DNA of 64,000 bases. Origin: Streptomyces sp. NRRL S-646 (GTDB taxonomy: Bacteria > Actinomycetota > Actinomycetes > Streptomycetales > Streptomycetaceae). The position numbers were made by a program, and so were the translations under genes. A model generated the notes under the pieces. It was not told the origin of the DNA and did no database searches. It saw nothing but the letters and a program-made list of their open reading frames with translations. Below are positions 1 through 64,000 of the stretch, in pieces. Each line of letters starts with the position of its first letter. The stretch's first letter is position 1. The stretch covers positions 1-64,000 of the forward strand of contig NZ_JODC01000003.1 in assembly GCF_000720765.1 (NCBI RefSeq). The letters are read 5' to 3'.

Positions 1-85
1 GCCGCCGCCCCCGGCGCCCCGGCCCCCCGCCCCCGCCGCCCCCGCCGCCCCCGCCGACCTGACCAAGCCCGAGGACGCCCGATGA
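1..85 (+). CDS. 3' end of an upstream gene (probable ABC transporter ATP-binding subunit)
   Basis: Only the last 27 codons lie in the window. They give a proline/alanine-rich tail ending in DLTKPEDAR and a TGA stop that overlaps the next ATG by four bases (ATGA). This translational coupling to an ABC-2 permease suggests the missing part is the ATP-binding subunit. That is inference from context, because no ATPase motif is visible. Confidence 0.6.
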   Translation, partial: PPPPAPRPPAPAAPAAPADLTKPEDAR

Positions 86-957
86 GCACCCCGCAGCCCC
101 CGATGCCGCAGGCCGCCGCACCCGACTGGCAGGCGGCGGCGCCCGGTTCGCCGTATCCCACCTACACCTCGCCGATCCCCGTCGTGCGCACCCACCTCGG
201 GCACGCGATCTCCTCGGAGTGGACGAAGATCAGATCGGTGCGCTCCACGATGTGGACGCTCGGCGTGTTCCTGCTGCTGGTAGTCGGCATCGGGCTGCTG
301 GTCGCCGTGCTGGTCGCCGCCAACCAGGGCGAGGAAAGCCTGAAGGGCCAGAACCCGTTGTCCTTCGGCGTGTTCGGGCTGCTCCTCGGCAGCATGTGCA
401 TCATCACGCTCGGCGTGCTGACCACCGCCTCGGAGTACGGCACCGGCATGATCCGGACCACGATGACCGCGTGCCCGTCACGCGCGCGCGTGCTGACGGC
501 GAAGGCGATCGTGTTCTTCGCGGTGGCGTTCACCGTCACCTTCGCCTCGGTGCTCCTCGTCGCCGTCGCGGACGTCGCCATGCTGAAGGGTGCGGAGGAC
601 CCGTCCGCCGGCGAGTGGCTGAGGGGCACGTTCGGCATCTCGCTCTACATCGCGCTGCTCGGGCTGCTCTCGCTCGTCGTCGGCTCGATCATCCGGCACT
701 CGGCGGGCGCCATCACCATCATGATCGCCCTGGTGCTCGCGCCGCTGGTGATCGCGCTGTTCATGTTCTCGTCGGCCCTGGAGAAGGTGCGCCAGGCCCT
801 GTTCGACTACTCGATCCCGAACCAGCTCAGCGCCTTCTACACCAACACCCTGAGCGACACCGGCCCGACCGGCTGGGACCCGGTGTGGATCGCCCTCGGC
901 GTGACGGCTGTCGCGTTCGCCGGCGCGGTCGCGCTGCTGCAGAAGCGCGACGTGTAA
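82..957 (+). CDS. ABC-2 type transporter permease
   Basis: 291 aa integral membrane protein. A cytoplasmic Pro/Ala-rich N-terminus of about 45 residues is followed by SSEWTKIRSVRSTMWTL, the juxtamembrane motif typical of ABC-2 permeases, and then about six hydrophobic helices (roughly residues 60-82, 95-120, 140-170, 185-205, 210-235, 265-283). It ends with the cytosolic LLQKRDV common in this family. It would form the membrane channel of an exporter with the ATPase encoded just upstream (4-bp overlap). The substrate cannot be told from sequence. Confidence 0.88.
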   Translation: MSTPQPPMPQAAAPDWQAAAPGSPYPTYTSPIPVVRTHLGHAISSEWTKIRSVRSTMWTLGVFLLLVVGIGLLVAVLVAANQGEESLKGQNPLSFGVFGLLLGSMCIITLGVLTTASEYGTGMIRTTMTACPSRARVLTAKAIVFFAVAFTVTFASVLLVAVADVAMLKGAEDPSAGEWLRGTFGISLYIALLGLLSLVVGSIIRHSAGAITIMIALVLAPLVIALFMFSSALEKVRQALFDYSIPNQLSAFYTNTLSDTGPTGWDPVWIALGVTAVAFAGAVALLQKRDV

Positions 958-963
958 CCGGCT

Positions 964-1317
964 TCAGAACTTCGGCGCGTTACGGGACCGCTGCACCCGC
1001 GTGGTGCGGCGGTCCTTCGCGTTCCAGCACGCCTTGTGCCAGTGGCGGCGCTCTTCGACGCCCGAGTGCTCGGGCCAGGCCACCACGTGCGGGACACCGG
1101 AGGGGATCATCTGGTCGCAGCCGGGGCAGCGGTACGTCTTGCCCTGCGCGCTCGCGCCCGCCACGTGCCGCACACTCCACTCCTCCCCCTGCCAGCTCTC
1201 GGTGGACTGCCAGCCGCCGTAACGGCCGGACCGGTCGTCCTCGGCGCTCCGGCCGGACGAGCCCGACGGGTCGGCACCCTTGGGTCGGTTGCGACGCGGG
1301 GACAAGGGACACCTCAC
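964..1317 (-). CDS. small conserved protein with Cys/His zinc-binding pattern
   Basis: 117 aa, GTG start. The N-terminal half is hydrophilic and low complexity. The C-terminal half has CPGCDQMIPSG, then VAWPEHSG, HWHKACW and a basic tail. The CxxC followed by spaced His and Cys residues looks like a small treble-clef or HNH-like zinc site, with no clear nuclease catalytic motif. Similar Streptomyces proteins are often labelled 'ATP/GTP-binding' on weak grounds; no nucleotide-binding motif is visible here. It converges on the permease gene with six bases between stops. Function unknown. Confidence 0.7.
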   Translation of the reverse strand: MRCPLSPRRNRPKGADPSGSSGRSAEDDRSGRYGGWQSTESWQGEEWSVRHVAGASAQGKTYRCPGCDQMIPSGVPHVVAWPEHSGVEERRHWHKACWNAKDRRTTRVQRSRNAPKF

Positions 1318-1524
1318 GGGGCTATACAGGGAGCACGGGCCGTGTCCAGCCTACGGGGCGCGGACGGGGGTAGGCGTAGAGCACCGGCCGCCCCCCGCCC
1401 CGCCGCGACCACCCATTCTGCAGACAATCCGCAAATCTCTTCGCCAGGCCGTGTCCTCGGCACGTGTCAGACGGTTATGCGGATGGGGGAGCTCCGCGTC
1501 GGAGCCAAGGAAGCAGGAAAAGCA

Positions 1525-2553
1525 ATGCGCGTAGGAAGTTTCGTGTTGGCGGCCCAGTTCCCGGGGCAGGGCCAGGGGGAGGCGCTGCACCGCGCGGTCC
1601 GCTCGGCCGAGGTCGCCGAGGAAGCGGGTCTCGACTCGGTCTGGCTGGCCGAGCACCACTTCGTGCCGTACGGGACCTGCCCGTCGGCGATCACCCTGGC
1701 GGCGTTACTCCTCGGCCGGACCCGCAGGCTCCGGGTGGGCACGGCGGTCACCGTACTGCCCACCGCCCACCCGGTGGCGGTCGGCGAGCAGGCCGCCCTG
1801 CTGCACATCACCTCCGGCGGGCGCTTCTCGCTGGGCGTGGGGCGCGGCGGACCGTGGGTCGACCTGGAGGTGTTCGGCTCCGGCATCAAGGCGTACGAGG
1901 AGGGGTTCCCCGAATCACTCGATCTGCTGCTGCGCTGGCTGCGCGAGCCGTCGGTCGGGGCCACGGGGGAGCACTTCGGTTTCCGTGAAGTGCCCGTCGT
2001 ACCAAGGCCGTCGGAGTCCCTGTCGGAGGTACCGGGCCCCGAGGTCGTCGTCGCGTGTACCTCGCCGTCGAGTGTGCGGCAGGCCGCCGAGCGCGGACTG
2101 CCGATGCTGCTGGGCATGCATGTGGGTGACGAGGAGAAGGCCGAGATGGTCTCCCTGTGGCGGCAGCTCGCGCGCGCCGCCGGACACTCCGCGGAGACGG
2201 TCCTGGGCGCGGCCCATGTCTCGGCCGGCGTCTGCCAGATCGCCGACCGGCGTACGGACGCCGTGGAGGCGCTGACGAAAGCGATGCCGGGCTGGCTGAA
2301 GCAGGGACTGGAGGCCCATGTCACGGTGGACGGCCGGACCCGGCAGATGCGCGACCCGCTGGCCTACACCGAACTGCTCTGCGGACTGCACCCGGTGGGC
2401 ACCCCGCGCCTGTGCGCCGACCGGCTCGCCGCGACCAGCGAGCGGACCGGCATCTCCCGCTTCGCCCTGCTCGTGGAGGGCTCGGGAGACCTGGCGGCCA
2501 CCGAGGAGAACGTACGGCGGTTGGGCGCCGAGGTGCTCCCGCACCTCGGTTGA
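1525..2553 (+). CDS. LLM-class flavin-dependent oxidoreductase (bacterial luciferase-like)
   Basis: 342 aa, starting MRVGSFVLAAQFPGQ after an AGGAAA ribosome-binding site six bases upstream. The reading frame stays open further 5', but that stretch lacks family features. Family marks are AEEAGLDSVWLAEHHF near residue 35 (strand 2 of the TIM barrel with the conserved AEHH), GTAVTVLPTAHPVAVGEQ and GRFSLGVGRGG. Members use FMNH2 and O2, or F420, to oxidise small organic substrates; the substrate here is unknown. Codon 61 is TTA (1705-1707), so translation should need the bldA tRNA. This is the only TTA codon noticed among the core genes of the window. Confidence 0.88.
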   Translation: MRVGSFVLAAQFPGQGQGEALHRAVRSAEVAEEAGLDSVWLAEHHFVPYGTCPSAITLAALLLGRTRRLRVGTAVTVLPTAHPVAVGEQAALLHITSGGRFSLGVGRGGPWVDLEVFGSGIKAYEEGFPESLDLLLRWLREPSVGATGEHFGFREVPVVPRPSESLSEVPGPEVVVACTSPSSVRQAAERGLPMLLGMHVGDEEKAEMVSLWRQLARAAGHSAETVLGAAHVSAGVCQIADRRTDAVEALTKAMPGWLKQGLEAHVTVDGRTRQMRDPLAYTELLCGLHPVGTPRLCADRLAATSERTGISRFALLVEGSGDLAATEENVRRLGAEVLPHLG

Positions 2554-2576
2554 ACGGACCTGCCCGGCTGCGCGGA

Positions 2577-2637
2577 GCTTGCCGCCCCAGTACTGAATGC
2601 ACCTCCCGCGTACGGAGCGGCAAGCAAGCGGCTTGCT
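2577..2637. terminator. hairpins between convergent genes
   Basis: GCTTGCCGC at 2577-2585 pairs with GCGGCAAGC at 2617-2625. A tighter stem, AGCAAG-CGG-CTTGCT, lies at 2623-2637. Placed between the monooxygenase stop and the end of the minus-strand gene, they probably act as a bidirectional terminator. Confidence 0.5.
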
Positions 2638-2639
2638 CC

Positions 2640-3032
2640 TCAGCAGTCCCGGAACTCCGGGGACTGGTTGAGTACCTGACTGCGGACCGAGGTGAAGCGG
2701 GCCAGCGTCTCGTCGACCGAGGCGTCCAACGGGAACACCGCCACCCGGTGGCAGTTCTGGAAGGCCAGCCGGACACCGAAGTGCCTTTGCAGCGCGCCGC
2801 GTATCGCGTCACTCGCGAGCGCACGCAGCAGCTGTCCGCGTGCCTGCTCGTCCGGCGGGGGCGTCTGGTTGTCGGCGAAGTTGCCGCCGTCGACCTTCAG
2901 CTGGGCCACCAGGGAGCTGATCATCTCCCATGCGTAAGGCAGGGAGGTCCGGACGCAGTCGACGAATTCCGCTTCGTCGACCTCGCCTCGCTCGGCCTTC
3001 TCGAGTAGGGCCGGTGAGACGTCGAGCGACAT
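2640..3032 (-). CDS. SCO5389-family conserved actinobacterial protein
   Basis: 130 aa acidic soluble protein beginning MSLDVSPALLEKAERGEVDE. The start is set by a GAGGAGA ribosome-binding site at the right distance; the frame is open further upstream but without support. It contains FVDCVRTSLPYAWEMISSLV and ends NQSPEFRDC. No signal peptide, membrane helix or catalytic motif is visible. It matches the short conserved Streptomyces protein that sits next to nucS. Function unknown. A 256-bp gap separates it from the divergent nucS and should hold both promoters. Confidence 0.8.
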   Translation of the reverse strand: MSLDVSPALLEKAERGEVDEAEFVDCVRTSLPYAWEMISSLVAQLKVDGGNFADNQTPPPDEQARGQLLRALASDAIRGALQRHFGVRLAFQNCHRVAVFPLDASVDETLARFTSVRSQVLNQSPEFRDC

Positions 3033-3288
3033 GGGTTCTCCTCTCGCACCCCCGTGGTCGACAGGGGTTGCCGGACAGATAAGGGAGTTCGCGATACCGA
3101 ACACGCTGAGTACTCGTCTCGCGACCTCCCGTTTACTACGGTAAGCAACGGACGGTGACGGCACCAGGAAAATGCGTACATGGAGAGCCCTCTTTGGGCA
3201 CACAATCAGCCACAAATGAACATGGGTTGCTTTCGGTCTTCCGGGGCGAATCGCGTCCACCCCGGCCCGTCGAGTAGCGTTGCCGACC

Positions 3289-3960
3289 ATGCGTCTCGTC
3301 ATTGCCCGATGCTCCGTGGACTACGCGGGCCGGCTCACCGCCCATCTCCCTTCGGCACCCCGCCTGATCCTGGTGAAGGCCGACGGCAGCGTCTCCATCC
3401 ACGCGGACGACCGCGCCTACAAGCCGCTGAACTGGATGTCCCCGCCCTGCACCCTGAAGGAAGGCGCGGGCGACGACGAGGGCGTCTGGACCGTCATCAA
3501 CAAGGCGGGCGAGAAGCTCATCATCACGATGGAGGAGATCCTCCACGACTCCTCGCACGAACTGGGCGTGGATCCCGGCCTGATCAAGGACGGCGTGGAA
3601 GCACACCTTCAGGAGCTGCTCGCCGACCGCATCGAAACGCTCGGCGACGGCTACACGCTCATCCGCCGCGAGTACATGACGGCCATCGGCCCGGTCGACA
3701 TCCTGTGCCGGGACGCCGAGGGGCAGACCGTCGCGGTCGAGATCAAGCGGCGCGGCGAGATCGACGGCGTGGAACAGCTCACCCGCTACCTCGAGCTGCT
3801 GAACCGCGATCCCCATCTCGCCCCGGTCCGCGGCATCTTCGCGGCCCAGGAGATCAAGCCGCAGGCCCGGGTCCTCGCGACGGACCGCGGGATCGGGTGC
3901 GCGGTGCTGGACTACAACGCTCTCAGGGGCATCGAGGACGACAAGTTGCGGTTGTTCTGA
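3289..3960 (+). CDS. nucS: mismatch-specific endonuclease NucS (EndoMS)
   Basis: 223 aa, starting [16 protein letters not shown]. NucS cuts both strands at mismatches and provides the non-canonical mismatch repair of actinobacteria that lack MutS/MutL. The N-terminal DNA-binding/dimerisation half covers about residues 1-115. The C-terminal RecB-like nuclease domain has its catalytic D137, E151 and K153 in GPVDILC and VAVEIKRR, followed by the family QLTRYLELL. The last residues DDKLRLF match the beta-clamp-binding peptide described for NucS. Length and all key residues are normal. It is monocistronic and ends in a strong hairpin. Confidence 0.96.
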
Positions 3961-3976
3961 GCTCCGTTGCCACGCG

Positions 3977-4016
3977 CAGGAGGGCCGGGTCCGTCGAGAC
4001 GGACCCGGCCCTCCTG
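3977..4016. terminator. bidirectional intrinsic-type terminator
   Basis: A 19-bp perfect inverted repeat (3977-3995 with 3998-4016) with a GA dinucleotide between the arms, very GC-rich. It lies between the convergent nucS and the large ATP-binding protein gene, so it can serve both. There is no U-tract, as is usual in Streptomyces. Confidence 0.8.
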
Positions 4017-4029
4017 TGTGTACGGGGCC

Positions 4030-6561
4030 TCACATGACCGGGCTGGAGCTGCCGCTCTCCGGCGCAGTCGCCGAACTGCTCGTCGACGCCGGGGCGCTGG
4101 AGCTCGCGGGGGCGCTGGACGCCGGGCCGCTGGCCGAGGTGGACGTGGTCGGGGACTGCGTCGGTGTCGGTGAGGTCGTCGGCGTCGGGCTCCCAGTGGG
4201 CGGAGTCGACGGCGCCGTGGGCGACGTACTCGGCTTGGTGGGCGACGTCGACGGCTTCGACGTGGGCGACGACGGCGGTTTGGTGGGCGAGCTGGACGAA
4301 CCGCCCCCCGACCCCTTCGTACCGCTCGGCGAAGCGGACGGCTGCCCCGAGCTCGACGGCGGCGTCGGATCGTCCGAGGTGCCGTACGTACCGTCGGGGC
4401 CCGGGTCCGTCGGACGGCTGGTCGCGGTGCCCGTGTCGCCGTTGCCCGAGTCTTTCTTCGGTGTGTCCGCGCCCAGGCTGCCGTCGTCGGCGCCCTGGCT
4501 CGCGGACGGGTTGACGCCGACGTTGTCGGACGGGTTGTTGGCGTCGTTGTTCGACGTGGCGCCGAGCGTCACGACCGTGCCGAGCACGGCGGCGAGCAGT
4601 GCGCCCGCACCGGCCGCGACGAGGTTGCGCCGGGCGAGGCCGCGGATGCCGCCCCGGTGGGTCTTGGGCGGCGAGCCGGACACGGCCCGGTTGACGACGA
4701 TGGTCGAGGTGTCGCCGGACGAGGGCGGCGGGCTCGCCGGGAACGCGGCCGGCACGCCGCCGGGCGGCGACTGGGACTCCTCGTAGCGCGCGTCCGGGAC
4801 CTCCTCGCCCGCCGTCGAGCCGAGGCCCGGTGTGGTGCCGGAGCGGTCGGAGACCAGGGCGAGGGCGCGGCGGCCCGCGACCGTACCGCGCTTGTCGGCG
4901 AGCGCGCCGCGCAGCCCGATGGAGGACTCCAGCTCGGCGCGGGCCCGGTCGAGCTGTCCGCCGCAGAGCGCGAGGATGCCCAACTCATGGTGGAAGTAGG
5001 CTTGTTCCGACACCTCACCGGCGAGCCGGGAGGCCTCGGCACCGGACCGCAGCGCCCGCTCCCAGGCGCTCCAGTGCAGGCCGGCCGCGAACGCGGGCGC
5101 CGCCGTGCGGGCCAGCTGGACGGTGACGCTCTCCTCGCCCTCGGCCGGGGCGGTCGTGCCCGGCACCAGGATGCCGAGCGCGGCGAGCAGGGCGTCCGCC
5201 TCGGCGCACACCCGCTCCGGGGTGACCGAGGGGTGCCCCGCCCACCAGGCGTAGTGCTGGGCGGCGGTCAGGGCCTGCGCCTCGATGTCGTCGCCGTATC
5301 CGGCGGCCTCGAGCTGGGTGAGGACCCCGGCGGCGAGCCGGTAGCGGGAGCCGACGGCGGAGACCAGTCCGCAGGAGACCAGTTCGCCGAGGGCGGCGTC
5401 CGCGTGGGTGTCGCCGACCAGCGCGGGCAGATGCGCCTGGTGCGGCACCTCGCCGCCGAGCGCGACGGCGAACCGCAGTGTGGCGCGCGCCGAGGTGCTG
5501 AGCCGGGAGGCCAGCAGCGGCGCGGGCGCGGCGGCCTCGCCGAGCGACGGCAGGGGTACGTCGTCGCCGTCCTCGGCGTCGAGAGAAACGTCGAAGGGCG
5601 CGTCCACGGGGATCGCGTCCTCGAAGACGCCGAACGCCTCGACGGCGCCGGTCCCGGCGCGCCGCTGGTCGCGCTGGCGCAGCAGGGCGCCGGCCTGGAC
5701 GAAGCGCAGAGGCAGGCCCTCGGACTCGAACCAGAGGTCGCCGGCCCAGTTGGCCTCCTCCTCCGTCAGCACCCGGCCGACGGCGCGCTCGATGAGCTCC
5801 ACGCCGCCGGCGCGGTCGAGCCCGCCGAGAAAGACCTCTTCGAGGCTGGAGTCGGCGGAGGGCGCGGGCACCTCGGGCGTCGCGCCGATCACGAAGGCGC
5901 ACTCGGGCGTCGCGTCCAGCAGTTCGTCGAGCCCGGCGCCGCCGAACTCGACGTCGTCAAGAACGACGACCGCACCGATCTCCCGGACCAGTTCGAGCAG
6001 TTCGTCCTGTTCCGGGCGGTGCAGGGGCGCGTTGTAGACGGCGTAGAAGAGGTCGTACAGCAGGTCGCTCGCCGTGCGGTGGAAGCCGCTGAGGCGGACG
6101 ACACCGTCGGGGGCGAGGTCCGCGCAGTCCTCGGCGACGAGGTCGAGGAGGGCGGTGCGGCCGGAGCCCGCGGGGCCGGTGAGACGCACGGAACGACCGC
6201 GGGCCAGCAGCCGGACCAGGCGCTCGCGCTCGTCCTGGCGTTCCAGGAGATGCAGCGAGGGCTGGGCCGGGCCCGGCGGAAGGGGCGGCTTGGCCGCGCG
6301 GTTCACCTCGGCACGCTCGGCCACCGTGAACTTCTCGGGCCGCCCCGGGCGCTCGCCGGGCGGGCAGGCCTCTATCTCGCTGCCGTCGACGGGATTGACG
6401 GTGAGCAGGTAGTCGCCCGTGACGAGCTGTACCGTGCGCGCGAGCGCGGGCGAGTGCTGGCCGAAGTCGGGTGTGAGGGGGTCCCTGGGCGGGCGCTGGC
6501 GCGGCGTGCTGCCGTCGCCGTCACGGCCGTACTCCTCGGGTCCCCGGCTGTTCGGGTCCAT
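4030..6561 (-). CDS. large AAA/STAND-like ATP-binding membrane protein with Ser/Thr/Pro-rich tail
   Basis: 843 aa. Residues about 20-100 are hydrophilic. An AAA-type NTPase module follows: Walker A GPAGSGRTALL near residue 130, Walker B AVVVLDDVEF near 195, then a winged-helix/TPR-like helical region to about 600. A single membrane helix (LVAAGAGALLAAVLGTVVTL, near 650) precedes about 160 residues rich in S, T, P and G, probably extracytoplasmic. The arrangement resembles the ATP-binding regulators common beside SARP or STAND genes in Streptomyces, with an added anchor and stalk. No effector domain is recognised. It is transcribed toward nucS. Confidence 0.75.
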   Translation of the reverse strand: MDPNSRGPEEYGRDGDGSTPRQRPPRDPLTPDFGQHSPALARTVQLVTGDYLLTVNPVDGSEIEACPPGERPGRPEKFTVAERAEVNRAAKPPLPPGPAQPSLHLLERQDERERLVRLLARGRSVRLTGPAGSGRTALLDLVAEDCADLAPDGVVRLSGFHRTASDLLYDLFYAVYNAPLHRPEQDELLELVREIGAVVVLDDVEFGGAGLDELLDATPECAFVIGATPEVPAPSADSSLEEVFLGGLDRAGGVELIERAVGRVLTEEEANWAGDLWFESEGLPLRFVQAGALLRQRDQRRAGTGAVEAFGVFEDAIPVDAPFDVSLDAEDGDDVPLPSLGEAAAPAPLLASRLSTSARATLRFAVALGGEVPHQAHLPALVGDTHADAALGELVSCGLVSAVGSRYRLAAGVLTQLEAAGYGDDIEAQALTAAQHYAWWAGHPSVTPERVCAEADALLAALGILVPGTTAPAEGEESVTVQLARTAAPAFAAGLHWSAWERALRSGAEASRLAGEVSEQAYFHHELGILALCGGQLDRARAELESSIGLRGALADKRGTVAGRRALALVSDRSGTTPGLGSTAGEEVPDARYEESQSPPGGVPAAFPASPPPSSGDTSTIVVNRAVSGSPPKTHRGGIRGLARRNLVAAGAGALLAAVLGTVVTLGATSNNDANNPSDNVGVNPSASQGADDGSLGADTPKKDSGNGDTGTATSRPTDPGPDGTYGTSDDPTPPSSSGQPSASPSGTKGSGGGSSSSPTKPPSSPTSKPSTSPTKPSTSPTAPSTPPTGSPTPTTSPTPTQSPTTSTSASGPASSAPASSSAPASTSSSATAPESGSSSPVM

Positions 6562-6767
6562 AGGTTCAAGCCCCCCAAAAGCGTCGTGTGTGCCTCGAGC
6601 CCCTCCCGGCCTTGCTGCACACCGCGCTGTCGCTTCTGGTCCGGACCCGCTTGCAGGGATGTCAGGCAGCGGGCGACCGAACCCTAAACCTTCGCTCAGT
6701 ATCTACGACAGTCCGGAGTACCGCGCCGTGCGAGACGTCACAGTCTCGTGAGGATCACACTGATGGG

Positions 6768-7091
6768 TCACACGCGGGGCAGTGACTCCACCCCGATGCC
6801 GCCCTCGATCGCCAGGATCCGGTGCAGCCGGGTGGCCACCAGCAGTCGCTGCATCTGCGGCGGAACGTCGCGCAGCACCAGGCGCCGGCCGCAGCGGCCG
6901 GCCCGCCGGTGGACGCCCATGATCACCCCGAGTCCGGTGGCGTCCCAGGAGTCCAGTTCGGACAGGTCCAGCACCAGGTCGCCGACTCCGTCGTCGACGG
7001 CCGAGTGCAGGACCGTACGGGCGTCCGCCGCGCTGCGGACGTCGAGGCGGCCCCCGACGACCAGCTCGGCGTGGTCGCCCCTGATGTACAT
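6768..7091 (-). CDS. STAS-domain anti-sigma factor antagonist
   Basis: 107 aa, beginning MYIRGDHAELVVGGRLDVRS after a GGGAG ribosome-binding site; the longer open frame upstream is unlikely to be coding. This is a complete single STAS domain of the SpoIIAA/RsbV kind: strand-rich start, then LVLDLSELDSWDATGLGVIMGVHR, in which the usual phospho-Ser position of D-S-S-G-L-G appears to be Thr in DATGLG. Such proteins bind anti-sigma kinases to free a sigma factor. No partner kinase or sigma gene is next to it. Confidence 0.85.
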   Translation of the reverse strand: MYIRGDHAELVVGGRLDVRSAADARTVLHSAVDDGVGDLVLDLSELDSWDATGLGVIMGVHRRAGRCGRRLVLRDVPPQMQRLLVATRLHRILAIEGGIGVESLPRV

Positions 7092-7202
7092 ATGCGCTCC
7101 CCGAGAGTGCGGTGACGTACTCCGTGACGGTGGCTGTGCAACGTCTGACTGCTTCAGCGGCGAAGAGGTTGCCGTCTGTAAGCGAACCGATACCGAATTC
7201 AC

Positions 7203-7269
7203 CCCCGCGGGTGATACCCGCGGGGCCTGTGCGGTTTCAGTGGCTGTACGTACTGATGTGTCAGTACGT
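7203..7269 (-). terminator. tandem hairpins after the 3-hydroxybutyryl-CoA dehydrogenase gene
   Basis: Two inverted repeats lie in series. ACGTACTGA (7248-7256) pairs with TCAGTACGT (7261-7269), spanning the dehydrogenase stop codon. CCCCGCGGG (7203-7211) pairs with CCCGCGGGG (7217-7225) a little further downstream. Together they look like the transcript end of the minus-strand gene. Confidence 0.6.
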
Positions 7270-8109
7270 GTAGAAGCCCTGCCCGCTCTTGCGCCCGATG
7301 TCACCGGCGTCAACCATCCGGCGCATCAGCTCCGGCGGTGCGAACTTCTCGTCCTGCGACTCGGTGTAGATGTTGCTGGTGGCGTGCAGCAGGATGTCGA
7401 CGCCCGTCAGGTCCGCCGTGGCCAGCGGACCCATCGCGTGTCCGAAGCCCAGCTTGCAGGCGAGGTCGATGTCCTCGGCGCTCGCCACGCCCGACTCGTA
7501 GAGCTTGGTCGCCTCGACGACGAGCGCCGAGATCAGACGGGTCGTCACGAAGCCGGCGACGTCCCGGTTGACGACGATGCAGGTCTTGCCGACGGACTCG
7601 GCGAACTCCCGCGCGGTGGCGAGGGCTTCGTCGCTCGTCTTGTATCCGCGGACGAGTTCGACGAGCTGCATCATCGGCACCGGCGAGAAGAAGTGGACGC
7701 CGACGACCCGCTCCGGGTGCTCGGTGGCCGCCGCGATCTTGGTGATCGGGATCGCGGAGGTGTTGGAGGCGAGCACGGTGTCCGGGCGGACGATCTTGTC
7801 GAGCGCCCGGAAGATCTCGTGCTTCACTTCCAGCTTCTCGAAGACGGCCTCGACGACGACGTCCGCGTCGGCGGCGGCGTCCAGGTCGGTGGTCGCGGTG
7901 ATGCGGCCGAGGGCGGCGTCGGCGTCGTGCGCCTCCAGCTTGCCCTTGCTCACGAACTTGTCGTACGAGGCCTTGATGCCGTCGGTGCCACGCTTGAGGG
8001 CTTCGTCGGTGACGTCACGCAGAACGACGTCCCAGCCCGCCTGCGCGGAGACCTGGGCGATGCCGGAACCCATCAAGCCGGCGCCGATGACGGCAAGCTT
8101 CCGTGCCAC
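7261..8109 (-). CDS. 3-hydroxybutyryl-CoA dehydrogenase
   Basis: 282 aa, GTG start (VARKLAVIGAGLMGSG) behind a GGGGAG ribosome-binding site. An N-terminal NAD-binding Rossmann fold (GAGLMGSGIA) is followed by the 3HCDH signature: VVEAVFEKLEVK, LASNTSAIPI (the conserved Ser), VGVHFFSPVPMMQLVELV with the catalytic His, and a C-terminal helical domain with DVAGFVTTRL. It interconverts acetoacetyl-CoA and 3-hydroxybutyryl-CoA with NAD(P)H, in butyrate/PHB or ethylmalonyl-CoA metabolism. In Streptomyces this supplies extender units and feeds acetyl-CoA assimilation. Full length with all residues present. Confidence 0.95.
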   Translation of the reverse strand: MARKLAVIGAGLMGSGIAQVSAQAGWDVVLRDVTDEALKRGTDGIKASYDKFVSKGKLEAHDADAALGRITATTDLDAAADADVVVEAVFEKLEVKHEIFRALDKIVRPDTVLASNTSAIPITKIAAATEHPERVVGVHFFSPVPMMQLVELVRGYKTSDEALATAREFAESVGKTCIVVNRDVAGFVTTRLISALVVEATKLYESGVASAEDIDLACKLGFGHAMGPLATADLTGVDILLHATSNIYTESQDEKFAPPELMRRMVDAGDIGRKSGQGFYTY

Positions 8110-8247
8110 GTTTACGACTCCCCTTTGAAACGCCTTACACACCGTTTATGTATGCCTCTTCGGCGGACCTTAGCGCTCGTGAGGTGCTGTGTGACCGGTA
8201 AGTAATGCGCGTCACGTCTCATCTGACGGACATCACACCGGGGCAGG

Positions 8248-8889
8248 TCATTCCGTGCCTCGGACGGCGTAGTTGAGCACCTTCTCGCCCAACAGCTCCT
8301 CGATGTCGTCGAGGAGGACCAGTACCTCTCGTGACACTTCGCGCGGATTGCGCCCCTTGACCATCTCGCGGCCGATGACGCCCATCACACAGCTGTGCAC
8401 CCAGCCGAGCTGACCCGCGATCAGATGCGGCATCGGGTCGTCGTCGGCCGCGCCCGTGTCCTCGCGCAGGGCCTGTTCGAGATTGGCCTGAACTTCCTGC
8501 CCGATCGCCCAGAGCCGGGAGCGCAGCCCGGGCGCGTTCTCGATGACGCGCATGAAGGCGGCGTACCCCGGAATCAGTCCGACCCTCGGCGAGACCGCCT
8601 CGACCTCCTCGCGCAGCTCCCGCAGAACGGCGGCTGCGGCGGACTCCCCTTTGCTGCGCGCCCGGACCCATCGGCCCATCCGGTCCACGAGGCCGGCGGA
8701 GCGGTCGAAGAAGAGGTCCTCCTTCGCCGGGAAGTAGTTGTAGACGGTGTTGACGGAGACGTCGGCGGCCTCGGCGATCTCCGCGACGGTCACCGAATCA
8801 AACCCGCGCTCGACGAACAGGCCCGTGGCGACGTCCGAGATGTACTGCCGGGTCTGCCGCTTCTTCCGCTCCCTGAGCCCCTCTGCCAT
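8248..8889 (-). CDS. TetR-family transcriptional repressor
   Basis: 213 aa. The N-terminal HTH covers residues about 10-57 (RQYISDVATGLFVERGF, VTVAEIAEAADVSVNTVYNYF). A helical ligand-binding domain follows. It is divergent from an ABC exporter pair across an 81-bp gap, the usual arrangement for a repressor of its neighbouring drug-efflux genes. The ligand is unknown. Confidence 0.9.
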   Translation of the reverse strand: MAEGLRERKKRQTRQYISDVATGLFVERGFDSVTVAEIAEAADVSVNTVYNYFPAKEDLFFDRSAGLVDRMGRWVRARSKGESAAAAVLRELREEVEAVSPRVGLIPGYAAFMRVIENAPGLRSRLWAIGQEVQANLEQALREDTGAADDDPMPHLIAGQLGWVHSCVMGVIGREMVKGRNPREVSREVLVLLDDIEELLGEKVLNYAVRGTE

Positions 8890-8970
8890 GTCCGAATCCT
8901 AGCTTTCGCTGGGTCCGCTGAAAACTTGGAGTCATTGCAAAATTGGTGAGTCTCTGTTTTTCTGGGAGAC
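8890..8970. promoter_or_regulatory. divergent promoter/operator region, TetR regulator and ABC exporter
   Basis: This short region is notably AT-rich for the genome. It holds a loose direct repeat, TTGGAGTC near 8925 and TTGGTGAGTC near 8944, and oligo-A/T stretches just before the ABC ATG (ribosome-binding site GGGAG). It must hold both promoters and probably the TetR operator. No clean palindrome stands out, so the operator is inferred from position. Confidence 0.45.
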
Positions 8971-9753
8971 ATGGCAGTAATCAGCGCGGCCGGACTGGCC
9001 CGCACCTTCCAGACCAAACGCGGCCCCGTGGAGGCCGTCCGCGGCATCGACCTCACCGTCCGCGAGGGCGAGATCCTCGGCTTCCTCGGACCGAACGGCG
9101 CCGGCAAGACCACCACCCTGCGCATGCTCACGACGCTGCTCGCCCCGACCGGAGGCGCGGCCACCGTCGCCGGCCACGATCTCGCCACCGACCCCGCGGG
9201 CGTACGGAAGTCCTGCGGCTACGTCGCCCAGTCGGGCGGGGTCGACGGGCAGATCAGCGTCCGGGAGGAACTGGTCACCCAGGGCCGCCTCTACCACCTG
9301 ACAAAGCCGCAGGCGATCGCGCGCACGGAGGAGTTGGCTCACGACCTGGGCCTCACCGGCCTCCTCGACCGCAAGACCTCCGCGCTCTCCGGAGGTCAGC
9401 GGCGCCGTCTCGACATCGCGATGGCCCTCACCCACCGCCCGAAGGTCCTGTTCCTCGACGAGCCGACGACCGGGCTGGACCCCGGCAGCCGCGCCGACCT
9501 CTGGGACCTGATCCGCCGCCTGCGCGACGAGCACGGCACCACGGTCTTCCTGACCACCCATTACCTGGACGAGGCCGACGCCCTCTCCGACCGCCTGGTG
9601 ATCGTCGACAAGGGAGTGGTCGTGGCGGAGGGCACGCCCACCGCGCTCAAGCTCCGGTACGGCGGCTCGATCGACGCGAGCCTCCAGGACACGTTCCTCG
9701 CCATCACCGGCCGGGGCCCCGCTCCGGCCGACGCCGCCCCCGTAGCCGTATAG
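8971..9753 (+). CDS. ABC transporter ATP-binding protein, DrrA-like drug exporter
   Basis: 260 aa with all ABC ATPase motifs: Walker A GPNGAGKTTTL, Q-loop VAQSGG, signature LSGGQRRRLDIA, Walker B VLFLDEPTTGLDP and the switch His in TTHYLDEAD. The C-terminal extension has ALKLRYGGSIDASLQDTF, as in DrrA-type daunorubicin-resistance exporters. It would energise export by the permease encoded 10 bp downstream. Repression by the divergent TetR is likely. Confidence 0.93.
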   Translation: MAVISAAGLARTFQTKRGPVEAVRGIDLTVREGEILGFLGPNGAGKTTTLRMLTTLLAPTGGAATVAGHDLATDPAGVRKSCGYVAQSGGVDGQISVREELVTQGRLYHLTKPQAIARTEELAHDLGLTGLLDRKTSALSGGQRRRLDIAMALTHRPKVLFLDEPTTGLDPGSRADLWDLIRRLRDEHGTTVFLTTHYLDEADALSDRLVIVDKGVVVAEGTPTALKLRYGGSIDASLQDTFLAITGRGPAPADAAPVAV

Positions 9754-9763
9754 GAACCCTCAG

Positions 9764-10513
9764 ATGCTGCTCCAGGACACGGCCCTGATCTACGGCCGCT
9801 ACCTCCGCCAGTCCCTCCGCTCCCGCTTCGCGCTGCTCTTCGGCGTGCTGATGCCGCTCCTCTATCTCCTCTTCTTCGGACCGCTGCTGACGGGCCTGCC
9901 GCTCGGCGGGCGGGGCAGCTCCTGGCAGCTGCTGGTGCCGGGGCTGCTGCTTCAACTCGGGCTGTTCGGGGCGTCGTTCGCGGGATTCTCGATCATCATC
10001 GAGAAGGGGCAGGGGGTGGTCGAGCGAATGCGGGTGACACCCGTCAGCCGTCTCGCACTCCTGCTCGGCCGTGTGCTGCGCGACGCCACGGTGTTCGTCT
10101 TCCAGGCGGTGCTGCTGGTGGTCGCCGCCGTGGCGATGGGCCTGCGGGCGCCGCTCGCCGGGGTCCTGATCGGCTTCGGGTTCGTCGCCCTGCTCACCGT
10201 CTCGCTCGGCTCGCTGTCGTACGCGCTGGCGATGAAGGTCCACACCCCGCAGGAGTTCGGGCCGCTGATCAACGCCATGACCATGCCGTCGATGCTGCTG
10301 TCCGGGCTGATGCTGCCCATGTCCCTGGCCCCGGGCTGGCTGGACGTGCTCTCGCACTTCATGCCGTTCCGCTATCTGGTGGACGCGGTGCGGGACGGAT
10401 ACGTCGGGTCGTACGCGACGGATCACATGCTGTACGGGGTGCTGGTGGCCCTCGCCTTCGCAGCTCTGGCCGTGACAGTGGGCACACGCGTGTTCCGGAC
10501 GGCCGGAGCGTAA
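9764..10513 (+). CDS. ABC-2 permease, DrrB-like
   Basis: 249 aa with six predicted membrane helices and the ABC2 signature region around LSGLMLPMSLAPGWLDVLSHFMPF near the fifth helix. It is the membrane partner of the upstream ATPase (10-bp gap, one operon). The substrate is probably a lipophilic drug-like or lipid compound, by analogy with DrrAB. No substrate-specific residues can be read. Confidence 0.9.
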   Translation: MLLQDTALIYGRYLRQSLRSRFALLFGVLMPLLYLLFFGPLLTGLPLGGRGSSWQLLVPGLLLQLGLFGASFAGFSIIIEKGQGVVERMRVTPVSRLALLLGRVLRDATVFVFQAVLLVVAAVAMGLRAPLAGVLIGFGFVALLTVSLGSLSYALAMKVHTPQEFGPLINAMTMPSMLLSGLMLPMSLAPGWLDVLSHFMPFRYLVDAVRDGYVGSYATDHMLYGVLVALAFAALAVTVGTRVFRTAGA

Positions 10514-10526
10514 CTACGCTGGTCAC

Positions 10527-11099
10527 ATGGTCAATCTGACGCGCATCTACACCAGGACCGGCGACCGGGGCACGACCGCCCTCGGCGACATGAGCCGGGT
10601 CGCCAAGACCGATCTGCGGATCTCCGCGTACGCGGACGCCAACGAGGCGAACGCGGTGATCGGCACCGCGATCGCGCTGGGCGGGCTGGAGGAGGAGATC
10701 GTCAAGGTCCTCACCCGCGTCCAGAACGACCTGTTCGACGTCGGTGCGGACCTGTCCACGCCGGTCGTCGAGAACCCCGAATTCCCGCCCCTCCGTGTCG
10801 AACAGTTCTACGTCGACAAGCTGGAGGCGGACTGCGACCGCTTCAACGAGCGGCTGGAGAAGCTGCGCTCCTTCATCCTGCCGGGCGGCACGCCGGGGGC
10901 GGCCCTGCTGCACCAGGCCTGCACGGTCGTACGGCGGGCGGAGCGGTCGACGTGGGCGGCGCTGGAGGTGCACGGTGAGGTGATGAACCCGCTGACCGCG
11001 ACCTACCTCAACCGGCTCTCCGACCTGCTGTTCATCCTGGCGCGGACGGCCAACAAGGACATCGGCGACGTCCTGTGGGTGCCCGGCGGCGAACGCTGA
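10527..11099 (+). CDS. PduO-type cob(I)yrinic acid a,c-diamide / cob(I)alamin adenosyltransferase
   Basis: 190 aa. PduO-type marks are TRTGDRGTTALGDMSRVAKTD at the N-terminus (ATP-binding loop), DANEANAVIG, and the C-terminal helices with VVRRAERSTWAALE and LNRLSDLLFILARTAN. The enzyme transfers the 5'-deoxyadenosyl group from ATP to Co(I) corrinoid, making coenzyme B12. Length is normal. Its last 22 codons lie within a 120-bp unit that is repeated twice more directly downstream (11033-11339), an unusual gene end. The stop codon in the first copy defines the protein, which ends DVLWVPGGER. Confidence 0.94.
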   Translation: MVNLTRIYTRTGDRGTTALGDMSRVAKTDLRISAYADANEANAVIGTAIALGGLEEEIVKVLTRVQNDLFDVGADLSTPVVENPEFPPLRVEQFYVDKLEADCDRFNERLEKLRSFILPGGTPGAALLHQACTVVRRAERSTWAALEVHGEVMNPLTATYLNRLSDLLFILARTANKDIGDVLWVPGGER

Positions 11100-11339
11100 C
11101 CAACCCGCCGCCCCGACCGGGGGCCCCGGGGGTCGCCCCCCGGAAAATGCAGCATCCTGGCGCGGACGGCCAACAAGGACATCGGCGACGTGCTGTGGGT
11201 GCCAGGCGGCGAACGCTGACCAACCCGCCGCCCCGACCGGGGGCCCCGGGGGTCGCCCCCCGAAAAATGCAGCATCCTGGCGCGCACGGCCAACAAGGAC
11301 ATCGGCGACGTCCTGTGGGTGCCCGGCGGGGAGCGCTGA
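11033..11339 (+). repeat. 120-bp tandem repeat carrying the 3' end of the adenosyltransferase gene (2.6 copies)
   Basis: Three copies of the last 67 bp of the gene (encoding ILARTANKDIGDVLWVPGGER and the stop) start at 11033, 11153 and 11273. They are separated by two near-identical 53-bp linkers, giving an exact 120-bp period. The linkers are GC-rich, with CCCCGACCGGGGGCCCCGGGG-like hairpin potential, and resemble a terminator. Copies differ by a few substitutions; copy 3 is the most diverged at its end (GGGGAGCGCTGAG) and may be the ancestral terminus. Copies 2 and 3 follow an in-frame stop and have no start, so they are not translated from this gene. Confidence 0.92.
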
Positions 11340-11369
11340 GGCACAGCACTCCCCGCCCTCCCCCTCTTC

Positions 11370-11576
11370 TCAGCGGTCCGTGTCGTCCTGGGTCGCGTCC
11401 TGGTCCGCCCGGGCCACCGCGGACTCGGCGGCGGCCACCTTCTTCTGCATCTCCGGGTAGCCGGAGCGGGTGGCGGGTGTGGCGGGCGCCTTGTCCGCCG
11501 TACCGCCGTGCGGCGCGCAGCCCGCGGTGAGCCCCGCGAGGAGGGCCACCGCGACTGCCGCGACCTTCAGGCGCAT
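11370..11576 (-). CDS. small lipoprotein
   Basis: 68 aa. MRLKVAAVAVALLAGLTAGC is a type II signal peptide with lipobox LTAGC at residues 16-20, so the mature protein would be lipid-anchored outside the membrane. The mature part is only 48 residues, with a short helical, charged segment. Its start overlaps the stop of the upstream secreted-protein gene by one base (TGATG), so the two are co-translated and probably act together. Function unknown. Confidence 0.75.
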   Translation of the reverse strand: MRLKVAAVAVALLAGLTAGCAPHGGTADKAPATPATRSGYPEMQKKVAAAESAVARADQDATQDDTDR

Positions 11577-11977
11577 CAGCTCGCGCCCTGGTTGTTGTTC
11601 TGGCACCAGCTCCGGACCTCGTTCAGGTCCTTCTGCCGCTGCTGCAGCGTCGTCACCAGGGACTTGCGGAAGGTCAGCCGGTCCTGGAGATAGGTGGCGA
11701 TCTCGGTGTGGCCCGCCGCCTTCGCGTTGTCCACTCGCCGCTGCAGCCGGGCGATCGAACCGCGCTTGTCGGCCCCGGCGTTCAGCCGCTTCAGGGCGCG
11801 GTCGATGCGGTGGTCGATCTTCGGTGCCCGCTTGCACAGGGCCTGCGCCCCGTCGCCGGTCGGCGTCGCCGCCGGAGCGGGTGTGCTGTCGGCCGCCGCG
11901 AGGCCGGTTCCGGTCGCGAGGAGTGCCGCCGTGGCCAGCCCCATGACGAGGGTTCGCCGCCTGCGTCGTACGTACAT
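11576..11977 (-). CDS. secreted helical protein of unknown function
   Basis: 133 aa. An arginine-rich n-region (MYVRRRRRTLVMG), a hydrophobic core and the AAAD cleavage region around residue 29 form a Sec/Tat-like signal peptide. The mature part is strongly helical, with heptad-like charged segments (DHRIDRALKRLNAG, YLQDRLTFRKSLVTTLQQ) and two Cys that could pair. It lies just downstream of a two-component system transcribed the same way and is coupled to a lipoprotein gene. An envelope-stress target role is possible but only inferred. Confidence 0.75.
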   Translation of the reverse strand: MYVRRRRRTLVMGLATAALLATGTGLAAADSTPAPAATPTGDGAQALCKRAPKIDHRIDRALKRLNAGADKRGSIARLQRRVDNAKAAGHTEIATYLQDRLTFRKSLVTTLQQRQKDLNEVRSWCQNNNQGAS

Positions 11978-12031
11978 CTTCAGCCTCCGTTCCGCGGACG
12001 GCCCCCTTTGTCCGTCCGCCTGCCGTGGAGG

Positions 12032-13495
12032 CTAGGAAGGGTCTTTGGGGAAACTCTGTGACCGGTTTGTCCCGGCTGTGCCGATCAGCCAGTCCCGGTG
12101 GGCGGGCAGGGTGCCGACCGCTCTCGGCAGCCGCACCTCGAAGCGGGTGCCGACACCGCCCGGGCCGTCCGTGACCGTGACGGTGCCCTGGTGGAGCGCC
12201 GTCTGCTGGGCGACCAGCGTCAGGCCGAGACCGGAGCCCGAACTGCCCGGTCCGCGGGTGAACCGCTCGAAGATCCGGCCCCGTTCCCCGGTCGGCACCC
12301 CAGGTCCGCGGTCGTCCACGCTGATCACGACCTGCTCGCCGACGCCCCGCACCCCCACCGCCACACTCGCCGGCCCGTCCTCGTCCCGGCCGTGGGCCAG
12401 CGCATTGGCCAGCAGGTTGTCGAGGAGCAGGCGGATGCCGGGTTCCCAGCCGTGGACCGTCGGTCCGGGCGCCGCCTCCAGCGTGATGCGGGCGTCGGGG
12501 GCACGGCGCCGGGCCTCGGCCACCGCGGCGTCCGCGGTCTCCGTCACGTCCACCGTCCGGAAGGCCTCCGCCTCGACGAGGTCGCCGCGGCCCAGTTCGC
12601 GCAGCATCACCAGCAGGTTCAGCAGACGGGCGTGTTCGCTGCGCAGGTCGGCCAGGACCTCCGAGCGGTCCGGCTCCGGCAGGTCGGGGTGGTCGGCGAG
12701 GATGTCGAGGTTGGTGCCCATGCTCATCAGCGGGGTGCGCAGTTCGTGGGAGGCGGCCGCGGAGAAGGAGCGGGCGGTGTCCAGTGCCTCGGCGGTGCGG
12801 GCGGCCTGTTCGTCGTAGCGGGCGAGGACCGTGCGCAGGGTGGCGGCCAGTTCGTCGACCTCGGTCACTCCGGTCGGCTCGTCGGGCGGCCGGGCGGTGC
12901 TGGTGCGCGGGTCGAGTCCGGCGGTACGGCGGCCGAGGCGCCGCAGCGGGCCGGTGGCACCGGTGGCGATGCCCCAGGCCAGCAGGCCGGACAGGGGTGC
13001 CGCCAGGAGTGAGGTGATGGCCACCCGGCGCCGTACGAGCCGCAGTTGGGCCTGGTCGGCGGCGTTGGGCGAGAAGACCCACAGGGTCCCGGCACCGCGG
13101 GCCGTGGTGATCGGCACGGACAGCGCGCGCCAGCTCGCGCCGCCGTCCCGGACGGTGACCGGCCTGTTCGTGCGCGCCGGCAGCGGCACCGAGGCGTCCG
13201 GCTGCGGCCCCCCGCTGAAGGTGGCGTCCGGTCCCATGACGCGTACGCCGACGTCGAGGGCCGCGCTGTAGAGGAGCCGCTCCTTGTTGTCGGCCGCCTT
13301 GGGCCGTCCGTTGGCACTGGCCCTCAAGAGGGCGCGGGCGTCCGGGACCACCGCTGTGGCGCGCGCCCGCAGATGACTGTCCTCGGCGCTGTGCAGATCG
13401 CGGTTGACCAGCTGGAGCAGCAGCCAGCCGGAGGCGAGCACGAGGAGCGGCACGGTGACCCCGACGGCGAGCCCGATACGGGTGGAGAGCCTCAC
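12032..13495 (-). CDS. two-component sensor histidine kinase (HAMP, HisKA, HATPase)
   Basis: 487 aa, GTG start overlapping the response-regulator stop (GTGA). A membrane helix at about residues 8-30, an extracytoplasmic sensor region to about 175, and a second helix are followed by HAMP-like residues. The dimerisation domain has the phospho-acceptor His in FSAAASHELRTPLMSMGT. The ATPase domain has the N-box LLLDNLLANALAHG, G1 VDDRGPGVP, F-box IFERF and G2 GSGLGLTL. It pairs with the adjacent OmpR-type regulator. The stimulus is unknown. Confidence 0.92.
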   Translation of the reverse strand: MRLSTRIGLAVGVTVPLLVLASGWLLLQLVNRDLHSAEDSHLRARATAVVPDARALLRASANGRPKAADNKERLLYSAALDVGVRVMGPDATFSGGPQPDASVPLPARTNRPVTVRDGGASWRALSVPITTARGAGTLWVFSPNAADQAQLRLVRRRVAITSLLAAPLSGLLAWGIATGATGPLRRLGRRTAGLDPRTSTARPPDEPTGVTEVDELAATLRTVLARYDEQAARTAEALDTARSFSAAASHELRTPLMSMGTNLDILADHPDLPEPDRSEVLADLRSEHARLLNLLVMLRELGRGDLVEAEAFRTVDVTETADAAVAEARRRAPDARITLEAAPGPTVHGWEPGIRLLLDNLLANALAHGRDEDGPASVAVGVRGVGEQVVISVDDRGPGVPTGERGRIFERFTRGPGSSGSGLGLTLVAQQTALHQGTVTVTDGPGGVGTRFEVRLPRAVGTLPAHRDWLIGTAGTNRSQSFPKDPS

Positions 13496-14187
13496 GACGA
13501 CTCGTCCCGCAGCACGAACCCCACCCCGCGCACGGTGTGTACGAGCCTTGGCCGTCCGTCCGCCTCCAGCTTGCGCCGCAGATAGCTGACGAAGGTGTCG
13601 ACGGCGTCCGTCCGCACGTCGAAGTCGTAGCCCCACACCCGTTCCAGGAGCTGGTCGCGGGTGAGGACGAGTCCGGCGTTGCGGGCGAGCACCTCAAGCA
13701 GTTCGAACTCGCGCCGGGTCAGCTCCAGCGGTCTGCCGTCGCGTTCGACGGTGCGGGCTGCCGGGTCGATCACCAGGCCCGCGACCCGCAGCGCCTCCCC
13801 CGTGGGCGGGCGGCGGCGCAGCAACGCGCGCAGCCGCAGCACGAGTTCCTGCAGCGCGAACGGCTTGACCAGGTAGTCGTCGCCGCCCGCCTGGAGCCCG
13901 GCGATACGGTCGGCGGTCTCGTCGAGCGCCGACAGCATGAGCACGGGGAGGTCCTGGCCGTCGTCGCGGAGCCGCTCGCAGACCTCGATGCCGCTCATGC
14001 CGGGCATCGACACATCGAGGACGAGGACGTCCGGTGGCGTCTCGTCGATCGCCGCGAGCGCCTCACGACCGCCGTCCGCCGTCCGCACCCGGAAGCCGCT
14101 CAGCCGCAGCCCCCGCTCCAGAGAACGCCGGATGGCCGGGTCGTCGTCCACGACCAGCACCGCGCCGGGGCTGCCCGTCTCTCTCAT
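13492..14187 (-). CDS. OmpR-family response regulator
   Basis: 231 aa. The receiver domain (residues about 10-122) has the acidic pair VVDDDPAI, phospho-Asp in VLVLDVSMPGMSG, Thr/Ser switch LSALDE and Lys in YLVKPF. The C-terminal winged helix (about 135-228) has RREFELLEVLARNAG and VDTFVSYLRRKL. It is first in a two-gene operon with the histidine kinase, translationally coupled. Confidence 0.94.
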   Translation of the reverse strand: MRETGSPGAVLVVDDDPAIRRSLERGLRLSGFRVRTADGGREALAAIDETPPDVLVLDVSMPGMSGIEVCERLRDDGQDLPVLMLSALDETADRIAGLQAGGDDYLVKPFALQELVLRLRALLRRRPPTGEALRVAGLVIDPAARTVERDGRPLELTRREFELLEVLARNAGLVLTRDQLLERVWGYDFDVRTDAVDTFVSYLRRKLEADGRPRLVHTVRGVGFVLRDESS

Positions 14188-14199
14188 CCACCCCTCCCC

Positions 14200-14778
14200 T
14201 CACCGTCCGGTCAGGGTACGGCTCTCCTCCGAGGGCGCGGCAGCGTCTGCCGGGGCCTTCTTGGGCCGGATCAGATACGTCAGCGCGATCACCCCATGGA
14301 CGCCCAGGGTCCGCAGCGCCGTCTCCTGGAAGGCACGCAGCGACGAGGTGTCGCCGTCGCCGACGTACCAGATCGCCGCCTGGAGCAGGGCGCAGGCGAC
14401 GACCGCCGCGAGGAGAGTGCGTAGCCACAGGCCGCCCTCGTGGCGGGCGCGGGCCAGACCGTAGCGGGGCGGCTTCGGCGGGCGGGGGCCGCCGGCCAGG
14501 CGGTGGGCCGCGTGGCCGTCGAGCCAGGTGATCGTGTAGTGGCCGTAGGCAACCGTGTAGCCGATGTAGAGGGCGGCCAGACCGTGTTCCCAGCTCGGTT
14601 CGGCACCGTTCTTCAGGTCCACCGCCGTCACCACGAACAGGACCAGCTCCAGCAGCGGCTCGCACAGCAGCAGCGCCACGCTCGTGCGACGCCGTTTCAG
14701 CAGGTAGCGGACGGCCAGCCCAGCCGCCAGCAGCACCCAGAACCCGACCTCGCACGCGATGATCAGCCCGACGACCAC
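14200..14778 (-). CDS. conserved integral membrane protein
   Basis: 192 aa with about five hydrophobic helices (residues 3-23, 33-52, 67-82, 120-140, 158-172). There is a basic loop (YLLKRRRTS) after the first helix, a conserved-looking YGHYTITWLDGHAAH segment, and a polar C-terminus. No transporter or enzyme motif is recognised. It lies 12 bp upstream of the response regulator in the same direction, so it could be co-transcribed with the two-component genes. Confidence 0.75.
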   Translation of the reverse strand: MVVGLIIACEVGFWVLLAAGLAVRYLLKRRRTSVALLLCEPLLELVLFVVTAVDLKNGAEPSWEHGLAALYIGYTVAYGHYTITWLDGHAAHRLAGGPRPPKPPRYGLARARHEGGLWLRTLLAAVVACALLQAAIWYVGDGDTSSLRAFQETALRTLGVHGVIALTYLIRPKKAPADAAAPSEESRTLTGR

Positions 14779-14929
14779 GACACACCCCTTCCCTCGTCCT
14801 TCCAGGCTCCCGGCGGGTCCGGGCGCTTTCGTCGTCGGCGGTGACGAACTCGCGGTACATCGAAAGATGCAGTCCAGGACCGTTCGCGGGGATCACGCGG
14901 TGAGCACCCGCCCCGTGTTGGATGGGGAC

Positions 14930-16102
14930 ATGGCCGTACGACTGCCCCGCCCGCACCGCTTCGACGTGTACATCGCCATCGGCGGGCTGCTCGGCGGCCT
15001 GCTGCTGGCGGGCATCGGCCTGGCCACACGGCCCGCCAAGGATCCGATCACGCTCTTCGACGGCCCCTGGCCGATCCTGGTGCCGCTCGTCGTGATGGCC
15101 GGCTGCGAGCTGCTGCGTCGGACGGCCCCCCGCGCAGCCCTGCTGATCGGCACGCCCGCGATCTGCGCGGACCTCGTGACCCAGGGCAGCCTGGCCACGA
15201 TCCTGATGTTCACCGACATCGTCTACGCGGCCGTGCTGTACGGCCCGCTCGCCTCGGCCCGCCGTATCCAGTGGATCACCGGGCTGCTCACGGTGGCCGG
15301 CACACTGGTGCCGTTTGCGGTGTGGCGGGTGCCGCAGGCACTGTTGATCGGCGTGGTCGTCGGTGTCGTGGCGTACGGGCCCGCCGCCACCGGCTGGATC
15401 GTGCGCAACCACCGCGACGCCGCCGAGGCCGCCCGGCTGCGTGCCGAACAGACCGCGCTGCTCGCCGAGCTCGACCGTTCGCAGGCGGTCACCGCCGAAC
15501 GCTCAAGGGTGGCAAGGGAGTTGCACGACATGGTGGCCAACCACCTGTCCGCCATCGCCATCCACTCCACGGCCGCGCTGTCCCTCGACGATCCGAAGAC
15601 CTCCAAAGAGGCCCTCTCCGTCATCCGGGAGAACAGCGTCGAAGGGCTCGCCGAGATGCGCCGGCTCATCGGCATCCTGCGCGACAGGGGCAACGACCAC
15701 GCGCCCGCTGCCACCCCCACCCTCGACGGCCTCACCGCCCTCGTCGACGGCGCCCGCGCCAACGGCCTCGACGTCCGCCTCGACGCCGAGCACGGCACGG
15801 TCCCCGCGCCGGTCGAACTCGCCGCCTACCGCATCGTCCAGGAGTCCCTGACCAACGCCCTCAAGCACGCCTGCCCGGGGAAGGTCACCGTTGCCCTCGC
15901 CCAACGGGACGGCGTCCTCCGCGTGCGCGTGACCAGCCCGTACGGCCACCGGGACGGCCCGCGCGCCCCTGGCTCCGGCGCGGGCCTGACCGGTATGCGG
16001 GAGCGGGCGGCCCTGCTGGGCGGCACGTTCGAGGCCGGACCCGACGACGCGCTGTGGACCGTACACGCCACGCTTCCCCTGACCGAAGGAGATTCCGCAT
16101 GA
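14930..16102 (+). CDS. NarL-type sensor histidine kinase (HisKA_3)
   Basis: 390 aa from ATG 14930 (MAVRLPRPHRF). A GTG at 14900 with a better-placed GGGGA is an alternative start. Four to five membrane helices in the first 170 residues form a sensor of the kind seen in cell-envelope or antibiotic-sensing kinases. The HisKA_3 domain has the phospho-His in RSRVARELHDMVANHLS, and the C-terminal HATPase has the LTNALKHA N-box and GAGLTGMRERA G-box. It is coupled to the LuxR-type regulator by a 4-bp ATGA overlap. Confidence 0.9.
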   Translation: MAVRLPRPHRFDVYIAIGGLLGGLLLAGIGLATRPAKDPITLFDGPWPILVPLVVMAGCELLRRTAPRAALLIGTPAICADLVTQGSLATILMFTDIVYAAVLYGPLASARRIQWITGLLTVAGTLVPFAVWRVPQALLIGVVVGVVAYGPAATGWIVRNHRDAAEAARLRAEQTALLAELDRSQAVTAERSRVARELHDMVANHLSAIAIHSTAALSLDDPKTSKEALSVIRENSVEGLAEMRRLIGILRDRGNDHAPAATPTLDGLTALVDGARANGLDVRLDAEHGTVPAPVELAAYRIVQESLTNALKHACPGKVTVALAQRDGVLRVRVTSPYGHRDGPRAPGSGAGLTGMRERAALLGGTFEAGPDDALWTVHATLPLTEGDSA

Positions 16103-16749
16103 GCCCCGCCGTCCGGGTCCTCGTCGCCGAGGACCAGTCCGCCGTCCGCGCCGGTCTCGTCCTCATCCTGGGCAGCGCAGCAGACATCGAGGTGGTCGGG
16201 GAGGCTGCTGATGGGGAACAGGCCGTGGCGCTGGCACGGGAGTTGAGGCCCGATCTCGTGCTGATGGACGTACAGATGCCCCGGCTGGACGGGGTGTCGG
16301 CGACCCGGCAGGTCGTCGGGGAGGGGCTCGCCGACGTCCTCGTTCTCACCACCTTCGACCTCGACGAGTACGTCTTCGGGGCGCTGCGCGCGGGCGCCGC
16401 GGGCTTCCTGCTCAAGAACACCGAGGCGAAGGACCTGTTGGAGGCGGTACGGACCGTGGCGCGCGGGGAGGGCCTGATCGCCCCGGCCGTCACCCGCCGT
16501 CTGATCGCCGAGTTCGCCATCACGTCCGCACGCGAACCGACGGCCGACCCCGCCGTGCTCGACAGCCTCACCCGCCGCGAACGCGAGGTGCTGTCCTGCC
16601 TCGGCGAGGGCCTGTCCAACGCCGCCGTCGCAGCCCGCCTCGACATGGCGGAGGCGACGGTGAAGACGCACGTCAGCCGCCTCCTCGGGAAGCTGGAGCT
16701 GCGCAGCCGGGTCCAAGCGGCCGTACTGGCCCAGGAATTGGGGATCTAG
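16099..16749 (+). CDS. NarL/LuxR-family response regulator
   Basis: 216 aa. The ATG overlaps the kinase stop and has a GAAGGAGA ribosome-binding site. The receiver has phospho-Asp in DLVLMDVQMPRLDG and the Lys in FLLKNT. The C-terminal LuxR HTH has LTRREREVLSCLGEGLSNAA and EATVKTHVSRLLGKL. It is the cognate partner of the preceding kinase and a likely transcriptional activator or repressor of unknown genes. Confidence 0.93.
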   Translation: MSPAVRVLVAEDQSAVRAGLVLILGSAADIEVVGEAADGEQAVALARELRPDLVLMDVQMPRLDGVSATRQVVGEGLADVLVLTTFDLDEYVFGALRAGAAGFLLKNTEAKDLLEAVRTVARGEGLIAPAVTRRLIAEFAITSAREPTADPAVLDSLTRREREVLSCLGEGLSNAAVAARLDMAEATVKTHVSRLLGKLELRSRVQAAVLAQELGI

Positions 16750-16765
16750 CACGCTTGCCCCAGAG

Positions 16766-16807
16766 TGGTCCAGACCTATTGACCGATGGTCCAGACCTTT
16801 CTATTCT
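16766..16807 (+). promoter_or_regulatory. chitinase promoter with paired 12-bp direct repeats
   Basis: TGGTCCAGACCT occurs at 16766-16777 and again, identical, at 16787-16798, a 21-bp (two helical turn) spacing. A vegetative-type promoter overlaps them: TTGACC at 16779-16784, a 17-bp spacer, and TATTCT at 16802-16807. The paired 12-bp repeat is the known cis element of Streptomyces chitinase promoters, giving chitin induction and glucose repression. It also resembles the DasR site TGGTCTAGACCA, so control by the GlcNAc regulator DasR is likely. Confidence 0.88.
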
Positions 16808-16866
16808 CGCGGCACTGTGGGCGTGAAGGCTCAGTCATGCCCCCCAACTCCCCTAGGAGGCGCAGC

Positions 16867-18690
<1,824 letters not shown>

Positions 18691-18725
18691 GCGAATTACC
18701 CGCAATACCTAGGCGACATTGACTC

Positions 18726-18794
18726 TCCCCCAGACTTCGTCCGGGGGGACCCCCACCCAGCGGGTGAATGTGGCTACGCCACATTCACCCGCTG
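18726..18794. terminator. two hairpins between chitinase and the DUF2550 gene
   Basis: The first stem (18726-18749) pairs TCCCCC with GGGGGA around GAC-TTC-GTC. It resembles a short element scattered in many Streptomyces genomes. The second is a perfect 17-bp stem (18758-18774 with 18778-18794) with a 3-nt loop. It covers the last codons and stop of the minus-strand DUF2550 gene. Together they probably terminate both convergent transcripts. Confidence 0.65.
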
Positions 18795-19220
18795 TCCGGG
18801 CGGGGCTGCCTCCAGCCACGCGAGGAAACCGGTCAGCGCGTCTTCGCTCATCGCGAGTTCGAGCCGCGTGCCCCGGTGCAGACAGGTCAGGATCACCGCG
18901 TCGGAGAGCAGCGCCAGCTCCTCCTCGCCCTCGGGGAGGCGGCGGCCGGCGACCTCGATCGCGGCGCGCTCCAGGATGCGGCGCGGGCGGTAGGCGTAGG
19001 AGAAGACGCGGTACCACTCGATGCGGTCGCCGTTGTAGCGGGCGACTCCGTAGCTCCAGCCTTTTCCGCTGGTGTCGGGTTTCTCCGGGACGTCCCAGCG
19101 CAGGCTGCAGTCGAACGTGCCGCCCGAGCGCTGGATCAGTCTGCGGCGCAGGCCGAAGACGAACAACCCCAGCACCACTAGGGCGACCACGACTCCGCAC
19201 ACAGTCAGAGCGAGGACCAT
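18774..19220 (-). CDS. DUF2550 membrane-anchored protein
   Basis: 148 aa. The start MVLALTVCGVVVALVV is favoured by AGGAGG nine bases upstream; a GTG two codons earlier is possible. One N-terminal membrane helix is followed by a basic stretch (FGLRRRLIQRSGGTFDCSL) and a cytoplasmic beta-rich domain containing GWSYGVARYNGDRIEWYR. The gene sits immediately downstream of atpC in most actinobacteria. A link to ATP synthase is only by position; function unknown. Confidence 0.85.
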   Translation of the reverse strand: MVLALTVCGVVVALVVLGLFVFGLRRRLIQRSGGTFDCSLRWDVPEKPDTSGKGWSYGVARYNGDRIEWYRVFSYAYRPRRILERAAIEVAGRRLPEGEEELALLSDAVILTCLHRGTRLELAMSEDALTGFLAWLEAAPPGQRVNVA

Positions 19221-19289
19221 CGACACCGACCTCCTCGTCTCCTAGGTACCGAAAATAGGTAACGGAACGGAAAAAACCCTTATATCTGC

Positions 19290-19337
19290 CTCAGCCGCGG
19301 TCGGCTCCGGATTGCTCCGGTGCCGGCCGCGGCTGAG
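19290..19337 (-). terminator. atp operon terminator
   Basis: CTCAGCCGCGG (19290-19300) pairs with CCGCGGCTGAG (19327-19337). Read on the minus strand after the atpC stop, the stem is followed about 13 bases later by a run of six T. It is the likely end of the atp transcript. Confidence 0.7.
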
Positions 19338-19362
19338 TGACGTCTTCACACGGTGTGAGGCT

Positions 19363-19740
19363 TCAGCTGGTCGCCGTCGCCGCACGCAGTCGTACGTCCG
19401 CGCGACGCTCGGCAGAGGCATCGCCCTCCGCCTTCGCGCGCTCCAGCTCGCGCTCCGCGCGCTGGACATCGATCTCGTCCGACAGCTCGGCGATCTCGGC
19501 CAGCAGCGACAGCTTGTTGTCCGCGAACGAGATGAAACCGCCGTGCACCGCGGCGACGACCGTTCCACCATCACTCGTACGGATGGTCACCGGGCCCGAC
19601 TCCAGCACACCGAGCAGCGGCTGGTGACCGGGCATGACGCCGATGTCGCCGGACGTGGTGCGCGCGACGACCAGGGTGGCCTCGCCGGACCAGACCTCTC
19701 GGTCGGCCGCGACCAGCGCGACGTGCAGCTCAGCAGCCAA
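19363..19740 (-). CDS. atpC: F1F0 ATP synthase subunit epsilon
   Basis: 125 aa. A TTG start (read as MAAELHVALVAADREVW) is set by GAGGAG seven bases upstream. An N-terminal beta-sandwich (GDIGVMPGHQPLL, VAAVHGGFISFADNKLSLL) is followed by a two-helix C-terminal domain rich in E, R and A. It is part of the central stalk and inhibits or couples F1. Last gene of the operon, 133 bp after atpD, with an intercistronic hairpin between. Confidence 0.96.
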   Translation of the reverse strand: MAAELHVALVAADREVWSGEATLVVARTTSGDIGVMPGHQPLLGVLESGPVTIRTSDGGTVVAAVHGGFISFADNKLSLLAEIAELSDEIDVQRAERELERAKAEGDASAERRADVRLRAATATS

Positions 19741-19807
19741 GGTGGCTCCTCGGGTCACCACCCGGCGGTTCGGCCGGGTGTTGGTTACAAGTCTAGTGGG
19801 CGTGACA

Positions 19808-19835
19808 GAGGGGGCGGGACGTACCCCGCCCCCTC
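19808..19835 (-). terminator. intercistronic hairpin atpD-atpC
   Basis: GAGGGGGCGGG (19808-19818) pairs with CCCGCCCCCTC (19825-19835), with a 6-nt loop. It lies in the 133-bp gap between atpD and atpC. There is no T-run, so it may act as an mRNA processing or attenuation signal that adjusts subunit stoichiometry rather than as a full terminator. Confidence 0.45.
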
Positions 19836-19873
19836 AGGTGTGAACCACAGGGCTCACTTCGAACTCAGGGAGT

Positions 19874-22227
<2,354 letters not shown>

Positions 22228-22248
22228 GAGTCAGGTCCCTTCCTTACG

Positions 22249-23844
22249 TCACTTGGAGACGTTGACGGCCGGGGCGTCCTCGCCGAGCAGCTTGCCGTCG
22301 GACGTCTCGAACTGCTTCTTGAAGTCCGCGATGGCGTCGGCGATGGCGGTCAGCGTGTCGTCCGAGAGCTTGCCGCCCTCCTTGATGGAGGTCATGAGGC
22401 CCTGCTCCTTGCGGTGCAGGTACTCGAGCAGCTCCTTCTCGAAGCGGCGGATGTCGACGACCGGAACGTCGTCCATCTTGCCGGTGGTACCGGCCCAGAC
22501 GGAGACGACCTGGTCCTCGGTCGACATCGGCTGGTACTGCGCCTGCTTCAGCAGCTCGACCATGCGCTGACCGCGCTCCAGCTGCGCCTTCGACGCGGCG
22601 TCCAGGTCGGAACCGAAGGCGGCGAACGCCTCCAGCTCACGGAACTGGGCGAGGTCCACGCGGAGACGACCGGAGACCTGCTTCATCGCCTTGTGCTGCG
22701 CGGAACCACCGACTCGGGAGACGGAGATACCGACGTTCAGCGCGGGACGCTGACCGGCGTTGAACAGGTCCGACTCCAGGAAGCACTGGCCGTCGGTGAT
22801 GGAGATGACGTTGGTCGGGATGAACGCCGAGACGTCGTTGGCCTTGGTCTCGACGATCGGCAGACCGGTCATCGAGCCGGCGCCCATCTCGTCGGAGAGC
22901 TTCGCGCAGCGCTCCAGCAGACGGGAGTGCAGGTAGAAGACGTCACCCGGGTAGGCCTCACGGCCCGGCGGGCGCCGCAGCAGCAGCGACACGGCGCGGT
23001 AGGCGTCGGCCTGCTTCGACAGGTCGTCGAAGATGATCAGGACGTGCTTGCCCTCGTACATCCACTGCTGGCCGATGGCCGAACCGGTGTACGGCGCCAG
23101 GTACTTGAAGCCGGCCGGGTCGGACGCCGGGGCGGCGACGATGGTCGTGTACTCCAGCGCGCCGGCCTCGTCGAGGGCGCCACGCACGGAGGCGATCGTC
23201 GAGCCCTTCTGGCCGATGGCGACGTAGACGCAGCGGACCTGCTTCTTCGGGTCGCCCGAGCGCCAGTTGTCGCGCTGGTTGATGATCGTGTCGACGGCCA
23301 GGGCGGTCTTGCCGGTCTGACGGTCACCGATGATCAGCTGACGCTGGCCACGGCCGATCGGGGTCATCGCGTCGACGGCCTTGTAGCCGGTCTCCATCGG
23401 CTCGTGCACCGACTTACGGGCCATGACGCCCGGAGCCTGCAGCTCGAGGGCGCGACGACCGCTGGTCTCGATCTCGCCGAGGCCGTCGATCGGGTTGCCG
23501 AGCGGGTCGACGACGCGGCCGAGGTAGCCCTCGCCGACAGCCACGGAGAGCACCTCACCGGTGCGCTGCACCGGCTGACCCTCCTCGATGCCGCTGAACT
23601 CACCGAGGACGATGGCACCGATCTCGCGCTCCTCGAGGTTGAGGGCGAGGCCGAGGGTGCCGTCCTCGAACTTCAGCAGTTCGTTGGCCATGGCCGAGGG
23701 CAGGCCCTCGACCTTCGCGATGCCGTCGCCGGCAAGGGTGACCGTACCGACCTCCTCGCGCGAGGCCGCGTCCGGCTTGTACGACTGGACGAAGTTCTCC
23801 AGCGCGTCCCGGATCTCCTCCGGCCGGATCGTGAGCTCCGCCAT
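22249..23844 (-). CDS. atpA: F1F0 ATP synthase subunit alpha
   Basis: 531 aa. The start [18 protein letters not shown] is chosen because it is the conserved family N-terminus and has an AGGGAAC-type site; the frame is open 26 codons further. The regulatory nucleotide site has GDRQTGKTA, and [16 protein letters not shown] and the conserved [10 protein letters not shown] are present. It forms the alpha3beta3 hexamer with AtpD. Confidence 0.97.
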
Positions 23845-23892
23845 CTGGGTTCCCTGCTCTCCTTGTTGGGCCCGAAGTTTCAACTTGGGGGT

Positions 23893-23909
23893 CTGGGGGC
23901 GACCCCCAG
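23893..23909 (-). terminator. intercistronic hairpin atpH-atpA
   Basis: CTGGGGG (23893-23899) pairs with CCCCCAG (23903-23909) around a 3-nt loop in the 138-bp gap between atpH and atpA. No T-run follows. It is probably an RNA stability or attenuation element within the atp transcript. Confidence 0.4.
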
Positions 23910-23982
23910 GAATCCTCTGCACGACCCAACCGGGCCGTAGGTACGTACTGCTGTACTGCTGTTCTGCTTATGAAGTTGCTGC

Positions 23983-24798
23983 TCAGCCCGCCAGGCGGCG
24001 GCCGGCGTCCTCGATGCGGTCCGCGATCGAGCCGTTGATGACCTCGTCGCCGACCTGCACCCGGATCCCGCCGAGGACCTCGGGGTCCACGTCGATGTTG
24101 AGGTGCATCTTGTGGCCGTAGAGCTTCGCGAGAGCTGCGCCCAGGCGCTGCTTCTGCGAGTCGCTCAGCGGCACCGCCGAGGTGACGACGGCGACCAGCC
24201 GGTCCCTGCGCTCGGCGGCGAGCTTGGACAGGGACTCCAGTCCCGACTCCAGGCTACGTCCCCGCGGCGCGGTAACAAGGCGCGTCACAAGACGCTCGGT
24301 CGACGCAGCGGCCCGGCCGCCGAGCAGCCGGTGCAGCAGCTCGATCTTGGCCGCGGTGGTCGCGGCGCGGTCGGTCAGCGCGGCACGCAGCTCGGTGTTC
24401 GAGGAGACGATCCGCCCGAAGCGGAACAGCTCGTCCTCCACGTCGTCGAGCCTGCCGGTCTTCTGCGCGGCGGTGAGCTCGGCGGTGTCCGCCAGCTCCT
24501 CCAGCGCGTCCACCAGGTCACGGGACTGCGACCAGCGGGAGCGCACCATGCCGGACACCAGGTCGGCAGTCGCCCCGCCGACCTGGGAGCCGAGCAGGCG
24601 CTGGGCCAGCTCGGCCTTCGCCTCACCGGCCTGCGCCGGGTCGGTCAGGACCCGACGCAGCGACACCTCGCGGTGGAGCAGCGCGGTGACGGCGGCCAGC
24701 TCGTCGGCGAGCTTCGTCACGTCGGCGGACGTGGAGTCCGTCAGCGCGTCGAGACGCTCGCGTGCGGCGGCCAGTGCCTCGCGGCTCGCTCCGTTCAT
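23983..24798 (-). CDS. atpH: F1F0 ATP synthase subunit delta
   Basis: 271 aa, longer than the E. coli delta (177 aa) but usual for actinobacteria. The OSCP/delta domain is C-terminal, with VTSAVPLSDSQKQRLGAAL and GGIRVQVGDEVINGSI. The N-terminal part is an extra helical segment. It attaches F1 to the peripheral stalk b subunits. The start overlaps the atpF stop by 4 bp (ATGA). Confidence 0.96.
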   Translation of the reverse strand: MNGASREALAAARERLDALTDSTSADVTKLADELAAVTALLHREVSLRRVLTDPAQAGEAKAELAQRLLGSQVGGATADLVSGMVRSRWSQSRDLVDALEELADTAELTAAQKTGRLDDVEDELFRFGRIVSSNTELRAALTDRAATTAAKIELLHRLLGGRAAASTERLVTRLVTAPRGRSLESGLESLSKLAAERRDRLVAVVTSAVPLSDSQKQRLGAALAKLYGHKMHLNIDVDPEVLGGIRVQVGDEVINGSIADRIEDAGRRLAG

Positions 24799-25346
24799 CG
24801 CGCGGCCTCGGCCTTCTCCTCGAGGTCGTCGAGGAAGCGGTCGATGACGCGGCTCTGCCGGGCGTGGTCCTCGAGGGACTCACCGACGAGCTTGCCGGCC
24901 AGCTCGGTCGCGAGGTGACCGACGTCCTGCCGCAGCGCCTGCGCGGCGGACTTGCGGTCGGCCTCGATCTGCGCGTGACCGGCGGCGACGATCTCCTCGC
25001 GCTGCCGCTGGCCCTCGGCGCGCATCTCGGCGATGAGCGTGGCACCCTGCTCCTGCGCCTCCTGGCGCAGACGCGCGGCCTCGTGCCGGGCCTCGGCGAG
25101 CTGGGCCTTGTACTGCTCAAGAACGCTCTGCGCCTCGACCTGAGCGGCCTCGGCCTTCTCGATGCCACCTTCGATCGCCTCGCGGCGCTCCTCCAGAACC
25201 TTGTTGATGTTCGGGAGCAGCTTCTTCCAGAAGAAGAAGAACACGATGGCGAAGGCGATGGCGCCGACGAGCAGCTCGGGACCAGCCGGGACGAGGGGGT
25301 TCTGCTTCTCCTCGGCCGCGAGCTGTACCAAGTGGTTGGCGATCAC
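24795..25346 (-). CDS. atpF: F1F0 ATP synthase subunit b
   Basis: 183 aa. One membrane helix (about residues 25-47, LLVGAIAFAIVFFFFWKKLLP) is followed by a long charged coiled-coil helix (ERREAIEGGIEKAEAAQ onward). It forms the peripheral stalk. It is 39 bp downstream of atpE and overlaps atpH. Confidence 0.97.
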   Translation of the reverse strand: MIANHLVQLAAEEKQNPLVPAGPELLVGAIAFAIVFFFFWKKLLPNINKVLEERREAIEGGIEKAEAAQVEAQSVLEQYKAQLAEARHEAARLRQEAQEQGATLIAEMRAEGQRQREEIVAAGHAQIEADRKSAAQALRQDVGHLATELAGKLVGESLEDHARQSRVIDRFLDDLEEKAEAAR

Positions 25347-25385
25347 ATCAGTGCCTTTCGTCGCTACGTGTGGGTCAGGAGTGAA

Positions 25386-25694
<309 letters not shown>

Positions 25695-26513
25695 TCAGTG
25701 GTGCTCGGCGAGAGCACCCTGAATGTACGAGCAGGCCAGCAGTACGAAGACGTACGCCTGGACGGCCTGCACGAAAAGCTCGAAGAGAATCATGATCATG
25801 GTCATCACGAACGAGACGCCCGCGGCCGGGATCATGTAGCTGTTCAGCAGGTACCAGGAGGCGACGGTGAACATCACCAGCATCAGGTGACCGGCGAACA
25901 TGTTGGCGAAGAGTCGCACCGCGTGCGTGAACGGGCGGACGAACAGGTTCGAGAAGAACTCGATGACCATGACGAGCGGCAGCACCGCGCCGAGCGACTT
26001 GTCGTAGCCGGTGATGTTCTTGAAGAAACCGACGAAGCCGTGCCGCTTGAAGGTCAGCGAGACCCACAGGAGCCAGACGACCGCGGCCAGGACCATCGGG
26101 AAGGCGATGACCGAGGACACCGGGAACTGCGCCAGCGGGATCACGGACCAGATGTTCATGATCCAGATGAAGAAGAACAGCGAGACCATGAGCGGGACGT
26201 ACTTCTCGCCCTCGCGCTTGCCGAGCGTCTCGTAGACGATGCCGCGGCGGACGAAGTCGTAGCCGGCCTCGGCCACCATCTGGAGCTTGCCCGGGACCAC
26301 CTTGGCCTTGCTGAAGGCAAGCGTGAAGAAGGTGACGACGAGCAGCGTGGTGATGAGCGCGAGCAGCATCACCTTGTTGAAGTCGTAGCCGCCCACGGTG
26401 AACAGGGGCTTGAACAGGAAGGAGTGCAGGCCCGGAGCCGGGAAGCCACACCCGTTGTCGGACATGATCCGGCAACTCCAGTCAAAGGCGAGCTGGGTCT
26501 GGTCAGCACTCAC
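25695..26513 (-). CDS. atpB: F1F0 ATP synthase subunit a
   Basis: 272 aa from a GTG start (VSADQTQLAFDW) preceded by AAGGAGC; the frame is open 12 codons further but without a site. Five to six membrane helices. The essential stator Arg lies in HAVRLFANMFAGHL, which faces AtpE E64. It forms the proton half-channels. First F0 structural gene after atpI. Confidence 0.96.
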   Translation of the reverse strand: MSADQTQLAFDWSCRIMSDNGCGFPAPGLHSFLFKPLFTVGGYDFNKVMLLALITTLLVVTFFTLAFSKAKVVPGKLQMVAEAGYDFVRRGIVYETLGKREGEKYVPLMVSLFFFIWIMNIWSVIPLAQFPVSSVIAFPMVLAAVVWLLWVSLTFKRHGFVGFFKNITGYDKSLGAVLPLVMVIEFFSNLFVRPFTHAVRLFANMFAGHLMLVMFTVASWYLLNSYMIPAAGVSFVMTMIMILFELFVQAVQAYVFVLLACSYIQGALAEHH

Positions 26514-26739
26514 CGCGGGCTCCTTCGGCGTGACGCATGGGTACGGCAACCTCGTTGTGTCGGCGCGGCGCGCAGCCGCGGGTCGGCACTGGACTGGTGT
26601 TACGGATGTGAGGGCGGCTGGGGGGGCATCAAGCCTCGCGATTGAGCAGGCGTCAGCTCAGATGCCCGCGCCCGCGATGCCGCAGTTGGCACCGGACGAT
26701 AGCAGGAGATCTCACAAGCCTTTATCCCGCCCCTATCCC

Positions 26740-27177
26740 TCACGACGACGACCCTGTCTTCTCGGACTTTCCACTCTTCTCGGAGTCGGGGTCGACGTAG
26801 AAAAGCTTGGCCTTCATATGCGCACGAGCCTGCGCAGCCATCCACACGACAGTCGCGACGACGAGCGAGACGGCGAACGTCTTCGCGTTGAAGAGAGTGG
26901 TGTCCTTGAAGACGGCCACGAAGATCAGGAGCAGCAGGAGCTGAGCGACGTACAGCATCAGCCCCATGGCCTGGAACAACTGCGGGAGCGTTTTTGCCGT
27001 CCACTGCAGGACGTACAGACCGATTCCCATGAACAGGATCGCGAGCAGTGTGCCGACCGCCGCACCGAGCGCACCCTTGCCGCCGGCGACCCCAGCGCTG
27101 ACGGCGACGACGATCGCGCCGACAGCCGCTGTGGGCACAGCGGTCTGCAAGAGGTTCCGGGCGTCATTGGACGGCAT
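26740..27177 (-). CDS. atpI: AtpI-like ATP synthase assembly protein
   Basis: 145 aa with four predicted helices (about residues 15-33, 38-58, 70-90, 100-117) and a charged Ser/Lys-rich C-terminus. AtpI homologues help c-ring assembly or act as Mg2+/Ca2+ carriers. Position as the first gene of the atp operon supports the call, since sequence conservation in this family is low. A 226-bp gap to atpB suggests a second regulatory region. Confidence 0.85.
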   Translation of the reverse strand: MPSNDARNLLQTAVPTAAVGAIVVAVSAGVAGGKGALGAAVGTLLAILFMGIGLYVLQWTAKTLPQLFQAMGLMLYVAQLLLLLIFVAVFKDTTLFNAKTFAVSLVVATVVWMAAQARAHMKAKLFYVDPDSEKSGKSEKTGSSS

Positions 27178-27489
27178 GGCGGCAACTCCGCTTTCACAGG
27201 GGGCAGGGTGTCGTCATGGACGAGCGTAGTCCCGGATCGAGAGGGGAACTCACGGCCAATGGACCGTCGCACTGCGGCCCTTCAGCTCTCTCCGGGGTTC
27301 TCGTGAACCGTATCACAAACTATTTGATGCGGTCTTTACCTAGTCGGTGTGCTTGCTGTCACACATGAGAGTGACAGTGCGCGTCTGTGCAGAAACAGAA
27401 CCGGCTTGTCTGGTATTGGGGGGCTTTGTTCCCCCACGAGTTGGCAATGCTCTAGTCAGATTCTTACCTTGCCGAGTCAGCGCAAGGTA
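27178..27489 (-). promoter_or_regulatory. intergenic region upstream of the atp operon
   Basis: 312 bp between atpI and the WecA-like gene, both read leftward. It should carry the main atp promoter and the end of the previous transcript. An AT-rich stretch around 27308-27345 is the best promoter candidate, and a GGTTC-TCGT-GAACC dyad lies at 27296-27309. No clear -35/-10 pair can be fixed by eye. Confidence 0.4.
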
Positions 27490-28812
27490 TCAGCGCGAGG
27501 TACCGGCCTTGCGCCGGTCCAGGAAGCGCGGACGAGCGCCCACAGCGGTCGCACCGTTCACCCCTGCCACACCGGCCACGACCGGAGGGCGCTGCTCCTC
27601 TTCGACCGCGGCCGGGTGCGCGGGGGTGGACGCGGATTCGGCGACGGCGCGGGCACGGCGGTAGCGCGGCGGCACGAAATGCTCGGCCCAGCGCGGGGCG
27701 CGGGGCGTGAAGCGCGGCAGCAGGAGGAGGAGCAGGCCGATGGCGCTGAGGATCACGATGCCCAGGACGATCCACATGGACGCCGAGTTGACCGAGTACG
27801 CCAGGGCACCGAAGGCGATCAGGGCCGACCAGAAGTACATGATCAGGACGGCCCGGCTGTGCGAGTGCCCGATCTCCAGGAGCCGGTGGTGCAGATGCCC
27901 GCGGTCCGCGGCGAACGGCGACTGGCCGCGCCAGGTGCGGCGCACGATGGCCAGCACCAGGTCGGCGGCGGGGATCGCGATGATCGTCAGCGGCAGCAGC
28001 AGCGGGATGTAGACCGGGACCATCTGGTGCACCGCCTGGCGCTGGGACCCGCCGAACAGGCTGTCCGGGTCGACCTGCCCCGTGATGGAGATCGCGCCCG
28101 CAGCCAGTACCAGCCCGATCAGCATCGAGCCCGAGTCGCCCATGAAGATGCGGGCGGGGTGCATGTTGTGCGGCAGGAAGCCCAGGCACATGCCCATCAG
28201 GATGGCCGCGAAGAGCGTCGCGGGGGCCGCGGCCTCGATGCCGTACGAGTACCAGATGCGGTAGGCGTACATGAAGAACGCGGCGGCGGCGATGCACACC
28301 ATGCCGGAGGCGAGGCCGTCGAGGCCGTCCACGAAGTTGACCGCGTTGATGGTGATGACGACCAGCGCCACCGTCAGCAGGGTGCCCTGCCACTGGGTCA
28401 GCGCGACGGTGCCGACACTGGGGATCGGCAGCCACAGGATCGTCAGACCCTGCATGACCATGACGCCGGCGGCGATCATCTGGCCGCCCAGCTTGATCAG
28501 GGCGTCGATCTCGAACTTGTCGTCCAGGACGCCGATGAGCCAGATGAGCGCCGCTCCGGAGAGCAGCGCCCGCGGTTCGTTGGACTTCTCGAAGACCTCG
28601 TTGAGGTTGGTGAGATGGTCCGCGACCAGCAGGCCCGCGCACAGCCCGAAGAACATGGCGATCCCGCCGAGGCGCGGAGTGGGCTCCCGGTGCACGTCAC
28701 GGGCCCTGATCTCCGGCATGGCTCCGGCCACGATCGCGAACTTACGTACCGGCCCTGTCAGCAGATACGTCACCGCGGCCGTGATGCAGAGCGTCAGCAG
28801 GTATTCACGCAC
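27490..28812 (-). CDS. MraY/WecA-family undecaprenyl-phosphate sugar-1-phosphate transferase
   Basis: 440 aa, GTG start (VREYLLTLCITAAVTYLL) with GGGGAAG upstream. About ten membrane helices. Family motifs: LDDKFEIDALIKL with the Mg-binding Asp pair, NAVNFVDGLDGLASG, and FMGDSGSMLIG. It transfers a GlcNAc-1-P-type group from the UDP-sugar to undecaprenyl phosphate, starting a wall teichoic acid or arabinogalactan-like polymer. The cytoplasmic C-terminal tail (about 60 residues) is disordered. Exact sugar uncertain; MraY itself is normally in the dcw cluster. Confidence 0.9.
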   Translation of the reverse strand: MREYLLTLCITAAVTYLLTGPVRKFAIVAGAMPEIRARDVHREPTPRLGGIAMFFGLCAGLLVADHLTNLNEVFEKSNEPRALLSGAALIWLIGVLDDKFEIDALIKLGGQMIAAGVMVMQGLTILWLPIPSVGTVALTQWQGTLLTVALVVITINAVNFVDGLDGLASGMVCIAAAAFFMYAYRIWYSYGIEAAAPATLFAAILMGMCLGFLPHNMHPARIFMGDSGSMLIGLVLAAGAISITGQVDPDSLFGGSQRQAVHQMVPVYIPLLLPLTIIAIPAADLVLAIVRRTWRGQSPFAADRGHLHHRLLEIGHSHSRAVLIMYFWSALIAFGALAYSVNSASMWIVLGIVILSAIGLLLLLLPRFTPRAPRWAEHFVPPRYRRARAVAESASTPAHPAAVEEEQRPPVVAGVAGVNGATAVGARPRFLDRRKAGTSR

Positions 28813-28962
28813 AGGCTTCCCCACAGGTCTCGCTGGCCATCTCAGCCCCACACCCTAGCGACGCACGCATACGAATGGGGACTGCCGGGTAGCGACGATG
28901 GTTGCACGCGTGCCTGTGCACGCAGGCTGCACCCAGTGGTACGCAGGTGCGTCTACCCCCGC

Positions 28963-30201
28963 TCAGCCGGTGTACGGCTGAAATCTACCGGTGAGCTCGC
29001 GCACCTGATCACGCGCCTTCAGACTCTCGGTCTCGCCCCGCAGCACACCCGCCAGCAGCGCGGCGATCGATGCCATTTCCTCCTCTCCCATCCCCTGTGT
29101 GGTCACGGCCGCCGTGCCCAGCCGCAGGCCGCGGGCGTCCCCGTGCGGCAGCGCACAGCAGTCCAGCACCATTCCGGCCGCCGCGAGGCGGCCGCGCGCG
29201 GTGCGTCCGTCGACGCCGAGGGGCGCCGGGTCGGCGGTGATCAGATGGGTGTCCGTGCCGCCGGTGGTGACGACCAGGCCCTCGGCGGCCAGCAGAGCCG
29301 CCAGCGCCCGGGCATTGGCGACCACCTGATGGGCGTACAACCGGAACTCCGGTGTTGCCGCCTCACCGAACGCGACGGCCTTGGCGGCGATGCTGTGCAT
29401 CTGCGCGCCGCCCTGGGTGAAGGGGAACACGGCCCGGTCGACCCGCTCGGCGAGCTCGGCGCCGCACAGGATCATCCCGCCGCGCGGCCCGCGCAGCACC
29501 TTGTGCGTGGTCGCGCAGACCACGTCGGCGTACGGCACCGGGCTTGGCGCCGCTCCCCCGGCGACGAGCCCCATGGGATGGGCGGCGTCGGCGATGAGAT
29601 ACGCCCCGACCTCGTCGGCGACCTCGCGGAAGACGGCGTAGTCGATGTGCCGGGGGTAGGCGATGGAACCGCACACGATCGCCTTGGGGCGGTGCGTACG
29701 GGCGAGGGTGCGCACCTGGTCGTAGTCGATGAGCCCGGTCTCGGCGTCGACGCCGTAGCCTACGAAGTCGAACCAGCGGCCGGAGAAGTTGGCGGGCGAG
29801 CCGTGCGTGAGATGCCCGCCGTACGGGAGGCCGAGGGCGAGGACGGTGTCGCCGGGCCGCAGGAGTGCCGCGTAGGCGGCGAGGACGGCCGAAGACCCGG
29901 AGTGCGACTGCACGTTGGCGTGCTCGGCGCCGAACAGGGCCTTCGCACGGTCCACGGCGAGACGCTCGGCGACGTCGACGATCTCGCAGCCGCCGTGGTG
30001 GCGGGCGCCCGGATACCCCTCGGCGTACTTGTTGGCCAGCGGCGAGCCGAGCGCGGCCAGCACCGCGGGCGAGGAGAAGTTCTCGGCGGCGATGAGCTGC
30101 AGCGTCGTCGACTGCCGGTCGAGCTCACCGAGCAGGATCTCGGCCAGCTCGGGGTCCTGCCGGCGCAGGACATCGGCCTCGAGGGTATGAGTGACCGGCA
30201 T
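28963..30201 (-). CDS. glyA: serine hydroxymethyltransferase
   Basis: 412 aa PLP enzyme beginning MPVTHTLEADVLRRQDPELA. Motifs: AAENFSSPAVLAALGS, NKYAEGYPGARHHGG, HSGSSAVLAAY, DAAHPMGLVAGG, and the PLP Lys in CATTHKVLRGPRGG. It interconverts serine plus THF and glycine plus 5,10-methylene-THF. Position between the phosphatase-like and WecA-like genes fits the second Streptomyces GlyA paralogue. Some active-site-adjacent positions (THKVL instead of THKTL) differ, which is compatible with an isozyme. Confidence 0.92.
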   Translation of the reverse strand: MPVTHTLEADVLRRQDPELAEILLGELDRQSTTLQLIAAENFSSPAVLAALGSPLANKYAEGYPGARHHGGCEIVDVAERLAVDRAKALFGAEHANVQSHSGSSAVLAAYAALLRPGDTVLALGLPYGGHLTHGSPANFSGRWFDFVGYGVDAETGLIDYDQVRTLARTHRPKAIVCGSIAYPRHIDYAVFREVADEVGAYLIADAAHPMGLVAGGAAPSPVPYADVVCATTHKVLRGPRGGMILCGAELAERVDRAVFPFTQGGAQMHSIAAKAVAFGEAATPEFRLYAHQVVANARALAALLAAEGLVVTTGGTDTHLITADPAPLGVDGRTARGRLAAAGMVLDCCALPHGDARGLRLGTAAVTTQGMGEEEMASIAALLAGVLRGETESLKARDQVRELTGRFQPYTG

Positions 30202-30338
30202 GATGGGCTCCGGGGGCGTCGACGGTGACGTACGACCAATGTAGGCCCGGTACCGGTGAGGTGCTCGGTTGTTACGCCTTCGCAGGTACACCGGTGAGCG
30301 CTGTGACGACCGGAGCCCGGTCTCCGGCACGTCCCGCG

Positions 30339-30941
30339 TCAGGCGCGCGCAGGAACCCCCGTCAGCGCCGTCACCACCGGATCCAGCGCCTGGTGTATCT
30401 CCTCCCCGATGGACCGGAAGAAGGTCAGCGGGGCGCCGTACGGGTCGTACACCTCGTCCGCCTCGGCGGTCGGGGCCAGGAGCCACCCGCGTAGAGCCGC
30501 CGCAGCCCGGACCAGCGCACGCGCGCGTGCCACCACACCGTCCTCCAGGGGCGGCAGGGTCGCGGGGTCTATCGCCCGCACCAGGCGGGTGAACTCCTTC
30601 AGCGTGAAGGTGCGCAGGCCCGCCGAGTGGCCCATGGAGATGACCTGGGCGCGGTGGTCGCGGGTCGCCGTCAGGACGAGGTCGGCCATGATGACGTGCT
30701 CGTCGAGGAGTTCGCGGCCCATGAAGCCGGAGGCGTCCGCGCCGAAGTCCGCGAGGACCGCCTCCGCGTTGGCCTCCATGGGCGCACCCTCGTGGCCCCA
30801 GGTGCCCGCGCTCTCCACGATCAGCCCGCCCCACAGCGGGTCGCCGAGCCGGGCCGCCAGGGCATGGCGGGTCAGCCGCTCGGTGATCGGCGAGCGGCAC
30901 ACGTTGCCGGTGCTGACGTGGAGGATGCGGAAGCTGGTCAT
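30339..30941 (-). CDS. low-molecular-weight protein-tyrosine-phosphatase-like protein, nucleophile replaced by Ser
   Basis: 200 aa from MTSFRILHVSTGNVCRSPI. The fold is LMW-PTP: P-loop near the N-terminus, ESAGTWGHEGAPM, DLVLTATRDHR, and the C-terminal VYDPYG with the general-acid Asp. The P-loop reads S-T-G-N-V-C-R-S where active enzymes have C-x5-R. The codon for the nucleophile is AGC (Ser), confirmed on the nucleotide sequence. It may bind phosphotyrosine or act otherwise rather than hydrolyse. It sits between the Sua5 gene and glyA. Length (200 aa) exceeds the usual 150-160 aa. Confidence 0.85.
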   Translation of the reverse strand: MTSFRILHVSTGNVCRSPITERLTRHALAARLGDPLWGGLIVESAGTWGHEGAPMEANAEAVLADFGADASGFMGRELLDEHVIMADLVLTATRDHRAQVISMGHSAGLRTFTLKEFTRLVRAIDPATLPPLEDGVVARARALVRAAAALRGWLLAPTAEADEVYDPYGAPLTFFRSIGEEIHQALDPVVTALTGVPARA

Positions 30942-31003
30942 GGGAACCCCGAAGGTTCCCGTCTCTTCCCCGTTGCCTATGCCACGCCCCGCGTCAGGGG
31001 CCG

Positions 31004-31651
31004 TCAATTCGCCACCTCGAGGTCGGGTACGACCTTCCGCAGCTCGTCCGGCGAGATCGCGCCCTCGCGCAGCAGCACCGGCACCGGGCCGGTGACGTCG
31101 ACGATGGAGGACGGGACGTTGCCGGGGGTCGGGCCGCCGTCGAGGTAGACGGAGACCGAGTCGCCGAGCATCTCCTGCGCGGCGTCGCAGTCCTCGGGGG
31201 CGGGGTGGCCGGTCAGGTTCGCCGAGGACACGGCCATGGGGCCGACCTCGGTCAGCAGCTCGATGGCGACCGGGTGCAGGGGCATACGGATGGCGACCGT
31301 GCCCCGGGTGTCCCCGAGGTCCCACTGCAGGGACGGCTGGTGCTTGGCGACGAGCGTGAGCGCACCCGGCCAGAAGGCGTCGACGAGCTCCCAGGCCAGC
31401 TCGGAGAAGTCGGTGACGAGACCGTGGAGCGTGTTCGGCGACCCGATCAGCACGGGGGTGGGCATGTTGCGGCCCCGGCCCTTGGCCTCCAGCAGGTCGG
31501 CGACCGCCTCCGAGGAGAACGCGTCGGCGCCGATGCCGTACACCGTGTCGGTCGGGAGGACCACGAGCTCGCCACGGCGGACGGCGGACGCGGCTTCGCG
31601 CAGACCGGTCGTGCGGTCCGTCGCGTCGTTGGTGTCGTATCGCCGAGCCAT
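31004..31651 (-). CDS. L-threonylcarbamoyladenylate synthase (Sua5/YciO/TsaC family)
   Basis: 215 aa beginning MARRYDTNDATDRTTGLREA. Family marks: ELVVLPTDTVYGIGADAF, the KGRGRNMPTPVLIGS substrate loop, GALTLVAKHQ, TVAIRMPLHP and GPMAVSSANLTG. It makes threonylcarbamoyl-AMP from Thr, HCO3- and ATP for the t6A modification of ANN-decoding tRNAs. It is a single-domain TsaC-type enzyme without the Sua5 C-terminal domain. It follows prmC by 52 bp in the translation-related operon. Confidence 0.93.
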   Translation of the reverse strand: MARRYDTNDATDRTTGLREAASAVRRGELVVLPTDTVYGIGADAFSSEAVADLLEAKGRGRNMPTPVLIGSPNTLHGLVTDFSELAWELVDAFWPGALTLVAKHQPSLQWDLGDTRGTVAIRMPLHPVAIELLTEVGPMAVSSANLTGHPAPEDCDAAQEMLGDSVSVYLDGGPTPGNVPSSIVDVTGPVPVLLREGAISPDELRKVVPDLEVAN

Positions 31652-31703
31652 GTCTAGCGGGCCTCCTCGTACACGTACATCGGGAAGTGGGTCGTCGGGG
31701 TGC

Positions 31704-32549
31704 TCACGGCAGTGCCTTGCGGGCCGTCGCGAACCGGGGGCGGTTGTTGAGGTCCGGGTGGTCGGCCGCGTCGGCCCAGCCCCGCTCCTCGGTGAAGATC
31801 CACGGCACCTGGCCGCCCTGGGTGTCGGCATGCTCGATGACGACGACGCCGCCGGGGCGCAGGAGCCGGTGTGCGGTCCGTTCCAGACCGCGGATGAGAT
31901 CGAGGCCGTCCTCCCCCGAGAACAGGGCGAGTTCGGGATCGTAGTCCCGCGCCTCGGGAGCGACGTACTCCCATTCCGTCAGCGGGATGTACGGCGGGTT
32001 GGAGATGACCAGGTCGACCTGGCCGTCGAGGTCCGGGAAGGCGTCAAGGGCGTTGCCCTGGCGCAGGTCGACGCGCGAACCCTCCACGTTCTTGCGGGTC
32101 CACTGGAGCGCCTCCTCCGACAGCTCCACGGCGTGCACGCGCGAGCGCGGGACCTCCTGGGCGAGCGCGAGCGCGATGGCGCCGGAGCCGGTGCACAGGT
32201 CCACGATGCACGGCTCGACGACGTCCATGGCGCGTACGGCGTCTATGGCCCAGCCGACCACGGACTCGGTCTCGGGCCGCGGCACGAACACGCCCGGCCC
32301 CACCTGGAGTTCGAGGTAGCGGAAGTAGGCCCGCCCGGTGATGTGCTGCAGCGGCTCGCGCTGTTCGCGCCGGGCGATGACCTCCCAGTACCGGGCGTCG
32401 AAGTCCGAGTCCTTCACGGAGTGCAGTTGGCTGCGCTTCACGCCGTGCACGAACGCGGCGAGCTCCTCCGCGTCGGTGCGCGGCGAGGGCACGCCGGCGT
32501 CGGCCAGCCGCTGGGTGGCCTGTGCCACCTCTGCGAGCAGCAGGTTCAC
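31704..32549 (-). CDS. prmC: peptide chain release factor N5-glutamine methyltransferase
   Basis: 281 aa. A helical N-terminal domain is followed by a SAM-methyltransferase fold with motif I VDLCTGSGAIALALA and the Gln-methyltransferase signature ISNPPYIP. It methylates the GGQ glutamine of RF1 and RF2. It lies 39 bp downstream of prfA, its substrate gene, which is the classical pairing. Confidence 0.95.
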   Translation of the reverse strand: MNLLLAEVAQATQRLADAGVPSPRTDAEELAAFVHGVKRSQLHSVKDSDFDARYWEVIARREQREPLQHITGRAYFRYLELQVGPGVFVPRPETESVVGWAIDAVRAMDVVEPCIVDLCTGSGAIALALAQEVPRSRVHAVELSEEALQWTRKNVEGSRVDLRQGNALDAFPDLDGQVDLVISNPPYIPLTEWEYVAPEARDYDPELALFSGEDGLDLIRGLERTAHRLLRPGGVVVIEHADTQGGQVPWIFTEERGWADAADHPDLNNRPRFATARKALP

Positions 32550-32588
32550 GCATTCCTCCGTGTCGTACTGGGTCGTGCGCAGATGCCT

Positions 32589-33665
32589 TTATGCAGCCGC
32601 CAGCTTCGCTGCCGAGTCCGCGTCGACGCAGGCCTGGATCACCGCGTCGAGGTCGCCGTCCAGGACCTGGTCCAGGTTGTAGGCCTTGAAGCCGACGCGG
32701 TGGTCCGAGATGCGATTCTCCGGGAAGTTGTACGTGCGGATCTTCTCGGAGCGGTCGACGGTGCGGACCTGGCTGCGGCGGGCGTCGGCGGCTTCCTTCT
32801 CCGCCTCCTCCTGCGCCGCTGCGAGCAGCCTGGAGCGCAGGATACGCATCGCCTGCTCCTTGTTCTGCAGCTGGCTCTTCTCGTTCTGGCAGGAGGCGAC
32901 GACTCCGGTCGGGATGTGCGTGATGCGCACCGCGGAGTCGGTGGTGTTGACGGACTGGCCGCCGGGTCCGGAGGAGCGGTAGACGTCGATGCGGAGGTCG
33001 TTCGGGTTGATCTCGACGTCGACCTCCTCCGCCTCGGGCGTGACGAGCACACCGGCGGCGGACGTGTGGATACGGCCCTGGGACTCGGTGGCCGGCACGC
33101 GCTGCACGCGGTGCACACCGCCCTCGTACTTCATCCGCGCCCAGACGCCCTGCCCGGGCTCCGTGGCGCCCTGGCCGCCCTTGGTCTTCACGGCGACCTG
33201 GACGTCCTTGTAGCCGCCGAGCTCCGACTCGGTGGCGTCGATGATCTCGGTCTTCCAGCCGACGCGCTCCGCGTACCGGAGGTACATGCGCAGGAGGTCA
33301 CCGGCGAAGAGCGCGGACTCGTCGCCGCCGGCGCCGGCCTTGATCTCGAGGATCACGTCCTTGTCGTCGGACGGGTCCCGGGGCACGAGCAGCAGGCGCA
33401 GCTTCTCGGTGAGTTCCTCGCGCTGCTTCTCCAGCTCCTTGACCTCGGCGACGAAGTCCGGGTCGTCGGCGGCGAATTCCTTCGCCGTCTCGATGTCGTC
33501 GCCGGTCTGCTTCCAGGAGCGGTACGTGGCGACGATCGGGGTGAGCTCGGCGTAGCGCTTGTTCAGCTTGCGCGCGTTGGCCTGGTCGGCGTGGACCGAC
33601 GGGTCGGCGAGCTTCGTCTCCAGGTCGGCGTGCTCACCGACGAGTTCCTCGACGGCCTCGAACAT
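32589..33665 (-). CDS. prfA: peptide chain release factor 1
   Basis: 358 aa. Domain 3 has [18 protein letters not shown] with the catalytic GGQ. The anticodon-like tripeptide region ([12 protein letters not shown]) contains PAT, as expected for RF1 recognising UAA and UAG. First gene of the prfA-prmC-Sua5 series; rpmE lies about 108 bp upstream. Confidence 0.97.
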
Positions 33666-33773
33666 CTTGGGCTCCTGTACTGCGTGGAAAAGGGCGGAAG
33701 GCGGGCGACCAAAAACGCCGGTCCCGGCACGCCTGTTTCAGGGCGCGGCCGTGGACCGGCGGATTGGAGCCAG

Positions 33774-33998
33774 CTACTTCTTGGAGCCGGCAGCAGCCTT
33801 GCCGAAGCGGGCCTCGAAGCGGGCCACACGGCCACCGGTGTCGAGGATCTTCTGCTTGCCCGTGTAGAACGGGTGGCACTCGGAGCAGACCTCGGCGCGG
33901 ATGGTGCCGCTGGAGATCGTGCTGCGGGTGGTGAACGACGCGCCACAGGTGCAGCTGACCTGCGTCTCGACGTACTCGGGGTGGATGTCGCGCTTCAA
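33774..33998 (-). CDS. rpmE: 50S ribosomal protein L31 (zinc-binding type)
   Basis: 74 aa. A TTG start (read [16 protein letters not shown]) with AGGAG upstream. It has the four zinc-ligand Cys ([15 protein letters not shown]) of the 'C+' L31, and [17 protein letters not shown]. The C+ form is used when zinc is sufficient; a zinc-free paralogue would be elsewhere in the genome. Confidence 0.95.
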
Positions 33999-34192
33999 GG
34001 TGTCTCCTAGTTTCGGGAGGGCGCCGGGTCGCTCCCGCGGGGTGCAGGGGCGTGAACCGGGGCCGACGTACCAGTCTGCCAGGACTGGGGCCATCCCCCA
34101 AAACCGGGGGCGACTGCAGATTGTTCCCTGCAGGCCGGTGGGGGCTTGTCGCGCCCCGCGGCGGAGCCGCAGATCGACACAGCCCCGCGCCC

Positions 34193-35335
34193 CTAGTGAC
34201 TGGCGGTGACCACGCCCTTGGCTTCGCCCGTCGCCGTGCCCTTCGTGGCGCTCGCCGGGATCGCCTGGTCGTTCTTCAGGGCCGTCCAGACCTGCTGGGC
34301 CTTCGTCTTCTCCACGATCACGCGGTTGGGATTGGACGGGTCGTACTGGACCGGCATCGTGATCATGTGCATGTTGCTGGAGCTGATGCTCTTGAGGCCG
34401 TTGGCGAAGGACATCAGGGAGTTGACCGAGCCGAGGTCGGAGTCGGTCGTCACGGCCTTGGTGGCGGTGTCGGCGAGGTCGTAGAGCTTCTTCGGGCTGG
34501 TGAAGATGCCGACGTGCTTGACCTGCTCGACCAGGGCCTTGATGAAGGCCTGCTGGAGCTGGATGCGGCCGAGGTCGGAGCCGTCGCCGACGCCGTGCCG
34601 GGTGCGGACCAGGCCGAGGGCCTGCTCACCGTCGAGCTTGTGTGTGCCGGCCTTGAGGTTCAGATGGCTCTGGGAGTCCTTGATGTCCTTGGTCGTGGTG
34701 ACCGGGACGCCTCCGAGCTCGTCGATGAGCTTCTCGAAGCCGCTGAAGTCGACCTCGAGGTAGTGGTCCATGCGCAGCCCGCTGATCGACTCCACGGTCT
34801 TCACGGCGCAGGCGGCGCCGCCGGTGGAGTACGCGGTGTTGAACATGACGCCGGACGCGGCGGGATGCGTCTTGCCGTGGGTGTCGGTGCACTCGGGGCG
34901 GTCGATGAGGGTGTCACGCGGCATGGAGACCACGCTGGCCTTCTTGTGGCCCTTGTAGACGTGCACGATCATCGCCGTGTCGGATCGGGCGCTGCCGTCG
35001 TCCGTGCCGCCGCCGAGCTTCTTGTTGCTGCCCGAGCGGCTGTCCGAACCGAGGACCAGGATGTTCTCGGAGCCGTTGTCGACCTTCGTCGGCCGGTCCG
35101 TGCCCAGGGCCGAGTCGATGTCGACGCTCTTGATGTTGCCGTTGAGCTTGAAGTACAGGTATCCGGCTCCGGTGCCGCCCAGCACGACGATGCCCGCGGC
35201 GGTCCACGCCGTGATCAGCAGGCCTTTGCGGCGCGTGCTGCGGGGCTTGCGACGGCGGCCCTTGGCGCGGCCGCGCGTGCCGTTGGTGCCGGGCTCTCCC
35301 GGTATGCCGGGTTCCGGCGTGCTCTCGGCGGACAT
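34193..35335 (-). CDS. LytR-CpsA-Psr (LCP) family cell-wall polymer ligase
   Basis: 380 aa from [16 protein letters not shown], with GAGGAGCAC just upstream. The basic cytoplasmic tail ([15 protein letters not shown]) precedes one membrane helix (about residues 45-67). The extracytoplasmic LCP domain includes [41 protein letters not shown] and [23 protein letters not shown] enzymes attach anionic polymers (teichoic acids, arabinogalactan) from undecaprenyl carriers to peptidoglycan. The nearby WecA-like gene could start such a polymer. Confidence 0.93.
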
Positions 35336-35459
35336 GTGCTCCTCGTTCTCGTCCGGTCGGTTACCCCCTGCTGTCGGGAACAGGCTTCGTCGATTCGCCC
35401 GTACCGCACCATGTTCACCCCGGCTGGTCAGACGGGAGAACTCGGGAAAGGGTTGCACA

Positions 35460-35500
35460 ACGCACTGTGCCCGACTTGTGGAAAGTCGGGCACAGTGCGT
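35460..35500 (-). terminator. strong hairpin downstream of the protease gene
   Basis: An 18-bp perfect inverted repeat (35460-35477 with 35483-35500) with a 5-nt loop. It lies 38 bp after the stop of the minus-strand protease gene and 125 bp before the LCP start. It probably terminates the protease transcript. Confidence 0.8.
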
Positions 35501-35538
35501 AACGGGTTATTCGGGTCGTACCCCTCTCACCTGCGGCG

Positions 35539-37377
35539 TCAGCCCCAGATGTCGTACGCCTGGAAGCCGGTACCGACAGAGATCCTTGTGGCAAAGATCT
35601 CGCTCGTCGCCTTACCGGTGCCCGGGTACAGGTAGAGCGTGCCTCCGGACGTCCGGGCCAGGAAGTCGGCCTTGCCGTCGCCGGTGATGTCGCCGACCGC
35701 GTCGAAGGCGTTGTAGCCGGTCCAGGCGCTGCGGACCTTGATACGGCCGGCGAAGGCGCCGGAGCCGGAGGTGCCGTTGCCCTTGTACAGGTACACGTCG
35801 CCGGTGCTGCTCTGACGGGCGATCAGGTCGGCCCTGCCGTCGCCGGTGAGGTCACCGTGGGCGCGCAGCGAGTTGTACTGGCCCCAGCCGGAGCCGACCT
35901 TCACCGCGCCGGCGAAGGTTCCGTTGCCCTTGCCCGGGTAGATCCACAGGTTGCCCGAGGAGTCGACCGAGAGCAGGTCGGGCAGATAGTCGCCGGTGAC
36001 GTCACCGGGGGCGACGGTGAACTTGCGGGTGGACCAGTTGCTGAAGATCTGGGTCCTGCTCCAGCTCTGGGTGGACGGGATGTAGTGCAGCCAGAAGACC
36101 GCCCCGTCGCTGCTGCGGCGCAGGACGAAGTCCTGGTAGCCGTCCCGGTTGAGGTCCGTCTGCAGGATCGTGTTGTAGCCGCTGAAGCTGCCCCAGGAGA
36201 TGCGGGACGCGAACGAGGTGCCCTTGGAGTCCTTCTCGTAGCCGGTGCTCGTGGAGTGCTCGCGCACGAACATGTCGGCCTTGAGGTCACCGCTCAGGTT
36301 GGTGTCGTCGATGCGGGGGTAGGCCGCCCCGACGTACGCCTTCACCTTGGTGAACACGCTGTACGCGCCCTTGGCCACGCAGTCCTGCACGCCCCACGAC
36401 ACGATGCCGACGATCCGGTTGTTGACGATCAGCGGACCGCCGGAGTCGCCGTTGCAGGCCGTGGTGGTGCCGGAGTCGCTGCCGGTCGCCGGGGTGCCGG
36501 CGCAGACCATGTGGCCCGCGATGAAGTCGCTGCCGTAGTAGCCGGAGCAGGTGCTGTCGGACTGCACGGGCAGCGGCGCCGACTGCAGGGTCTGCGAGAT
36601 GTCGTCGCTGGTGGAGCTGGTACGACCCCAGCCGTAGACCTTGGCGCTGGTCCCGGCCGCGTACGACGCCGTGTCACTGGAGGTCGTCATGCGGATCGGG
36701 GTGGCGGTGATCGGGTTCGGCAGCGTCAGGACGGCGACGTCGTTGTCGACGGTCGTCGAGTTGTACGACGGGTGGTTCCACTGCTGCCAGATGCCGGAGA
36801 CGGTGCCACCGTGCAGGTCGGTGTTGCCGGAGCTGTCGGTGGTGGGCAGCTGGTCGGTGCCGGTGACGATCGCCCCGTACGCGTGCCAGTTGAAGCCCTT
36901 GACGCAGTGCGAGGCGGTGAGGATCTTCGTCGGCGCCACGACGGTACCGCCGCAGAAGAAGCCGAGGTCGTCACCGGTGTCGCTGGTGCCCTTGTCGTCG
37001 TAGTACCAGAGCTGTGCCATCCACGGCGCCGAGGTGATGCTCGTCGAGGTGCCGCCGATGATCATCGGGCTGACCGTGGAGGTGGACGAGGACCCGGACG
37101 AGGAGGTGGACGACGTGCTCGACTTGTCCGTCTTGGCGTCCTTGGTCTTCGACCCCTTCCTGAAGTCCTTGTCGGTGGCGAGCGCGCCCGTGACACGGGC
37201 CGTCAGCTCGGACAGCGGGGCGGCGCTGGTGCTGGGCTTGACGGTCGGATCCGCCGACGCGGTCGCGGCGTTCGCGGAAGACATGAACAGCGCGGCGGCC
37301 ACCGCCGCGGCGACGCCCGTCGCGACGACGGGCAGGGCGATGCGTATCCGGCGTCTGTGACGACCGCTGCCGGACAT
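35539..37377 (-). CDS. secreted trypsin-like serine protease with C-terminal FG-GAP/VCBS repeats
   Basis: 612 aa from MSGSGRHRRRIRIALPVV; a TTG four codons upstream is an alternative with a better-placed purine tract. A signal peptide of about 37 residues ends SSANA. A pro-like linker rich in S, T and K is followed by an S1A protease domain with all three catalytic residues: His in LTASHCVKG, Asp in DNDVAVLTL, Ser in CNGDSGGPLI. The C-terminal half has about four FG-GAP-type repeats (GDLKADMFV, NRDGYQDFVLRR, GDVTGDYLPDLLSV, GDLTGDGRADLIA, GDITGDGKADFLA) with Ca-binding DxDG-like loops, likely a beta-propeller for binding substrate or cell wall. Confidence 0.92.
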   Translation of the reverse strand: MSGSGRHRRRIRIALPVVATGVAAAVAAALFMSSANAATASADPTVKPSTSAAPLSELTARVTGALATDKDFRKGSKTKDAKTDKSSTSSTSSSGSSSTSTVSPMIIGGTSTSITSAPWMAQLWYYDDKGTSDTGDDLGFFCGGTVVAPTKILTASHCVKGFNWHAYGAIVTGTDQLPTTDSSGNTDLHGGTVSGIWQQWNHPSYNSTTVDNDVAVLTLPNPITATPIRMTTSSDTASYAAGTSAKVYGWGRTSSTSDDISQTLQSAPLPVQSDSTCSGYYGSDFIAGHMVCAGTPATGSDSGTTTACNGDSGGPLIVNNRIVGIVSWGVQDCVAKGAYSVFTKVKAYVGAAYPRIDDTNLSGDLKADMFVREHSTSTGYEKDSKGTSFASRISWGSFSGYNTILQTDLNRDGYQDFVLRRSSDGAVFWLHYIPSTQSWSRTQIFSNWSTRKFTVAPGDVTGDYLPDLLSVDSSGNLWIYPGKGNGTFAGAVKVGSGWGQYNSLRAHGDLTGDGRADLIARQSSTGDVYLYKGNGTSGSGAFAGRIKVRSAWTGYNAFDAVGDITGDGKADFLARTSGGTLYLYPGTGKATSEIFATRISVGTGFQAYDIWG

Positions 37378-37458
37378 GGGTGTGGTCAAGGAAGTCCCCC
37401 CCACAGAGACATGAGTTTGGGAGGGGCGCACGCTGCGCCCCTCCCTCTCTGCGTCAAA

Positions 37459-37496
37459 AGGCCGCCCCCCGTTACCGGAGTAACGGGGGGCGGCCT
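37459..37496 (-). terminator. rho gene intrinsic terminator
   Basis: A 17-bp perfect stem (37459-37475 with 37480-37496) with a 4-nt loop, followed on the minus strand by TTTT. It begins 17 bp after the rho stop. The gene for the Rho factor itself thus ends with a textbook Rho-independent terminator. Confidence 0.88.
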
Positions 37497-37512
37497 GAGT
37501 GAAGGCTGTGCC

Positions 37513-39540
37513 TCAGTCGCCGTTGCCGGGCATCGGCGTCGTCTTCTGAATCTGCAGCAAGAACTCCGCATTCGACTTCGTCTGCTTCATCTTGTCCAGC
37601 AGCAGCTCGATCGCCTGCTGCTGATCCAGCGCGTGCAGCACCCGCCGCAGCTTCCAGACGATGGCAAGTTCGTCGCTGCCGAGCAGAATCTCTTCCTTAC
37701 GCGTACCGGACGCATCGACGTCCACCGCCGGGAAGATCCGCTTGTCCGCAAGCTTCCGGTCGAGCTTGAGCTCGGCGTTACCGGTGCCCTTGAACTCCTC
37801 GAAGATCACCTCGTCCATGCGGGACCCGGTGTCCACCAGGGCGGTGGCGAGGATGGTGAGCGAGCCACCGTCCTCGATGTTCCGCGCCGCACCGAAGAAG
37901 CGCTTCGGCGGGTACAGCGCCGTCGAGTCGACACCACCGGACAGGATGCGGCCGGAGGCGGGCGCGGCGAGGTTGTACGCACGGCCCAGACGCGTGATGG
38001 AGTCGAGCAGCACGACGACGTCGTGGCCCAGCTCCACCAGCCGCTTGGCGCGCTCGATGGCGAGTTCGGCGACCGTGGTGTGGTCCTCGGCGGGGCGGTC
38101 GAAGGTCGAGGAGATGACCTCGCCCTTGACCGACCGCTGCATGTCGGTGACCTCTTCCGGACGCTCGTCGACCAGGACGACCATCAGGTGGCACTCGGGG
38201 TTGTTGTGCGTGATCGCGTTGGCGATCGCCTGCATGATCATGGTCTTGCCGGTCTTCGGCGGAGCCACGATCAGACCGCGCTGGCCCTTACCGATGGGCG
38301 CGACGAGGTCGATGATGCGGGTCGTCAGCACACCCGGGTCGGTCTCCAGGCGGAGCCGGTCCTGCGGGTAGAGAGGCGTCAGCTTGTTGAACTCCGGGCG
38401 GCCACGGCCGTGTTCGGGCGCCATGCCGTTGACGGAGTCGAGACGGACCAGCGCGTTGAACTTCTCGCGCCGCTCGCCTTCCTTGGGCTGACGGACCGCG
38501 CCGGTGACGTGGTCGCCCTTGCGCAGGCCGTTCTTGCGGACCTGGGCGAGGGAGACGTAGACGTCGTTGGGACCCGGCAGGTAGCCCGACGTACGGATGA
38601 AGGCGTAGTTGTCGAGGATGTCCAGGATGCCCGCGACGGGGATCAGGACGTCGTCCTCGTTGAGCTGCGGCTCGGCGCCGCCCATCTCGTCACGGCCACG
38701 GCGGCCACGGCGGTCCCGGTAACGGCCCCGACGGCCGCGGCGGCCGCCCTCGAAGTCGTCGTCGTCCTGCGGGCCGTTGTCACGCTGCTGGCGGTCCTGA
38801 CGGTCCTGGCGGGCGCCGCCCTGCTGGCGGTCCTGACGGTCCTGGCGCTGCTGGCCACCGCCCTGGCCGCCCTGCTGCTCGTCGCCCTTGTTGCCGCGGC
38901 GGTCGCGGTCACGGCCTCCGCGGTCGCGGTCACCCCGGTCACGGCGGTCACGGCGGCCCTGACGGCCGTCACCGTCAGCGGCCTCGCCCTGCGCCTGCGG
39001 GGCGGGCGTCTCGGCCTTCGGCTCGCTCTTCGCCTCGGCGGCAACCGTCTCGGGGCTGCCCGCCTCGGCGGTGGCACGACGACGGCGACGCTCCGCGGGA
39101 GCGGCGTCCTCGCTGGCCGGCTGGCCGGGGATCTCGATCTGCTGCTGGGCCACGGCCTTCTCGGCCGAGGCGGCCGCCTTCTTCTCGGCGGCGGGAGCGG
39201 CGTCCTCGCCCGTACGAGCCTTGGAGGTGGCGCGGCGCTTGGGCTTGGTCTCGGCGGCGGCCTCGGCCTTCGCCGGGGCAGCACCGCCTCCCCCAGAGGG
39301 GGCACCCCCAGCCTGCGCCTCCTTGATGACCTCGATCAGCTGGCTCTTGCGCATGCGCGCCGTGCCCCTGATACCGAGGCCGGATGCGACCTGCTGCAGC
39401 TCGGCCAGCACCATGCCCTCAAGGCCGGTACCGCGGCGCCGCCGGGAGCCTGCACCGGTGGCAGGCGCGGAGGCGTCCGTGGCGGGCGCGGCAGCGGTCT
39501 CCTCGACACGTGCGCCCATCAGATCGGTGGTGTCGCTCAC
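37513..39540 (-). CDS. rho: transcription termination factor Rho
   Basis: 675 aa, GTG start ([14 protein letters not shown]) behind GGAAGGA. The N-terminal helix domain ([21 protein letters not shown]) is followed by a long insert of about 190 residues, rich in Ala/Lys/Glu and then Arg/Gly/Asp/Gln (for example [18 protein letters not shown]). Then come the RNA-binding cold-shock fold ([17 protein letters not shown]) and the RecA-type motor with Walker [10 protein letters not shown] and Q-loop/R-loop residues. E. coli Rho is 419 aa, so the extra mass is the RGG-like insert typical of high-GC actinobacteria, which broadens RNA binding. Confidence 0.97.
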
Positions 39541-39953
39541 GAAGGGTCCTTCCCTGGAGCGGACGTCGGCCTGTCTGGCTCGGCGACCGGTTGTGCTTCC
39601 GGCTTCGGTCCTTGCTGTGTGGACCGTGCCGGGGCGGTGGTCCGCCAAAGGTGGCGGAGGCGATATCTGGGATGGCGCTTCCCAAAGCCGTGGCCGTGGC
39701 ACCGAGTGTCGGTGTCACGTGGCTTGGTCGCACCGATTCCGGAGCGTGCCCGGCAAGTCGCTCAGTGCCCGCGTACGAGGTACTGCCCGCGTACGTCGTA
39801 CGGAACACAGTGCGGCTTGGGAGGCTCCCGGAAGAATGTCTGTCCCGGACGGGGACACGAAGCACCTCGCCATGGTGGGGTCGGGTGCAGACTTGAGATT
39901 AACACTACCGGATCCAACAAACATTCCCCCTCTCGAAATCCGGCAACCGTGTG
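39541..39953 (-). promoter_or_regulatory. long leader/intergenic region upstream of rho
   Basis: 413 bp without a convincing gene between thrB and rho. The AT-rich block about 39890-39945 near the thrB end is the best promoter candidate, which would give rho a 5' UTR of roughly 350 nt. Within it CCCGCGTACG repeats twice (about 39768 and 39785), with self-complementary GTAC-rich stretches. A long leader would suit rho autoregulation, which is known in other bacteria. This is inference. Confidence 0.4.
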
Positions 39954-40871
39954 TCAGGTCGCAAGCGGCAGCACGCTCGCTCCCTGGGCGTCGAGGTCGA
40001 GCCGGTTCGCGGCCCACCCTTCGCCTGCCAGATGGGCGACCTTGTCGGCGCTGTCGGCGTCGGCCAGCGCCAGCACAGTGGGTCCTGCACCCGAGATGAC
40101 TGCCGGGACTCCGTCGGCCCGCAGCCGCTCCACCAGCGCGGCGCTCTCCGGCATGGCGGGCGCGCGGTACTCCTGGTGGAGACGGTCCTCGGTGGCGGGC
40201 AGCAGCAGCTCGGGGCGCCTGGTCAGGGCCTCGACGAGCAGAGCGGCACGGCCCGCGTTGGTGGCGGCGTCGACGTGCGGCACGGTGCGCGGGAGCAGGC
40301 CGCGCGCGGTCTCGGTGAGGACCGGCTTTCCGGGCACGAAAACCACCGGAACGATGGAATCGGCGGCATCCATCCTGATCGCGCGGGCGGCGCCCGCCTC
40401 CATCCAGGACAGCGTGAAACCGCCGAGCAGACAGGCCGCCACGTTGTCGGGGTGGCCCTCGATCTCGGTCGCGAGCTCGAGCAGGGCCGTGTCGTCGAGC
40501 TTCGACTCCCCGCCTATGGTCACGGCGCGCGCGGCGACGATGCCGGCGCAGATGGCGGCCGAGGAGGAGCCGAGACCGCGGCCGTGCGGGATGCGGTTGG
40601 CACAGACGATCTCGAGGCCGCGCGGCTGTCCGCCGAGGAGGTCGAAGGCGGTGCGCAGGGAGCGTACGAGGAGGTGTTTCTCGTCACGCGGCAGCGTTTC
40701 GCTGCCCTCGCCCGCGATGTCGATGTGCAGCCCGGAGTCGGCCACCCTGACGACGACGTCGTCGTAGAGCCCCAGCGACAGACCCAGGGCGTCGAAGCCC
40801 GGGCCGAGGTTGGCGCTGGTGGCGGGGACGCGCACCCTTACGGCGGCGGCGCGGAAGGCGGGACCGGCCAT
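39954..40871 (-). CDS. thrB: homoserine kinase
   Basis: 305 aa GHMP kinase from MAGPAFRAAAVRVRVPATSA. Motif 1 RVPATSANLGPGFDALG, motif 2 (ATP loop) IPHGRGLGSSSAAICAG and motif 3 AVISGAGPTVLAL are present. It phosphorylates homoserine for ThrC. It follows thrC by 260 bp in the same direction. Confidence 0.96.
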   Translation of the reverse strand: MAGPAFRAAAVRVRVPATSANLGPGFDALGLSLGLYDDVVVRVADSGLHIDIAGEGSETLPRDEKHLLVRSLRTAFDLLGGQPRGLEIVCANRIPHGRGLGSSSAAICAGIVAARAVTIGGESKLDDTALLELATEIEGHPDNVAACLLGGFTLSWMEAGAARAIRMDAADSIVPVVFVPGKPVLTETARGLLPRTVPHVDAATNAGRAALLVEALTRRPELLLPATEDRLHQEYRAPAMPESAALVERLRADGVPAVISGAGPTVLALADADSADKVAHLAGEGWAANRLDLDAQGASVLPLAT

Positions 40872-41131
40872 CTCTCGATGACTCTCCTTGAGCTGCGTGA
40901 TGGTCGAAAACATTCGATACGACATCGGCTACGTACGGGGAGACCCTCAGGCCGCGGAGACGGCGCGGCACCGTCCAGACGCTCCATGGGCGGAGGCATA
41001 TGCGGCGGGCGGGTTCGGTACAGCCTATCGAAGGATGCTTCTGTGGCGACATAGGGCGCACAGGAGGCGCACGATGCGTGCCGTAAGCCCCCTGTGCACC
41101 CCTCGGAGGGAGTTCCCTGTCAGGCCGGACG

Positions 41132-42190
41132 TCAGGCCAGACCGAGGCGCTCGGCCGCCGTCACCGCGTCGACCGGGACGGTGACGGGCTGCGGGGCGCC
41201 GGCGACGGCCCAGTCGGGGTCCTTCAGGCCGTTTCCGGTGACCGTGCACACGATCTTCTGGCCCGGGTCGACCTTGCCCTGCTCGGCGGCCTTCAGCAGA
41301 CCGGCGACGGACGCGGCGGACGCCGGCTCGACGAAAACGCCCTCCTGCGCGGCCAACAGCCGGTAGGCGCGCAGGATCTCACGGTCCGTCACCTCGTCGA
41401 TGAAACCGCCGGACTCGTCCCGCGCGGCGAGCGCGTACTGCCACGACGCCGGGTTGCCGATGCGGATCGCGGTGGCGATGGTCGACGGGTCCTTGACGAT
41501 CTCGCCGCGCACGATGGGCGCGGAGCCGGAGGCCTGGAAGCCCCACATGCGCGGGGTGTGCGTGGCGACGCCGTCGGCGGCGTACTCCTTGTAGCCCTTC
41601 CAGTACGCGGTGATGTTGCCCGCGTTGCCGACCGGGAGGACGTGGATGTCCGGGGCGTCGCCGAGCATGTCGACGATCTCGAAGGAGGCCGTCTTCTGGC
41701 CCTCGATGCGCACCGGGTTGACCGAATTCACCAGCGCCACGGGGTAGTTGTCGCTCAGCGCGCGGGCCAGGGTGAGGCAGTCGTCGAAGTTTCCGTCGAC
41801 CTGGAGGATCTTGGCGCCGTGCACGAGCGCCTGGCCCATCTTGCCGAGCGCGATCTTGCCCTGCGGGACGAGAACGGCCGAAACCATGCCGGCCCGCACG
41901 GCGTACGCGGCGGCGGAGGCGGACGTGTTGCCGGTGGAGGCGCAGATGACGGCCTTCGCGCCCTCCTCCTTGGCCCTGGTGATGGCCATGGTCATGCCGC
42001 GGTCCTTGAAGGACCCGGTGGGGTTCGCACCCTCCACCTTGAGGTGGACCTCGCAGCCCGTGCGCTCGGAGAGCACCTGCGCGGGCACGAGGGGCGTGCC
42101 GCCCTCGCGGAGCGTCACGACCGGCGTGGTGTCGGATACCGGCAGCCTGTCCCGGTACTCCTCGATGATTCCGCGCCACTGGTGGGTCAT
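41132..42190 (-). CDS. thrC: threonine synthase
   Basis: 352 aa PLP enzyme of the short ThrC type. PLP Lys in [14 protein letters not shown], phosphate-binding glycine loop VGNAGNIT, and conserved [13 protein letters not shown]. It converts O-phosphohomoserine to threonine. It begins 6 bp after hom ends, so the two are co-transcribed (hom-thrC-thrB order). Confidence 0.97.
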
Positions 42191-42196
42191 TGCTGG

Positions 42197-43498
42197 TTAC
42201 TCTCCTTCAACCCGCATGATGCTGGCGACACCCCGCACGGTGTCGAGCTTGCGCAGCGCCTCGACGGTCCCGGTCAGGGAGGCGTCGGACGCGCGGTGGG
42301 TGACGACGACGAGCGATGCGTCGCCGTCGCCTTCTGGCCGGCCTTGCTGACGAACCGTATCGATGGACACACCGTGCTCCGCGAAGACGGTCGCCACCTG
42401 GGCGAGAACACCCGGTTTGTCCGCCACGTCGAGGCTGATGTGGTAGCGGGTGACGACGTCACCCATGCCCGACACGGGCAGCGCGGCATACGCCGACTCG
42501 CCGGGCCCCGTTGCCCCGCTGAGCCGGTTGCGGCAGACGGCGACGAGGTCGCCGAGCACGGCGGACGCGGTGGGCGCACCGCCGGCACCGGGCCCGTAGA
42601 ACATGAGCTGCCCGCTCGCGTCGGACTCGACGAACACGGCGTTGTACGCGCCGCGCACGGAGGCGAGGGGATGGCTCAGCGGAATCATGGCGGGGTGCAC
42701 GCGCGCGGTGACCGAGCCGCCGTCCTGGGCCCGCTCGCAGATGGCGAGCAGCTTGATGGTGCAGCCCATGTTCTTCGCCGAGGCGAAGTCGGCCGCGGTG
42801 ACCTCGGTCATCCCCTCGCGGTAGACGTCGTCGAGACGCACCCGCGAGTGGAAGGCGATGCCGGCGAGGATGGCGGCCTTGGCGGCGGCGTCGAAGCCCT
42901 CGACGTCGGCGGTGGGGTCGGCCTCGGCGTACCCGAGCGCGGTGGCCTCGTCGAGCGCCTCCTGGTACCCGGCGCCCGTGGAGTCCATCTTGTCGAGGAT
43001 GAAGTTGGTCGTCCCGTTGACGATCCCCAGCACCCGGTTGACCTTGTCGCCGGCGAGGGACTCGCGCAGCGGGCGGATCAGCGGGATGGCGCCGGCGACG
43101 GCGGCCTCGTAGTAGAGGTCCTTGGCGTGCTCCTCGGCGGCGGCGTGCAGAGCGGCGCCGTCCTGGGCGAGCAGCGCCTTGTTGGCGGAGACGACGGACG
43201 CGCCGTGCTCGAAGGCGGTGGTGATGAGGGAGCGGGCGGGCTCGATGCCGCCGATGACCTCGACCACGACGTCGATGTCGCCACGTTTGACGAGCGCGGT
43301 GGCGTCGGTGGTGACGAGGCTCGGGTCGATGCCCTCACGGACCCGGTCGGGCCGGCGCACGGCCACGCCCGCCAGTTCGACGGGCGCCCCGATCCTGGCG
43401 GCGAGGTCGTCGGCGTGCGTCGTCATGATGCGCGCCACCTCTGAGCCGACAACCCCACAGCCCAGCAGCGCCACCTTCAGCGGACGCGTACGCATCAT
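42197..43498 (-). CDS. hom: homoserine dehydrogenase
   Basis: 433 aa from MMRTRPLKVALLGCGVVGSE. N-terminal NAD(P)-binding fold (LLGCGVVGSEVA), catalytic/substrate region GIVNGTTNFILDKM and EADPTADVEGFDAAAK, and a C-terminal ACT domain (about 350-433, KPGVLAQVATVFAEHGVSI) for threonine feedback control. Common branch enzyme for threonine and methionine. Confidence 0.97.
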   Translation of the reverse strand: MMRTRPLKVALLGCGVVGSEVARIMTTHADDLAARIGAPVELAGVAVRRPDRVREGIDPSLVTTDATALVKRGDIDVVVEVIGGIEPARSLITTAFEHGASVVSANKALLAQDGAALHAAAEEHAKDLYYEAAVAGAIPLIRPLRESLAGDKVNRVLGIVNGTTNFILDKMDSTGAGYQEALDEATALGYAEADPTADVEGFDAAAKAAILAGIAFHSRVRLDDVYREGMTEVTAADFASAKNMGCTIKLLAICERAQDGGSVTARVHPAMIPLSHPLASVRGAYNAVFVESDASGQLMFYGPGAGGAPTASAVLGDLVAVCRNRLSGATGPGESAYAALPVSGMGDVVTRYHISLDVADKPGVLAQVATVFAEHGVSIDTVRQQGRPEGDGDASLVVVTHRASDASLTGTVEALRKLDTVRGVASIMRVEGE

Positions 43499-43644
43499 CC
43501 GACCTCGTTTCCTCATACCGTCTACGGTTGGACCAGTCTCACTCACCGGACGGGAGTTTCTGCCCCATGTCCGGATCGTGAGACATCTATTTCATTTGTG
43601 CAGGGGCGGAAAACAGGAGATCTTCCGCCCCGCGGGGCTCCGGG

Positions 43645-45036
43645 CTAGCCGACGTCGAGACGCAGGAGGTCCTCCTCCGTCTCGCGGCGGACGATGACAC
43701 GGGCCTCGCCGTCGTTCACGGCGACGACGGGCGGACGGAGCACGTGGTTGTAGTTGCTGGCCATGGAACGGCAGTACGCACCCGTGGCGGGCACGGCGAC
43801 GAGGTCACCCGGTGCCAGGTCGGAGGGCAGGAACGCGTCCTTCACCACGATGTCGCCGCTCTCGCAGTGCTTGCCGACGACACGGGCGAGCATGGGCTCG
43901 GCGTCGGAGGTGCGCGACACGAGCGCGACGCTGTACTCGGCGTCATAGAGCGCGGTGCGGATGTTGTCCGACATACCGCCGTCGACGGAGACGTAGGTAC
44001 GGAGGTTGTCGAGGGGCTTGATGGTGCCGACCTCGTAGAGCGTGAAGGCCGTCGGACCGACGATGGCTCGCCCGGGCTCGACGGAGATGCGCGGGGTGCG
44101 CAGCCTGGCCGACTCGCACTCCCGGGTCACGATCTCGGTGAGCGCCTTGGCGATCTCGTGCGGCTCACGGGGGTCGTCGTCGCTCGTGTACGCGATCCCG
44201 AGCCCGCCCCCGAGGTCGATCTCGGGCAGCTCGACGCCGTGCTCGTCACGGATGTCCTTGAGCAGGCCGACGACCCGGTGCGCGGCGACCTCGAAACCGG
44301 ACATGTCGAAGATCTGCGAGCCGATGTGGCTGTGGATCCCGATGAGTTCGAGCGAGTCGAGCTGGAGCGCACGGCGGACCGCTTCCGCCGCCTGCCCTCC
44401 GGCCAGCGGAATCCCGAACTTCTGGTCCTCGTGGGCGGTGGCGATGAACTCGTGGGTGTGGGCCTCGACGCCGACGGTGATACGAATCTGCACGCGCTGC
44501 CGCTTGCCGAGTTCCCGCGCGATGTGGGCGACGCGGACGATCTCCTGGAAGGAGTCGAGGACGATCCGCCCGACACCGGCCTCGATGGCCCTTGTGATTT
44601 CGTCGACCGACTTGTTGTTGCCGTGGAAGGCAATGCGGTCGGCAGGCATGCCGGCGGACAGGGCGGTGGCGAGCTCACCGCCGGAGCACACGTCCAGATT
44701 GAGCCCTTCCTCGTGCAGCCACCGAACGACGGCACGCGAAAGGAACGCCTTCCCGGCGTAGAAGACGTCGGCGTCGGCCCCGAAGGCACTGCGCCAGGCC
44801 CGCGCCCGGGCCCGGAAGTCGGCCTCGTCGAGGATGTAGGCGGGGGTGCCGTACTGCTCGGCGATGGTCTTCACATCGATACCGCCGACAGTGGTCACGC
44901 CGTCCTCGTCGCGGGTGACCGTCTGGGCCCAGACCTTGGGGTCGAGGACGTTGAGGTCGGTGGGCGGGGCGGAGTAGTGGCCCTCGGGGAGGACGTCGGC
45001 GTGACGGGGCCCGGCGGGGTGTGCAGAACGGCTCAT
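43645..45036 (-). CDS. lysA: diaminopimelate decarboxylase
   Basis: 463 aa fold-III PLP decarboxylase. PLP Lys K96 in FYAGKAFLSRAV, HGNNKS, GVGRIVLDS, GIHSHIGSQIFD, LGGGLGIAYT, EPGRAIVGPTAF, and the C-terminal EPMLARVVGKHCESGD with the catalytic Cys. Final step of lysine synthesis. It lies 16 bp after the ArgRS-like gene, the argS-lysA arrangement of actinobacteria. Confidence 0.97.
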   Translation of the reverse strand: MSRSAHPAGPRHADVLPEGHYSAPPTDLNVLDPKVWAQTVTRDEDGVTTVGGIDVKTIAEQYGTPAYILDEADFRARARAWRSAFGADADVFYAGKAFLSRAVVRWLHEEGLNLDVCSGGELATALSAGMPADRIAFHGNNKSVDEITRAIEAGVGRIVLDSFQEIVRVAHIARELGKRQRVQIRITVGVEAHTHEFIATAHEDQKFGIPLAGGQAAEAVRRALQLDSLELIGIHSHIGSQIFDMSGFEVAAHRVVGLLKDIRDEHGVELPEIDLGGGLGIAYTSDDDPREPHEIAKALTEIVTRECESARLRTPRISVEPGRAIVGPTAFTLYEVGTIKPLDNLRTYVSVDGGMSDNIRTALYDAEYSVALVSRTSDAEPMLARVVGKHCESGDIVVKDAFLPSDLAPGDLVAVPATGAYCRSMASNYNHVLRPPVVAVNDGEARVIVRRETEEDLLRLDVG

Positions 45037-45052
45037 CTTCTTTGCTGGCTCT

Positions 45053-46039
45053 CTAGAGGTGTTGGGGTGCGTCGATGCCGAGCAGGGACAGGCCGCCGGC
45101 CAGCACCGCCCCGGCGGCTTCGGCGAGCGCGAGCCGGGCACGGTGGGCGGCCGAGGGTTTCTCGTCGCCGCGCGGCAGCACCACGGGAAGGACGGCGAGA
45201 ACGGCGTCGGCGAGGGTGACGAGGTGCCGGGCGAGGCTGTCGGGCGTGCGCTGTGCAGCCGCGCGGGCGAGAACGCGGGGGTGATCGGCGAGGACGGCGA
45301 GCAGGGCGCCCACGTCCTCTTGTACGTGCTCTACGTCTCCGGGCTCGGGGGTGAAGCCCAGGTCGGCGGCGTTACGGCTGAGGGCCCGGGTGCGGGCGTG
45401 GGCGTAACGGACACGGAAGAGAGGGTTGCTCTCGCGCTGGACCAGATGATCGGCGGTGATACGGGGCCGGTGGTGGGCGGCGGGATGCAGAAGCGCCCAG
45501 CGAGCGGCATCGGGGCCGAGGAGGGCGGGGTCGTCGGGGGCCGGGACGGGCCGGAGGTTCACCGGCTCGCCGTGGTCGACCTCGACGCGGCCGCCCTGGG
45601 AAGCGACGATGCGCACGAGGGCGTCCGCGACGACTTCCGCCCGGACCTCGTACGGGATACGCAGCTCGACGACCTGCCCGGCGAGGGCGTCACTGTGACC
45701 GTACGCCGTGCCGTCCCGGAGAATCTCGCGCGTCAGGGCCGCAGCGGTCGCCCCTGCCCCCTGCAGGCTGATGTTGATGAACCCCGGCCCGGTGACGACG
45801 ACGTCCGCGACGCCGTCCGTCCGGGCGAGGTGCTGCTGCAGGATCTCGGCAACACGCCGGGGCGGCTGCCCGGCGGGCCGTGCGAGCTGCAGGGCGATGT
45901 TGGTGGCGTAGTCGCCACAGCCACCCGGCCCGGGCGGCACCACAACGGCCCGTTGCGGCACGGCCACGCTCAGCTCCCCCTCGTCGACAGCACGACGCAC
46001 CGCGCGCAGCACGGTACGGGAGAGCTCGACGGGGGTCAC
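45053..46039 (-). CDS. ArgRS-like protein lacking the class I catalytic domain (DALR domain)
   Basis: 328 aa, GTG start (VTPVELSRTVLRAV) with no clear ribosome-binding site, possibly leaderless. Residues about 1-110 match the ArgRS N-terminal additional domain (GCGDYATNIALQLA, VTGPGFINISLQG). About 180-320 match the helical end of ArgRS with its DALR anticodon-binding domain (LVQRESNPLFRVRYAHARTR onward). The catalytic core between them is collapsed to about 70 residues with neither HIGH nor KMSKS. It therefore cannot charge tRNA by the known mechanism. Upstream of lysA, where argS lies in other actinobacteria, and 1 kb from tRNA-Arg. Confidence 0.85.
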   Translation of the reverse strand: MTPVELSRTVLRAVRRAVDEGELSVAVPQRAVVVPPGPGGCGDYATNIALQLARPAGQPPRRVAEILQQHLARTDGVADVVVTGPGFINISLQGAGATAAALTREILRDGTAYGHSDALAGQVVELRIPYEVRAEVVADALVRIVASQGGRVEVDHGEPVNLRPVPAPDDPALLGPDAARWALLHPAAHHRPRITADHLVQRESNPLFRVRYAHARTRALSRNAADLGFTPEPGDVEHVQEDVGALLAVLADHPRVLARAAAQRTPDSLARHLVTLADAVLAVLPVVLPRGDEKPSAAHRARLALAEAAGAVLAGGLSLLGIDAPQHL

Positions 46040-46139
46040 GGCACAAGCGTATGGGAGGAGGGGGGTGGGTAGGCGAGTCGGTTTGGGCGGGGGTCCGGGA
46101 TGTGGACAGGGCGCTTGGACGGGAGGGCGTGCGCCCGGA

Positions 46140-46610
46140 TCAGCCGCCGGCCCGCCCGGCCCGCTCGGCCTCACCGAACCCGAGAACACTCCCGAGCCCG
46201 GCCTCACCGCCCTCTCCCCTGCCTCTCCCGCTCCTCCTTCGCTCGATCAACTGCTTTACGAGACACACGAGTTCGGCAGGCTCGAAGGGCTTGGCAAGAA
46301 AGGCGTCGACCCCCACGTCCAGCCCGGTCTCGACCTCGTACGAGGTGCATGCGCTGACGATGGCAAGGGGAAGGTCACGGGTCAGCGGATCGGAACGAAG
46401 CCGGGAGGCGGTCCGCAGCCCGTCGAGTCGAGGCATGACCACATCAAGGGTCACGACGTCGGGCCGCACCCGATGAACGACATCCAGACACTCGGCACCG
46501 TCAGCCGCGGTCACCACCTCGAAACCCTCCAGCTCGAGATTGACCCTGATCAGCTGCCGGATGACCTTGTTGTCGTCCACAACAAGCACCCGGCCCGACG
46601 CGCCTGGCAC
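46140..46610 (-). CDS. single-domain response regulator (CheY-like)
   Basis: 156 aa from a GTG (VPGASGRVLVVDDNKVIR). A complete receiver domain: acidic pair VVDDNK, phospho-Asp in VVTLDVVMPRLDG, Ser switch IVSACTS and Lys in FLAKPFEP. It ends in a basic, glycine-rich tail of about 30 residues with no output domain. No kinase is next to it. The upstream frame through the 32-bp repeats is not considered coding. Confidence 0.82.
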   Translation of the reverse strand: MPGASGRVLVVDDNKVIRQLIRVNLELEGFEVVTAADGAECLDVVHRVRPDVVTLDVVMPRLDGLRTASRLRSDPLTRDLPLAIVSACTSYEVETGLDVGVDAFLAKPFEPAELVCLVKQLIERRRSGRGRGEGGEAGLGSVLGFGEAERAGRAGG

Positions 46611-46656
46611 AACTCGAGAGTAGGTCCGGACCGGCCACCGCGTCCGGGTTTTCCCT

Positions 46657-46815
46657 ACTTCTGGCCCTTGCGGGGGACGGGGCTCCGCACTTCTGGTCCT
46701 TGCGGGGGACGGGACTCCACGCTTCTGGCCCTTGCGGGGGGCGGGACTCCACGCTTCTGGCCCTTGCGGGGGACGAGACTCCGCACCTCTGGTCTTTGCG
46801 GGGGGACGGACTTCC
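46657..46815. repeat. 32-bp tandem repeat, five copies
   Basis: Copies start at 46657, 46689, 46721, 46753 and 46785, an exact 32-bp period. The shared core is CTTCTGGCCCTTGCGGGGGA, with GACTCC-type ends. The last copy is the most diverged. Units abut with no spacers, so this is not a CRISPR. It lies between the receiver-protein gene start and tRNA-Arg, where it may form part of a leader or an expansion-prone noncoding array. Confidence 0.9.
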
Positions 46816-46999
46816 GGCCATGCAGACGGATGCGGCTTTCGGCGGCAGGGGCGGGGTTGACGGCAGGGCAACAGCGGGCGCCACTGGGCGGTGCGGCGCG
46901 GGACGGTACTCCGGGAGGGGGCCGCTAAACCCGTTCATGAACACCCTGGATCAGCTGGTAGGGTTCTACCCGTCGCCGCGCACGCAGCGCAGCGGACAC

Positions 47000-47071
47000 G
47001 CCCCCGTAGCTCAGGGGATAGAGCAACGGCCTCCGGAGCCGTGTGCGCAGGTTCGAATCCTGCCGGGGGCA
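47000..47071 (+). tRNA. tRNA-Arg (anticodon CCG)
   Basis: 72-nt cloverleaf. The acceptor stem GCCCCCG (47000-47006) pairs with CGGGGGC (47064-47070), with discriminator A. The D-arm holds GCTC...GAGC. The anticodon arm ACGGC-CTCCGGA-GCCGT has anticodon CCG, reading CGG. The T-arm has GTTCGAATC. CCA is not encoded. Core synteny stops just after it, and the following 17 kb looks acquired, so it is a plausible integration site. Confidence 0.96.
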
Positions 47072-47080
47072 CCGGAAATC

Positions 47081-47116
47081 AAGGCCCTGACCAGCGGAAA
47101 CGCCGGTCAGGGCCTT
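47081..47116 (+). terminator. tRNA-Arg terminator
   Basis: AAGGCCCTGACC (47081-47092) pairs with GGTCAGGGCCTT (47105-47116). An inner GCG-GAAA-CGC extends the stem with a tetraloop, and TTTCTT follows. A Rho-independent terminator nine bases after the tRNA. Confidence 0.85.
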
Positions 47117-47536
47117 TCTTGTGCATGCCAAAACAGCAACGGCCAAGTAAGCCATGTGCACTCACGAGCCCACGCATTCCGACCTGGGATTTTGGCGCAC
47201 CGGTCGACCGAAATCCCAATTGTCCGATCCCGTGACATCGCTCCCTGCGGGGTATGCGCGGGACGGAGGCGTCTAAATCGGGGTTCCTGGAGCCACGACC
47301 CGCTTGTGAGCTGCATGTTTGCGGCCAGGGAAGCGAACAAGGCAGACGTCTGAGCAGGCCGTTCCACTTTCCTGAGCCGAGGGGTCAGAGCCTGCTGAAA
47401 CCGGGGTACCTCACGGGCTTCAGATCTAGTGGAGCGCCGCGCTCCTCGGCACCAGCGGAAAGCTCCTGCTGGCCAGAGGCTTTCCCGCCTCATGCTGGAG
47501 ACAACCGCGGAACTGCCTATATCGCGTCGCAGACGA
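47117..47536. other. 420-bp non-coding junction between tRNA-Arg and the pPIWI-RE operon
   Basis: No frame here shows Streptomyces codon bias, a credible start with ribosome-binding site, or a recognisable domain. An 8-bp inverted repeat TGGGATTT (47185-47192) / AAATCCCA (47211-47218) encloses the palindrome CGGTCGACCG. The region must hold the end of the pPIWI-RE transcript and possibly the left edge of the acquired segment. Confidence 0.5.
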
Positions 47537-50272
47537 CTATTGAGAGTCCTGCTCGGCTACCGGAGCCGGGGCCACGGCAAGAGGTAGGAAGTACTCCTCG
47601 GCCAGCTTCGCGAGGTGTAGCGGGAGGGGCCGGGAGAGCGGGTGGTACTCATCATGGAAGCGCAGCTGATGGGCGGCCGCTGCAACCACGGCGGGCCGGT
47701 CCGGGGCTATACCGGCGCGCCCTGCGGCCGCCAGAGCCGACTCGGACAGGCAGCCGAGCACGGTGAGTTCCAGAGCCTGCGGGTTCCAGGCGGTGGCTGC
47801 GGGGCCGTGTGGCCAATCCTTGTGGGGCACCAGCTTGCGCAGGTCATTCCGCACCGTGCCCGCAGTGGGCGGCTTGCCGACGGTACTGATGAACACCCGA
47901 TCGTCCGGGCCCGCGCCCTGTGCCGCCCACAGACCGGCGGAGAACCCTGGCGTCTCCTCATCGGTCTCGGCAGGTGCGTACCACTGGGGTGTCTCGCCAC
48001 GGCTGTTGGCGTCCCGAAGCAGCACCATCCGCAGGTCCCTTCCGAAGAGCGCGAGCCGGGCGGGCGGCTCGCCATGGAACGTGACCATGTCTCTGCGCAA
48101 CTGGCCGTTGTTGAGGCCGGGCCAAGCCTCACGCAGGTTGCCGCTGTTCGCCAGCAGTAGGGTCGGCCGGTCGCGCACCTGGTAGAGCAGCGACCTGATC
48201 TGGCGCTCGACCTCGTCGCGCCGCTCCTCGGTAGTCGAGGCAAATCGGCCTGATCGGGTGCGCGTTGCGGTGGCATCCGCCACGGCGCCATCGGTGGCAA
48301 GGGTGAGCAGCAGTTGGGCGTAAGGTACCCATTTCTTACGGGCGTCGTCCCACCCTCGTACGGGGTGCACCGGATCGTGTGGGCGGATCCGGAGAGCGAC
48401 CAGGCGCTGTCCGGCCTGCCGCGTCGGTCCGTTGGCCTTTCGCCGGACCTGCCAGAGCGCAAGGTATTGGAGGTCGTCTGCCACTGCCTCGTCCAGCCGC
48501 TGATCCGGCGGGACCACGGCCCCGAGCTGGCGCATCCCGTCAGCCAGGGCGGACCGGGCACGCAGAGCCACAGCTCCGTCGGAGTCCTCCGGTACGACGA
48601 TAAACTGGCTGACCCGCCGGGCTGCGGCGCAGCCGTGCCGCAGTGCCGACTTGGGGTCGGAGTCCTGTACTGAGAACCGATCGGGGCCCAGCGTCTCTAC
48701 GATCGCCAGCCCCACCGGACTGGTTCGAGGGCCAAGCTGGGCAGCTGTCAGCGCGGCCCGCTCCCGCACGGCCTCGGCCAGTGCCTGGGCTCGCGACCGG
48801 CCGGATTTCCGGACGACCAACAACGGGGCGCCCAGGGCACCAAGTGGCCGGGCACGGAGCACAACGTGCAGGTCTCCGTCCTGCCACTCATAGTCGCCTT
48901 CCACTCCGCCAGAGCCGGTCGGAAGTCCCAACCACTCGCGAAGCATCGCGATCAACTCGTCGCGGGTTTCCTCGGTCTGCCAGAGCACGTCTATCAGCAG
49001 CGGCTGCCCGCCGAGTGCCGCGCGCACCGCGTCGCGCCGGGCTTGCACGCGCCGTCGGGAGCGCACCTCCTGCTTCTCCAGATCCTTCGTCGCAGAGGTG
49101 GGCAGCAGGGCGGGCTTGGCCTTCCGATGCGCGCGTTCCAGGTCGGGCACTCGACGCAGGACTGGGTGGAGACTCTCCTCAAACCACTGATCGAGGAGCG
49201 AACGTTCGAGTGGCATAAGTCCGGTGCCGACGCCGTGCCGGCCCATCGCCGTGCTGTGCAGGATGCCTGCGGCAACTCCGTCGCGGCCCTCGATCCAGTC
49301 CACCGGTTCGGTGATCAACTCGGTCGGCTTGGGGTAGGCCCGAAGCACGTCGAGTTCGGGCAGCAGGTCGACCAGGCTATGCCGGCTCCAGGACAGCATG
49401 CCCAGGCCACGGTCGAAGGCCAGGGAGTTGGCAGTCAGCCGTCGGCGCGAACCGTCGGCCCCAGACCAGGGCAGAGGTGCGTCGAGCAGGGCAGTCGCAC
49501 CTCGGCCCTCCGGCAGCCGGACGGGCGATCCGGTGGCCCAGCGGCGGATCCCGTAGGAGACGTGCACCCTGAATCTCGCGGCGAACGGCACTGTCTGGAC
49601 GGTGATGGTCACCAGACCCGAGTAGTACCAGGTGCTTTTCCCTCGGGTGTATGTCCGTGGCGGCCAGCTGACCAGCTCGACGCCCTGGTCGCGGATGACC
49701 AGCCGGAAGGAGAGGTCGACGCCGTTGAGGTGGAGAGGGCGAGCAGCGAGCCTGGCGCCGATCCACTCGGGCAGCAGGTGGTAGAGCCTCCGGTCGGGTT
49801 GGGCCGTGCCTCCCGGGGAGGGCTCCGCTGCGGTGAGGTCCAAGGACTCGTGCCGCCACTGTGGGGTGTGCCGGTCGATCAAAGCCAGTGCCCGATCCAG
49901 GGCCGCTTGGTGGTCGGCCGCACGCTCGGCATCGGAATCGGTGCTGGGCGGCAGGGTCATCACCCACGAGACCAACAACGGGGCGACCAGTTCGGCCGGC
50001 ATCTCCTCGGACGCGTAGAACCAGGGTGACTCGGCACTGTTTCCGGCTCCCCGCCCAGTGGCCACCAGGCCCGGGGCTGTGGCCCGAAGTAGGTCGTTGA
50101 GCTTGCTGATCGGCAGGCCCACCGGTTGTTCCCGGCGACGCCACCGTCGCCGGTAGAGGTCCATGAACTCGGTCCGCCATTCCTCTGGAAAACTGATCAC
50201 GCGATATTGCTCGGTCCAGGCTCCGGCCTGCGGGTCCGGTTCATAGGCGGTGGTGCTGATCAGGCGGTGCAT
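47537..50272 (-). CDS. pPIWI-RE family prokaryotic PIWI/Argonaute-like protein
   Basis: 911 aa from MHRLISTTAYEPDPQ. The start overlaps the helicase stop by 13 bp. An N-terminal X-type module covers roughly the first 350 residues, a MID-like region about 400-560, and a C-terminal RNase H-like PIWI domain follows. Signature stretches are DSDPKSALRHGCA near residue 540, RGWDDARKKWVPYAQLLL, PTLLLANSGNLREAWPGL, MVLLRDANSRGETPQWYA near 760 (the conserved R and E of the name), WNPQALELTV and RPLPLHLAKLAEEY near the end. pPIWI-RE proteins are proposed to act in nucleic-acid-guided (RNA/DNA hybrid or R-loop) defence. Whether its RNase H site is active cannot be settled by eye. Last gene of the operon. 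Confidence 0.87.
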   Translation of the reverse strand: MHRLISTTAYEPDPQAGAWTEQYRVISFPEEWRTEFMDLYRRRWRRREQPVGLPISKLNDLLRATAPGLVATGRGAGNSAESPWFYASEEMPAELVAPLLVSWVMTLPPSTDSDAERAADHQAALDRALALIDRHTPQWRHESLDLTAAEPSPGGTAQPDRRLYHLLPEWIGARLAARPLHLNGVDLSFRLVIRDQGVELVSWPPRTYTRGKSTWYYSGLVTITVQTVPFAARFRVHVSYGIRRWATGSPVRLPEGRGATALLDAPLPWSGADGSRRRLTANSLAFDRGLGMLSWSRHSLVDLLPELDVLRAYPKPTELITEPVDWIEGRDGVAAGILHSTAMGRHGVGTGLMPLERSLLDQWFEESLHPVLRRVPDLERAHRKAKPALLPTSATKDLEKQEVRSRRRVQARRDAVRAALGGQPLLIDVLWQTEETRDELIAMLREWLGLPTGSGGVEGDYEWQDGDLHVVLRARPLGALGAPLLVVRKSGRSRAQALAEAVRERAALTAAQLGPRTSPVGLAIVETLGPDRFSVQDSDPKSALRHGCAAARRVSQFIVVPEDSDGAVALRARSALADGMRQLGAVVPPDQRLDEAVADDLQYLALWQVRRKANGPTRQAGQRLVALRIRPHDPVHPVRGWDDARKKWVPYAQLLLTLATDGAVADATATRTRSGRFASTTEERRDEVERQIRSLLYQVRDRPTLLLANSGNLREAWPGLNNGQLRRDMVTFHGEPPARLALFGRDLRMVLLRDANSRGETPQWYAPAETDEETPGFSAGLWAAQGAGPDDRVFISTVGKPPTAGTVRNDLRKLVPHKDWPHGPAATAWNPQALELTVLGCLSESALAAAGRAGIAPDRPAVVAAAAHQLRFHDEYHPLSRPLPLHLAKLAEEYFLPLAVAPAPVAEQDSQ

Positions 50273-53200
50273 GCGGTGTTCCCTTCGTCGGTGAACTGGA
50301 TGAGGCAGCGGTCGAGGGCAGTCCACATCGGCCGGTAGAGCGCCTGGACGATGTGCCGGTCGGCCGCGGGCACAGGAGTGTCCGGGGTGAAGTAGGGCCT
50401 GAGCACGGCATGGATGCTGTGCAGGAGACTGGTCTTCGGGGTGTCCGGCTGACCTGGCGACTGGCCGGTGGCCAGGTTGGGCGCGAACGCGGCGTCAACG
50501 AAGGCGACCCGGGTGGGTACCGCGCCGCGCACGGAGCGGCCGATCACCTGCCAGATCAGCACGAGTAGATCCCAGGTGACCTGCTTCCGGTCGTCATCGC
50601 TCAGACGGCTCCAGGCCATGCTCCTGGCCAATACCCGGTACCACTGAGAACGGGCCAGGTCCCTGACCTTGCGGGCGCCCAGGCCCAAGGTGAGCTCGCC
50701 CCTGACCCAGTCGGTGAACTCCCCACCGTCGATGGCCCGCACGATCCAGTCGTTGATCGCATGCACCGCCAGGCCGAGGTCGTCGGGACGTGGGTTGGGC
50801 CGAGCGAGGAAGTAGATCGACCCGATTGCGGCGTGCCGGCGGTCGAGGTCGAGGATGTTGTGTCCGCGTTCCACTGCTAGCAGAGGCGCCACCAAGATGT
50901 CGGCATTGGTGTTGGCTAGCGTCTCCACGTCGCCGCGGCGCAGAACGGGGGCGTGGTGTTCGTCGTCATCCGACCATGTGCCAGCGTTGGGGTCGTCGTC
51001 GGACACCAGCCGACGGACTCTGCCCCTCCAGCGCTTGTTAAGGGTGTGCAAGGTGTCCGCCACAAGCTTGGCTTCCTCATAACTGCCGACAAGCAGGAGG
51101 ATGTGGCGGCGGCTCTCCGGGAGGAGCCTCAGCTCCTCCTGGAGACGGCTGATTCCGGTGTCGTCCTTACCAAGGGCGATGGCCATTCGGCGCAGGATGG
51201 CGGCTCGCTGGTCGAGCGGCTCACCCGAGAGCCGCTCTGCCTCATTAGGCACCTGGCACTCGCAAGCCACACGGCACAGACAGCCGTCGCGGACGAACTC
51301 GAAGCGGAACTCGCTCTGTTCAACGATCCGTTTCAGTTCCTTCGGATTCGGCTCAATGATCACGCCGATAGGCACCGGGATGTGGTAGCGGCTAGAGCTC
51401 CCGGCCCAACTGCTGCCCGACATCAGCAGGACATTGGTGCCGGGTCGACCGTCCACCGTCGGCAGGTCAGGCATCGCACGGAGCAGTTCCCGGCCGAGCC
51501 CGCTACAGCGGAAGAAGCGCAACTCTCCGGTACGCGCTCCGCCGAGGTCCGGGCCTTCCATCAGGAACTGAAAGCCGATCACATTGCCCATTGGCGCCTC
51601 GGGCACCATCGGGCCGTAGTCGAGCGGCCTGCGGTACATCTCGTTGAAGCCCAGGTTGAGTGCCGCCGCGACGCGCGGCCACATGGCGTTGATCAGGGCG
51701 AGTTTGGGCTCCAGCGCGCTGAGCAGCAAGGTGAACTCAAAGCGGGTCATCAGTAGGCTCAGCCACTGTTCCGGATTCTCCGGCAGACAGTCCTTCCTCC
51801 GGCGCTTGGCCCTCCTGCGGCTCTCCGCACGCTGCGCAGGTTTCCGCCCCCACTCACCATTGGCGCGGGCACGCAGCTCCTGGTAACGCTCCCGGCCCTC
51901 GTTATTCGGGTCCAGGAGGGGATCGAGGTCGAAGAGGTTGCGGAGCACCTTCTCCAGCCGGCTGCGGGTGTTCTCGCGGTAGTTGGTGTGTAGTAGTTCG
52001 CTCAGCAGGCCGGTGAGTGCAACGCCGTCCTCGGGGATCGGGCGCCGGTCGCCGAACGGATTCTCTCGGAAGCCGTCAAGGATTTCGGTCAGTCGGCGCC
52101 GCGGCGCCCGAAGAGAACGCTCGGCGTCGGGCTCCGCCGCCTCAGCCTGAGTGCCGTCGTGATCTTCCGGCAGCGGGTACCGCTCCTCCAACAGGCGGAG
52201 CTGGAGCGTCCAGGCGCTGAAATAACCAGTCCTGACCCAATCGCGCAGGCCGACGTCACTCACCAACATGGCGACCAGACGGTCCGCTGCGGTCTGCGTG
52301 GTGTTGACAGCAGCCGACCAGTTCTCGACGTCCCGGTCCGACAGCTGGATCCGCCCAGCACCGGCCAACTCACGGATGCGATGCTGGTTGACATCGTCAA
52401 GAAAAGACCGAGTGTCGGGACCGCCGCCGATCAGTGGGATGCCGGGCGCGAACATCCGGTCGAGTTGCATCTGGACCCGGTCTGCTTCGTCGACGATCAC
52501 CAGGTCGCTGCGCCGACAGGCGAGTTCGAGGTAGCGGATGCGCTCATGATTCTGCGGGTGCGGCACCGCCGAGTCGATCAGGCTGGGCGGTGTGGCGACC
52601 CAGACAGCCGCATCGACCAGTTCGCGGGCACCGTGATGGCGGGGGCAGCCCGACCAGAACGGGCAGGCCACCCGGCGCCGTATCCACAGGTCGTCCGCGT
52701 AGTCGCCGCGACTGCCGGGCGGTTGCAGCCTGGTGCACGGTGCCTCGCCGAAACCGAGCAGGTCGTCGGCGAGTTGACCCTCCGCGTGCCGCAGCGCGTT
52801 CAGGGCACAGGACGTGCTCAGGTAAGCGAATCCAGCATCGTCGTGGGTAAGCAGATTGCGCGCGCCACGGCCGACCAGCCGCCGGTGCAGCCGTTCGGCG
52901 TGCTGCTGACGGCCCGTCGCGCCGAGCACCGGTGCGGCCGAACCGGGGACGTACGTGTTGTACAACTGAACCAGTTTGAGCTGCTCGGCGACGTCCCCAA
53001 CCACAACGGTCGCCCGAAGGCCCCGCCTGGCCAGGTGTACCGCCAGCACGTCCCGCAGAGTGCTCTTGCCGGCGCCGACGATGCCCAGCAGATGCTGGAT
53101 CCCGCCTACCTCGAAGGTGTCCGCACATTTGAACTTCCCGGCCTGGCGGGTGAAAAGGTGGATCGCAACCAGCCGTCCGGTCCAATTCTCAGATTTGACC

Positions 53201-53829
53201 GAGTCCATGAACTCCGCAGTCTTCACCAGGTCGTCCCATCGGAAGGTCAGCGGCTCACCCCCGTTCGCCGGGGGTGCCGCAAGGTCGTGGCCGACCGGTG
53301 GCGGCAGGGTGTGCTCAGGGAGCTGGACGGTGGTCAGATGCCGACCGATCGGGAAGGCATGCCGGCCGGCCTTCGCTAACGTCAAGGGGCGTCCGGCGAA
53401 CATCGGCGCCTCGCGCAGCAGCAGCTCGTACGTCTCCCAACGGTCCGGTGCCACCGACAACGAGGAGCGCCGGACGGCCGGAAGACCCGGATCGGCGACC
53501 TCATAGGCACGGAGCTGGCGGTCAAGCCGCTGGTACTCCTCAAGCGCCTCGGTCCAGGCCAGACGACGGCCCCAGGTCCATAGTGTGTGCCGGGCCGTGC
53601 GGAGGGTTCGTTGCCCGGCCGCGTCTACGGCTTCCCAGGCCCACGCGAACGGGTATCCACTGAAAAGCGTCCAGGCATCCGCTGCCGGCGCGCCGGCAGC
53701 AAATCGCTCCTGAAGGACGAGACCAACCTCGATCTCACAAAGGGAGACCAACCGGGCCCTCTTTATCTGCGGTGCGGCTTTCAACAGACAGCTGACCACG
53801 TCACCCAGCGACTGGGCGGTGCTACGCAT
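50260..53829 (-). CDS. DinG/XPD-like Fe-S helicase of the pPIWI-RE island
   Basis: 1189 aa from MRSTAQSLGDVVSCLLK, with GAGGAGGA six bases upstream. The N-terminal about 200 residues look like the 'Z' domain specific to these islands (CEIEVGLVL, FSGYPFAWAWE, LRAYEVADPG). Walker A GIVGAGKST is near 250. Four cysteines near 341, 364, 387 and 392 (CPFWSGC) sit between motifs I and II, the XPD/DinG iron-sulphur position. DEAD-type box VIVDEADRV is near 445, and motif VI QVIGRSVRG is near 1095. It should unwind DNA or RNA-DNA 5' to 3' for the PIWI protein. It overlaps the upstream gene by 8 bp and pPIWI-RE by 13 bp. Codon 151 is TTA. Confidence 0.85.
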   Translation of the reverse strand: MRSTAQSLGDVVSCLLKAAPQIKRARLVSLCEIEVGLVLQERFAAGAPAADAWTLFSGYPFAWAWEAVDAAGQRTLRTARHTLWTWGRRLAWTEALEEYQRLDRQLRAYEVADPGLPAVRRSSLSVAPDRWETYELLLREAPMFAGRPLTLAKAGRHAFPIGRHLTTVQLPEHTLPPPVGHDLAAPPANGGEPLTFRWDDLVKTAEFMDSVKSENWTGRLVAIHLFTRQAGKFKCADTFEVGGIQHLLGIVGAGKSTLRDVLAVHLARRGLRATVVVGDVAEQLKLVQLYNTYVPGSAAPVLGATGRQQHAERLHRRLVGRGARNLLTHDDAGFAYLSTSCALNALRHAEGQLADDLLGFGEAPCTRLQPPGSRGDYADDLWIRRRVACPFWSGCPRHHGARELVDAAVWVATPPSLIDSAVPHPQNHERIRYLELACRRSDLVIVDEADRVQMQLDRMFAPGIPLIGGGPDTRSFLDDVNQHRIRELAGAGRIQLSDRDVENWSAAVNTTQTAADRLVAMLVSDVGLRDWVRTGYFSAWTLQLRLLEERYPLPEDHDGTQAEAAEPDAERSLRAPRRRLTEILDGFRENPFGDRRPIPEDGVALTGLLSELLHTNYRENTRSRLEKVLRNLFDLDPLLDPNNEGRERYQELRARANGEWGRKPAQRAESRRRAKRRRKDCLPENPEQWLSLLMTRFEFTLLLSALEPKLALINAMWPRVAAALNLGFNEMYRRPLDYGPMVPEAPMGNVIGFQFLMEGPDLGGARTGELRFFRCSGLGRELLRAMPDLPTVDGRPGTNVLLMSGSSWAGSSSRYHIPVPIGVIIEPNPKELKRIVEQSEFRFEFVRDGCLCRVACECQVPNEAERLSGEPLDQRAAILRRMAIALGKDDTGISRLQEELRLLPESRRHILLLVGSYEEAKLVADTLHTLNKRWRGRVRRLVSDDDPNAGTWSDDDEHHAPVLRRGDVETLANTNADILVAPLLAVERGHNILDLDRRHAAIGSIYFLARPNPRPDDLGLAVHAINDWIVRAIDGGEFTDWVRGELTLGLGARKVRDLARSQWYRVLARSMAWSRLSDDDRKQVTWDLLVLIWQVIGRSVRGAVPTRVAFVDAAFAPNLATGQSPGQPDTPKTSLLHSIHAVLRPYFTPDTPVPAADRHIVQALYRPMWTALDRCLIQFTDEGNTACTA

Positions 53830-54883
53830 GATTCCTCCTCGCTCGGACGGTTGGCTCCGGTGTGGTGAACTCGCTCGCGGACAGCAGACGCACCCGTGCG
53901 CCGGCGGGCAGCGCACGGTCGAAGTCCTGCCGGTACCCGGCGTACGCCACGAGCTCGTCCGGGACTACGACGTCCAGAGGTCCGCCGAGCCGGGCAGCGA
54001 CATCCGCTGCCCGCAGGGCGGCTGGAACAGGCTGTTCCCGGTTGTGGACCTGAAAGGTGTGGAGTGTCCCGTCGTGGCCGACGACGCGGTGGACACCCAG
54101 GCCCAGCGGGAGCAACTGGGCCTGCGACGTGAGGCGAGAACGGACGGTATATTCGGTGCGGCCTGGGAGCGCGAGGAAGAGCCTGAGCCCGAACGGCAGA
54201 GCCAGGGCGTGCCCGAGTTGGTGCGACGATTCGAATTCGCGGTCCCCCGGTAAACAACCGCCCTCGCACCAGGGACCGGCCGTCGTCACGGGTTTGGCAA
54301 GCAGCAGACAGCTTTTGCAGCGGTGTACCAGCCCGTCGACAGTGAAGCGGTCCGGCACGGGGGCATAGAGGTCTTTGACCAGCTTCCAGGTCTGAGCCAC
54401 AGTCGGCTGGAGCATCTCCATCGGGTCGAACCGGAGGATGATGGGCCGCCGGATGAGGAAATCGCGGCAAAGTGCGAAGCGCTCCACGGTGCCGCAGGCG
54501 TCAGCAAGTTCAGCGAGCCGGGTCTCGGCCTCCTGCTCCAGCGCGCCACGCGGGCCAAGGGAGGCCAGTTCGGCGCAGGTCCGGGTCGGTTCGCCCGCCG
54601 CGGGATCGATCAAGCGGGCATCGTCGGTCAGGAAACCGCTTGGCAACGCCAGTGGCCATCCCGAAGGCCCGCGCTCCCTGCACCAAAGCAGCAACTCTGG
54701 CACTCCGACGGGCACCGGTTGACCGTGCATCAGCCCTAACAGCACCACGCGGTCCAGCGCCAACTGGAGGCTCGACGGATAAGGCAGCCGGAATGTCGAC
54801 GATCGGTCCACTGAAATCAGTTCAATCACGCCCCGGGCCACCTCCGTGAGGAGGTCAACATCCGTTCGTTCATCCCCACTCAC
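53822..54883 (-). CDS. pPIWI-RE island Y-domain protein with degenerate REase-like domain
   Basis: 353 aa, GTG start overlapping the nuclease stop (GTGA). Residues about 10-180 resemble the 'Y' domain of pPIWI-RE islands (YPSSLQLALDRVVLLGL, PELLLWCRERGPSGWPLALP, RTCAEL). Then a zinc-ribbon-like set C189, C192, C206, C210 leads into a restriction-endonuclease-like fold (LALPGRTEYTVRSRL, DGTLHTFQVHNREQP, PLDVVVPDELVAYAGY). In active relatives, as I recall them, the core strand carries D-x-K; here it reads Q278-V-H, so catalysis is probably lost. Two TTA codons (49 and 211). Role: complex scaffold or nucleic-acid binding. Confidence 0.72.
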   Translation of the reverse strand: MSGDERTDVDLLTEVARGVIELISVDRSSTFRLPYPSSLQLALDRVVLLGLMHGQPVPVGVPELLLWCRERGPSGWPLALPSGFLTDDARLIDPAAGEPTRTCAELASLGPRGALEQEAETRLAELADACGTVERFALCRDFLIRRPIILRFDPMEMLQPTVAQTWKLVKDLYAPVPDRFTVDGLVHRCKSCLLLAKPVTTAGPWCEGGCLPGDREFESSHQLGHALALPFGLRLFLALPGRTEYTVRSRLTSQAQLLPLGLGVHRVVGHDGTLHTFQVHNREQPVPAALRAADVAARLGGPLDVVVPDELVAYAGYRQDFDRALPAGARVRLLSASEFTTPEPTVRARRNHA

Positions 54884-56454
54884 CGGCTTGTCCCCGCTCC
54901 GTGCCCCTGCGGCCGCCGGGCAGAGCACCATCTGGCCACCTCGCAGGTGGCACACTCGGCGCCAGGGACGGCCTCGAAGAGCGTCTCCGCGTGCCAGCCC
55001 GAAACTTGCTCGCGCAGTACCGCCTCAGCGGCAGCCTGGGTCTCCGGAGCAAACGGGTCGAGGATCCGCAGATCGACGCCTCCGGGGTGCAGCAGTTCCA
55101 GTTCGACCCGTCCTCCGGCCTGCGGTCTGGGCAGCACGCCACCAGCAATGACACGTACGCCCAAGGCCAGTTGAGGATAGGTGGCCAGTATGTTGCGACG
55201 CGGACGGTCACTGGCGGAGGTCTTGGTCTCCCGCCAGATCCAGGAACCCGCTTCCCGGTACAGCAGGTCGGGCTCTGCCAAGACCAGCAAGTCGGCCGCG
55301 GTGTCGTCGAACACCAGCCGGGGCTCAGTCTGGATCTCCGATCGCGGTTCAGCCGTACGGAGTGGGCACACCTCGGCGTGATGACGCAATAACTCGGCCC
55401 CGAGCTGCCGCTCCTCGTCGGGGAGCCGGTAGTCCTCAGGCACCCAGTTCGCTGGGATCTCGGGGGTACACGGCGTACCCGACCACTGGCCATGCCGCTC
55501 AGCGAGGAACGCGTGGACCGCCCGACCACGCTCGACGGCTGCCCCCCGCTCCACGGTGTCATCGGCTGGGAGCCGAAGGCCGCGCAGATAGCCGCGGGCC
55601 GGACAGCTCCGGTGCCCCCGCCCGGTGGTCGAGGACCAACTGCGCCGCGGCCGACTCCGATCGGCTATCCCGAGAAGCCCCTCAGCCCGCGGAAGCGCCG
55701 GACAGACCGGCGCAACAGCACACGAAGTACAGGCAGTACCGGGCCGGTACTCCTGGCTGTCGAGCAGTGCGCGGACAGCGGGCGCCCCGTCGGCCCGGTA
55801 CAAGGCCAATGCCTCGTCCCGATTGCCATCGAAGATCGTGTCCGTTCGACCGTCGGACAGCGCGAACTGGACAACCCTGACCCATTCGAGCCGGGGATCG
55901 AGATTCCCCTCCGCCACAACCAGGGCGGCCACGGCGCGCTCCGCCGCGCTGCGCTTACGAAGCCGGTTGACCGGTAGGCGTAGCTCACGCAAGCGGCCGT
56001 CGTCGGACTCGAAGCACAGTCCCCACGCTGTGATCCGATACTCCACAGTGTCCCGCCCTTCGCTGCTTGGGCGGTGGTGCCTGTATACCCAAGGCCGACG
56101 GGTGAGTCGGAGGTCCAGATCCGCAGAGAACGCCTCCTGGTACATCCGGAGCGCATGCTCGGTCCACTGCCGAACGCCGTCATGCAGCGGACGCCGCCGA
56201 CCGCCGCGAGACACGCTCGGCGGAAGCTCGTCCACCGGCCATTCGAGTTTGTCAGCCTCGTCCATGAAGGGGCCGTTCGGAAACGGGTTCAGCACCTCGG
56301 GCTTCCAAGCGGCCCGCTCGCGCGGCCGCAGTCCGCGAGCCTTCAGCGCATCGGACGCCGGGCATCGGTACCGCTCTGGACCGAACATGCCCAGGCGTAC
56401 CTCAATGACGCCGGAATCCCCAACCAGGCCGTCGGGTGGCCAACTCGCTGTCAT
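54880..56454 (-). CDS. RecB/Cas4-like PD-(D/E)XK nuclease with two Cys4 modules
   Basis: 524 aa from MTASWPPDGLVGDSG, with GTGAGGAC upstream. The C-terminal half is a complete AddB/Cas4-type nuclease: C284 (SCPARGYLR), H314 (GRAVHAFL), D396 (AEPDLLY), E409-x-K411 (WRETKTS), and C501, C504, C510 closing an Fe-S-type cluster. The N-terminal half repeats the plan with C31 (RCPASDAL) and C242, C245, C251, but has no E-x-K (RELRLP instead), so it looks like an inactive copy. First gene of a four-gene overlapping operon with the pPIWI-RE system. Codon 355 is TTA. Confidence 0.8.
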   Translation of the reverse strand: MTASWPPDGLVGDSGVIEVRLGMFGPERYRCPASDALKARGLRPRERAAWKPEVLNPFPNGPFMDEADKLEWPVDELPPSVSRGGRRRPLHDGVRQWTEHALRMYQEAFSADLDLRLTRRPWVYRHHRPSSEGRDTVEYRITAWGLCFESDDGRLRELRLPVNRLRKRSAAERAVAALVVAEGNLDPRLEWVRVVQFALSDGRTDTIFDGNRDEALALYRADGAPAVRALLDSQEYRPGTACTSCAVAPVCPALPRAEGLLGIADRSRPRRSWSSTTGRGHRSCPARGYLRGLRLPADDTVERGAAVERGRAVHAFLAERHGQWSGTPCTPEIPANWVPEDYRLPDEERQLGAELLRHHAEVCPLRTAEPRSEIQTEPRLVFDDTAADLLVLAEPDLLYREAGSWIWRETKTSASDRPRRNILATYPQLALGVRVIAGGVLPRPQAGGRVELELLHPGGVDLRILDPFAPETQAAAEAVLREQVSGWHAETLFEAVPGAECATCEVARWCSARRPQGHGAGTSR

Positions 56455-56533
56455 AATGTCCTCACTTCTCTGCACCCCGGGGCATGCGATCGAGCCGGCC
56501 GGGAAATTTTCTTTCGGGTACGGAGCGTGCGCC

Positions 56534-57427
56534 TTGCTTCCTGGAACTCTTCTGAACGGCCGTTACCGAGTTTTGCGACCGCTCGGTCACGGCGGCGAAG
56601 GCGAGATCTTCGTTGCCCGGGACGAGCACCTCCGCAAGGACGTGGCGGTCAAATCGCAGTTTCACCGGACCTTCGAGTCGACAGCCGACTATTCCTATTT
56701 CGGCCAACATCTAGAAAGGGAGCTCGAACGACTTCGATTCATGTCGAACGTGCGGGGGATCCCGGAGGTGTTGGGGGACGGTCGCTATGGATGGAGCGAA
56801 CGCCGGTACATCGTGATGGAACTCATCGAGGGCATCACGGTCGCGTCGTGGATCAACGAGCACCATCCCGTTCCTGCCGCTGCAGCCATGTCGGTTGTCG
56901 CACAGCTCTGCGAGATTCTGAATGGCGTGCACGCCGAGAGATATGTCCATCGGGACGTCACACCGAACAACGTCATGATGCAACCCGACGGCCGGGTCCG
57001 GCTGCTGGATGTGGGCATCTCTGTCCCGATCGGAGAGGAGAACGCCGATCCTCGCGGCACTCCCGGATACGCCGCCCCGGAGCAGTACGACCCAACCTCG
57101 GTGCTCACCCCGCAGGCCGACGTCTTCTCCCTCGGCGCCATGTTGTTCGCGATGACCGTGTCAGAGTTGCCGTACAGCGGCCGGGACAGTCCGCCCGACG
57201 GCACGACCCCCGCCTTCCCAAACGACTTCCGTGCCGAGATGCCGGAAGCACTCCGGAGTCTCGCGCTCGCCATGGTCTCCGTCGATCCGCACGAGCGGCC
57301 GAGCGGCGTGGCCGAGGTGTTGGGCTATCTACGGCCAATGCTGCCCAAGTCTGACTCCCTCGCGTCCCCGAAGGCCACGCGACCCGACCCAACGGCCCCA
57401 TACCGGCTCGGCTTGTCCGGACCGTGA
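56534..57427 (+). CDS. serine/threonine protein kinase, soluble
   Basis: 297 aa from a TTG (LLPGTLLNGRYRVLRPLG) preceded by GGAG. An in-frame ATG at 56456 is an alternative, but it sits one base from the divergent nuclease ATG. A complete Hanks-type kinase: glycine loop GHGGEGE, K40 in VAVK, HRD 139-141 with N146 (HRDVTPNNV), DVG 159-161 in place of DFG, GTPGYAAPEQ, DVFSLGAML. No membrane helix or sensor domain is visible; a short disordered tail follows. It converges on an AfsR-like gene, so an AfsK-AfsR type relay is likely. No TTA codon. Confidence 0.87.
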   Translation: MLPGTLLNGRYRVLRPLGHGGEGEIFVARDEHLRKDVAVKSQFHRTFESTADYSYFGQHLERELERLRFMSNVRGIPEVLGDGRYGWSERRYIVMELIEGITVASWINEHHPVPAAAAMSVVAQLCEILNGVHAERYVHRDVTPNNVMMQPDGRVRLLDVGISVPIGEENADPRGTPGYAAPEQYDPTSVLTPQADVFSLGAMLFAMTVSELPYSGRDSPPDGTTPAFPNDFRAEMPEALRSLALAMVSVDPHERPSGVAEVLGYLRPMLPKSDSLASPKATRPDPTAPYRLGLSGP

Positions 57428-57448
57428 TCCTCCCTTGGGGACTCGCTG

Positions 57449-60163
57449 TCACGGCAGGCACCTCAACTGCTCGACAGCCGTGTCGAGGTCGCTCTCACCC
57501 AGTTCTCCCAGCAGGACCTGAGCCCGCTCGATCGCCTCCTCAGCCTCCCGAGGCCGACCGGCACCACAGAGCGCTTCCGCGAGCCAGACCAGCGTCCTGG
57601 CCTCCCGGCTCCCATAATTCAGCGACTGGTAGAGGTCGCGGGCACGCTCGAAGTCCATGACGGCGGCCTCGTGCTCCGCCAGTGCCACCCGGATCCGGCC
57701 CAGGCTGAACAACACATGTGCCCGACCATTTACGTCATCCGTGGCGTCCAGCAGGGCCAGTGACCGCAGGCAGTGCTCCACACCCTCGTCGTACTGGCCC
57801 AAGTCGTAGCGGGCACTCCCAATGCCGTTAAGGGCGGCTCCGCTACCCAAGGGATCGCCAAGTCGTTCGAAGGCAGACAAGGCAGCCGTGAAGTGGTCCA
57901 GCGCCTCACTCGGTGCGCCGTTCTCTCGCAGCAGAACGCCTAAAACGTAACGCCCCATGGCAACACCCGGAACGTCTCCGTCGTCCTCGCTCACCCGTAC
58001 CGCCCTGCGCAGTTCTTGCGTCGCCTGGGCCAGATTACCGAGGCCGCGATAAGTACCGGCAAGCATCCGGTGAACCATAGCCACATCCGCCGGACCGGCC
58101 TCCCGCCTCGCAGCCTCGAGAGCGCTAGTCAGGTACTTGAGCGCATCCAAATTGCGCCCAGAGCGCCACTGGAAGGTCACCAGGGCCATCGACAGCAACC
58201 ATGTGTAGCGGTCGAGTCCACGATTCTCGGCAAGCCTGACCGCAGCAGTCAGCGTCGAGTACTCGTTCTCGAACCAGGACATCGCATCCGCCGCGCAAGT
58301 CGGAGCCACGACTTCGACGTCCCGTGGTTCGCCAATCGGCAGTCGGCGGCCAGGATCCAGCTTCCGGTCACAAACCCAGGCGTTGTGCAGCAGGAAGTGC
58401 AGCACTCGCTCCACCACCCGGGCTTGCTCGGCTTCGTCCTGCCGATCCGCCAGTTCGCCGGCATAGACACGGACCAGGTCGTGCAGAAAGTAGCGCTCAA
58501 AGGTCGGCTCAGTCACAAGGCTCATCCGCATCAGGTCATCCATGGCGTTACTCACGCCGACGGCGTCGTCCGATTCGAGCGCCCGCAGCGCCGCCCAACT
58601 GACCGTCGGCCCCGGGTGAACCGCCATCTGCCAAAGAAGCCTGGCCGCCGGCGCCGACAGCAGCCTGTGCGACGCTTCCAGCGACAGGCGAACGCTCAGG
58701 TTCTCCGAGCCCATGTCAAGGGAACGCAGTCTGGTGCTCTCCTGCCGCAATTCGCGGACCACGCCTGCGAGCGCCGCAGGTGGGCGTTGCGCAATTCGGG
58801 CGGCCATGATCCCGAGCGCCAGCGGCACCCCGCCGCAGTGCTCGACCAGGTCGTCGACGAACGGGATGGCCATGCGCATCCGGTCTTCACCCAGCCGTGT
58901 CCTCAACAGTTCGGTCGCTTCCTGCCGATCCAGCGGAGGGAGGTCTACCAGGTCCGCTCCCTCCCGGATCGCCAGCCCATGTAAGTGACGACGACTGGTG
59001 ACGATCGCCGCGCTCGCCCCGAGTCCGGGAAGCAGCAGGCGGACATGCTCCTCATCACGCGCGTTGTCCAGGATGAGCAGGACTGCGCGGTCCGCAAGGG
59101 CGGTCCTGTAAGCGGAGACCATGCCGTCCATCGTCGGGGTCGAGGGCCGCACTCCGAGATCGTTCAGGAGCCTGGCAAGGACGGGGCCATGCCGCTCCGG
59201 CTCTCTTGGCGAGAATCCACCGAGGTCGACGTAGAGGATCCCGTCCGGGAAGCTCTGCTCGACCCGGGCGGCCGCCCGCACAGCGAGGAAGGTCTTCCCG
59301 ACACCGGGCATGCCGGTAAACACGACAACCTTGCTCCGCCCAGCCGTACGTCCCAGGAGAGTCTCCGTTAGTCGGCCGATCTGAGGCTGACGGCCGATCA
59401 GTTCGACCGGCTGTGACGGAAGCTGCCGGGGCTTCGCACGGGTCGACGCCGATGGGTTGCCAGCCGCTGCCGACCCTGCTTCTTCTGCCTCGCCAGCGAG
59501 CAGCAAGTGAACGGTGGGCCGACCAAACTGGCGCTCCCAGCGGGCGAGCAGCGACTCAATCTGGTCATGCCTGCCGAGCGTGCGCAGGGCACGCACCTTG
59601 AGTTCGAGTAGTGTCTCGCTCTCCGGCCAGCGGGTCAGCGCGGAGCTGGCCCGGTCGAGCGCGGCAGGCGCCTGACCGCACTCCAATTCGGCGAGGACAC
59701 ATGCCACCATCGCCTCCTTCAGCTCGGTGATGAGTTCGCCGCGTTTTCGTCCGAATCCTTCTTCCGGCATGTCTTCCAGGGGTGTTCCCCGCCACTCACC
59801 GAGAGCTGATCTGAGCGCCTTGAGACGCACAGACGTGCTCCCTGCGGTATCTGCAGCGCGGCAGAATTCATGGAAGCGAACGTAGTCGACACTCAACGGA
59901 TCAGCCTGAATCTGGCAGTACCCTCGCTCGTTCTGCTGGGTGATATCTGGCAACGATTGCCGCAATTGATGAAAACACTGGCGAATTCGATTAGCGTTCG
60001 CCTCCTCACCCGGCCACAGGTGGCGCATAACGCCAACGTGCGAGGCACGATGACCGGGCGCCATGAGTAGAACAGCGAGGAGTTCGAGAGCCTTCGCCGA
60101 CTTCATCCTGACCGGCAGCCCCGCCCGCAGCGCAACCACCGGTCCCAGTACTCGAAATTCCAT
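57449..60163 (-). CDS. AfsR-type SARP regulator with NB-ARC and TPR domains
   Basis: 904 aa from ATG (MEFRVLGPVVALRAG); a TTG three codons upstream is possible. OmpR-like winged helix about 1-95 (VLLMAPGHRASHVGVM, RIRQCFHQLRQSLP), BTAD helical domain about 95-245, NB-ARC ATPase about 255-560 with P-loop 284-291 GMPGVGKT, Walker B VLLILDNARDEE, and GGVPLALGIMAAR. TPR repeats run from about 600 to the end. This is the AfsR architecture: an activator of secondary-metabolite or other genes, gated by nucleotide and often by kinase phosphorylation. It faces the kinase gene tail-to-tail (21-bp gap). Two TTA codons (58982-58984 and 57941-57943). Confidence 0.92.
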   Translation of the reverse strand: MEFRVLGPVVALRAGLPVRMKSAKALELLAVLLMAPGHRASHVGVMRHLWPGEEANANRIRQCFHQLRQSLPDITQQNERGYCQIQADPLSVDYVRFHEFCRAADTAGSTSVRLKALRSALGEWRGTPLEDMPEEGFGRKRGELITELKEAMVACVLAELECGQAPAALDRASSALTRWPESETLLELKVRALRTLGRHDQIESLLARWERQFGRPTVHLLLAGEAEEAGSAAAGNPSASTRAKPRQLPSQPVELIGRQPQIGRLTETLLGRTAGRSKVVVFTGMPGVGKTFLAVRAAARVEQSFPDGILYVDLGGFSPREPERHGPVLARLLNDLGVRPSTPTMDGMVSAYRTALADRAVLLILDNARDEEHVRLLLPGLGASAAIVTSRRHLHGLAIREGADLVDLPPLDRQEATELLRTRLGEDRMRMAIPFVDDLVEHCGGVPLALGIMAARIAQRPPAALAGVVRELRQESTRLRSLDMGSENLSVRLSLEASHRLLSAPAARLLWQMAVHPGPTVSWAALRALESDDAVGVSNAMDDLMRMSLVTEPTFERYFLHDLVRVYAGELADRQDEAEQARVVERVLHFLLHNAWVCDRKLDPGRRLPIGEPRDVEVVAPTCAADAMSWFENEYSTLTAAVRLAENRGLDRYTWLLSMALVTFQWRSGRNLDALKYLTSALEAARREAGPADVAMVHRMLAGTYRGLGNLAQATQELRRAVRVSEDDGDVPGVAMGRYVLGVLLRENGAPSEALDHFTAALSAFERLGDPLGSGAALNGIGSARYDLGQYDEGVEHCLRSLALLDATDDVNGRAHVLFSLGRIRVALAEHEAAVMDFERARDLYQSLNYGSREARTLVWLAEALCGAGRPREAEEAIERAQVLLGELGESDLDTAVEQLRCLP

Positions 60164-60254
60164 GATCGCCAACCCTTGCTTCCCCGCGACTCACGCCACC
60201 ATTGGCCACATCGGCCGACACGAGAAAGCATGCCACGGAGCATCGGACACCCAT

Positions 60255-60270
60255 TAACGTTCAGCTAACG
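60255..60270. promoter_or_regulatory. candidate SARP-type direct repeat
   Basis: TAACG occurs at 60255-60259 and 60266-60270, exactly 11 bp apart, within TTAACGTTCAGCTAACGCA. SARP regulators bind short direct repeats spaced one helical turn (11 bp). It lies about 92 bp upstream of the SARP start and 180 bp upstream of the small divergent gene, so it could serve autoregulation or activation of the small gene. Position and spacing are the only evidence. Confidence 0.4.
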
Positions 60271-60327
60271 CATACTGCTTGGCGATTGCTCGGCCGATCT
60301 GCCACGCTGCAATCATCCTCCCCAGCC

Positions 60328-60350
60328 ATTCCGACGGATCGTCGGAATGC
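60328..60350. promoter_or_regulatory. perfect 9-bp inverted repeat, possible operator
   Basis: CATTCCGAC-GGATC-GTCGGAATG: perfect arms with a 5-bp centre, in the divergent gap between the SARP gene and the small Arg-rich gene. There is no following T-run and no gene end near it, so an operator is more likely than a terminator. Confidence 0.45.
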
Positions 60351-60449
60351 TTCGGGGTTTGTACAGCAGGACACGATGACGCCCGAATCCCAACGGCACC
60401 TTAAGGGCGCAAAACGACCCATTAGGTAACGGAACTCAAGGAGAAAGCC

Positions 60450-60674
60450 ATGAAGTCCATGCACCGGCCGCACGTCCAGCGCGGCACCAGCCGCCCCTCA
60501 TCAAGGCGACGGGTCAAAGCAACGGTGCCACCTCGCCGCCGTCGTAGGCCCCGCCCAACGCCACAGCCCGCTCCCGAGCCGACCTCGGCTGCAAGGGGCG
60601 GTCGACTTTGGAAGCCGGTTCGTCCGACAGCTCAACGGGCCTACGAGGTCGAACTGTTCACCGAAATCGACTAG
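60450..60674 (+). CDS. small arginine/proline-rich protein
   Basis: 74 aa with a strong ribosome-binding site (AAGGAGA, five bases before ATG) and a terminator-like hairpin just after the stop. It is very basic: runs such as RRRRRPRPTPQP in the first 50 residues, then an acidic end YEVELFTEID. No signal peptide or known domain. Divergent from the AfsR-like gene. It holds the place that afsS has next to afsR, but lacks the AfsS repeats. It could be a nucleic-acid-binding protein or a SARP target. Function unknown. Confidence 0.55.
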   Translation: MKSMHRPHVQRGTSRPSSRRRVKATVPPRRRRRPRPTPQPAPEPTSAARGGRLWKPVRPTAQRAYEVELFTEID

Positions 60675-60685
60675 GTAAATAGCAG

Positions 60686-60725
60686 GTCAGGGGCCTGATT
60701 CGCGACGGATGGTCAGGCTCCTGAC
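60686..60725 (+). terminator. hairpin after the small Arg-rich gene
   Basis: GTCAGGGGCCTGA (60686-60698) pairs with TCAGGCTCCTGAC (60713-60725), one mismatch in 13, loop 14. It lies 12 bp after the stop and faces the end of the integrase gene. Confidence 0.6.
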
Positions 60726-60859
60726 TGGGGCATGGAACGCCCTGCAGGCTCCAATTCTGCGGCGTGTCGGATGCGTCGGCACCCCACGGTTCGAAGACAC
60801 ATAAGCACTTCGCTACCGCCGACGACATCCGAAATGCCACTCGAAGCAGGCTTGCAGGC

Positions 60860-62218
60860 TTATTCGTACTCGCACAACAGGTTTGCGATGCGCTGGTTGG
60901 CGATCGCCTGGCGTCCATACAGGCACTTGGCGTAGCTGTTCATAAGGACCTCGACGCTGTTGCCTGCGCGTTCGGCGACCTCGGTGGGATCGACGCCGGC
61001 GTTGAGCCAGGTGGACAAAGCCGAGTGCCGCAGGTCATAAGGACGGCCTGCGAGCAGTGAGCGCACCAGGTCGGGCGAGAGGGCAAGTTCACGGGCCTCA
61101 CGCCAGACGCGATCGTAGGCGCTGGACCCGACGATGCCACCGCGCTCGTTGAAGAACAGCCGCCCGTCGTCCGCCGCGCCGAAGGTGTCGATGCTCTCCC
61201 GCCAGATCGACACCAGCTCGGGCGGCATCGGTACGGGCCGGGTGTCGTCAGCCGGGCGGCCCTTGAGACCGCGCTCGTCGTGGGCTCTTCCAGTGTCAGT
61301 CCACCGCCTGCCCGCCTGCGGCAGTGTGCGATGCACGGTCACCTGCCCCCAGCCCTCCGCGGGCAGCACGCAGTTGGACAAAGACACCCCGACCGCTTCG
61401 GCGGGGCGCAGCCCGGCGTAGTACATCCCGGCGAACAGTCCGACCAGCCGCCGTCCACGAGCCCGCCGGTAACTGCCGACGTAGGAGACCGCGCGCAGCA
61501 GGGAACGCGCCTGACCTGGGTTGGCGACCACCCGTGGGTCAACCTGGTGGACGGTCTCAGCCACGCTCCATTTGATGGGAGCAAGTGGGTCGCCGGGCAA
61601 CTTGCGCTGCTCGACGGCGTACCGAACCGCATTGACCAGGACCTTGTGCTTGTGCCGCTGCGTCTCGGCCGCCGCCACCGCGCCATCCTGCTTGAGCCGC
61701 AGGGCTGTCAACACCGACCGCATCACAGCCGGATCCATCAGATCGGCCAACGGACGCGAGGCTCCCGCCACCCAGCGCAGGGCCAGCCGGACATCCGCCG
61801 GCATCTGGCACGGCTCCGGGCATGGGACGACGAACGCCCAGCCCCGCATCGCCCGCCGCAGCAGTTCATCGCTCGGACGGCCCCGCACGTCCCGGAGCAT
61901 CGCCCGGGTGATCGCGCACAGCGCATCGTTGGTCTCATCCCGGGTCTTCGCCGCGATCAGCGGCCACCTCATCTCGATGTACTCCAGAGCAAAGGCGTAC
62001 CAGCTGACCCCAGCCGCGCGACCCTGTGGCGAGCCACGGCTGATCCCCGCAGGGGACTCATCCGCAGCGCCTTGCCGAACGGAACGGAGGAGCGCCGCGC
62101 CGAGGTCATCGGCCAGCGCCCTGATATCCGTAGCACCCGCTGTGCGGCGAACGGCCACGGCCCTGCTTCCACGTCTCCTGCCGGGGACGCCGCGCGCCTG
62201 AGATTTCGAGTTCCTCAT
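60860..62218 (-). CDS. tyrosine-type site-specific recombinase (integrase)
   Basis: 452 aa from MRNSKSQARGVPG. A core-binding helical region covers about 60-250. The catalytic domain has Arg in YYAGLRPAEAVG, then PYDLRHSALSTWLNAG and AGNSVEVLMNSYAKCL with the nucleophile Tyr. The positions usually His in HxLRH and GHS read Tyr and Asn, a variant I associate with actinobacterial integrases of this type. It marks the acquired segment. No excisionase is adjacent. The natural target may be the tRNA-Arg 13.8 kb away, but no second att copy was seen in the window. Confidence 0.88.
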   Translation of the reverse strand: MRNSKSQARGVPGRRRGSRAVAVRRTAGATDIRALADDLGAALLRSVRQGAADESPAGISRGSPQGRAAGVSWYAFALEYIEMRWPLIAAKTRDETNDALCAITRAMLRDVRGRPSDELLRRAMRGWAFVVPCPEPCQMPADVRLALRWVAGASRPLADLMDPAVMRSVLTALRLKQDGAVAAAETQRHKHKVLVNAVRYAVEQRKLPGDPLAPIKWSVAETVHQVDPRVVANPGQARSLLRAVSYVGSYRRARGRRLVGLFAGMYYAGLRPAEAVGVSLSNCVLPAEGWGQVTVHRTLPQAGRRWTDTGRAHDERGLKGRPADDTRPVPMPPELVSIWRESIDTFGAADDGRLFFNERGGIVGSSAYDRVWREARELALSPDLVRSLLAGRPYDLRHSALSTWLNAGVDPTEVAERAGNSVEVLMNSYAKCLYGRQAIANQRIANLLCEYE

Positions 62219-62373
62219 GACGTCCACCACCCTTCTGTTCAGGTGAACGTCCTGGATGCCCACATAAAGCCCCGGCAGCAACGACGCCGCGCACTCCCCT
62301 CTGCGCACCCCAGACAAGGATGGAGCCATCCGCAGCGAGCGACTCGACAGTTCGCTGCGCCACTCCCGCATGC

Positions 62374-62394
62374 AGGTAGGATCCAAGGTAGGAT
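62374..62394 (+). promoter_or_regulatory. vapB promoter/operator direct repeat
   Basis: AGGTAGGAT at 62374-62382 and again at 62386-62394, 12 bp apart, ending eight bases before the antitoxin ATG. TAGGAT also fits a -10 hexamer, so the mRNA may be nearly leaderless. Repeats at this place are typical operators for RHH antitoxin autoregulation. Confidence 0.5.
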
Positions 62395-62401
62395 AGGGAG
62401 T

Positions 62402-62665
62402 ATGAGTGACCCTACCGGCAAGTACTCAATCACCATGCCCCGCGACATCGCCGAAGCCGCCAAGGCCCGCAGCGGCCCTTCGGGCCTGTCTGCCTATGTC
62501 GCCGCCGCCGTCGCGCGCCAGATCGAGCGGGACAATCTCAACGAGCTCATCGCCGTCGCCGAGGCCGAGCACGGGCCCGTCACGGACGAAGAGATCCAGG
62601 CCCTGCGCGACCAGCTCCACCAGGCCCGCCAGCAGCAGACGCAAGGCGGGGCGAACGCCGCGTGA
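62402..62665 (+). CDS. VapB-type ribbon-helix-helix antitoxin
   Basis: 87 aa, MSDPTGKYSITMPRDIAEAAK. The first 45 residues fit an RHH DNA-binding fold (strand YSITMP, helix, then GLSAYVAAAVARQIERD). The charged C-terminal helix (EEIQALRDQLHQARQQQ) would wrap the toxin. It overlaps the PIN gene by 4 bp (GTGA), the usual coupling in type II modules. Confidence 0.85.
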   Translation: MSDPTGKYSITMPRDIAEAAKARSGPSGLSAYVAAAVARQIERDNLNELIAVAEAEHGPVTDEEIQALRDQLHQARQQQTQGGANAA

Positions 62666-63078
62666 CACGCCCCTCCCCGGCTACCCCCGGCGGCACCCTG
62701 GTCCTGGACAGCGAAGGGCTGGCCAAGGCCGTCCTTCGCGACCGCACCGTCACCGGCTGGCTCGCCCTCGCTCGCGCCGACGATTTGCGGGTGATCACTT
62801 CCGCGGCCACCCTCGTGGAAGTGGTCCACCCCCGGATCAACCGCCCGGCCCTGGAGTGGACCCTCGCCCGCCTCGTTATCGAACCGGTCACCGAGCCCAT
62901 CGCCCGCCACGCCGCCACCCTCCTCGCCGACGCCGGCCTGCACGGCCACAAGTACGCCATCGACGCCATGCTCAGCGCCACCGCCCTCGCTGCCCCCGGT
63001 CCGACGACAGTTCTCACCTCAGACCCCGAGGATCTAACCGCCCTGTGCGGCTCTCGCATCACCGTCATCAAGGTCTGA
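62662..63078 (+). CDS. VapC-type PIN-domain toxin ribonuclease
   Basis: 138 aa, GTG start. The PIN fold has four conserved acidic residues: D in LVLDSEGLAK, E in AATLVEVVH, D in YAIDAMLSATAL and D in LTSDPEDL. Such toxins cut tRNA or rRNA in a Mg-dependent way when the antitoxin is lost. Here it would stabilise the island or act in abortive defence. Confidence 0.88.
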   Translation: MTRPSPATPGGTLVLDSEGLAKAVLRDRTVTGWLALARADDLRVITSAATLVEVVHPRINRPALEWTLARLVIEPVTEPIARHAATLLADAGLHGHKYAIDAMLSATALAAPGPTTVLTSDPEDLTALCGSRITVIKV

Positions 63079-63178
63079 GCATCGACTCTCGCCCGCGGTA
63101 CCGATCCCCCTTCGGCGCTCCCCACCGCAGGGCCGCCAACCGCAGAGCCAGTCCGATCTGAACCACGGCCGTATCGCC

Positions 63179-64000
63179 TCACCTTCGGCGTGCCCCTCGG
63201 GAAATGCGTACGGGTGCCTCCCAGGCTTTATGTCCCTTCCGCGCCGAGCACGCCCGATTGAAGCACCGCCAATACCAGGCTCCGTTGCCTCGGCGGCGCA
63301 GGTCCACGTCGTCCCCCTTGCACGCACTGCACCGGGGAGGTCTCGCGAAGTCCTCCGCGTGCTCGTGGGCGAGGATCTTGCGGGCGAAGTGGCCACCCTT
63401 GATCGTCAGCATGACCTCGCGCGAGCGGCTTTGCGACAGAGAGTTGAGGCTGCCGAGCAGGACTGTCTGTTCGTCGATGACGACGATCTTCTGGTGCATG
63501 ACATTGACGGAGACGACGGTCGGCACGACTTTCCGCAACTGCTTGACCAGTTCGGTCTGCTTCTTCTGGCCAGTGTCGTAGGGGTCCCGGACGAAGACCG
63601 TGACACGAACTCCTCGCCGCACGGCGTCTTCCAGCACGGGCAGCAAGCCGATCAGTCGCTTCGCAGTCCAGGGGGACCAGATCCACAGCGACGTTCGAGC
63701 CTCTGCGAGACGGTCGGCGAACGTGTCGTAGAAGGAGATCTCGTCGTCGATGTCGGAGACCTCGACGTGGCGGGAGAGAACCTCGGCGAGACGGGAGCTG
63801 AACTGGCCAAGGTCTGGCGGAACTTGGGCGTTGGGAGCGATGAGTCTGGTCGCGGGGACCGACCGGGCACGCTGTGCGCGGATGAACTCCCCCAGTTTTC
63901 CCATGGGGGTGTGTTCTTCTGCGGCCAGGATGCGGCTGCGGCTTCCGATGACGTACAGCCTGGTCTGTACGCGGGTGACGGCTACGTTGAAGAGGCGCAC
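63179..64000 (-). CDS. C-terminal part of an SF1 helicase-PLD nuclease-zinc ribbon protein (Mokosh type II-like), truncated by window
   Basis: 274 residues are visible; the N-terminus lies beyond the window edge. The first visible residues RLFNVAVTRVQTRLYVIGS match motif VI of UPF1-like SF1 helicases (AAA_12). A phospholipase-D-like domain follows, with one HKD motif (MHQKIVVIDE, then GSLNSLS). The C-terminus carries a zinc ribbon (CSACKG ... CFNRACSARKG). Helicase plus PLD in one chain is the layout of MkoC of the Mokosh type II anti-phage system. The call rests on this C-terminal third. Confidence 0.68.
   Translation of the reverse strand: MRLFNVAVTRVQTRLYVIGSRSRILAAEEHTPMGKLGEFIRAQRARSVPATRLIAPNAQVPPDLGQFSSRLAEVLSRHVEVSDIDDEISFYDTFADRLAEARTSLWIWSPWTAKRLIGLLPVLEDAVRRGVRVTVFVRDPYDTGQKKQTELVKQLRKVVPTVVSVNVMHQKIVVIDEQTVLLGSLNSLSQSRSREVMLTIKGGHFARKILAHEHAEDFARPPRCSACKGDDVDLRRRGNGAWYWRCFNRACSARKGHKAWEAPVRISRGARRR

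What the first reader, a model, noticed from the sequence alone, without database searches (positions are those of the whole stretch)
47537..56454. Four-gene pPIWI-RE operon downstream of tRNA-Arg
Four minus-strand genes overlap by 4, 8 and 13 bp: RecB/Cas4-like nuclease, Y-domain/REase-like protein, DinG-like Fe-S helicase and pPIWI-RE. The known island type is described with three genes (PIWI-RE, DinG-type helicase, REase). A fourth, first-position nuclease in the same transcript suggests an expanded effector complex acting on R-loops or replicating foreign DNA. Overlaps and motifs are seen in the sequence; the family assignment is from knowledge of the Burroughs/Aravind pPIWI-RE class; the function is inferred.
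Basis: partly seen in the sequence, partly recalled or inferred. Interest (0 to 1): 0.92.

Follow-up and report, generated by a model that had tools for sequence, protein, structure and literature searches.

The report
PIWI-RE defence operon with kinase switch
A soil actinobacterium carries, on what looks like a genomic island at a transfer-RNA gene, a probable anti-invader system built around a relative of Argonaute, in which an added DNA-cutting enzyme seems to have taken over from a decayed one and a kinase gene with a regulator gene sits next to it.

Summary
In detail: four minus-strand genes overlap by 4, 8 and 13 bp, in the order PD-(D/E)XK nuclease (PDX), Y/zinc-ribbon/REase, DinG-type helicase, pPIWI-RE. 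The four-gene set is not new to databases: PADLOC-DB 2.0 has four matching models, including PprPDDEXK. The order holds in 103 of 103 four-gene loci compared.

What I found beyond the finding:
(1) PDX looks like a tandem duplicate of a Cas4/AddB-type Fe-S nuclease; the active-site residues of the C half and eight cysteines are invariant in 94 of 94.
(2) The older REase has lost its D-D-DxK core in 50 of 94 four-gene loci, the window included, but in 0 of 31 three-gene loci.
(3) A divergent Ser/Thr kinase gene abuts PDX in 77 of 94 four-gene and 0 of 31 three-gene loci. An AfsR-like NB-ARC-TPR gene adjoins 49 of 50 REase-dead but 1 of 44 REase-intact four-gene loci.
(4) tRNA-Arg 3'-end repeats bound the locus.

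Best reading: PIWI-RE defence in which PDX is the working nuclease, under kinase/AfsR-like control. Function is inferred; REase loss rests on two or three events.

The parts
54880..56454 (-). PDX: PD-(D/E)XK nuclease, 524 aa; tandem Cas4/AddB-like fold, C half with D396/E409/K411/Q428, two four-Cys sets (C31+C242/245/251; C284+C501/504/510)
   Evidence: (PprPDDEXK 448 bits)
53822..54883 (-). Y domain + zinc ribbon + REase-like protein; the D-D-DxK core is lost here (G, R or V, Q, H by alignment)
   Evidence: (PprRE 321 bits)
50260..53829 (-). DinG-type SF2 helicase with Z domain; Walker A, four Cys, DExD and QxxGRxxR all present
   Evidence: (PprDinG 833 bits)
47537..50272 (-). pPIWI-RE protein, 911 aa (X, MID and RNase H-fold domains); no Asp seen in the first core strand and Asn at the second expected site, so probably no slicer activity
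   Evidence: (PprPIWI 807 bits)
56534..57427 (+). Divergent Ser/Thr protein kinase, about 297 aa (ATG at 56456 is an alternative start); conserved neighbour of PDX
57449..60163 (-). AfsR-like BTAD-NB-ARC-TPR (SARP/STAND) protein, 904 aa; neighbour of REase-dead operons
47000..47073 (+). tRNA-Arg (CCG), the presumed integration site of the island
47031..47072 (+). att-like direct repeat at the tRNA 3' end (42 bp); repeated at contig C3:66844-66885 and, as 47 bp, at C3:74803-74849, both outside the window
   Evidence: lengths read by eye
60860..62386 (-). Possible tyrosine recombinase of the island (weak PF00589 match, 22.8 bits, below the cut-off of 27.1)

Best explanation
This is a PIWI-RE defence system, actinobacterial four-gene type, probably carried on a tRNA-Arg island. 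Proposed working: PIWI-RE, through its MID domain, binds a short guide strand and recognises invading DNA or a DNA-RNA hybrid without cutting it; the DinG-type helicase opens or tracks along the target; the Y/zinc-ribbon protein, whose REase core is lost here, serves as adaptor; and PDX, a tandem Cas4/AddB-like Fe-S nuclease, destroys the DNA (and may also trim guides). A divergent Ser/Thr kinase and an AfsR-like NB-ARC-TPR protein next door sense a signal and switch the operon or its proteins on, in the manner of AfsK-AfsR. Shown by sequence: the genes, their order, the invariant PDX site, the decayed REase core, the conserved neighbours, the tRNA-end repeats. Inferred: every biochemical and regulatory step, and the defence role.
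Against: No experiment on a four-gene system turned up in my paper searches. The one studied PIWI-RE I saw, from Pseudomonas stutzeri, cuts nucleic acid itself and its deletion raises ciprofloxacin sensitivity, which hints at a role in replication (PMC10991935, abstract, introduction and part of the results). 26 of 50 REase-dead loci keep an Asp at the second PIWI site (the window has Asn), so slicer loss is less sure there. REase loss amounts to three changes on the trees, and one of them (L072) still has ExK, so only two are firm; the independent-pairs test is not significant, and a branch-length share gives 0.035 for three events, about 0.11 for two by my arithmetic. 17 of 94 four-gene loci have no kinase within 1 kb: L074-L085, L087, L088, L094, L095 and L072. 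L061, with intact REase, also has an AfsR-like gene adjacent, and L094 and L095 have one 3.7-3.9 kb away. The AfsR-like protein could regulate something else.
Confidence: 0.5

Rival explanations
1. PDX is a guide- or end-processing enzyme (as CRISPR Cas4 trims prespacers, AddB/Dna2 resect ends), and killing of the target is done by another nuclease or by blocking replication.
For: Closest folds are AdnA/AddAB, ACE1, Cas4, Dna2, RecE and MGME1, many of them end-processing nucleases (recalled). 44 of 94 four-gene loci keep an intact REase as well.
Against: In 50 of 94 loci no other complete nuclease site is seen in the four proteins, although an unlinked host nuclease cannot be excluded.
Confidence: 0.25
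2. The locus is a housekeeping or replication-stress module (R-loop or fork repair), not a defence system.
For: DinG acts on R-loops (argued in PMC3702460, section read); the P. [quoted passage not shown]
Against: Patchy presence: PF13111 in 99 of 392 genomes of the window's genus and 6 of 396 genomes drawn from the phylum; tRNA-end repeats; three-gene copies on eight plasmids: six cyanobacterial, one Azospirillum, one Streptomyces.
Confidence: 0.12
3. Kinase and AfsR-like gene are mere passengers or control only themselves; the defence operon is constitutive.
For: Such genes are common in this genome (56 kinase and 14 BTAD places); 17 of 94 four-gene loci lack the kinase within 1 kb.
Against: One kinase place per about 190 kb makes a kinase within 1 kb in 77 of 94 loci far from random, and three-gene loci give 0 of 31. 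Relatedness reduces the number of independent cases.
Confidence: 0.2

Closest known systems
pPIWI-RE three-gene system (Burroughs, Iyer and Aravind 2013, PMC3702460; section on the bacterial family read)
   Same: PIWI-RE, DinG-type helicase with Z domain, Y/zinc-ribbon/REase protein; same gene order; overlapping or tight spacing.
   Different: PDX added as first gene; REase core lost in the window. The section read describes a strict three-gene order; a word search of the main text found 'RecB' 0 times, and the kinase passages shown concern eukaryotic Mediator. Supplements were not seen.
PADLOC-DB 2.0.0 models PprPIWI, PprDinG, PprRE, PprPDDEXK
   Same: All four proteins match these models at high score, so this gene set is already catalogued there.
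   Different: The kinase matches other PADLOC kinase models (PD-T4-6, mad6 and more) and the AfsR-like protein only a TPR model; no Ppr model among those shown. The PADLOC paper PMC8565338 does not contain 'PIWI' or 'Ppr' in its main text.
Argonaute-associated Cas4-family protein ACE1 (PDB 9iab, 9iac; titles)
   Same: A Cas4/AddB-like nuclease associated with a PIWI-domain protein; with AdnA among the top two kinds of fold match of each half of PDX by Foldseek or VIA.
   Different: ACE1 chains are 266-269 residues, about the size of one PDX half; PDX has two such units, and its partner is PIWI-RE, not a classical Argonaute. The work itself was not read.
AfsK-AfsR of Streptomyces (PMC10972967, passages; AfsR structures 8jke, 8k60)
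   Same: Ser/Thr kinase plus BTAD-NB-ARC-TPR protein; the window protein matches AfsR over residues 2-889 (E 4e-58).
   Different: Here the pair sits beside a nuclease operon, the kinase is short (about 297 aa), and phosphorylation is only inferred.

Membership tests
pPIWI-RE system | PIWI-RE protein with X, MID and RNase H-fold domains | tested here: met
   PF13111, PF18157, PF13032 over cut-off
pPIWI-RE system | Signature R and E of the PIWI-RE sheet | tested here: inconclusive
   E835 in 92 of 94 four-gene and 29 of 31 three-gene loci; my guess at the R column (R748) is 82 of 94 but only 8 of 31, so that column is not settled
pPIWI-RE system | DinG-type helicase with Fe-S cysteines and Z domain | tested here: met
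   PF18155; four Cys, Walker A GK, DExD and QxxGRxxR residues in 52 of 52 four-gene and 27 of 27 three-gene loci
pPIWI-RE system | Y/zinc-ribbon/REase protein | tested here: met
   PF18156, PprRE full length; the nuclease core itself is lost in the window
pPIWI-RE system | Guide-dependent targeting of nucleic acid | not testable with these tools
   needs biochemistry
PADLOC Ppr four-gene set | All four component models match | tested here: met
   PADLOC's own system rules were not seen
Cas4/AddB-like Fe-S nuclease | PD-(D/E)XK core residues | tested here: met
   D396, E409, K411, Q428 in 94 of 94
Cas4/AddB-like Fe-S nuclease | Four-Cys cluster flanking the nuclease fold | tested here: met
   two such sets, 94 of 94; metal not shown
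Cas4/AddB-like Fe-S nuclease | Fold | tested here: met
Restriction endonuclease (gene 2) | D-D-DxK core | tested here: not met
   window reads G, R or V, Q, H
AfsR family | BTAD, NB-ARC and TPR in one protein, homology over the full length | tested here: met
   window protein; of its counterparts, L054 and L166 showed NB-ARC and TPR but no BTAD match
AfsK-AfsR pair | Kinase phosphorylates the partner | not testable with these tools
   adjacency only

The most novel reading that the evidence does not exclude
A signal-gated Argonaute-type defence: a kinase/AfsR-like (STAND) pair, tied to the locus in evolution, licenses a PIWI-RE complex whose killing activity has passed from the ancestral REase to an acquired tandem Cas4-like nuclease. 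Once the gated nuclease and the STAND regulator were in place, the old REase decayed, at least twice.
Probability: 0.35. Interest if true: 0.8.

Novelty: new variant of a known kind. Interest (0 to 1): 0.62.

Why it matters
How operon-type PIWI-RE systems attack a target is, as far as I saw, unknown. If PDX has replaced the REase, the effector is named and becomes directly testable by one active-site change, and the REase-dead clade is a natural experiment. I found no paper that links a kinase or an AfsR-like regulator with a PIWI-RE operon (searches; open-licence papers only, and most subscription papers are not held). It would link the AfsK-AfsR type of regulation with defence in actinobacteria, and would be a second pairing of a PIWI-module protein with a Cas4-like nuclease, besides the Argonaute-ACE1 pairing named in PDB titles.

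Tried and rejected
Rejected or unsupported: that the fourth gene is an unknown association (PADLOC-DB has it); that tRNA adjacency is general (6 of 51 four-gene loci scanned hold a tRNA gene: tRNA-Arg in L059 and L057, other tRNAs in L040, L046, L064 and L094); that REase loss proves replacement statistically (few events); a phage origin (no PHROGs match for the four proteins; no record of the phage collection matched the Nostoc PIWI-RE, the only query tried there). Sequence comparison of the two PDX halves alone was weak (70% probability over 83 columns); the duplication rests on the models and the repeated order of elements. PDX matched no PDB chain by sequence profile, PIWI-RE none. Mapping of the P. 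stutzeri catalytic D525/D610 was not possible, as that sequence was not at hand; slicer loss rests on strand position. The PDX-based scan of named genomes leans to kin of its query, so its share of dead REases is no population estimate. Dropped before counts: L051 (cut by contig end), L086 and L092 (decayed), L162 and L175 (broken), then identical PIWI rows (103 to 94 and 32 to 31). Kept though one gene is in two frames: L127 (PIWI) and L137 (DinG); L112 showed its RE in two pieces. Of 112 PIWI-RE places in the genus sample (119 rows less 7 pieces of the same gene, my count) I looked at 78 in full, the window included; the 34 not fetched score at most 93.2 bits and none lies beside a PDX match. 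Kinase and AfsR-like counts use one-seed searches at E 1e-10, so distant kinases may be missed.

Full report
Observation. Six-frame ORFs and the sequence give four minus-strand genes with overlaps of 4, 8 and 13 bp, as reported. Pfam assigns pPIWI-RE X, MID and RNase H domains, the Z domain of the DinG-type helicase, the Y domain of the REase protein, and PD-(D/E)XK for the first gene; only the REase model itself falls below its cut-off. PADLOC-DB 2.0 holds one or more models for each of the four proteins, PprPIWI, PprDinG, PprRE and PprPDDEXK, all matched at high score. So the four-gene set is catalogued. A word search of the open-paper library for these names found six papers, all by the stem pPIWI (62 uses in Burroughs 2013, 1 to 6 in the others), none with the Ppr names searched.

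Survey. In 392 genomes of the window's genus, PF13111 occurs in 99 and PprPDDEXK in 62, seven of the latter by weak or short matches only (my count). By my reading of those tables and, 54 of 56 strong PDX matches lie beside PIWI-RE, counting L051 (cut) and L092 (decayed); the two exceptions are L115 and L116. I fetched 80 stretches, of which 77 are PIWI-RE places of that genus besides the window, and annotated them with profiles built here. A scan of named genomes with a PDX alignment gave 53 loci, all actinobacterial as I read the record titles, from genera such as Streptomyces, Kitasatospora, Amycolatopsis, Saccharothrix, Nocardiopsis, Frankia, Actinomadura and Kutzneria; each had the other three genes downstream, whole or in pieces. 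Plasmids gave three-gene copies in cyanobacteria, Azospirillum and one Streptomyces. Together, after five cut or broken loci were set aside: 103 four-gene and 32 three-gene loci; order and strand constant in all.

The decayed REase. All 31 three-gene loci keep D-D-DxK; 44 of 94 four-gene loci do and 50 do not. In the first, less selected set the figures are 27 of 27 and 38 of 52. The zinc-ribbon cysteines stay in 94 of 94 and the C-terminal domain keeps its length (median 132 against 135 aa), but the REase-dead proteins diverge faster: at DinG identity 0.55-0.70 the REase region is 0.34 identical against 0.63 in intact four-gene loci. Trees of DinG plus PIWI, not of the RE itself, need three changes (FastTree; IQ-TREE on 51 rows): a clade of 45 that holds the window, a clade of four (L166, L168-L170), and L072, which still has ExK. 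92 of 94 four-gene loci form one clade; L094 and L095 have a PDX among three-gene relatives. The trees carry long branches, and the event count is too small for a firm test.

PIWI-RE. No Asp lies in the first core strand in 92 of 94 four-gene and 30 of 31 three-gene loci, and in 50 of 50 REase-dead loci. At the second expected site, Asp is present in 26 of 50 REase-dead, 6 of 44 REase-intact four-gene and 15 of 31 three-gene loci; the window has Asn. This fits the published remark that only a few members keep the catalytic residues (PMC3702460, PMC10991935, passages), but the P. stutzeri sequence was not at hand for mapping. The conserved MID-region residues D539, K541 and E526 are kept in 94 of 94.

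The neighbours. A Ser/Thr kinase gene, divergent and within 240 bp, stands beside PDX in 77 of 94 four-gene and 0 of 31 three-gene loci, 29 of the latter having at least 1.5 kb upstream. Its catalytic K, D, N and DFG Asp are kept in 77 of 77. The window's genome has 56 kinase places in 10.7 Mb, 52 of them over the cut-off (my count of the rows). Beyond it, 0.9-1.1 kb from PDX and on the operon's strand, lies an AfsR-like protein (window: BTAD, NB-ARC, TPR; AfsR structures match at 4e-58 over residues 2-889) in 45 of 45 loci of the main REase-dead clade; in the second REase-dead clade an NB-ARC-TPR gene lies just downstream on the other strand in 4 of 4 (domains tested in L166 only). L054 of the main clade and L166 of the second showed NB-ARC and TPR but no BTAD match, so BTAD may not be general. 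In sum 49 of 50 REase-dead (not L072) and 1 of 44 REase-intact four-gene loci (L061, downstream) have such a gene adjacent; L094 and L095 have one at 3.7-3.9 kb. Kinases of the REase-intact group have a median of 496 aa from the match start (28 loci), those of the dead group 299 (49 loci). AfsK phosphorylates AfsR in Streptomyces (passage in PMC10972967); by analogy the pair may gate this operon. That is inference.

The island. The tRNA-Arg 3' end recurs exactly at 66863 and 74827 of the same contig, with 42 and 47 bp of identity (read) and no tRNA gene there. Between the tRNA and the first repeat lie the operon, kinase, AfsR-like gene, a weakly recognised tyrosine recombinase and a helicase-PLD protein. 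So the system probably travels on an integrated element; an empty site was not looked for.

Verdict. Observation confirmed; family assignment right; novelty of the four-gene set itself low. The decay of the REase, seen only where PDX is present, the tandem Cas4-like build and the kinase/AfsR-like neighbourhood are what deserve attention.

Noticed in passing
window 63179-64000 (-), continuing to contig C3:66481 (L181:3180-6482): 1100-aa SF1 helicase with a C-terminal PLD domain between the tRNA and the first repeat; PADLOC best matches MkoC and MkoA (Mokosh-like).
   Followed up: partly
contig C11:24447 and 53902 (L182, L183): A second pair of exact tRNA-Arg 3'-end repeats, the first in a tRNA-Arg(CCT), about 29 kb apart: perhaps another integrated element.
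   Followed up: no
L121:8923-10500, L122:8521-10065: PDX relatives without PIWI-RE on a Streptomyces and a Rhodococcus plasmid, each followed by an unnamed protein (weak PIN_4 match in L121) and an ImmA/IrrE metallopeptidase gene: the nuclease seems to be a movable part.
   Followed up: partly
L107 and nine other three-gene loci: Genes of one family stand just upstream of the REase gene on the same strand in 10 three-gene loci; the one tested, L107, has a helix-turn-helix domain.
   Followed up: no
L120:9606-11359: A three-gene operon on a Streptomyces linear plasmid is followed by a small unnamed gene and an Mrr-type nuclease gene: another possible add-on nuclease.
   Followed up: no
L074-L085, L087, L088: 14 REase-intact four-gene loci have no kinase beside PDX. 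In a cluster of six four-gene loci a divergent ORF stands near PDX instead; the one tested, L082, has no Pfam match.
   Followed up: no
L086, L092, L162, L175: Operons with several frame breaks or gaps, described only.
   Followed up: no
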